Source: an uncultured Rhodospirillaceae bacterium (lineage in GTDB: Bacteria > Pseudomonadota > Alphaproteobacteria > SP197). Taken from it: a stretch of DNA of 35,698 nt. The notes below the pieces were generated by a model that searched no databases, had not been told where the DNA came from, and was given only the letters and a program-made list of their open reading frames with translations. The stretch lies in assembly GCA_937880925.1 (NCBI GenBank), contig CALGGB010000011.1, forward strand, positions 1 through 35,698, given 5' to 3'. Both the position numbers and the translations under genes were made by a program. This document shows, in pieces, positions 1 to 35,698 of the stretch (the first letter of the stretch is position 1; every line of letters starts with the position of its first letter).

Positions 1-408
1 GAGCAGGCGATCGCCTCGGGCGAGATCGCTGCGGCCTATTCCTGGAACCAGTCCTATGTGCAGCTTCAGCAGCAGGGCATTCCGGTGGGTTACATGGTGC
101 CCAAGGAGGGCGTCTTCGCCTGGGGCTCGGGTTTCATCATCCACAAGGATGCAACCGATCTCGACGCCGTCTACAGCTACATCGACGCCTGGATCTCGCC
201 GGAGTCCGGCGCCTGGCTGATCGACAACTACGGCTACGGCAGCGCCAATCTGGCGGCCTATGACCTGCTCAGCCCGGAGCGACTGGCGGAACTGGGCTTT
301 GCCGATCCCGAGGCGCTGATCGCCAACACGATCTTCTTCCCGGCCATGGAGCCGGACTACGAAGCCAAGTACGAGACGCTCTACCAGGACGTCCGCGCGG
401 GCGCCTGA
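1..408 (+). CDS. ABC transporter extracellular solute-binding protein (spermidine/putrescine PotD-like), C-terminal part; 5' end outside window
   Basis: Frame 1 is open from base 1 (EQAIASGEIAAAYSWNQSYVQLQQQGIPVGYMVPKEGVFAWGSGFIIHKDATDLDAVYSYIDAWISPESGAWLIDNYGYGSAN...). PotD-like C-terminal pattern (VPKEG, YIDAWISPE, NYGYGSAN). Confidence 0.8.
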   Translation, partial: EQAIASGEIAAAYSWNQSYVQLQQQGIPVGYMVPKEGVFAWGSGFIIHKDATDLDAVYSYIDAWISPESGAWLIDNYGYGSANLAAYDLLSPERLAELGFADPEALIANTIFFPAMEPDYEAKYETLYQDVRAGA

Positions 409-434
409 CGGAGAGCCAAGACGCGTGAGCCTGG

Positions 435-464
435 GCCGGCGGGGGCGACTCCGCCGGCCTTTTT
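435..464 (+). terminator. Rho-independent terminator after the solute-binding protein gene
   Basis: Perfect 8-bp stem GCCGGCGG / CCGCCGGC (435-442 / 451-458) followed by C-TTTTT (460-464). Confidence 0.75.
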
Positions 465-539
465 CACGGGCCCGTCCTTGCCGATTGCATCCGTTGTACA
501 GAGCCCCGATAACAGCCTTTCACCATCGGGGGATGGCCT

Positions 540-1406
540 GTGTCCGATCACGCCAAGGGGCTGCTGCTGACGTCGCTGGGCGTGCTGGTCATCGTGCCCG
601 ATGCACTGCTGATCCGCCTGATCGAAGTCGATTCCTGGACGCTGGCATTCTGGCGCGGCCTGCTCTCGGCCGTTGGCCTGGCCATCGGCCTTGCCCTGAT
701 CTACCGCGGCCGGTTCCTGGCCATGATGCTGGGTATCGGCGCCATGGGCCTGCTGATCGGCGCGCTGTTCGGCCTGGGCACCGTCACCTTCGTCTGGGCG
801 ATCACGCACACCACGGCGGCCAACACCCTGCTCATCGTCTCCACGGGCAGCATGTTCGGGGCGCTGTTCTCCTGGCTGCTGATGCGCGAGAAGCTGGCGC
901 GGCGCACCCTGATCGCCATGATCGGTACCCTTGTCGGCCTGCTGGTGCTGGTCGCGGGCGATCTCGGCGGCGGGCGCTGGGACGGCGACCTTTCGGCCCT
1001 GGCAACCGCCGCGCTGGCAGGCCTCACCTTTACGCTCATCCGCAAGCATTCAGGCATCGACATGGTGCCGGCGCTGATCTTCGGCGGCATCGTCACCGCG
1101 CTGGTCGCCCTGCCCTTCTCTGCGCCGGCCATGGTGCTGGAGGAAGATGTCGTGCTGCTGGCCGTGATGGGCCTGGCGATGATTCCGCTCGCCTTTGCCC
1201 TGCAGTTCGTCGGCGCGCGCTACATTCCCGCCGCCGAGGTCAGCCTGCTGATCCTGCTGGAGGCGGTGCTCGCCCCGCTGCTGCTGTGGCTGGTGCTGGC
1301 CGAACATCCCGGCCCCACGGCCCTGCCGGGTGGCGCCATCGTGCTGGCCTCACTCGGCCTCAATGCCGCCTGGGGCCTGCGGCGCAGTCCTCGCCTGCTC
1401 AGGTGA
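540..1406 (+). CDS. DMT superfamily (EamA) transporter
   Basis: 288 aa, multiple hydrophobic segments, EamA-like repeats (FWRGLLSAVGLAIGLAL; ALQFVGARYIPAAEVSLLILLEAVLAPLLLWLVLAE). Confidence 0.85.
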   Translation: MSDHAKGLLLTSLGVLVIVPDALLIRLIEVDSWTLAFWRGLLSAVGLAIGLALIYRGRFLAMMLGIGAMGLLIGALFGLGTVTFVWAITHTTAANTLLIVSTGSMFGALFSWLLMREKLARRTLIAMIGTLVGLLVLVAGDLGGGRWDGDLSALATAALAGLTFTLIRKHSGIDMVPALIFGGIVTALVALPFSAPAMVLEEDVVLLAVMGLAMIPLAFALQFVGARYIPAAEVSLLILLEAVLAPLLLWLVLAEHPGPTALPGGAIVLASLGLNAAWGLRRSPRLLR

Positions 1407-2640
1407 CAGCCGGGCGGTTGGCATAGGCGGGCGTTTCCCAGGCCCCTGTTTCCATCACCTTGCGCATGACCTCGACCGCGTTCCACACGTCCGCGAAGCC
1501 GATGTAAAGCGGTGCGAAACCAAAGCGCAGGATATCGGGTGCGCGGAAATCGCCGACCACGCCGCGGTCGATCATGGCGCGCACGATGGCGTAACCCTTT
1601 GCATGGCGGAAGGAGACCTGGCTGCCGCGTTGTTCGGCATCACGGGGGGCCGCCAGCTTCAGTCCGTGTCCCGCACAGCGTTCCTCGACCAAGGCAACGA
1701 ACAGATCGGTAAGCGCCATGCTCTTTTGCCGCACCACCGCCAGATCGACGCCCTCAAAGGCATCAAGCGCCGCGACCAGCGCGCGCATGGAAAGGATCGG
1801 CTGGGTGCCGGTCAGCATGGCGGCGATGCCGGCTGCCGGTGTGTAGCCGCTGGCAAAGGCAAAGGGTTCGGCATGGCTCCACCAGCCGGTCAGCGGCTGG
1901 ACCAGGTCGCCATGATGGGCGCGGGCGGCATAGAGGAAGCCCGGCGCCCCGGGCCCGCCGTTGAGATACTTGTAGGTGCAGCCCACGGCAAAATCGGCGG
2001 AGCAGTCGGACAACGCGATCGGCATGATGCCGGCGCTGTGACAGAGATCCCAGAGGATCACTGCGCCCGCGGCATGGGCACACTCGGTGAGTGCCGCCAT
2101 GTCGCGCAGGGCCCCGGTGCGGTAATCGACCTGATTGACCAGCACGACAGCGGTATCGCCGTCGATCAGTTCCTCCAGGGTCTCGCCGTCGCGCCCCTGG
2201 AGCCGCGTCACCAGACCGGGCCGCGCCGCCGCCACGCCCGAGGCGATATAGAGATCGGTCGGGAAGCCGGCCTGTTCGGCGACCAGGACATGACGGTCCG
2301 GCTGCAAGGCCAGCGCGGCATGCAGGCACTTGTAGAGGTTGATCGAAACGGTGTCGCAGACCAGCACCTCATCGTCGCCGGCACCGATCAGCGGCGCCAG
2401 CCGCGCGCCCAGGGTGCGGGGCAAGGCAAACCAGCCTGCCGTGTTCCAGCTTGCGATCAGATCAACCGCCCATTCATCGGCGATCGCGCGCTGGAGTTCG
2501 GAGAACACGGCAACCGGCGCCGGCCCCAGTGAGTTGCCGTCGAGATAGATGAGGCCATCGGGAAGATGGAAGCGCTCGCGCACCGCCGCCAGCGGATCGG
2601 CGGCATCACGCGCCAGAATCTCCGGCGGCGGCGGCACCAT
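1399..2640 (-). CDS. kynU: Kynureninase
   Basis: 413 aa; YLDGNSLGP, WDLCHSAG, PLP-lysine motif VGCTYKYLNGGPGAPGFLY, and PLTGWWSHAEPFAF are kynureninase-type motifs. Confidence 0.92.
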   Translation of the reverse strand: MVPPPPEILARDAADPLAAVRERFHLPDGLIYLDGNSLGPAPVAVFSELQRAIADEWAVDLIASWNTAGWFALPRTLGARLAPLIGAGDDEVLVCDTVSINLYKCLHAALALQPDRHVLVAEQAGFPTDLYIASGVAAARPGLVTRLQGRDGETLEELIDGDTAVVLVNQVDYRTGALRDMAALTECAHAAGAVILWDLCHSAGIMPIALSDCSADFAVGCTYKYLNGGPGAPGFLYAARAHHGDLVQPLTGWWSHAEPFAFASGYTPAAGIAAMLTGTQPILSMRALVAALDAFEGVDLAVVRQKSMALTDLFVALVEERCAGHGLKLAAPRDAEQRGSQVSFRHAKGYAIVRAMIDRGVVGDFRAPDILRFGFAPLYIGFADVWNAVEVMRKVMETGAWETPAYANRPAVT

Positions 2641-2644
2641 GGCG

Positions 2645-3559
2645 TCAGGCCGGGTCGAGCCGTGCCGGGAAACCGGGCGCGCGCAGGTCGGTCTTCAGGG
2701 CATCCTCGAGCAGTTTCACGATCTGGGTCGACTGAGCGTTGCCACCGTATTCCTGGCGGCCACGCCAGAATATCTGCTCGACATGGCTGGCGATCTCCAG
2801 GGGCACGCCGAACTCCTTGCCCATGTCGTGGGCAAAGCCCAGGTTCTTGCAGGCAAGGTCCATGGTGAAGGCGACATCGTAGCTGCCGTTGAGGATGAGC
2901 TGGCCCTCGGTCTCATGGACGAAGCTGTTGCCCGAGGAGGCCTTGATCGCCTCCCAGGACTGGGCGAGGTCGAGGCCACCGCGCTTGGCCAGCATCAGGG
3001 CCTCGCCGCAGGCCACCAGATTGATGAAGGCCAGCATATTGGTGATGACCTTGATCACCGATGCGCTGCCCAGCGGACCCATGTGCAGGATCTGGCCGCC
3101 CATGGCCTGGAAGGCCGGCAGGTGGGCATCGAACAGCGCCTTGTCGCCACCGACCAGCACGGTGATCTCGCCCGCAGCAGCGCGGTGGACGCCGCCGGTC
3201 ACCGGGGCTTCCAGCATGGAAACGCCCTTGGTCTGGGCCAGCTTGACCAGCCGCTCGACGTCGTGGCGGTCGCTGGTCGACATATCGATCCAGACGAGAC
3301 CCTTCTTCGCGCCCTCCAGAACACCGTTCTTGCCAGCGACCACCGCATCGACCGCCGCCGGGGACGGCAGGCAGGTGATGACCGCATCACAGGCGGCTGC
3401 GACAGCGGCGGGTGTCTCTGCCCAGTCGGCACCCTTGGCCATCAGATCGGCCGCAGCTTCGGGGTGGAGGTCGTTGACGACAACATCGAAGCCCTCGCGC
3501 ACGAGGCTGCCGGCGAGGAAGGCGCCGAGATTGCCGAGGCCGATGAATCCGTAGCGCAT
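2645..3559 (-). CDS. NAD(P)-dependent oxidoreductase of the 3-hydroxyisobutyrate dehydrogenase family
   Basis: 304 aa; MRYGFIGLGNLGAFLAGSLVREGFDVVVNDL Rossmann motif, MLEAPVTGGVHRAAAGEITVLVGGD, GSASVIKVITNMLAF (catalytic Lys region). Confidence 0.88.
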   Translation of the reverse strand: MRYGFIGLGNLGAFLAGSLVREGFDVVVNDLHPEAAADLMAKGADWAETPAAVAAACDAVITCLPSPAAVDAVVAGKNGVLEGAKKGLVWIDMSTSDRHDVERLVKLAQTKGVSMLEAPVTGGVHRAAAGEITVLVGGDKALFDAHLPAFQAMGGQILHMGPLGSASVIKVITNMLAFINLVACGEALMLAKRGGLDLAQSWEAIKASSGNSFVHETEGQLILNGSYDVAFTMDLACKNLGFAHDMGKEFGVPLEIASHVEQIFWRGRQEYGGNAQSTQIVKLLEDALKTDLRAPGFPARLDPA

Positions 3560-3635
3560 GATGGTGGGCTCCTTGATTGGGAATTCTGTCTCTCTCTGTC
3601 ACCTCCGGCCTGACCGGACCATGACAATGGAGGGT

Positions 3636-4829
3636 TCAGTCGAAATCCGCGGGGTGGTCGCTCATTTCCAGATGCAGCGCGGTGCCGGTATAGGGATTGG
3701 CTTCGGCGACCTCCTCGTTGAGTTCAACGCCAAGGCCCGGCTCGGGCGAGGGAATGACAAAGCCGTCTTCCCACCGCATGGGCTTCTTGAGGATTTCGCT
3801 GTGGAAACCGCCCCACTGCTGGATGCTCTCCAGGATCAGGAAGTTGGGGGTGCATGCCGCAAGTGCGGCATTGGCTGCACCCTCGATGGGGCCGCAATAG
3901 AGGTGCGGTGCAATCTGGGCGTAGTGCGCCTCGGCCATGCCGGCAATCTTCTTGGCCTCCAGCAGGCCGCCGACGCGGCCGAGCGCCATCTGCAGGATGC
4001 TCGCCGCGCCGCTCGCCAGAACCCGGGCGAACTCGTACTTGGTCGCCAGGCGTTCGCCCGTGGCGATGGGTATCGAGGTGCCGCGCGCCACCTTGGCCAT
4101 CTCCTCGGGCATCTCGGGTGGTGTAGGCTCCTCGAACCACAGGGGATCGTAGGGTTCCAGCTTCCTGGCCAGGCGAATGGCGCCCGCAGGGGTGAACTGG
4201 CCGTGGGTGCCAAAGAGCAGATCGGCCTTGGTGCCGACCGCCTCGCGCAGTTTCTTCACGAAGGTCTCGGAAAGCTCCAGGCGCTCCAGCGAGGGCTGAC
4301 GCGGATCGAAGGCCGAGAACGGGCCGGCCGGATCGAACTTCACGGCGGTGAAACCCTGGGAGACGTACTTGGCGGCGCGCTCGGCAGATAGATCGGGATC
4401 CTCATAGACGTTCGTCGTGTCGCCGTCCTCGGGATAGATATAGGTGTAGGAACGCAGCCGTTCATGCACCTTGCCGCCGAGAAGTTCATAAACCGGCTTG
4501 TCGACCGCCTTGCCGATGATGTCCCAGCAGGCCATCTCCAGGCCCGAGAGCACGGCGATGAGCGAGAGTTCCGGGCGCTGGCTGAAGCCGCTGCCATAGA
4601 CGTTGCGCCACATGGTCTCGATGCGGAACGGGTCCTTGCCGATGACATGGCGCACGGCAACATCCTCGGTCATGGCAGCCACGATGTGCGGCGAGAAGGT
4701 GGCGGTATAGACCTCGCCATAGCCGACGATGCCGTTGTCGGTGGTGAGTTTGAGGAAGACAAAATAGTTGCCGCCGAAATGCGGCGGCGGATTGCCCACC
4801 ACAAAGGTCTTGATGTCGGTGATCTTCAC
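3636..4829 (-). CDS. Mandelate racemase/muconate lactonizing enzyme family protein (enolase superfamily)
   Basis: 397 aa; MKITDIKTFVVGNPPPHFGGNYFVFLKLTTDNGIVGYGE, WFEEPTPPE, IPIATGERL, IAPHLYCGP. Confidence 0.88.
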   Translation of the reverse strand: MKITDIKTFVVGNPPPHFGGNYFVFLKLTTDNGIVGYGEVYTATFSPHIVAAMTEDVAVRHVIGKDPFRIETMWRNVYGSGFSQRPELSLIAVLSGLEMACWDIIGKAVDKPVYELLGGKVHERLRSYTYIYPEDGDTTNVYEDPDLSAERAAKYVSQGFTAVKFDPAGPFSAFDPRQPSLERLELSETFVKKLREAVGTKADLLFGTHGQFTPAGAIRLARKLEPYDPLWFEEPTPPEMPEEMAKVARGTSIPIATGERLATKYEFARVLASGAASILQMALGRVGGLLEAKKIAGMAEAHYAQIAPHLYCGPIEGAANAALAACTPNFLILESIQQWGGFHSEILKKPMRWEDGFVIPSPEPGLGVELNEEVAEANPYTGTALHLEMSDHPADFD

Positions 4830-4953
4830 TGGCCCTGCCTCCCGGTTCGGGCGGACTCAAGCGGAAGCCGGGCCAGCGTGCAAGGGAGCAATTGCGGCAT
4901 ACCGCCCCGCCGGGCCAGACTGCGGCGGTTTCAACACAACCGGCGTCCCCTCC

Positions 4954-6090
4954 ATGAGCCTTTCTCCCGAACTTTGCAAAGCCCTGTCGCGGGTCACGCC
5001 GGTCATGGCGCAATCGGCGACCTTGCCGCCTGCCTGCTACACGGACCCGGCGGTCCACGAGGCCGACTGCGCCATGCTGCGGGCAAGCTGGATCGGCATC
5101 GGCCGGGCCGACCGCTGGAGCAAGCCGGGCGACTACACAGCCATGATCCTGGCGGGGGTGCCGGCGATCGTGGTGCGGGCCAGGGACGGCAGCCTGAAGG
5201 CCCATGCCAACACCTGCCGCCATCGCGGGCTGCAACTGGTGGAGGGCGAAGGCAACGTCGCGCGCTTCACCTGTCCGTTCCACGGCTGGACCTATGGCCT
5301 GGACGGGGAACTCCGCGGCGCATCCCGCATGGGCCATGCCTGTGATTTCGACACCGGCAGTTTCGGCCTGACCGGTTTCCGCACGGCCGAGCGCGGCGGC
5401 TTTGCCTTTGTCTGCATGGATGAGGCCGTGGCCGATATCGACGCCTGGCTTGGCAACTTCGGCGAGCACCATGCTCCCTGGCCGCTCGATACGCTGGTGA
5501 CAGCGCACCACCGCACCTTCGAGGTCGCCTGCAACTGGAAGCTTTTCCTGGAGGTGTTCAACGAGTGGTACCACCTGCGCTACGTTCACGGCGCGACCTT
5601 CGGCAACATCTACCAGGAGCCCGATGCCCCCGATGCCGCAACCGGGGCGACCTTCAGCCAGTTCGGCGTCACGCAGGGCACCGGCGGCCTGAAGGAAAGC
5701 GAACAGGAGGCGGCCCTGCCCACCATGCCGGGACTTTCGGGGCGCAACCGCCAGGGTGTGCGCTACACCTGGGTCTATCCCACCATCACCTTCGCGGCCG
5801 GTGTCGACGCCCTTTGGGCCTATGACGCCCAGCCGGTCAGCGCGGAGCGCTGCAGCGTCACCATGTGGGTCGCGTTCCCGCCCGAGACGGTGGCAAGTCC
5901 CGGGTTCGAGGAGAAGGCGGCGCGCTACTACGTGCGCATGGACGAGGCGCTGGACGAGGACATCGCCATGCTGGAGCGCCAGCAAAAGGGCATGACCTCA
6001 CCCTATGCCCGTCAGGGCCGGTGGTCCGAGCTGGAGCCCGGCGCGGCAAGTTTTGCAGCCTGGTATGCAGAGCGGCTGACCGCAGCCTGA
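4954..6090 (+). CDS. Rieske [2Fe-2S] aromatic-ring-hydroxylating-type oxygenase alpha subunit (copy 1)
   Basis: 378 aa from ATG 4954 (ORF track extends upstream to 4768). Rieske CRHRGLQL...FTCPFHGW; mononuclear iron region NWKLFLEVFNEWYHLRYVH. Confidence 0.9.
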   Translation: MSLSPELCKALSRVTPVMAQSATLPPACYTDPAVHEADCAMLRASWIGIGRADRWSKPGDYTAMILAGVPAIVVRARDGSLKAHANTCRHRGLQLVEGEGNVARFTCPFHGWTYGLDGELRGASRMGHACDFDTGSFGLTGFRTAERGGFAFVCMDEAVADIDAWLGNFGEHHAPWPLDTLVTAHHRTFEVACNWKLFLEVFNEWYHLRYVHGATFGNIYQEPDAPDAATGATFSQFGVTQGTGGLKESEQEAALPTMPGLSGRNRQGVRYTWVYPTITFAAGVDALWAYDAQPVSAERCSVTMWVAFPPETVASPGFEEKAARYYVRMDEALDEDIAMLERQQKGMTSPYARQGRWSELEPGAASFAAWYAERLTAA

Positions 6091-6101
6091 AATACCAAAC
6101 A

Positions 6102-6136
6102 CAAACGGCCCATGGCGCGATGCCATGGGCCGTTTG
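6102..6136. terminator. Strong hairpin between convergent genes, probable bidirectional terminator
   Basis: Perfect 15-bp inverted repeat CAAACGGCCCATGGC (6102-6116) - 5-nt loop - GCCATGGGCCGTTTG (6122-6136). On the minus strand it is followed by a T-rich tail (TGTTTGGTATTT). Confidence 0.75.
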
Positions 6137-6184
6137 CAGCTTCAGGCCAGCCCGGCGCCATGATGGCGTCAGGCTGATGTTCGA

Positions 6185-7510
<1,326 letters not shown>

Positions 7511-7574
7511 TGGGAATCCATACGTGTGCACGGCGCGCCGGCGTGGTGCCGCGTGCGGTGCGAGGGAATTGGAA

Positions 7575-7594
7575 GACGGACCGGAGGGTCCGTC
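7575..7594. promoter_or_regulatory. Intergenic hairpin between infA and rhlE (possible attenuator or processing element)
   Basis: Perfect 8-bp stem GACGGACC / GGTCCGTC with 4-nt loop. Confidence 0.4.
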
Positions 7595-7616
7595 CATTGT
7601 CAGCGGGAGGTGGTGC

Positions 7617-7895
7617 CTAGCGGCGCCGGTTGCGGGGCGACTGACGGCCGGTACCCATGCGGGGAACGGCGTTTTCGTCCTTGTGCCGGAAGTTGATGCG
7701 CGCTTTGGTCAGGTCGTAAGGCGTCATCTCGAGCGTCACGCGGTCGCCGGTCAGCACGCGAATGCGCGCCTTCCTCATGCGGCCGGAGGTGTACGCCATC
7801 ACCTCATGACCATTGTCCAGGACAACGCGGAAATGCGCGTCCGGCAGGACCTCGGTCACGACGCCTTCGGTTTCAATCAGGTCTTCTTTCGACAT
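7617..7895 (-). CDS. infA: Translation initiation factor IF-1 with a short basic C-terminal extension
   Basis: [72 protein letters not shown] plus tail [22 protein letters not shown]-like GTGGAGAACACATG precedes this start. Confidence 0.93.
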
Positions 7896-8208
7896 GTGTT
7901 CTCCACGATCGTTCGCGCGCCCGGTGTCGCCATTGATGGCGCACAACCCGGACGGGCCCGATCGCAGGATTGGTTCTATGCCGACGATCCGTCAGGCCAG
8001 CAGGCCGCTCGGCATGTTCACAGGCCATGTTGGCCTGTCCATCCGTATTCAGCCTCCAACGAAGAATGCATGCGATCTCTAGGGGTCGCAGTTGCAGCGT
8101 CTGGCAAAGCGGAACTCAGATGCCGCCTATGTGGTCGTTAACCGTAACAAAAGCAAGCCTTTTCGCCGCGGTGGCCACGGTGCAGGCATCCGGGGCACAC
8201 TCACCATC

Positions 8209-8841
8209 ATGACCACATCCAAGGAATCCATCCTCGCCCGCGTCTATGGCGCACGCAACAACGAGGACCTCGCAGAAGGCTACGACGGCTGGGCCGGCGA
8301 CTACGACGGCGACATGGAACAGCGTGGCTACCGCCTGCCCGGCATCGTCACGGCACTGACCGCGCGCCATGTCGCAATCGGTGACGGCCCGCTGCTGGAT
8401 GCTGGGGCGGGCAGCGGTCTGCTGGGTATCTGGCTGCAGCTTCTGGGCTACAGCGACATCACAGGCATCGACCTGTCGCAGGGCATGCTGGATCTGGCAG
8501 CAGGGACCGGGGCCTACACCGCGCTGCACCGCATGGCCCTGGGCGAGCCGCTGGATTTCCGCGACGGCGCTTTCGCCGCCGTCGTCTCGGCGGGCACCTT
8601 TGGGCGCACCCATGCACCGGCAGCCGGCTTCGACGAACTGGTCCGCGTTGCCCGTCCCGGCGGCCATCTGATCCTCAGCGTGCGCGCCAAGGGCATGGAG
8701 GAAGCCGGCTTTCCGGATGCACTGGAACGGCTGGAGCAGGCCGGAGCGTGGCGGCGGATCGGCACGACCGGCCCCTTCCAGGCGATGCGCAATGAACCCG
8801 AAAGCCTCTACGTGGTCCACGTCTGCCGGAAGTCCGGCTGA
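8209..8841 (+). CDS. Class I SAM-dependent methyltransferase
   Basis: ATG at 8209 (MTTSKESILARVYGARNNEDLAEGYDGWAGDYDGDM...); SAM motif LLDAGAGSGLLGIWLQLLGYSDITGIDLSQGMLDLA. Confidence 0.88.
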   Translation: MTTSKESILARVYGARNNEDLAEGYDGWAGDYDGDMEQRGYRLPGIVTALTARHVAIGDGPLLDAGAGSGLLGIWLQLLGYSDITGIDLSQGMLDLAAGTGAYTALHRMALGEPLDFRDGAFAAVVSAGTFGRTHAPAAGFDELVRVARPGGHLILSVRAKGMEEAGFPDALERLEQAGAWRRIGTTGPFQAMRNEPESLYVVHVCRKSG

Positions 8842-8845
8842 CACT

Positions 8846-9988
8846 TCAGCCGCCCAGCAGGGCGTTGCGCACCATGGTCTGGAAGAAGTGGACGTGGTGC
8901 TCGCTGAACTCCGGGTGGGCGCGGTCGACGACGAAGCGGCCCTGGCGGTAGCCCAGGGAATGGAGGCCCTTCTGCACACCCTCGCAGAGGCCGACATCCT
9001 CCTTCACCAGCACGTTCTTGATGTAGTCGATGAAGCGGCGCTCCAGTTCGCTGGGCTCACGCGAGGTGAAGTAGAAGTCCCAGCGTTCCCGGGTCGTCTC
9101 CGGCCCCGTCGGCATGACGCGGAACATCGCAAGACTCGCCGATCCCGGATACATGAGCGGGATCAGCGTCGGCCAGATGTAGCCGAACAGGGCGTCCTGC
9201 TCGACCTCCTCGGCCTTGAGCGCATAGGCGCCGTTGTCGAGCTGCTTCTTCTCGACCTTGTGGCTGAAGGTGATGCCGTCGTCGGACCAGGTCGCCTTGT
9301 TGTCGTAATCGACGAGCTCCATCAGCGTCTTGTGGTTAGCATCGCAGTGGTAGCATTCGTGGTTGTTGTCGATAACGGTCTTCCAGTTGGCCTGGATGTC
9401 GATCTCCCAGCGTTCGGCGCGCACGAGGTCGCCAAGGCGCGGGCAGGCCTCCTCCATGTCGTGCACGTATTTCGGCGCCAGCTCGATGAGCGGGCGGGCG
9501 TCCATGTCCAGGTTGACGAAAAGGAAACCGCCATAGACCTCCAGCCGCACCGGCTTGAGATCGGCGTTGTCGGAGATCCAGTTCTGCAGGCTGTCGCGGC
9601 CGCGGGCCTGGCGGAACCTGCCGTCGCTGCCGTAGCACCATTGGTGATAGGGGCAGGTGATCAGCTTGGCGTTGCCCGAGCCCTCCAGCAGCGGATGGGC
9701 GCGGTGGCTGCAGACGTTGTGGAAGGCGCGCAGTTCGCCGTCGCGGCCGCGGATGATGACGATGCGCTGGTCGACGACATCGCCGGTGATGTAGTCGCCG
9801 GGCTTGGGCAGGTCGCTGACATGTCCCTGGTACCACCAGGTGCGATAGAAGATCGCCTGGTGCTCGGCCCTGTAGACCCCGGGTTCGTAGTACCACTCGG
9901 CCGGAAGGGTGAAGGAGTTCTCGGCCGTGCTGTCGAAGCGGCCGGCCTCCAGACGGAGGGGAGCACCCAGGGGACTGTGTTCGTTCAT
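8846..9988 (-). CDS. Rieske oxygenase alpha subunit, GbcA/stachydrine-demethylase-like (copy 2)
   Basis: Start at MNEHSPLGAPLRL. Rieske CSHRAHPLL...ITCPYHQW; NWKTVIDNNHECYHCDANH resembles the ENNRECYHC pattern of quaternary-amine N-demethylases. Confidence 0.88.
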   Translation of the reverse strand: MNEHSPLGAPLRLEAGRFDSTAENSFTLPAEWYYEPGVYRAEHQAIFYRTWWYQGHVSDLPKPGDYITGDVVDQRIVIIRGRDGELRAFHNVCSHRAHPLLEGSGNAKLITCPYHQWCYGSDGRFRQARGRDSLQNWISDNADLKPVRLEVYGGFLFVNLDMDARPLIELAPKYVHDMEEACPRLGDLVRAERWEIDIQANWKTVIDNNHECYHCDANHKTLMELVDYDNKATWSDDGITFSHKVEKKQLDNGAYALKAEEVEQDALFGYIWPTLIPLMYPGSASLAMFRVMPTGPETTRERWDFYFTSREPSELERRFIDYIKNVLVKEDVGLCEGVQKGLHSLGYRQGRFVVDRAHPEFSEHHVHFFQTMVRNALLGG

Positions 9989-10124
9989 CGCGGCACTCCG
10001 GGCGGGCCGGCCATGGACCAGATCGGCCATCCATGGCACAGCAAATGGAAGGCTCACGATAATCGCTGGAATCCTGCAGGTTCAACGCAGTAAACTTCTG
10101 CTCATGGATCAGGGAATTTGATGT

Positions 10125-11012
10125 ATGCGCCGCGCGCTGCCGTCGCTCAACGGGCTGCGGGTGTTCGAGGTCGCCGCGCGCTGCCTGGGCTTCACGCGGG
10201 CGGCCGACGAACTCGGCCTGACCCAGGGGGCGGTTAGCTACCAGATCAAGAAGCTCGAGGACGACCTGGGTTTTGACCTGTTCCGGCGCGAGGGGCGCAC
10301 CATCGCCCTGACCGATGCGGGGCGCCGCCTGCTGCCGGTGCTGCAGCGCAGCTTCACCGACATTGCCGGCACGGTGGCCGGCCTGCGCGCCGAGCAGGCC
10401 AACCAGATCGCCATTGCCGTGAGCACCTACTTTGCCTCGCGCTGGCTGCTGCCGCGCCTGACCGGCTTCATGGCGCGCCACCCCGACGTCGGCATTCGCC
10501 TCGTCCATCTGCCCGGCGTGGCCCACCAGGGCATGCCGGAGGCCGACATCGCGGTGCGCTGGGGCCAGGGCGGCTGGCGCGACGGTCGCGTCGAGCTGCT
10601 GTTCGAGGCCGGGCTGACCCCGGTCTGCAGCCCGGCGTTGGCCGCCGGTGCGGTGCCGGTCAGCGCGCCGCGGGACCTGCGCAACCACACCTTCCTGCAC
10701 GACGACGAGACCCAGACCGCATGGCTCGCATGGCTCAAGCTGGCGGGCGTGGGCGACCCCGGCCTGCTGCGCGGTCCTGTGATCGTCGATCCCAACGTAC
10801 GCATGCAGGCCGCCATCGACGGCCAGGGCTTTGCGCTGGCCGATGACCTGGTCGCCGACGACATCGCGGCCGGCCGCCTGGTCGCGCCCTTCGGCCTGCG
10901 CCTGGGCGGCCACGGCTACCACCTGATCCACCGGCCAGAGGCGCTACCGCGCCCGACCGTCGCCCTGTTCCGCGACTGGCTTCTGGCCGAAGCGACGGGC
11001 AGGACTGCCTGA
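10125..11012 (+). CDS. LysR family transcriptional regulator (GcvA-like)
   Basis: MRRALPSLNGLRVFEVAARCLGFTRAADELGLTQGAVSYQIKKLEDDLGFDLFRREGRTIALTDAGRRLLPVL; GcvA-type helix-turn-helix. Confidence 0.92.
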   Translation: MRRALPSLNGLRVFEVAARCLGFTRAADELGLTQGAVSYQIKKLEDDLGFDLFRREGRTIALTDAGRRLLPVLQRSFTDIAGTVAGLRAEQANQIAIAVSTYFASRWLLPRLTGFMARHPDVGIRLVHLPGVAHQGMPEADIAVRWGQGGWRDGRVELLFEAGLTPVCSPALAAGAVPVSAPRDLRNHTFLHDDETQTAWLAWLKLAGVGDPGLLRGPVIVDPNVRMQAAIDGQGFALADDLVADDIAAGRLVAPFGLRLGGHGYHLIHRPEALPRPTVALFRDWLLAEATGRTA

Positions 11013-11020
11013 AGGCCCTC

Positions 11021-11818
11021 TCAGGCTTCCAGCGTGGCGCAGCGCAACATCAGGCGCAGGTGGCCGGTGAAGTCGTCGATGGGGTAGTGCAGCGTGAAAC
11101 GGTTGTCCCAGAACACGACGTCGCCGACACGCCAGCGGTGGCGCATGGTGAACTCGGGCTGGCTGACGTGACGGTCGAGAAAGTCGATCAGCGGCCGGCT
11201 CTCGGCCTCGCTCATGCCGTCGAAACGGGTGACGAACATGCTGTTGAAATAGAGCCCCTCCTCCCCACCGGGATGGCGGCGCACCATGGGATGGATCGCC
11301 GTCTGACCCGGCGTATCGGGGCGGCCGGGTCCATCGTAGCTGTGCACGCCCGACATGCGCCGCAGCAGCGCCTGCATGCCGGGCGAGAGCGCGCGAAAGG
11401 CTGCGATCGTGCTGGCAAAGCCGGTATCGCCACCGACCGGGGGAATCACCTTGGCGTGGAGCGCGGTAACATGACCACCGGGACGCCGGAAGGTGACATC
11501 GGCATGCCAGGCTTCGTCACCGAACAGGCCCCGGCCCTCGGGTGCGCGTTCCAGGATCATCACTTCGGGCACGCCATCGGGATGGACGATGCCGGGAGCC
11601 GCCTGATGCAGGAAGATCGGGCCGAATCCGGCGGTAACGTCGCGCAGCCCCGCGGCATTCAGGTCCTGATCGTGGACCACCAGCACACCATAACGATCGA
11701 GCGCATCGCGCAGGGCCGCACGCTTTCCCTCATCCATATCCGAACCAAACCGGACACCTGAAACCACAGCCCCCAGGTGAGGCGTAATCGGATCGCACGA
11801 GAGGCCGGAAGCGGTCAC
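11021..11818 (-). CDS. TauD/TfdA family Fe(II)/2-oxoglutarate-dependent dioxygenase
   Basis: HxD motif WHADVTFRRPGG; distal His/Arg WDNRFTLHYPIDDFTGHLRLMLRCA; 265 aa. Confidence 0.9.
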   Translation of the reverse strand: MTASGLSCDPITPHLGAVVSGVRFGSDMDEGKRAALRDALDRYGVLVVHDQDLNAAGLRDVTAGFGPIFLHQAAPGIVHPDGVPEVMILERAPEGRGLFGDEAWHADVTFRRPGGHVTALHAKVIPPVGGDTGFASTIAAFRALSPGMQALLRRMSGVHSYDGPGRPDTPGQTAIHPMVRRHPGGEEGLYFNSMFVTRFDGMSEAESRPLIDFLDRHVSQPEFTMRHRWRVGDVVFWDNRFTLHYPIDDFTGHLRLMLRCATLEA

Positions 11819-11822
11819 GGCA

Positions 11823-14270
11823 TCAGGTCCGCATGCGCTCGCCGTCGGGATCGAAGAGCGACCGGGTGATGACCGTGGCCTTCCTCATCTCGCCGAGAAT
11901 CTCGATCTCGAAGCCGGCACCTTCCTCGCCCATGCCGGTGGGCAGGAAACCCAGAGCGACCGACTTGCCGGCCCAGTGGGCGTAGCCGCCCGAGGTGACG
12001 AAACCGATCACCTCGCCCTTGTGCCAGATCGGCTCGTCGGCGACGCAGTCGGCCTCGTTGGCATCGACCACGAAGGTCGCCAGGCGCCGCTTCGGCCCCT
12101 CGTCGCGCGCCTTGAGCGCGGCGTCGCGGCCGATAAAACCGTTGCGCTTGAAGGCGACGAAGCGGTCGAGGCCGGTCTCGGCCGGCGTGTAGTCCGGGCG
12201 GTATTCGCGCATCCAGGAGCCGAAGGGCTTTTCCAGGCGCAGGCTCATCATGGCGCGCATGCCGAAGGGCTTGAGGCCCAGGTCGGCGCCGGCCTCGGCC
12301 AGTGCGAGGTAGAGCGCACGCTGCTCGCGCGGCGCGACGTAGATCTCGTAGCCCAGATCCCCGGTGTAGGTGACGCGGCAGACCAAGGCGTCGGTCAGGC
12401 CGACGTTGATGCGCCGGGCGGCCAGGAAGGGCAACGCCTCGTTGGAGACGTCCGCGCGTGTCGTGCGCGCCAGCAGGTCGCGCGCCTTCGGACCGGCGAT
12501 CTGGAAACCGATCTGGTCGAGCGAGATGTTGCGTACCGTCACGCCCTTTTCGGGCAGGTGCTCCATGAACCAGCGGTGGTGGTAGCTCTGGGCGGCATAG
12601 CTGGCGTTGAGGCGGAAGGTTTCCGGCCCCAGCTTGGTGATCGTGAAGTCGCCGATCAGGCGACCCTGGTTGTTGAGCATCGGCGCCAGCGCCATCCGGC
12701 CCTCGGCCGGGATGCGGCCCGCCATGATGCGCGAGAGCCAGATTTCGGCATCGGGCCCTTCGACCAGGAACTTCGAGAAGTTGTGGATCTCGTTGATGCC
12801 GACGTTCTCGCGCACGTTGCGGCATTCCGCACCCACCGCATCGAAGGCGTTGGAACGGCGGAAGGAGGGAACCTCCTCGCGCGGCTCGCCCTGCGGCGCG
12901 AAGTAGTTGACGTGCTCCAGGCCGAAGCCCGAGCCGAAGACGGCGCGCTGCTCGTCCCAGATGGCGTAGGCGGGCGTGGTGTGGAAGGGGCGCGCGGCGG
13001 GCAGCTCCTCGTTGGGATAGGAGATGGCGAAGCGGCGCTGGTAGTTCTCGCGCGTCTTGGCGCGGGTGTAGGCGGGCGTCGTCCAGTCGCCGTAGCGGGC
13101 GACATCCATGGCGAAGATGTCGCGGCTGGGTTCGCCCTCGATCATCCACTCGGCGAGCGCCAGGCCGACGCCGCCGCCCTGGCTGAAACCCGCCATGACC
13201 GCGCAGCACGACCAGAAACCCTTGAGGCCGGGTACCGGACCCATCAGCGGGTTGCCGTCCGGCGCGAAGGTGAACGGGCCGTTGATGATGCGCTTGATGC
13301 CGGCGCGCGCCAGCACGGGGTAACGCTTGAAGGCGACGTCGAGCTTGTCGGAGACGCGCTCGATCTTGTCGGGCAGCAGCTCGTGGCCGAAGTCCCAGGG
13401 CGTGCCGTCGACCGCCCAGTGCTCGCAGGCCTGCTCGTACATGCCGATGACCAGGCCCCTGCCCTCCTGGCGCAGGTAGCTTTCGCCGGCCGGGTCCATG
13501 ACATGGGGCAATTCCTCGCCCCGCTCGTAAACCTCGGGAATGTCGTCGGTGACGAGGTACTGGTGCTCCAGCGGATGGCAGGGCAGATAGACGCCCGCCA
13601 TGGCGCCGATCTCGCGCGCCCAGAGGCCGCCGCAGTTGACGACGTATTCGGCGGTGATGGTGCCCTGCTCGGTCACCACGTCCCAGTGGCCGTCGGGGCG
13701 GTGAGCGAGTTCCTTCACGGGGTTGCGCAGGTAGATCTCGGCGCCGGCCATGCGCGCGGCCTTGGCATAGGCGTGCGTCGTGCCGGAGGGATCGAGATGA
13801 CCGTCCAGGGGATCGTAAAGCGCGCCCAGGACGCCGTCGGTATTGGTGATGGGCGACAGCTTTCTGATTTCGTCGGGGCCGACGATCTCGGTCTGCAGGC
13901 CCATGTGGCGGTGCTTGGCGCGTTCGGCCTTGAGGAAGTCGAGGCGGTCGGGCGTGGTCGCAATGGTCAGGCCTCCGACATGGTGGAGGCCGCAGGACTG
14001 GCCGGTAATCTTCTCCAGCTCGCGGTAGAGGCGGATCGTGTAGCCCTGCAGGGCGGCCATGTTGGGATCGGCGTTGAGCGTGTGGAACCCGCCCGCGGCA
14101 TGCCAGGTGGACCCCGAGGTCAGTTCCGAACGCTCGATCAGCGCAATATCGGACCAGCCGCCCTTGGTCAGGTGGTAGAGCACGCTGCATCCAACGACAC
14201 CGCCGCCGATCACGGCGACACGCACATGCGATTTCATGGTCCTGACCTTTTCCTCGTTCTCACTCATCAC
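11823..14270 (-). CDS. FAD-dependent oxidoreductase fused to GcvT aminomethyltransferase domain (dimethylglycine/sarcosine dehydrogenase-like)
   Basis: 815 aa; VAVIGGGVVGCSVLYHLTKGG, covalent-FAD-type GSTWHAAGG, C-terminal GcvT-like LEKPFGSWMREYRPDYTPAETGLDRFVAFKRNGFIGRDAAL. Confidence 0.92.
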   Translation of the reverse strand: MMSENEEKVRTMKSHVRVAVIGGGVVGCSVLYHLTKGGWSDIALIERSELTSGSTWHAAGGFHTLNADPNMAALQGYTIRLYRELEKITGQSCGLHHVGGLTIATTPDRLDFLKAERAKHRHMGLQTEIVGPDEIRKLSPITNTDGVLGALYDPLDGHLDPSGTTHAYAKAARMAGAEIYLRNPVKELAHRPDGHWDVVTEQGTITAEYVVNCGGLWAREIGAMAGVYLPCHPLEHQYLVTDDIPEVYERGEELPHVMDPAGESYLRQEGRGLVIGMYEQACEHWAVDGTPWDFGHELLPDKIERVSDKLDVAFKRYPVLARAGIKRIINGPFTFAPDGNPLMGPVPGLKGFWSCCAVMAGFSQGGGVGLALAEWMIEGEPSRDIFAMDVARYGDWTTPAYTRAKTRENYQRRFAISYPNEELPAARPFHTTPAYAIWDEQRAVFGSGFGLEHVNYFAPQGEPREEVPSFRRSNAFDAVGAECRNVRENVGINEIHNFSKFLVEGPDAEIWLSRIMAGRIPAEGRMALAPMLNNQGRLIGDFTITKLGPETFRLNASYAAQSYHHRWFMEHLPEKGVTVRNISLDQIGFQIAGPKARDLLARTTRADVSNEALPFLAARRINVGLTDALVCRVTYTGDLGYEIYVAPREQRALYLALAEAGADLGLKPFGMRAMMSLRLEKPFGSWMREYRPDYTPAETGLDRFVAFKRNGFIGRDAALKARDEGPKRRLATFVVDANEADCVADEPIWHKGEVIGFVTSGGYAHWAGKSVALGFLPTGMGEEGAGFEIEILGEMRKATVITRSLFDPDGERMRT

Positions 14271-14320
14271 ATCGGACCCGACTCACTCCGCCCGCGATCC
14301 GGGTAAAGGGTCGGCTTCGA

Positions 14321-15625
14321 CTACCCCAGCACCGAGAAGCTGCTGTCCTTGTTGATCTCACGGTTGCGCGAGAAGAAGCCGGTGTTGATGTCCAGGCCGA
14401 TGTTCTTCAGGCGGAACTGCACGGGATCGGCATCCTGGTCACGGCCGTTCTCGCAGGCCTCGATGATGTCGGCCATGATCTCGCCGGCGATGGGGGCGTT
14501 CTTGAACTGGTTCCCGCTGGTGCCGATGGCGAGATAGAACCCCTTGAGGTCCGACTTGTCGTAGATCGGCCCCCAATCCTCCGTGACGTCGTAGAGATCG
14601 ACCGCGCCGCGGGTGCGGTTGGGGATCTTCACACCCGGGAAACGCTGGGCCTGGCGCATGACGAGCGTCGTCCACATGCCGGTGAACTCGGTGAGATAGT
14701 CGTCCGGGTCGACCCATTCCTTCTCGTCGCAGGCCGGGTCCTCGCTGCCGATCAGCATGTGGTTGCCGGTCTCCGGGCGGGCGTAGGCACCGATCTCGCT
14801 GTCGGAGAAGACGGTGCCCTGCTTTTCGATATCGAAGCCTTCGGGTGCCGGAACATGGGCGACCTCGTGGCGCAGGGCGCGCGTGGTGATGCGCATGGTA
14901 CCGGCAAGGCCCGCCATCTCGTTGACCTTGGAGGAGTGCGGGCCGGCGACGTTGACCACGATGGGCGCCTCGACCACCGAGCCGTCGTCCAGGGTGACGC
15001 CGGTGACGCGGTCGCCCGAGCGGTTGATCGCGGTGACGCGGGTGTTGAAGCGGAAGGTCGCGCCGCGCTTCTCGGCCGCGCGCTGGACGTTGTGACCGGC
15101 AAGCTGGGGATCGGAGATGTAGCCGCCGCGCGGGAAGAAGACCGCGCCGGCGATCTCGTGGTCCTGGGGCTCGCCGAACTTGGGATCGTCGGTGGTGCGG
15201 GGATGATCGTAGGAAGCGGTCGAGACGGGAGGAATGCGCTGCTTCAGTTCGGCGGGCGAGAGCTCCTCATAGGGGCAGCCGATCTGGTCCATCACCTTGA
15301 GGATGTTGGTGAGGAAGCCGTTGTGCGGGTTCTTGACGACGATGCAGCCGCAGTTGTTGTACCTGGCCATGCCGCGCTCGTCGGTGACACCGCAGAAGTT
15401 CTCCCAGTCCTTCCAGTAGAAGTGGCTTTCGTAGGCCACGCCCGAGCCGTGGACCGTGGAGTAATAGGGCCGGATGATGGCGCAGGAATTGGCCGTGGAG
15501 CCGTAACTGGCGGCCGGCAGCCGATCGAGCGAAAGGGTCTTGAAACCCTTGGCCGCCAGTTCCCTGGCGACGCTGGCGCCGATAATGCCGGCACCGATCA
15601 CAACAGCATCGTAACGCTCTGACAT
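14321..15625 (-). CDS. FAD-dependent oxidoreductase (DAO family, sarcosine oxidase beta-like)
   Basis: Start at MSERYDAVVIGAGIIGASVARELAAKG; YGSTANSCAIIRPYYSTVHGSGVAYESHFYWKDWENF; C-terminal FYLAIGTSGNQFKNAPIAGEIMADII. Confidence 0.9.
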   Translation of the reverse strand: MSERYDAVVIGAGIIGASVARELAAKGFKTLSLDRLPAASYGSTANSCAIIRPYYSTVHGSGVAYESHFYWKDWENFCGVTDERGMARYNNCGCIVVKNPHNGFLTNILKVMDQIGCPYEELSPAELKQRIPPVSTASYDHPRTTDDPKFGEPQDHEIAGAVFFPRGGYISDPQLAGHNVQRAAEKRGATFRFNTRVTAINRSGDRVTGVTLDDGSVVEAPIVVNVAGPHSSKVNEMAGLAGTMRITTRALRHEVAHVPAPEGFDIEKQGTVFSDSEIGAYARPETGNHMLIGSEDPACDEKEWVDPDDYLTEFTGMWTTLVMRQAQRFPGVKIPNRTRGAVDLYDVTEDWGPIYDKSDLKGFYLAIGTSGNQFKNAPIAGEIMADIIEACENGRDQDADPVQFRLKNIGLDINTGFFSRNREINKDSSFSVLG

Positions 15626-15702
15626 CTCCGGTCTTCCCCTGGGCGATTCCGCCCTTGGCATGTAGGCCGGAAAGGGCCGTTTGTCACGCGGCGCTGCGGC
15701 TT

Positions 15703-17559
15703 TCAGATGCCCGCCAGCGGCAGGGTGACCGTGATCGTGGTGCCCGTCCCCGGCGCACTGACGATACCCAGGCTGCCGCCCATGCGCTCGGTGAAGGACT
15801 TGGCCAGCGGCAGTCCCAGACCGGTACCCTCGAAACGCCGCGTCAGGGCCGCGTCGAGCTGGCCAAAAGGCGTCAGGGCGACGGGGATATCGCCCTTTTC
15901 CATGCCGATACCGTCGTCGGCGACCGTGATCACCAGCGTGCCGGCTGCATCGTCGCGCCGCACGTCAACGCGCACATGTCCGCCCGTCTCGGTGAACTTG
16001 ATGGCATTGGAAAGCAGGTTGAGCAGGATCTGCTTGAGGCGCCGGCTGTTGCAGCGCATCCGCCCCAGGTCGGGCATGATTTCGGCATCCAGCATGATGC
16101 CGGCGCTCTGGGCCTGGGATTCGACAATACGCAGGGCGGTCTCGATAACCCCGGCCGGCCGCATGTCTTCCATCTCGATCGGTGCATTGGCGGCCTGCGC
16201 GGCGGAGAGATCAAGGATGTCGTTGATGACGTCGCGCAGGTGTTCGCCAGAGCTCTTGATGTTCTCAACGTAGCTGCCGTAGCGGCTGTCACCCATGGAA
16301 CCGAAAGGCTGGCTCTCGATCAGCTCCGAAAAACCGATGATGGCGTTGAGGGGCGTCCGAAGCTCGTGGCTGACGTTGGCGAGAAATTCGCTTTTGGCCC
16401 GGTCGGCGATTTGCGCTTCGTCCAGTGCCCCTGCAAGGGTCCGGTGGTCCTCCTCGATCTCGACCGCCATCTGGTTGAAACAAGCCGCCAGGGTACGCAT
16501 CTCGGCAGGTGCCGCGCGGCTGGGTTCGGGTGCCCGGGCGGAGAGATCGCCGTCGGCCAGTTTCAGGGCCGCGGCGATGACATTGCCAACGGGACGCATC
16601 AGCAAACCGGCCAGAAGCCAGCTCAGGATTCCAGCGACCAGCAGACCTACAAGCGCCAGGACCAGGGCCAGCATCTGCACCTGGCTCGCGGCCTTGCGCA
16701 GCTCGGACAGCGGCTGGGGCACCATGACGCCCCAGCCCGTGCTGGGAACATAGGTGAAGCCGGTCACCATGTCGGCCTGCATCGCAGGCGAGAAGAACTC
16801 CATGACATCGGTTTCGCCGGCCATCATGCGCTGCACGGGAGCGACCACGGAGATATCCTTGGAGGTCTCCACCCAGGTCGCATTGGGGTGAGCGATGACA
16901 TGGCCAAACTGATCGACGATTGCCGAATGCCCGCGCTCGCCAAAGGTGATGCTGCCCTGGAGCTGGCGAATGTATTCGGTCGAAAGAGCGCCGATGACGA
17001 TCCGCCGGTCGTCGACAGCCCTGACCATGAAGATGACGGGTATGCCGTCGACGTCGGGCATGACGCCGCTGAAATGCACGCCTGGCTCGGACGCAAGCTC
17101 CCACATCAGGGCGTACTGATCGGCAGACAGGCTGACGGTGCGCGAGGTGTCCATGACGATATGATCGGTGGGCGGACCGGCACGGTGCAGGGTGCAGAAA
17201 TAGGCGAAACCCAGCTTGCCGCCCAAGTCGGTCATGCCGCCGAAATCGACATCCTGCTCGACCATGGCACCGAACATGGTGAGCACCGCGGCGGTATCGG
17301 TGGCGTAGCGCTCCAGCGCCAGGGTCATGTTGCGGGCAATCAGCAGGTGCCGCTCGCTGACCTCGTCAATCTCGCGGTCATAGGCGGTGACTTCGACCCA
17401 CAGGCAAAGCAACAGCACGGGGATCGCTGCCACCGCCATGAATCCTGCGGTGAGGATGGGACGAAGTCCGATGTTCAGTGCCGTTCTCCCCAAGCGATAC
17501 GAAGGGCCCAGCGTGCCGCCGGACCGTCGTACCCTTCCCCCGGCCATAATCCTACGCAT
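15703..17559 (-). CDS. Sensor histidine kinase (periplasmic Cache-like sensor, HAMP, HisKA, HATPase_c)
   Basis: N-terminal TM (TAGFMAVAAIPVLLLCLWVEV), ~250 aa extracytoplasmic region, second TM (MLALVLALVGLLVAGILSWLLAGLL), HAMP, H-box FLANVSHELRTPLNAIIGFSE, N/G boxes NLLSNAIKFTETGG, DDGIGM, GTGLGLPLAKSF. Start uncertain (Met 17559 or 17547; longer ORF to 17775). Confidence 0.88.
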   Translation of the reverse strand: MRRIMAGGRVRRSGGTLGPSYRLGRTALNIGLRPILTAGFMAVAAIPVLLLCLWVEVTAYDREIDEVSERHLLIARNMTLALERYATDTAAVLTMFGAMVEQDVDFGGMTDLGGKLGFAYFCTLHRAGPPTDHIVMDTSRTVSLSADQYALMWELASEPGVHFSGVMPDVDGIPVIFMVRAVDDRRIVIGALSTEYIRQLQGSITFGERGHSAIVDQFGHVIAHPNATWVETSKDISVVAPVQRMMAGETDVMEFFSPAMQADMVTGFTYVPSTGWGVMVPQPLSELRKAASQVQMLALVLALVGLLVAGILSWLLAGLLMRPVGNVIAAALKLADGDLSARAPEPSRAAPAEMRTLAACFNQMAVEIEEDHRTLAGALDEAQIADRAKSEFLANVSHELRTPLNAIIGFSELIESQPFGSMGDSRYGSYVENIKSSGEHLRDVINDILDLSAAQAANAPIEMEDMRPAGVIETALRIVESQAQSAGIMLDAEIMPDLGRMRCNSRRLKQILLNLLSNAIKFTETGGHVRVDVRRDDAAGTLVITVADDGIGMEKGDIPVALTPFGQLDAALTRRFEGTGLGLPLAKSFTERMGGSLGIVSAPGTGTTITVTLPLAGI

Positions 17560-17677
17560 TTCCGGGGAATATGGAACCTGCCGGGGCGGCACCCAGATCG
17601 CCCTTGCCCAAGCACTTCGGCGGGGGTAGGCCATGGGCCTGTCGCGCATCTCCAATCCGCCTGCCGGGAGGTTTTCC

Positions 17678-18862
17678 ATGAGTGTCAGCAATGGTCGCCA
17701 GTCGCTTGCCATGCCCGGCCCGACGACGGTGCCCGACGAGGTGCTGGCGGCCATGCACCGGCCCTCGATCGACATCTACGGCGGCGAACTGGTCGGGGTC
17801 ACGGATTCCTGCCTTGAGGACCTGCGCACGATCTTTGCCACCCGGGGGCGCACCTACATCTACATCGCCAACGGTCATGGCGCCTGGGAGGCCGCCCTCT
17901 CCAATGTGCTCTCAGGCGGCGACAAGGTTCTGGTCCTCGAAAGCGGCCGCTTCGCCCTGGGCTGGGGAGAGATGGCGACCATGATGGGCATCGAGGTGGA
18001 GGTGCTGGACGGTCGGCCGCGCCGGGCCTTCGATCCGGCGGCCCTGGAGGCCCGTCTGCGCGCCGATACGAAGGGCGAGATCAAGGCGGTGCTGGTGGTC
18101 CAGATCGACACCGCCTCCAGCGTCGTCAACGACATTCCGGCGCTGCGCAAGGCGATCGACGCGGCAGGTCACGACGCCCTGTTCATGGTCGATGCCGTGG
18201 CCTCGCTGGGCACCATGCCCTTCGAGATGGACGCCTGGGGCATCGACGTGGCGGTGACCGGCGCCCAGAAGGGCCTGATGACACCGCCGGGCCTTTCCTT
18301 TGTCGCCGCCCAGGGCAAGGCCATGGACGCCCATGCAAAGGCGGGCCTGCGGACGCGCTACTGGGACTGGACCGCGCGCGAGGGCGAGGCCCATTACATG
18401 AAATACTGCGGCACGCCACCGGTGCAGATGCTGTTCGGCCTGCGCAAGGCGCTGGACATGATCCTTGCCGAGGGGCTGGAGCATGTCTTTGCCCGCCATG
18501 CCACCCTGGCGGCCATGACGCGCGCCGCCGTCGAGCGCTGGAGCCAAGGACAGGTCATCTCCTTCAACATCACCGAGCCTGCCGAACGCGCCAATTCGGT
18601 GACCACCGTGCGCGTCGAGGGCCACGACGCCGGGCGGCTGCTGACCTGGTGCGAGGAGGAATGCGGCGTCGCCCTGGGCATCGCGATCGGCGACATCGCC
18701 GGCAAGGGTTTTCGCATCGCCCACATGGGCCACGTCAACGCGCCGATGATGCTGGGCACCCTGGGCGTCGTCGAGAGCGCCCTGATCGCGCTCGACATGC
18801 CCCATGGCGCGGGCGGTCTTGCCGCCGCGGCGCACCACCTGGGCACCGCATTGAAGGCCTGA
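17678..18862 (+). CDS. Class V aminotransferase (alanine/serine-glyoxylate aminotransferase-like)
   Basis: MSVSNGRQSLAMPGPTTVPDEVLAAMHRPSIDIYGGEL; PLP-Lys AVTGAQKGLMTPPGLSF; VDAVASLGTMPFEMDAWGIDV. Confidence 0.88.
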   Translation: MSVSNGRQSLAMPGPTTVPDEVLAAMHRPSIDIYGGELVGVTDSCLEDLRTIFATRGRTYIYIANGHGAWEAALSNVLSGGDKVLVLESGRFALGWGEMATMMGIEVEVLDGRPRRAFDPAALEARLRADTKGEIKAVLVVQIDTASSVVNDIPALRKAIDAAGHDALFMVDAVASLGTMPFEMDAWGIDVAVTGAQKGLMTPPGLSFVAAQGKAMDAHAKAGLRTRYWDWTAREGEAHYMKYCGTPPVQMLFGLRKALDMILAEGLEHVFARHATLAAMTRAAVERWSQGQVISFNITEPAERANSVTTVRVEGHDAGRLLTWCEEECGVALGIAIGDIAGKGFRIAHMGHVNAPMMLGTLGVVESALIALDMPHGAGGLAAAAHHLGTALKA

Positions 18863-18970
18863 CCGCTCTCACGCCGCGATTGCCGGAAAGGCGGACAAGG
18901 CGCACACTTCCCGCGAACGGAACGCCCGCATCGCTGACGCGATCCACGGGCGCCGTGGCCGTTGGGAGTG

Positions 18971-19879
18971 ATGGTCGTGGTGCTGAGTGGGGTCGTCGGA
19001 CAGACGCGTCTCTTCTGGGTTCTGCTGGCGCTGGCGCTGGCGGTCGCATGGAGCATGTCCGGTCTGATCTTCCGCCAGATCCAGGATGCCGATGCGGCCC
19101 AGATCATCTTCTACCGCGGCATCTCGCTATCGGTTGCCCTGTTCGGCTTCGTCTTCTGGCGTTATCGCGGACGCAGTTTCGCTGCCTTCCGGGCACTGGG
19201 TCCGGTCGGCGCCTTTGCGGCGCTGACCCTGGGCGGCTCCTCGATCTTCTATCTGTTCGCGCTGAAGGCGACGACCATCGCCAACATCGCCTTCCTCAAT
19301 GCCGCCACACCGTTCATCGCCGGAGGCCTGGCCTGGCTGCTGCTGCGCGAGGCGATGTCGCGGCTGACCGTGGTGGCGGTCTTGATCGCGCTTTCGGGCG
19401 TGGCGATCATGGTGTGGGAGGGTTTTGCGGTCGGAAGCTGGTTCGGCAACCTGATGGCGCTGACCGCCGTGGTGATTTCAGGCACCTATGTCGTGGCCCT
19501 GCGCTTCGGCAAGGGCGTCGATCTGATTCCGGCGGTAGCACTATCGGGCCTTGCCGCGGCAGTGATGGTGATACCGCTGATCGACGACTTCGCCATCTCG
19601 CTGCACGACCTGGCCTACTGCGTGCTGCAAGGTGTCTTCATCAGCGGCCTGTGCAACGGCCTCTATACCTTCTGCGCCCGGCACCTGCCCGCGGCGGAAC
19701 TGACCCTGCTGTCGCTGGCCGAATCCGTGCTCTCGCCGCTCTGGGTCTGGCTTTTCATCAACGAAGTCGCCAGCGACCTGACGCTGATCGGCGGCGCCGT
19801 GGTGCTCTCGGCGGTCGCCCTGCAGGCCTTCTGGCGGCCGATGTTCCTCACGCGGAGGCGCCGCCTGCCGGCGGCCTGA
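18971..19879 (+). CDS. DMT superfamily (EamA) transporter
   Basis: ~302 aa, ten hydrophobic segments; LYTFCARHLPAAELTLLSLAESVLSPLWVWLFINE is EamA-like. Confidence 0.87.
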   Translation: MVVVLSGVVGQTRLFWVLLALALAVAWSMSGLIFRQIQDADAAQIIFYRGISLSVALFGFVFWRYRGRSFAAFRALGPVGAFAALTLGGSSIFYLFALKATTIANIAFLNAATPFIAGGLAWLLLREAMSRLTVVAVLIALSGVAIMVWEGFAVGSWFGNLMALTAVVISGTYVVALRFGKGVDLIPAVALSGLAAAVMVIPLIDDFAISLHDLAYCVLQGVFISGLCNGLYTFCARHLPAAELTLLSLAESVLSPLWVWLFINEVASDLTLIGGAVVLSAVALQAFWRPMFLTRRRRLPAA

Positions 19880-20666
19880 ACCCTCGGGCCATACGCCGCT
19901 CGATCTCCTCGATCACCGGCAGGAGATCGGCCACCGTGTCGATGATGTAGTCGGGCTCGGCCACCGAGAGCGTCTCCTGCGCCCGCTTGCGCGCCTCCTC
20001 GACATGGGGCGCATCCGGGGTGGCGAGGTCCTCCAGTGCGATGCCCGCGGCATTGCCCGACAGCGCCAGACCGACGGTCCAGCTTCCCGCAGCACGGCCC
20101 TCCTGGATGCCGGGCACGGTGTCGTCCACCTTGACCACGGCAGAGACAGGCCAGACCTGCAGGTCGAGGAAGCATTTGTACATCATCATCGGGCTGGGGC
20201 GGCCGACCGGCAGGTCGTCGGCACAGACCAGGTTGTCGGGCCGGTAGCCCTGGTCGGCGGCGGCCTCCAGCACGGCCTCCATGACATCGCGGTTGTAGCC
20301 GGTGGAGGAGCCGATCTTCATGCCGCGCGTCCGCAGGGCGGCGGCGACCTCGGCGGCGCCGGGGATGAGATCGGTGAAACGTGCGACCACCGCGCGGTCG
20401 AGTTCGCGGAAGCGGGCAAAGAGGCGTTCGACGGCCGCCTCGTCGACCGCGCCGTTGCCTAGTACCCAGGCATCGGCCACGCGCGGCATGGCAAGCAGGG
20501 CGCGGATGTGGTCGATCTTGTTGAGGCCCATGGGTTCGCGCGCCTCGGCCTCGGTGATCTCGGTGCCGAACTCGGCAAAGAGCGTGCGAAAGGCCTCGAC
20601 CGGCGCGCGCGAGCCGAAATCGACCATGGTGCCGGCCCAGTCGAAGATCACCGCCTTGAGTGCCAT
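19848..20666 (-). CDS. phnX: Phosphonoacetaldehyde hydrolase (phosphonatase, HAD superfamily)
   Basis: MALKAVIFDWAGTMVDFGSRAPVEAF; Schiff-base-lysine region REPMGLNKIDHIRALL; IGSSTGYNRDVMEAVLEAAADQGYRPDNLVCADDLPVGRPSPMMMYKC; KVDDTVPGIQEGRAAG. Confidence 0.93.
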   Translation of the reverse strand: MALKAVIFDWAGTMVDFGSRAPVEAFRTLFAEFGTEITEAEAREPMGLNKIDHIRALLAMPRVADAWVLGNGAVDEAAVERLFARFRELDRAVVARFTDLIPGAAEVAAALRTRGMKIGSSTGYNRDVMEAVLEAAADQGYRPDNLVCADDLPVGRPSPMMMYKCFLDLQVWPVSAVVKVDDTVPGIQEGRAAGSWTVGLALSGNAAGIALEDLATPDAPHVEEARKRAQETLSVAEPDYIIDTVADLLPVIEEIERRMARGFRPPAGGASA

Positions 20667-20681
20667 CGGGTATCCTTCCGC

Positions 20682-21803
20682 TCAGTCGTAAAGGTCGGCC
20701 ATCGTCTCTTCGGCGATGGCAAAGGAGGTCGAGGCGCCGGTGCCGGAGGTGACCATCACCAGCCGGACGGCCGGCTCCGGCGCGTCCCTAAGCATCAGGC
20801 GCTCCCCGCCGGAGGCATAGATCCCGGTCCAGCGCTCGATCACCTCCGCATCGCCAATCGCCAGGGTCGCTGCAAGCTCATCGAGGATCAGAGAGTCGAC
20901 CGCCGCACTGGCGAAAGGTTCCGGAGTATCGGCATAGACATGGCTGTCGCCGACCACCAGCGAACCATCGGCCGAGGCGACGGCGATGAGATGGATTCCT
21001 GCTTCGGGGTAAGCCGGGCGCTCGGCGGCGATCCGCGCCTTCAGGGATCCCGCCTCCGGCAGCATGGCGTAGCCGTCGTAGCGGGCCAGCGTCAGGTCGC
21101 TCATGACCGGCAGGGCAAGCTGGAAGCTCTCCGCAGGACGCACGCGCAACATCTGCAGCAGGCATTTGGTGAGGCCGTAAGCCGCGATGCGCTCGGGGTA
21201 GAGGCCGAGGAAGTCCTCGCCGGGACAGACGATACAGGCTTCGGCCTCCAGCGGCCCGGTACTGGTCGCGATGCGCGGCAACGCGACCGCGTGCACCATC
21301 GCGCCGCGCCGGAAGGCTACGCCATGGGCCTGCTCCAGCCAGGCGGCGAGCTGCGGAATGGCGGTGCGCGATTCCACGCGCAGTTCGTGCGGGCTCCAAA
21401 GGGCGCCCAGCAGCCCATCGGTCAGTCCGGGACACAGGTCGTGTGCCTGGGCGGGGGAAAGGTGGCGGCAGCCCTCACCCATGTCGGTGGCAAGAAAGGC
21501 ATCGATCAGCGTCAGGCTTTCAGGATGCCGCGCAGTGACAAGCGAGCCGTGCTGGACAATCGGGATGCCCGCCAGCGGCGCCACCTCGGCCCAGACATCA
21601 CGGGAGCGGCGTGCACGGCGCCAGTGATCCCCTGCCCGTTGCCCGGTGACAGTGACAAAACCGAAGTTCCTCACCGAAGCCCCGTTGGCCTGGGCATCGC
21701 GGTCGATCACGACCACCGACAGCCCCCGGCGCACGGCCGCCAGGGCATGGGCCAGACCCAGGATACCGGCGCCGACGACGGCGAGATCGAAACGTTGCGT
21801 CAC
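20682..21803 (-). CDS. FAD-dependent oxidoreductase of the TIGR03364-like (phosphonate-associated) DAO group
   Basis: GTG start at 21803 (VTQRFDLAVVGAGILGLAHALAAVRRGL); ASVRNFGFVTVTGQ; directly upstream of phnX. ORF track extends to a TTG at 21842. Confidence 0.82.
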   Translation of the reverse strand: MTQRFDLAVVGAGILGLAHALAAVRRGLSVVVIDRDAQANGASVRNFGFVTVTGQRAGDHWRRARRSRDVWAEVAPLAGIPIVQHGSLVTARHPESLTLIDAFLATDMGEGCRHLSPAQAHDLCPGLTDGLLGALWSPHELRVESRTAIPQLAAWLEQAHGVAFRRGAMVHAVALPRIATSTGPLEAEACIVCPGEDFLGLYPERIAAYGLTKCLLQMLRVRPAESFQLALPVMSDLTLARYDGYAMLPEAGSLKARIAAERPAYPEAGIHLIAVASADGSLVVGDSHVYADTPEPFASAAVDSLILDELAATLAIGDAEVIERWTGIYASGGERLMLRDAPEPAVRLVMVTSGTGASTSFAIAEETMADLYD

Positions 21804-21872
21804 ATCACGGCCCCGGTTGGAGAACGCCTCCTCCTGCCACAAAAGCCATGACGGCTTCGTGACACCGGGCGT

Positions 21873-23294
21873 TCAGATCGAGAAACCGCCGAGCTTGGTC
21901 TCCAGATACTCGTCGATGCCTTCGGCGCCGCCCTCACGGCCCAGGCCGCTGTCCTTCATGCCGCCGAAGGGTGCGGCGGCCGAGGTCGGGTTGATGTCGT
22001 TGATGCCGATGATGCCGAAGTCCAGCGCCTCGAAGGTGCGGAAGGCGCGCGCGATGTCGCGGGTGTAGATATAGGCGGCAAGGCCGTAGTGAGTGTCGTT
22101 GGCCATGTCGATCGCCTGCTTCTCGTCGTCAAACGCGATGACCGGGGCGATGGGGCCGAAGGTTTCCTCGCGGTAGATCGCCATGTCCGGCGTGACGCCG
22201 GTGAGCACCGTGGGGGCAAAGAAGAAGCCGCGGTCGAGGCCGTTTTCGTTGAGGCGGTGGCCGCCGCAGACGACCTCGGCCCCCTTGGCGCGGGCGTCCT
22301 CGACCTGGCGGACCATCTTCTCCAGCGCCACCTCGTTGACCAGCGGGCCGATGGCGACCTTCTCGTCGAAGCCGCTGCCCGCGGTCATGCCCGAGACACG
22401 CTCGGCAAGTGTCGAAACGAAGGGCTCCAGGTTGTCGCGTTGCACGAAGATGCGGTTGGGGCTGATGCAGGCCTGGCCGGTGTTGAGAAACTTCACGAGC
22501 TGGCAGCCCTTGGCGGCATGCACGGGATCGGCATCGCCGAAGACCAGGAAGGGGGCGTGGCCGCCGAGCTCGCAGGAAACCCGCTTCATGTTGGCCGCCG
22601 CCTTGCCCGCCAGCATTTTGCCGACCGCGGTGGAGCCGGTGAAGGTGAGCTTCCTCACGCGGGGGTCGGAGACGAAGACCTCGCCCACGGGAGCCGGATC
22701 GCTGCAGGTGACGAGATTGACGACACCCTTGGGCACGCCGGCATCCTCGAAGACCTTCATCATGGCGATGGCGCAGAGCGGTGTGGCCTCGGCGGGCTTC
22801 AGCACCACGGTGCAGCCGGCGGCAAGCGCGGGGGCGAACTTCCGCGCGATCATGGAGATCGGATAGTTCCAGGGCGTGATCGCGGCGACGACGCCGACCG
22901 GTTGGCGCATGGCGAGGAAACGCTGGTCGCGCCGTGCCGATTGCACCGTGTGGCCCTGGACGCGCTTGGCCTCCTCGGCGTACCAGGCGAGGAAATCGGC
23001 GCCGTAGCCGACCTCGATCCGGGCCGCGCGGATGGGTTTGCCCATCTCGGACGTCATGGTGCGGGCGAGCTCCTCGCGCCGCTCCAGCATGATGGCGTGC
23101 GCCTTCTGGAGCACGGCAGCGCGCTCGTAGGCGGTGGCCCCGGCCCATCCGGCAAAGGCGGCATGGGCCGCGGCGATGGCGCGGCTGGCTTCCTCGGCGC
23201 CCCCGTCGGGCACGTCGCCGACGTGGCTGCCGTCGATGGGGCTGGTGACCGCGAAGGTCGAGGTGCCCTGTTCCCAGGCTCCGTCGATCAGCAT
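21873..23294 (-). CDS. NAD(P)-dependent aldehyde dehydrogenase (succinate-semialdehyde dehydrogenase-like)
   Basis: 473 aa; AAITPWNYPISMIARKFAPALAAGCTVVLKPAEATPL, FTGSTAVGKMLA, CELGGHAPFLVF, NTGQACISPNRIFVQ (catalytic Cys). Confidence 0.9.
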   Translation of the reverse strand: MLIDGAWEQGTSTFAVTSPIDGSHVGDVPDGGAEEASRAIAAAHAAFAGWAGATAYERAAVLQKAHAIMLERREELARTMTSEMGKPIRAARIEVGYGADFLAWYAEEAKRVQGHTVQSARRDQRFLAMRQPVGVVAAITPWNYPISMIARKFAPALAAGCTVVLKPAEATPLCAIAMMKVFEDAGVPKGVVNLVTCSDPAPVGEVFVSDPRVRKLTFTGSTAVGKMLAGKAAANMKRVSCELGGHAPFLVFGDADPVHAAKGCQLVKFLNTGQACISPNRIFVQRDNLEPFVSTLAERVSGMTAGSGFDEKVAIGPLVNEVALEKMVRQVEDARAKGAEVVCGGHRLNENGLDRGFFFAPTVLTGVTPDMAIYREETFGPIAPVIAFDDEKQAIDMANDTHYGLAAYIYTRDIARAFRTFEALDFGIIGINDINPTSAAAPFGGMKDSGLGREGGAEGIDEYLETKLGGFSI

Positions 23295-23306
23295 GGCGTC
23301 CCTCCC

Positions 23307-24056
23307 CTAGCCGCGTCCGATGAAGGGCATGTTGGTCGCCATGATGGTCATGAACTGAACATTGGTTTCCAGAGGCAGTTCCGACATCTGCAGCACGGCC
23401 TGGGCGACGTGGTTCACGTCGAAGACCGGCTCGGGCACCGTGGCGCCATGGGCCTGGAGCAGACCCTCCTTCATTTTCACGGTCATGGGCGTTTCGGCAT
23501 TGCCGATGTCGATCTGGCCGCAGGCGATGTTGTAGGGCCGGCCATCGAGCGAGGTCGAGCGGGTGAGGCCCGTGATGGCGTGTTTGGTCGCCGTATAGGG
23601 TGCAGAGAACGGGCGCGGCACATGGGCCGAGATCGAGCCGTTGTTGACGATGCGCCCGCCCATGGGGTCCTGGTGGCGCATCAGGCGAAAGGCCTCACGC
23701 GTGCAGAAGAAGACGCCGTTGAGGTTGGTGTCGACGACGCGCTTCCAGTCCTCGATCGAAAGTTCGTCCATGGGCACCGCCCTGGCGCCGATGCCGGCGT
23801 TGTTGAACAGCACATCCAGGCGCCCGAAGCGCTTCCGCGTCGCCTCGAACAGGGCGTGGACCTGATCGGCATCGGCGACGTCGGTGGGCACGGCCAGGCA
23901 GCGCTCGGCCGGCGCGCCGGATTCGGCGATGGTTTCCTCAAGGGGCCCGGCGCGGCGGCCGGCCAGGGTGACGCTGTAACCCGCGCCAAGGAAGGCAAGC
24001 GCGACAGCCTTGCCGATGCCGGTGCCCGCGCCGGTGACGATGGCGATCTTGGCCAT
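23307..24056 (-). CDS. SDR family oxidoreductase
   Basis: [26 protein letters not shown]...[12 protein letters not shown]. Confidence 0.9.
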
Positions 24057-24121
24057 GGGGAATCTCCGCTGAACGATGTGGCGCGGAGCCTAGAGCAAAA
24101 CGAAGCAGGATTGAACGCGAC

Positions 24122-25255
24122 TCAGGCGGTCAGGCGGCGGGCGAGCCAGCCGGCGAAATCGTGGTTTTCCTTTTCCAGCCAGGAAAGCGGGCCGGGTTCT
24201 GCCAGCGGCGAGGCCGTACCGGCGAACAGGGCCTCCACCACGTCGCGGTCCTCCAGGTTCACGTCCCAGAGGAAGTCGGTCGCATCCTTGATCAGGCGCT
24301 CGCGATCGTTGGCTGCGGCCAGCCGTTCGGGCGCAAACGCCACACCGTAGCGGATCGCCACCTGGCCGATGCCGCGCGGCTGCAGCGAGAGATACCAGAG
24401 GTGATCGGGCGCCAACACGTACATGTGACCGGGGAAGACGGTGGGCATCACCGAGGTGGTGCGCCAGCGCCCCGTCAGGCGGGTGTTGTCGGCATGTGCC
24501 GTGCCGATGGGGGCGTCGGTGGTCTTCTGGAAGAGCTGGTAGGTGAAGGCCTCGTGATCCTCCTTGCCGAACTCGGTCTCCTCGGCCGGAAAGTAGGCGC
24601 CGACGGTTTTCCGGTGGGTGACCGGCAGGTGGTAGCCCTCCATGAAGTTCTCGGTCAGCAGCTTCCAGTTGGTGTCCCACAGGTGGTCCTGGCGCAGGAC
24701 CTCGACATAATCCTCCATGTGATAGTCGGCAACGATCGCGCCCAGCGGCGCGAGCAGTTCGGCGACCGGGCGGGCCTGGGGATCGAGCGTCAGGTAGATC
24801 CAGCCGTGCCAGACCTCGCAGCGCACCGGGGCAAGGGCGATGCCGCCGGCATCGAAGGCCTGGCTGCGCTCCATGTGCCTGGCCGCGACCAGCTTGCCGT
24901 CGATGTCGTAGGTCCAGGCGTGATAGGGGCAGACGATGCGGCGGCAGTTGCCCTGGCCTTCCATCAGGCGGGTCATGCGGTGGCGGCAGACATTGGCGTG
25001 GGCGCGGACCGCACCCTTGCTGTCGCGGACCACCAGCACCGGCTGGTCGGCGATCTGCCAGGAGAACCAGTCGCCCTTGTCGGGGATGGACTCGGCGCGC
25101 CCGGCGCACTGCCAGTCGCGACGGAAGATGCGGTCCTGCTCCAGCGCGGCGATACCGGGGTCATGGTACATGCCCGGAGGCATGGCAAGCGCGGCCTCCA
25201 GTGGCCGTTGCGCAAGGGCCTCGATCCGATCAAGCAGGTGCGAGGTCGTCGACAT
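24122..25255 (-). CDS. Rieske oxygenase alpha subunit (copy 3)
   Basis: CRHRMTRLMEGQGNCRRIVCPYHAWTYDIDG; NWKLLTENFMEGYHLPVTH. Confidence 0.9.
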   Translation of the reverse strand: MSTTSHLLDRIEALAQRPLEAALAMPPGMYHDPGIAALEQDRIFRRDWQCAGRAESIPDKGDWFSWQIADQPVLVVRDSKGAVRAHANVCRHRMTRLMEGQGNCRRIVCPYHAWTYDIDGKLVAARHMERSQAFDAGGIALAPVRCEVWHGWIYLTLDPQARPVAELLAPLGAIVADYHMEDYVEVLRQDHLWDTNWKLLTENFMEGYHLPVTHRKTVGAYFPAEETEFGKEDHEAFTYQLFQKTTDAPIGTAHADNTRLTGRWRTTSVMPTVFPGHMYVLAPDHLWYLSLQPRGIGQVAIRYGVAFAPERLAAANDRERLIKDATDFLWDVNLEDRDVVEALFAGTASPLAEPGPLSWLEKENHDFAGWLARRLTA

Positions 25256-25403
25256 GGGTTCGGGCAGTTCCGCTTCGAGGCGCCGTGGCGCGTTGGTCGC
25301 CCTCAGTATTCACGAACCAGAAGGCGATGATACTCTGATCTTCCTATTCAGTTCATAGCCGGGCGCTATCTGCGGCCAGCCGCAACGTCAGAGGGGAACA
25401 CGC

Positions 25404-26456
25404 ATGGCCGCGCGCAAGCCCCGCGTACTGTACCTGCTCCAGGAGTACCCGCAGGTCTCCGAAACCTACATCGCCAACGAGCTGGAGGCGCTGTGGCAGA
25501 GCTGCGACATCCGCATCGTGGCGCGCACCCATGCCAGCGCCAGCTACGAGGATCACTTTCCCTTCACGGTCATCGCCAAGGAAGACCATGAGACGCTGGC
25601 GGCACTGGCCGCCGAGTTCCGTCCGGACATCGTCCACGCCCACTACCTGCACAACGCCGTTACCGCCCACAATCTGGCGGCCCGGATCGGCGGCGCATTC
25701 ACCGTGCGCCTGCATTCCTTCGACGTGTTGAAACCCCTGCCCGGAAGCCTGCGTCTTTCCGTTGCGGCGATCAACGGACCGGCCTGCGCGGGGGCGCTGA
25801 CCTTCCCCTTCACCATGGAGCGGATGCTGGCGGCCGGTACCAATCCGAAGAAGCTGCATGCGGCGCCGCCGGTGCTGCGCATCGACCGCTTCCTGGATCG
25901 CGGCCCCAACGGCAATGCGATCATGAACACGGGTGCGGCGCTGCCCAAGAAGAACATGGAGGCCTATATCGACCTCGCAGCGGCCATGCCCGCGCGGCGC
26001 TTCAACCTCTACGCCATGGGTTACGATGTGTCTGACCTGAAGGCCCACAACATGTCACGCGGCAATCCCGTGCGTCTTGTACCGCCGGTCGCGCCGCGCG
26101 CCATGCCGGGAGAATACAAGAAGCACGAATGGCTGGTGTACACGGCGTCCCCCACGATCAACACGGTGGGCTGGCCCATGGCCGTGGCCGAGGCGCAGGC
26201 AAGCGGCGTGGGCGTGGTCATGCAGGATATCCGCCCGGATCTGCGCGAATGGGTCGGACCGGCAGGCTACATGTTCCGCACGATCGAGGAGGCCGCCGCA
26301 ATCATCGCCCGGCCTTTCCCCGCCGAGCGCCGCGAAGCCGGGTTCGCCCAGGCGCAGGCCTGGGACTTCAGCCGGCACCTGGGCACCCTGGTCAAGCTCT
26401 GGAGCGCGGCCCTTGCCCGGCCCAGGCGGGGCAAGGGCAAGCCCAATCCCGCCTGA
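25404..26456 (+). CDS. Glycosyltransferase (GT4-like, GT-B fold)
   Basis: RKPRVLYLLQEYPQVSETYIANELEAL; DIVHAHYLHNAVTAHNLAARIGGAFTVRLHSFD; WPMAVAEAQASGVGVVMQDIRPDLREWVGPAGYMF. SD-like AGGGGA precedes ATG. Confidence 0.8.
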   Translation: MAARKPRVLYLLQEYPQVSETYIANELEALWQSCDIRIVARTHASASYEDHFPFTVIAKEDHETLAALAAEFRPDIVHAHYLHNAVTAHNLAARIGGAFTVRLHSFDVLKPLPGSLRLSVAAINGPACAGALTFPFTMERMLAAGTNPKKLHAAPPVLRIDRFLDRGPNGNAIMNTGAALPKKNMEAYIDLAAAMPARRFNLYAMGYDVSDLKAHNMSRGNPVRLVPPVAPRAMPGEYKKHEWLVYTASPTINTVGWPMAVAEAQASGVGVVMQDIRPDLREWVGPAGYMFRTIEEAAAIIARPFPAERREAGFAQAQAWDFSRHLGTLVKLWSAALARPRRGKGKPNPA

Positions 26457-26533
26457 ACCATCGCCCGGCGGCGATTGCAGCAGATCAAACGCGCACCTAT
26501 GGTGACGCCCGAAATCGAGGGAGCACGGGCCGT

Positions 26534-27718
26534 TTGGAACAGTTCGCGATCACGTCCTGGGGCAGCGGGCTGACGCGGGGCAAGCAGTTCGATGTCGCCG
26601 TCGTCATTCCCACAGTGCTGCGTCCCAGCCTTGCCCGCGCCCTGCGCTCGGTCTTCGCCCAGGATATCGACGGCACGGTTCAGATCCTGATCGGCGTCGA
26701 TGCCCACGAGGGCAGTGCCGATATCGCAGCCGAAAGCGCCCATCTGCCGCCCAACATGGCGATCACCGTGATCGATCCCGGCTACTCCACCGCACGCAAC
26801 CGGGGCGGCCTGCACGATGCCCTGGGCGGCAGCCTGCGCGCCGCACTGAGCTTGCTGGCCCATGCCCGCTACGTCGCCTATCTCGATGACGATTGCTGGT
26901 GGGCGCCCCACCACCTTTCCAGCCTGCACGAGACGATCCAGACCCGCGACTGGGCCTATGGGTTGCGCTACTACGTCGGGCCCGCCGCGCCGCTGCCCCT
27001 GGGCATCGATACCTTCGAATCGGTAGGCCCGAACCTTGGCAGCTATGCCAAGAACGAAGGCGGTTTTTGCGACACCAACACGCTGATGATCGACAAGACC
27101 CGGTGCGAGGCTGCGATCCTGCGCTGGAGTCGGGCACAACGGGGCCATCCCAGCGGACGGGGCGCCGATCGCGTGGTCTTTGCCGCCCTGCTCGAACACG
27201 AGAAATACGGCGGGACCGGAAAGCCGACCGCCTATTACGAGATCAGCGAAAACGACAACATGCACGATGCGCGCATCGGCTTTCTGCGCAAGGAGCTGAA
27301 GCCCCTGGAGGGTTATGAGCGCTTCGCCCGTGGCGACTATCTGAGCGCTGCGGTCAATTTCTATCGCCACGCCTATCTGACACACAATCCCCCTTACGGC
27401 ATGGCCTGGGCCTGTTGCGCCCTGCTCCGCATGGGCGATCGGCGGACGGCAGCCAGGCTGTCGACGCAGTTCGGTGCCGCCACGGACGATCCCTGCTGGC
27501 AGGCCCTGACGGCGCAGCAGTCGCCTGAACTTGAGGCCCAGGATGCGACAACGGCTTGCCGCATGGCCTTTTTCCGCAGCCAGCGCCTGATCGCCGATGG
27601 CGATCGCGAAGGCGGGGCCCGCTGGCTGCGGCGGGCACTGCAGACCGGCGGGCCTGACCAGCCGGAGCGCATCGTGGCCCAGGCGGAACTGGAGAGGATG
27701 GACAGGAAGGCAGGCTGA
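26534..27718 (+). CDS. Family 2 glycosyltransferase
   Basis: Likely TTG start 26534 (LEQFAITSWGSGLTRGKQFDVAVVIPTVLRPSLARALRSVFAQDI); YLDDDCWWAPHHLSSL (DxD). The listed ORF from 26129 overlaps the preceding gene. Confidence 0.75.
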   Translation: MEQFAITSWGSGLTRGKQFDVAVVIPTVLRPSLARALRSVFAQDIDGTVQILIGVDAHEGSADIAAESAHLPPNMAITVIDPGYSTARNRGGLHDALGGSLRAALSLLAHARYVAYLDDDCWWAPHHLSSLHETIQTRDWAYGLRYYVGPAAPLPLGIDTFESVGPNLGSYAKNEGGFCDTNTLMIDKTRCEAAILRWSRAQRGHPSGRGADRVVFAALLEHEKYGGTGKPTAYYEISENDNMHDARIGFLRKELKPLEGYERFARGDYLSAAVNFYRHAYLTHNPPYGMAWACCALLRMGDRRTAARLSTQFGAATDDPCWQALTAQQSPELEAQDATTACRMAFFRSQRLIADGDREGGARWLRRALQTGGPDQPERIVAQAELERMDRKAG

Positions 27719-27730
27719 GGGCGCTTGTGC

Positions 27731-29446
27731 TCAGGCGAAGCGTTCGCGCAAGGTCGCCGCTATGCGCTCATAAACCGGCTGCCAGGCGCGAATGGCCGGC
27801 TGCCGGAACAGCCGCATGGTGGGATACCAGGGGCTGTCCTCGCGATCGATCAGCCAGCGCCAGTCGGGCGAGAACGGCATCAGGACCCAGACCTCCTTGC
27901 CCAGCGCGCCGGCCGTGTGGGCAAGGGAAGTGTCGACCGACACCACCAGATCCATCAGCGATGTCAGCGCCAGGGCGTCGTGCATGTCTTCGGAGTGTTC
28001 GGCCAGATTGACGACGCGCGAGGCATCCAGGTCGGCCTGATCGATCTCGCGCACGGGACGCTGCAGCACCACCAGGTCGGCGTCGATGCCGTCGAACATG
28101 GCGAGCATCTCTGTGAAGCGGATCGACCGATTGTGATCGTTGGGATGGGTCGGATCACCAGACCAGGCAAGCCCTATGCGCGGCCTGTCCCCCTTGGGAC
28201 CGAAGGCTTCCTCGACGCGGTGGCGCCAGAGTTTCAGGCGCTCCTCTTGCGGGAAGAGATAGGGCACATCGGCCGGAATCGTCTGACCCAGGGTGTGGCG
28301 CAGCGCATGGGGCAGACTGCCCAGCGGGGCATGCAGGTCAAACCTGGGAATGCGTGTCTTGTTGTAGACGACCTCCGCATCGGAGGGGAAACAGGGGTGC
28401 AGGGATTCCGCCCTCTGCTGCAGTCCCAGCAGGATACGGCCGCCCAGGGCACAGACATGGGGAACGTAGCGCAGGAACTGGATGGAATCGCCGATGCCCT
28501 GCTCCCCGTGGAGCAGCAGGGTCTTGCCTTCCAACGGCTCGTCACCCAGCCAGAGCGGCTCCTTGAACACCGGATGGCCCGCTGCCTCCTTGCGTTCCCA
28601 GCGCACCTCATAGGTTTCCCAGCCCAGTGCATAATCGCCCATGCGCAGCGCATTGAGCGAGAGATTCCACTTGGCCTCGATCATGTCGGGCTTGATCTCA
28701 AGCGCCCGGCGGAAGCAAACCATGGCCTCCTCGTAGCGGCCCATGTTGCCGTACTGGCGACCCAGCGCATTCTGCGCCTCGGGGTTGTCGGGCTTCAGCT
28801 CCACGGCCTTCAGGAAGGCCTGTTCGGCTTCCTCGAAATTACCGTTGAGCTGCAGGGCATCACCGAAAACAAGCCAGCCTTCAACCCGCTCGGGGCCTGC
28901 TTCAACCGCGCGACGGCCGACCGCCACCGCACGCTCTGACTTGCGTGCCGAAACCAGGGTTGCCGTGGCACCGATCAGTGTCGCGACATCGGAGGGTTTG
29001 ATGGCCAGGGCGGTGCGAAACGCCCGCAGGGCCGAACCGTGTTTGCCGAGCGCCTGATAGGCAAAGCCCATCCCGCGGTGGGCGCGATAGGATTCAGGGC
29101 CGATCGCGACGGCCTTGGCGAACATGTCCACCGCGCCCTGATTGCGACCCAGGGCAACAAGGGACCGCCCCGCGCGAACAGCAGAATCAACGTGGTCGGG
29201 TCGCTGGCGCAAAGACGCCAGCAGAGAAGAATATGCGGCCTCGTTGTCGCCCTTCTGCGCCAGCGCGACACCGCGCAGATACAGCGGCCCCGCCTCGAAC
29301 GGCAGGCGTTGGATCAATCGATCCAGATCGGCCAGAGCACCATCGGTATCGCCGGACTTCAGCCGCGCCAGGATTGCGGCCTGGGCCCGGTCAAGCGGGG
29401 ATGCCGCCTTGGCGCGAGCCTCGCCGGTCTCAGCGTCCGCTGGCAC
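27731..29446 (-). CDS. TPR-repeat protein with C-terminal GT9-like glycosyltransferase domain
   Basis: Several TPR units (AEQAFLKAVELKPDNPEAQNALGRQYGNMGRYEEAMVCFRRALEIKPD); C-terminal LLLHGEQGIGDSIQFLRYVPHV, DLVVSVDTSLAHTAGALGKEVWVLMPFSPDWRWLIDREDSPWYPTMRLFRQ. GTG start at 29446 overlaps the 3' end of the TIGR03032-like remnant. Confidence 0.82.
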   Translation of the reverse strand: MPADAETGEARAKAASPLDRAQAAILARLKSGDTDGALADLDRLIQRLPFEAGPLYLRGVALAQKGDNEAAYSSLLASLRQRPDHVDSAVRAGRSLVALGRNQGAVDMFAKAVAIGPESYRAHRGMGFAYQALGKHGSALRAFRTALAIKPSDVATLIGATATLVSARKSERAVAVGRRAVEAGPERVEGWLVFGDALQLNGNFEEAEQAFLKAVELKPDNPEAQNALGRQYGNMGRYEEAMVCFRRALEIKPDMIEAKWNLSLNALRMGDYALGWETYEVRWERKEAAGHPVFKEPLWLGDEPLEGKTLLLHGEQGIGDSIQFLRYVPHVCALGGRILLGLQQRAESLHPCFPSDAEVVYNKTRIPRFDLHAPLGSLPHALRHTLGQTIPADVPYLFPQEERLKLWRHRVEEAFGPKGDRPRIGLAWSGDPTHPNDHNRSIRFTEMLAMFDGIDADLVVLQRPVREIDQADLDASRVVNLAEHSEDMHDALALTSLMDLVVSVDTSLAHTAGALGKEVWVLMPFSPDWRWLIDREDSPWYPTMRLFRQPAIRAWQPVYERIAATLRERFA

Positions 29447-29975
29447 CGGGAGGCATCGACAGCACACGACGAATCTCGTCGGTGCGGAAACCCAGGGCGG
29501 CGGGTCGCGTAGAGCCCGGCAGGACCGCCACGTCGTACATCTCCTCAATGATCGAATCGAAGCGCAGCCAGTGGACGGCATCGCCCGTGTTGAGGTCGAT
29601 CACCGAGATGCCGCAGCGCGCCTCGACACCGGCCTTCTTCAGGCGGTCGTCGAGCGCCAGGCCTGAGAACGTGCCGTCGCGCGGCTTGGAGGTTGCCACC
29701 ACGGCAAAGTTGTTGATGAACGACATGCCGCGCAGGTAGCCCGGGATGAAGGCGATGGGCTCGAACTTGCCTGTCGCGAGATCGACCTTGCCGAACTCCC
29801 CCTGCCCGGAATTCAGGACATAGAGCGTACCGTTGTGAACACGCGGCGAGTGGGGCATCGAAAGGCCGGTACAGGCCATTTCGCCCGACTGGACATCGAC
29901 CACCACGCCGCCGCTCTGGCGATGTTCGCGCCAGCCGTCGGCGACGTCGGTACGACCCACGGCCGAGACGAACCG
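29430..29975 (-). pseudogene. TIGR03032-like protein, N-terminally truncated (C-terminal portion only)
   Basis: FVSAVGRTDVADGWREHRQSGGVVVDVQSGEMACTGLSMPHSPRVHNGTLYVLNSGQGEFGKVDLATGKFEPIAFIPGYLRGMSF...DVAVLPGSTRPAALGFRTDEIRRVLSM; the upstream half of the family is absent. 5' boundary approximate. Confidence 0.65.
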
Positions 29976-29981
29976 GCGCCG

Positions 29982-30154
29982 GCATCGCCGTGCGCAGGAA
30001 CAGACCCGAGGTCTTCGTCAAGGCGTTGATGCAGATGCGCGAGCGGCGGTCGGACCACATCAAGGCCGCGCGCGAGCGGAGCGCAGCCTGGCGCCAATCG
30101 CAGTCACTGGCGCGCCTGGTCACCATCATCGAGCAGAAGATGATCGCTGCCTGA
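29982..30154 (+). pseudogene. C-terminal remnant of a probable glycosyltransferase (GT4-like tail), N-terminus missing
   Basis: Frame ending at TGA 30152-30154: GIAVRRNRPEVFVKALMQMRERRSDHIKAARERSAAWRQSQSLARLVTIIEQKMIAA*, strongly GC3-biased. Not in the supplied ORF track because it has no full start. Confidence 0.5.
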
Positions 30155-30238
30155 GGCAACGGCCAGTTCTCGCGCCTTGCCATGGCTCGGCCTCTGGCCC
30201 ATCAATGGCCACCCGCCGAGCGATCCAACGGAACCGCC

Positions 30239-31645
30239 ATGAGCGCCGATACCCCGAACACGTCCCGCAGGGAAAAATTCAAGGCGGTCTTCGAGGCCGC
30301 CGTCGAGGCATCGAAGGCCGGCAACTACACAGAGGCACTCGAAGGCTTCAGCAAGGCGCTGGTCTTTTCACCGCGCTCCCTGCCGGCGATGCGCTATCTG
30401 GGCGACACCCTGTTCAAGCAGGAGCGCTACGAAGAGGCGCTGGCCTGTTTCCGGCGGGCGCTTGACGAAAAACCCGACCATGTCGTGAGTCTGCTGAACC
30501 TGGGCCTCGTGCTGCGCAAGCTATGGCGCTTCGAGGAGGCGGCCGCCGCGCTGGAACACGCCCACGCCTTGGCACCGCGCGACACCCGCGTCCTGTTCCA
30601 CTGGGCACTCTCGCTGAAGGACGCCGGCCGCCTGAGCGAAGCAGAGCAACGCTTCCGCCAGACCGTGGAGATCAAACCGGACCACTACGATGCGGAGGTC
30701 GCGCGCGCCATGTGCCTGCTGCTCGACGGCCGCTACAAGGAAGGCTGGGACGCCTACGAGATCCGCTGGAAGCTGAAGGTGACGCCCGAGCCGCGCTATC
30801 AGGACCGGCAGTGGGACGGCAAGCCGGTCAAGGGACCGATCTTCCTCTCCAGCGAACAGGGCTTCGGCGACACCATCATGTTCTGCCGCTTCGCCCGCTT
30901 CGTGCGCGAACGCTGCGACCGGGTGATCCTGGAGAGCCAGAAGCAGCTCAGGAATCTGCTGACCGACGTCGAGGGCATCGACGACATCGTGGTGCAGAAG
31001 GAAACCGTGCCGCCCTTCGCGCGCCACGCCTATCTGCTCTCCCTGCCCCGCCTTCTGGACCTGACACCCGAAACCATTCCTGCACCGGTGCCCTACATCC
31101 ACGCCACGCCCGAGCGCCGAGCCTGGGCGGCCAACATGATGAAGGTGCTGGGGCCGCTGGTGCGCGTCGGCATCACCTGGGCGGGCAATCCCAAATACGG
31201 CCGCGACCGTGAACGTTCGATCGAACCGCGCCATATCCTGGAACTGCTGGAGGCTCGCGGCATCGCCCTGCTCAGCCTGCAGAAGGGCGCCCCGGTCGAA
31301 CAGCTGGGCGAACTGGGCTGCCAGTCGCTGATTTCCAACCTCGACCGCCAGATCAACGATTTCACCGATACCGCCGCAATCGTCTCGCAGCTCGACATCG
31401 TGGTCACCTGCGACAGCGCCGTGGCTCATCTGGCCGGCGCCATGGGCAAGCCGGTCTGGGTCGCCGTGCCCTATGCCCCGGACTGGCGCTGGTTCCTGGG
31501 CCGCGAGGATACGCCCTGGTATCCCACCATGCGTCTCTTCCGCCAGAGCCACCCTGGCGACTGGGACGGCGTCTTCCGCCGCATCGGCAAGGATTTGGCC
31601 GTGTTTGCCGACAACCTGCGAACGCAGCGCGCCGCTGCCGGCTGA
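30239..31645 (+). CDS. TPR-repeat protein with C-terminal GT9-like glycosyltransferase domain (paralog of 27731..29446)
   Basis: MSADTPNTSRREKFKAVFEAAVEASKAGNYTEALEGFSKALVFSPRSLPAM...; FLSSEQGFGDTIMFCRFARFV; DIVVTCDSAVAHLAGAMGKPVWVAVPYAPDWRWFLGREDTPWYPTMRLFRQ. Confidence 0.85.
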   Translation: MSADTPNTSRREKFKAVFEAAVEASKAGNYTEALEGFSKALVFSPRSLPAMRYLGDTLFKQERYEEALACFRRALDEKPDHVVSLLNLGLVLRKLWRFEEAAAALEHAHALAPRDTRVLFHWALSLKDAGRLSEAEQRFRQTVEIKPDHYDAEVARAMCLLLDGRYKEGWDAYEIRWKLKVTPEPRYQDRQWDGKPVKGPIFLSSEQGFGDTIMFCRFARFVRERCDRVILESQKQLRNLLTDVEGIDDIVVQKETVPPFARHAYLLSLPRLLDLTPETIPAPVPYIHATPERRAWAANMMKVLGPLVRVGITWAGNPKYGRDRERSIEPRHILELLEARGIALLSLQKGAPVEQLGELGCQSLISNLDRQINDFTDTAAIVSQLDIVVTCDSAVAHLAGAMGKPVWVAVPYAPDWRWFLGREDTPWYPTMRLFRQSHPGDWDGVFRRIGKDLAVFADNLRTQRAAAG

Positions 31646-31658
31646 GCCTCGCTGCCGC

Positions 31659-32318
31659 CTAGCCTGCCCACATGCGCAGCAGGTTCTGGTGGCAACGCAT
31701 CAGCAGATCATAGGCATCGTTCTGACGCGGCCGCTCGAACTCCCCGCTGAGCGCGGCAAGGTCCGACAGGATCCGGCGGCGCTCCGATTCCCGTACGGCG
31801 CTTTGCAGCCACAACACACAGGCCAGGCGCTCACCGCGGGTGACCGGCAGCACCTGATGGGGAAACAGCGTGGGGTAGAACACCGCATGGCCCGCGGGCA
31901 GGCGGATGCGCTGACGGCCATAATCGCTTTCGATCTCGAGTTCACCGCCGTCGTAACTCTCGGCTTCGCTGAGGAACAGCGTCATCGAGATGTCGGAACG
32001 CAGCCTGTTCTGCTGGGCCATCGCCAGGTCGAGATGGCGGCCGTAGTGCATGCCTTCGCGATAGAGGCTGAGGATCGGCGGCGTGATGTATTTGGGCAGG
32101 ATGGTGTCGCTGACCCTGCCGCTGCGACCGATTGCACCCTGAACGATTTCGCGCACGCGTGCCTGGGCCTGGCTGTCGATCATTTCCAGGTTGTCCTTGG
32201 CCCCCTTGAGATGACGGCCGGTCGTTGCCTTGCCGGAACCGAATCCGCCGGCTTGGGCGATGGCGCGCAGCCCTTCGAGTTCCTCGCGATTCACGAGATC
32301 GGGGATCACGACAATCAT
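31659..32318 (-). CDS. Fe(II)/2OG-dependent PKHD-type hydroxylase (PiuC/YbiX-like)
   Basis: MIVVIPDLVNREELEGLRAIAQ; HxD in GMHYGRHLDLAMAQQNRLRSDISMTLFLSEAESYDGGELEIESDYGRQRIRLPAGHAVFYPTLFPHQVLPVTRGERLACVLWLQS. Confidence 0.9.
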   Translation of the reverse strand: MIVVIPDLVNREELEGLRAIAQAGGFGSGKATTGRHLKGAKDNLEMIDSQAQARVREIVQGAIGRSGRVSDTILPKYITPPILSLYREGMHYGRHLDLAMAQQNRLRSDISMTLFLSEAESYDGGELEIESDYGRQRIRLPAGHAVFYPTLFPHQVLPVTRGERLACVLWLQSAVRESERRRILSDLAALSGEFERPRQNDAYDLLMRCHQNLLRMWAG

Positions 32319-32340
32319 GAGCTGCCTCCGGGTACGCGGA

Positions 32341-33636
32341 TCATGAGAGTTCAAGCCGCTTGCCGTTGCAGGCAGCCCAGTTGACGAGCGGTTCGAAGCG
32401 GCCGGCCTTGACCAGATGAAAGTCGATGTTGTGATCGCTCAGGCCCTCCAGAGGATGGAGCGAAACACAGGGATGGGCATCCAGGATCAACGGCATTTCG
32501 GCATCGGTGGGGAAACCCTCGCCATAGACGCAGGCGATCTCCGGCGGCGATGCGCTGTCCGAGATCCGCGCCAGCAGTTCCTCGGCCCTCTGCCTGCGGC
32601 GCGCGGCTTCGGAGGGATCGTCGTAGGGCGTTTCGCGATCGTCGCGCTCGACGGCGCCGGCGGCCCAGACGACCCGGTCGGCGCCGATCGCCAGCGCCGT
32701 TTCCACCGCCGGGATGCCGCCCATGCTGATGCCGTAGATGCCGGTCCGCGTGGCCCCCAGCTCGTCGGCCAGGCTGCGCAGAAAGACGTGCATGTCCTCA
32801 ACCTTGCCCCCCGCCTCGCGCGTCAGGGAAGCGATGCCCGTGCGGTAGAAATTGCGACGCAGGTCCTTGAGGTAGACGATGTGCGCATCGGTGCGCGAAG
32901 CCCAGCGATGGAAGGTGCCGATCGGCGTTCCCATCCGCCCGAACATGCCGGCAAAACAGATGAGCAGGCGGCTGCACGACGGATCGCTCGATCGCGCGAG
33001 CTGGATATCGGCCGACCAGTGGTCGCGGAAGTCGTCGTGAGGCAATCGTGGGGGCACCTGCTCAAGGCCCGAGGCGACCTGTTCCAGAAAGGTGATCCTG
33101 GGATACTGGTCGGCGATGTGGCGCGCCAGGGCGCGGGCATCCTCCGGCTCACAATGGTCAAGCAGCCAGACGATGGCGTAGGCCCAGAGCAACGGCGACG
33201 TCACGCCCATTCGCGGCATCTTCCCCGCCTGCAGGAGGCCGTACAGATAGAGACCGCCCAGCACCGGATTGAGATTGCGCGCGACAACCTCCTGGCGCAG
33301 CAACGGCATCAGCCGGCGACGCCAGACCGGGCGGCGCAACAGGGCAAAGACGACGCGCCGGATGTGCTCGTCGCGATAACGCGGCCCCAGACACTCGACG
33401 CACAGGGCCAGCGCATCGCCCAGGCGCCCCTCGGTCAGGAGCGCGCGCAGCGGTCCGGTATGATCGGTCCCGTCCGGATGCGCAACAAACTGAACCGTCG
33501 GGCGCAACGTGCCTTCCCGGTCGCGCGCCTGTGCCATACGTCGCGCCAGGGCCTGAGGCCCTTCCTCCGACTGCAGCAGATTTCCCCGGCGTGACGAACG
33601 GTCGGCTGAGACCGAATTGTCGAGCGGTTCGTTCAT
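32341..33636 (-). CDS. Alpha/beta-hydrolase-like protein with ~200-aa helical N-terminal region
   Basis: Start at MNEPLDNSVSADRSSRRGN. Nucleophile elbow TGIYGISMGGIPAVETALAIGADRVVWAAGAVE; LEGLSDHNIDFHLVKAGRF (candidate catalytic His). Upstream part of the 683-aa ORF is antisense to the sulfotransferase and discounted. Confidence 0.7.
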   Translation of the reverse strand: MNEPLDNSVSADRSSRRGNLLQSEEGPQALARRMAQARDREGTLRPTVQFVAHPDGTDHTGPLRALLTEGRLGDALALCVECLGPRYRDEHIRRVVFALLRRPVWRRRLMPLLRQEVVARNLNPVLGGLYLYGLLQAGKMPRMGVTSPLLWAYAIVWLLDHCEPEDARALARHIADQYPRITFLEQVASGLEQVPPRLPHDDFRDHWSADIQLARSSDPSCSRLLICFAGMFGRMGTPIGTFHRWASRTDAHIVYLKDLRRNFYRTGIASLTREAGGKVEDMHVFLRSLADELGATRTGIYGISMGGIPAVETALAIGADRVVWAAGAVERDDRETPYDDPSEAARRRQRAEELLARISDSASPPEIACVYGEGFPTDAEMPLILDAHPCVSLHPLEGLSDHNIDFHLVKAGRFEPLVNWAACNGKRLELS

Positions 33637-33750
33637 GGTGTAAGGGGCACTCCAACAGGGGCTGGCCGCGGAGCGGCGGACCGGGCGCCTGATCGAACGG
33701 CGACAAGGCGATGGCGAAAGCTGCCGTCGCAGCAGAATGGATGGGCGGCC

Positions 33751-34584
33751 ATGCAACGCTTCTTCGTCAGTGGATTTCCAAAGTCGGGTACCATATTCCT
33801 GCAGATGCTGCTGGACTCCCATGCCAACATCAACTGCCCCAGCGAACAGAATCTCTCCTACCTGTTCCAGCATCTCTTCAAGCTGTCGACCAACTACCGT
33901 CGCGTCATCAAGGAGATGGACCGCAAGACGGGCGGCCAGGGCCTGCGCTACGAGGCCCAGGCATTCTTTGCCGCAGCCATGCGCGCCTCGGTGGTCAACC
34001 TGATGGAATCGGGCGCCAGGCAGACCGACACCCACTTCGGCATCAACGACAACATGATGGCCTCCCATGGCGACCTGGTCGCCCGGCTGATGCCGCGCAC
34101 GCGGTTCATCTTCATCGTGCGCGACCCGCGCGAGGTCGCCGTCTCGCTCTGGCATCACAAGTTGCGCACCGAACCACCGTTCGCGCGCCGCTCGCCGCCC
34201 ATTACCGAGACCGTGGCCTTCACGGCGCGGGCCTGGCCGGAGTATCTCGCCAAGATGGAGGCGTTCCGCGACAAGTGGCCGCGCCGCTGTCACTTCGTGC
34301 GCTATGAGGATCTGCGCGGCAGCGATCGCGACCGCCATCTGACCGCCATGCTGCAGTTCCTCGAAGCACCGGCAACCGCCGCGACCGTGCAAGACATGTG
34401 GCGGGCAACCGACTTTGAAGCCCTGCGCTCGCGCGAAAAGGACAAGGACGGCGAGAAAGCCGGCTTCTTCCGTTCGGGCAAGACCGACAGCTGGCGCGAC
34501 GAGGTGCCGCCCGAGGCCATCGAAAGCCTGATGCAGTCGGTCACACCGACGATGAAGCGGCTGGGCTACATCCTGACCGACTGA
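33751..34584 (+). CDS. Sulfotransferase domain protein (PAPS-dependent)
   Basis: 5'-PSB-like MQRFFVSGFPKSGTIFLQMLL; 3'-PB-like RFIFIVRDPREVAVSLWHHKL; RYEDLRG; 277 aa. Confidence 0.9.
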   Translation: MQRFFVSGFPKSGTIFLQMLLDSHANINCPSEQNLSYLFQHLFKLSTNYRRVIKEMDRKTGGQGLRYEAQAFFAAAMRASVVNLMESGARQTDTHFGINDNMMASHGDLVARLMPRTRFIFIVRDPREVAVSLWHHKLRTEPPFARRSPPITETVAFTARAWPEYLAKMEAFRDKWPRRCHFVRYEDLRGSDRDRHLTAMLQFLEAPATAATVQDMWRATDFEALRSREKDKDGEKAGFFRSGKTDSWRDEVPPEAIESLMQSVTPTMKRLGYILTD

Positions 34585-34596
34585 TCCCGTTGCCGC

Positions 34597-35698
34597 TCAG
34601 GCGCCTTCAGCGGCAAGCTCCGGCGGGCGGAAGGCGGCGACCGCGGGTGCCGCACCCCCGAAACGCTCGACCTCGACCAGACAGGTATGCGCGCTGGGGC
34701 CCTGTGCCAGGCGCGAGGTTCCCTTGTCCAGGGTCAGCACATTGGGGTTGCCGTGGCGACACAGCGGCGCGTCCGCCTGACTGTCGACAGGGTCGTACCA
34801 GGCGCCGGTCGGCAGACGCACCACACCCCGGCGCACCGCAGGCGTTACCACCGCACCGGCCAGGCAGGCGCCGCGGTCGTTGAAGAGGCGCACCACATCA
34901 CCATCGGCGATGCCGCGTGATACCGCGTCCTCGGGGTGGAGCCACACGGCTTCGCGCCCGGCGACCTTCCCGGCCCGACTGGTGGCGCCGTTATCGTACT
35001 GGCTGTGCAGCTTTCCGGCCGGCTGGCACGAAATCAGGTGCAGCGGATGGCGCCCCGTGCCCTCCCCGCCCAGCCACTCGGCGGGTTCCATCCAGACCGC
35101 ATGGCCCGGACAGTCGTCGTAGCCGAAGCCGGCAATGGTCTGCGAAAAGATCTCGATCCGGCCCGAAGGCGTGGCCAGCGGATTCGCCACGGGGTCGTCG
35201 CGGAACGGGGCAAACATCACCTGCTCGCGGTCCGGTGCCGGCAGGCTGAAGACCCCCTCCTCCCAGAAGCGGTCGAAGTCGGGCATCTCGATACCCTGCT
35301 CGGCAGCACGCTGGCGGCCGCGGTCGTAGAGATGGCGCAGCCATTCCATCTCGCTGCGGCCCTCGGTGAAGGTCTCGGCAAAGCCCAGGCGTTCGGCGAG
35401 GCCGGCGAAGATGTCGTGGTCGTTGCGCGCCTGGCCCACCGGTGCGACCGCCCGATGCATGGCGAAGAGATCGCCCTCGCGGGAGGAACCCGAGAAGTCG
35501 TTGCGCTCCAGGGTGGTGGTTGCGGGCAGGACAATGTCGCAGTGGCGCGCCAGCGGGTTCCACCAGGGCTCGTGGCACACCACGGTCTCCGGGCGCTGCC
35601 AGGCACGGCGCAGACGGTTGAGGTCCTGATGGTGATGGAAGGGGTTGCCGCCGGTCCAGTAAACCATGCGGATATCGGGATAGGTCACCCGCCGGCCA
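34597..35698 (-). CDS. Molybdopterin-dependent oxidoreductase (DMSO reductase family), C-terminal part; 5' end outside window
   Basis: VYWTGGNPFHHHQDLNRLRRAWQRPETVVCHEPWWNPLARHCDIVLPATTTLERND; HLISCQPAGKLHSQYDNG; C-terminal VRLFNDRGACLAGAVVTPAVRRGVVRLPTGAWYDP. Frame stays open to the window edge. Confidence 0.9.
   Translation of the reverse strand, partial: GRRVTYPDIRMVYWTGGNPFHHHQDLNRLRRAWQRPETVVCHEPWWNPLARHCDIVLPATTTLERNDFSGSSREGDLFAMHRAVAPVGQARNDHDIFAGLAERLGFAETFTEGRSEMEWLRHLYDRGRQRAAEQGIEMPDFDRFWEEGVFSLPAPDREQVMFAPFRDDPVANPLATPSGRIEIFSQTIAGFGYDDCPGHAVWMEPAEWLGGEGTGRHPLHLISCQPAGKLHSQYDNGATSRAGKVAGREAVWLHPEDAVSRGIADGDVVRLFNDRGACLAGAVVTPAVRRGVVRLPTGAWYDPVDSQADAPLCRHGNPNVLTLDKGTSRLAQGPSAHTCLVEVERFGGAAPAVAAFRPPELAAEGA

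Follow-up and report, generated by a model that had tools for sequence, protein, structure and literature searches.

A half-length TIGR03032/DUF4915 gene at a probable rearrangement joint in a variable block of glycan genes

The window analysed here is the whole of contig C11 of the genome assembly G000 (35,698 bases), and it contains a gene of the TIGR03032/DUF4915 hypothetical protein family of which only the C-terminal half is present. The half-gene ends sharply at a point where the coding signal also changes strand, and the missing half is absent from the assembly. The explanation that we favour, and regard as reasonably probable, is that a variable block of surface-glycan genes recently underwent an illegitimate deletion or rearrangement, which left two gene remnants. 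Such an event would have removed the 5' half of the TIGR03032/DUF4915 gene and then joined the rest head to head with the remaining 3' part of a second coding sequence on the other strand, possibly helped by a short palindrome serving as microhomology. The joint would then be real DNA that arose by deletion and not by inversion, and both pieces would presumably now be non-functional.

Table 1. Features around the junction, with positions in the window
Feature	Position	Strand	Basis or remark
Variable block of glycan-type genes, ~7.5 kb	26456..34000 (approximate borders)	.	Without orthologous sequence in G001
GT2	26.5-27.7 kb		Glycan block
TPR-repeat protein with GT9-like C-terminus	27731..29450	-	TPR_2 E=3e-28, weak Glyco_transf_9
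C-terminal half of TIGR03032/DUF4915 family gene	29433..29981	-	Profile matches; ~160 N-terminal residues gone
Junction core CCGGCGCCGG, perfect 10-bp palindrome	29973..29982	.	Sequence
Coding-like 59-codon frame ending in TGA, GT4-like in appearance only	29975..30154	+	Coding signal switch at junction
Second TPR and GT9-like protein, paralogue	30239..31645	+	TPR_2 E=3.8e-22, Glyco_transf_9 E=2.4e-4; putative ATG start
2OG-Fe(II) oxygenase	31.7-32.4 kb		Glycan block
Coding-like gene without Pfam match	32341-33650	-	Codon signal; GIYGISMGGIPAVETAL
Sulfotransferase	33.75-34.58 kb		Block edge

The minus-strand frame 29433-30017, closed by a stop codon at 29430-29432, matches positions 163-334 of the 335 in the TIGR03032 profile (223.1 bits, E=4.6e-66) and positions 156-316 of the 316 in DUF4915 (PF16261, E=2.1e-66), bearing out the original prediction of a TIGR03032-like C-terminal half beyond which resemblance is lost. 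Since the match is confined to positions 163-334, the score falls short of the curated whole-protein cut-off for TIGR03032 (251.5 bits). Resemblance ends within about 10 bases of 29972-29981, and the opening 12-15 residues of the frame have no equivalent in homologues; nearly all alignments from the ~89 homologous loci start at residues 10-17 of the frame, and full-length homologues align to the window from base 29972 leftwards and no further. Upstream of that point the full-length homologues carry the strongly conserved AEDRCHLNGLA, which is absent from the window. Homologues sharing the start point were sought as a refutation of the truncation, and 0 of the ~89 loci were found to start there. 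The window copy is therefore like the family in its C-terminal half (E about 1e-66) and unlike it in lacking about 162 N-terminal profile positions, AEDRCHLNGLA among them.

A search of the whole G000 assembly with the TIGR03032 profile returned this C-terminal half as the sole match, with the N-terminal half on no contig, and the other minus-strand frames at the locus gave no match to TIGR03032. A frameshift in place of a truncation was ruled out, since the N-terminal sequence is missing from every frame at the locus, those upstream included, and from the assembly. The evidence is strong that the minus-strand gene has lost its 5' half. What is left of the gene retains 58 of the 63 positions conserved among intact TIGR03032 homologues and is therefore hardly decayed, which points to either a recent event or an assembly artefact at the joint.

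A codon-usage model trained on ~113 kb of the G000 genome moves the coding signal from the minus to the plus strand inside about 29970-30000, with the minus frame positive up to ~29970 and the plus frame ending at 30154 favoured from ~29971. Taken together, the homologue ends and this switch place the originally proposed junction coordinates (29,975-29,985) correctly to within ~10 bases. Codon usage on both sides of the junction falls inside the spread shown by the other genes of the window. The palindrome at its core fits both reading frames, as closing codons of the minus-strand gene and as opening codons of the plus-strand one, and is a possible microhomology at the joint, to which we give little weight because the same 10-mer is found elsewhere in the window and its frequency is only mildly unexpected (two occurrences, against 0.54 expected in shuffled sequences). 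Inverted and direct repeats were sought around the junction and none of note was found; exact matches between the junction region and the rest of the assembly reach 18 bases at most.

On the plus strand, the coding-like frame said to abut the half-gene does take over the codon signal, but that signal is weak. The 54-residue open reading frame from the GTG at 29990 reaches 3.6 bits once a 5-bit handicap is deducted, and over the first 90 bases one minus-strand frame scores nearly as well, which makes the reading of this strand as coding probable rather than proved. The description of the frame as a glycosyltransferase C-terminus fared less well. The 59-residue fragment had no match in Pfam (at E<=10), in the PDB or among plasmids, gave only meaningless matches in NCBIfam, and found nothing convincing in 60 relatives and 289 genomes of the class; weak matches in relatives (L093, L094, L096, L098 and L100) fall within reading frames that seem to have nothing to do with it. 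Nine GT4 C-termini from related genomes were combined into a profile, which gave the fragment 3.4 bits, a score exceeded by several of 1000 shuffles, and comparison with GT4 loci of its own genome (plus-strand matches and the window's own GT4 gene) gave nothing above chance. There is a visual likeness to the C-termini of GT4 glycosyltransferases (PF00534/PF13692) in GAGIAV...PE.F..AL...R...AARERSAAW, but it is without statistical support. Membership of GT4 is thus not supported by the sequence, although it may still hold, because the C-termini of this class diverge quickly.

Several candidate sources for the plus-strand piece were considered and set aside. The contig ends of C278 and C109 each cut a GT4 gene and might have held the missing GT4 half, but at both the equivalent position is read through with different sequence. 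A 34-base match at G000:C95, which reads FGDGAGIAVRQEDTELKDAL and by eye resembles a solute-binding protein, was taken as coincidence. Nor is a divergent upstream glycosyltransferase common to TIGR03032 homologues: in the L021 locus that place is taken by a solute-binding protein, and no glycosyltransferase came from the remaining upstream frames tested. With no parent gene identified, 5' truncation of the plus-strand piece is not proved; its status as a truncated gene is suggested by the way its frame abuts the junction, so that only the minus-strand member of the proposed pair of 5'-truncated genes is strongly supported. Similarly, a rearrangement endpoint or chimera, as first suggested, is the natural explanation for the lost 5' half, but the more specific proposal of a deletion that removed both starts of divergent neighbours was not borne out, no related locus with such a pair having appeared in a limited neighbour search.

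The gene following the half-gene on its own strand encodes the first of two TPR-GT9 proteins; it lies directly downstream, its open frame overlaps the truncated gene and its start codon is not fixed. The same order, with TPR-GT9-like matches after TIGR03032 on the same strand, is found in the homologous loci L021, L032 and L042. On the other side a non-coding gap separates the plus-strand fragment from the second TPR-GT9 gene at about 30239, the product of which is 44-46% identical to tandem copies on G000:C184 and G001:C140. These tandem pairs of TPR-GT9-like paralogues, at L134 (G000:C184, 4268-6987) and L135 (G001:C140, 8865-11656), are related to the window's two TPR-GT9 genes. In the minus-strand gene at 32341-33650, GIYGISMGGIPAVETAL suggests, by eye, an alpha/beta-hydrolase fold.

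Comparison with G001, a genome of the same genus, gives the extent of the block. Contig C87 of G001 aligns to window positions 19019-26422 at 84% identity and contig C188 to 33998-35691 at 82%, and between the equivalents of 26422 and 33998 G001 has paralogous matches only and no orthologous block. Both flanking contigs end at the block borders (L181, G001:C188 1-62; L136, G001:C87 1-60). On the reverse strand, bases 1-62 of C188 encode PAYVRSDNGPEFVAEAVRRW, which we take to resemble a DDE transposase of IS3 type; since the contig begins inside the sulfotransferase gene with this transposase-like sequence, that gene appears to be interrupted by a mobile element in G001. With no orthologous block in G001 and a transposase-like edge, the block probably differs among members of the genus, and mobile elements may plausibly be at work in it. 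Its absence from G001 is read from the lack of a matching contig and not from an empty site, and could reflect an unassembled stretch.

TIGR03032 itself is patchy across the group, occurring in 7 of 61 genomes, and is absent from G001. In a genome of the same family, the near full-length copy at L004/L138 (G003:C12, ~9077-10045 of L138) is interrupted in frame by two stop codons, TGA and TAG, and for this reason looks like a pseudogene too. In two other assemblies the match to TIGR03032 begins only at about residue 135 (L068, from 2909) and about residue 267 (L007, from ~1501), so that the breakpoint of the gene seems to differ from genome to genome.

A recent rearrangement is favoured because the half-profile match stops sharply at the junction while homologues run on upstream, because G000 holds no other TIGR03032 sequence, because the codon signal changes strand at the same place and because so many of the conserved positions are intact. 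The lack of an orthologous block in G001, with contigs ending at its edges and one of them transposase-like, the patchiness of TIGR03032 and the want of any long repeat that would invite a misjoin argue in the same direction. The case is weakened by the nature of the assembly, since G000 (4.3 Mb, 91% complete, 3.5% contamination) is most likely a draft metagenome-assembled genome, and by the near-absence of decay, which would suit a chimera equally. An assembly or library chimera of two strands or loci from the same population, in which the real genome would carry an intact TIGR03032 gene, is accordingly the chief competing account, to which we give some credence while doubting it: the draft is in 323 contigs, the fragment is almost undecayed and the sharp joint falls in a variable, multi-paralogue block of the kind where assemblies break, as that of G001 does at both edges, but the contig-end GT4 genes of C278 and C109 do not run into the window fragment, and codon usage on either side is in keeping with that of the window's other genes. 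Misassembly inside the binned genome is disfavoured because no exact repeat at the junction exceeds 18 bases and the missing half is on no G000 contig; the joint may nevertheless be a chimera with an unbinned strain.

An inversion endpoint, at which a flipped arm would have joined two distant half-genes and left their other halves at a reciprocal junction elsewhere, we consider improbable. The head-to-head geometry, the palindromic core and the paralogous TPR-GT9 genes that flank the joint in opposite orientation would fit it, but no reciprocal junction with the TIGR03032 N-terminal half is in the assembly, though the assembly may lack ~9% of the genome. Least credible of all is a natural functional arrangement, with a half-length TIGR03032 protein translated as a stand-alone module from an internal GTG (29960) and kept beside its TPR-GT9 partner and a 54-residue gene from the GTG at 29990: both frames are stop-free and conservation of the TIGR03032 fragment is still good, but no homologue starts at the truncation point, shortened frames in other genomes (L004/L138, L048, L060, L068, L007) break off at a stop codon, a contig edge or another place, and the 54-residue frame has barely any coding score and no convincing homologue.

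Whether by rearrangement or as a chimera, the junction has an ordinary explanation, and there is no sign in it of a novel class of element. It resembles the pseudogene remnants at rearrangement scars in the glycan biosynthesis islands of draft genomes in its 5'-truncated remnant and sharp joint, in the variable block without orthologue in a close relative and in the mobile-element-like trace at the edge of that relative's block, and no feature was found in the window to distinguish it from them. TIGR03032 and DUF4915 are nowhere mentioned in the open-access literature searched, so that the function of the family looks open, and the window fragment gives no help in resolving it. An annotation should record the locus as a truncated gene, with a misassembly possible, and not as a short intact gene, and the junction serves to mark a variable glycan block in the genus.
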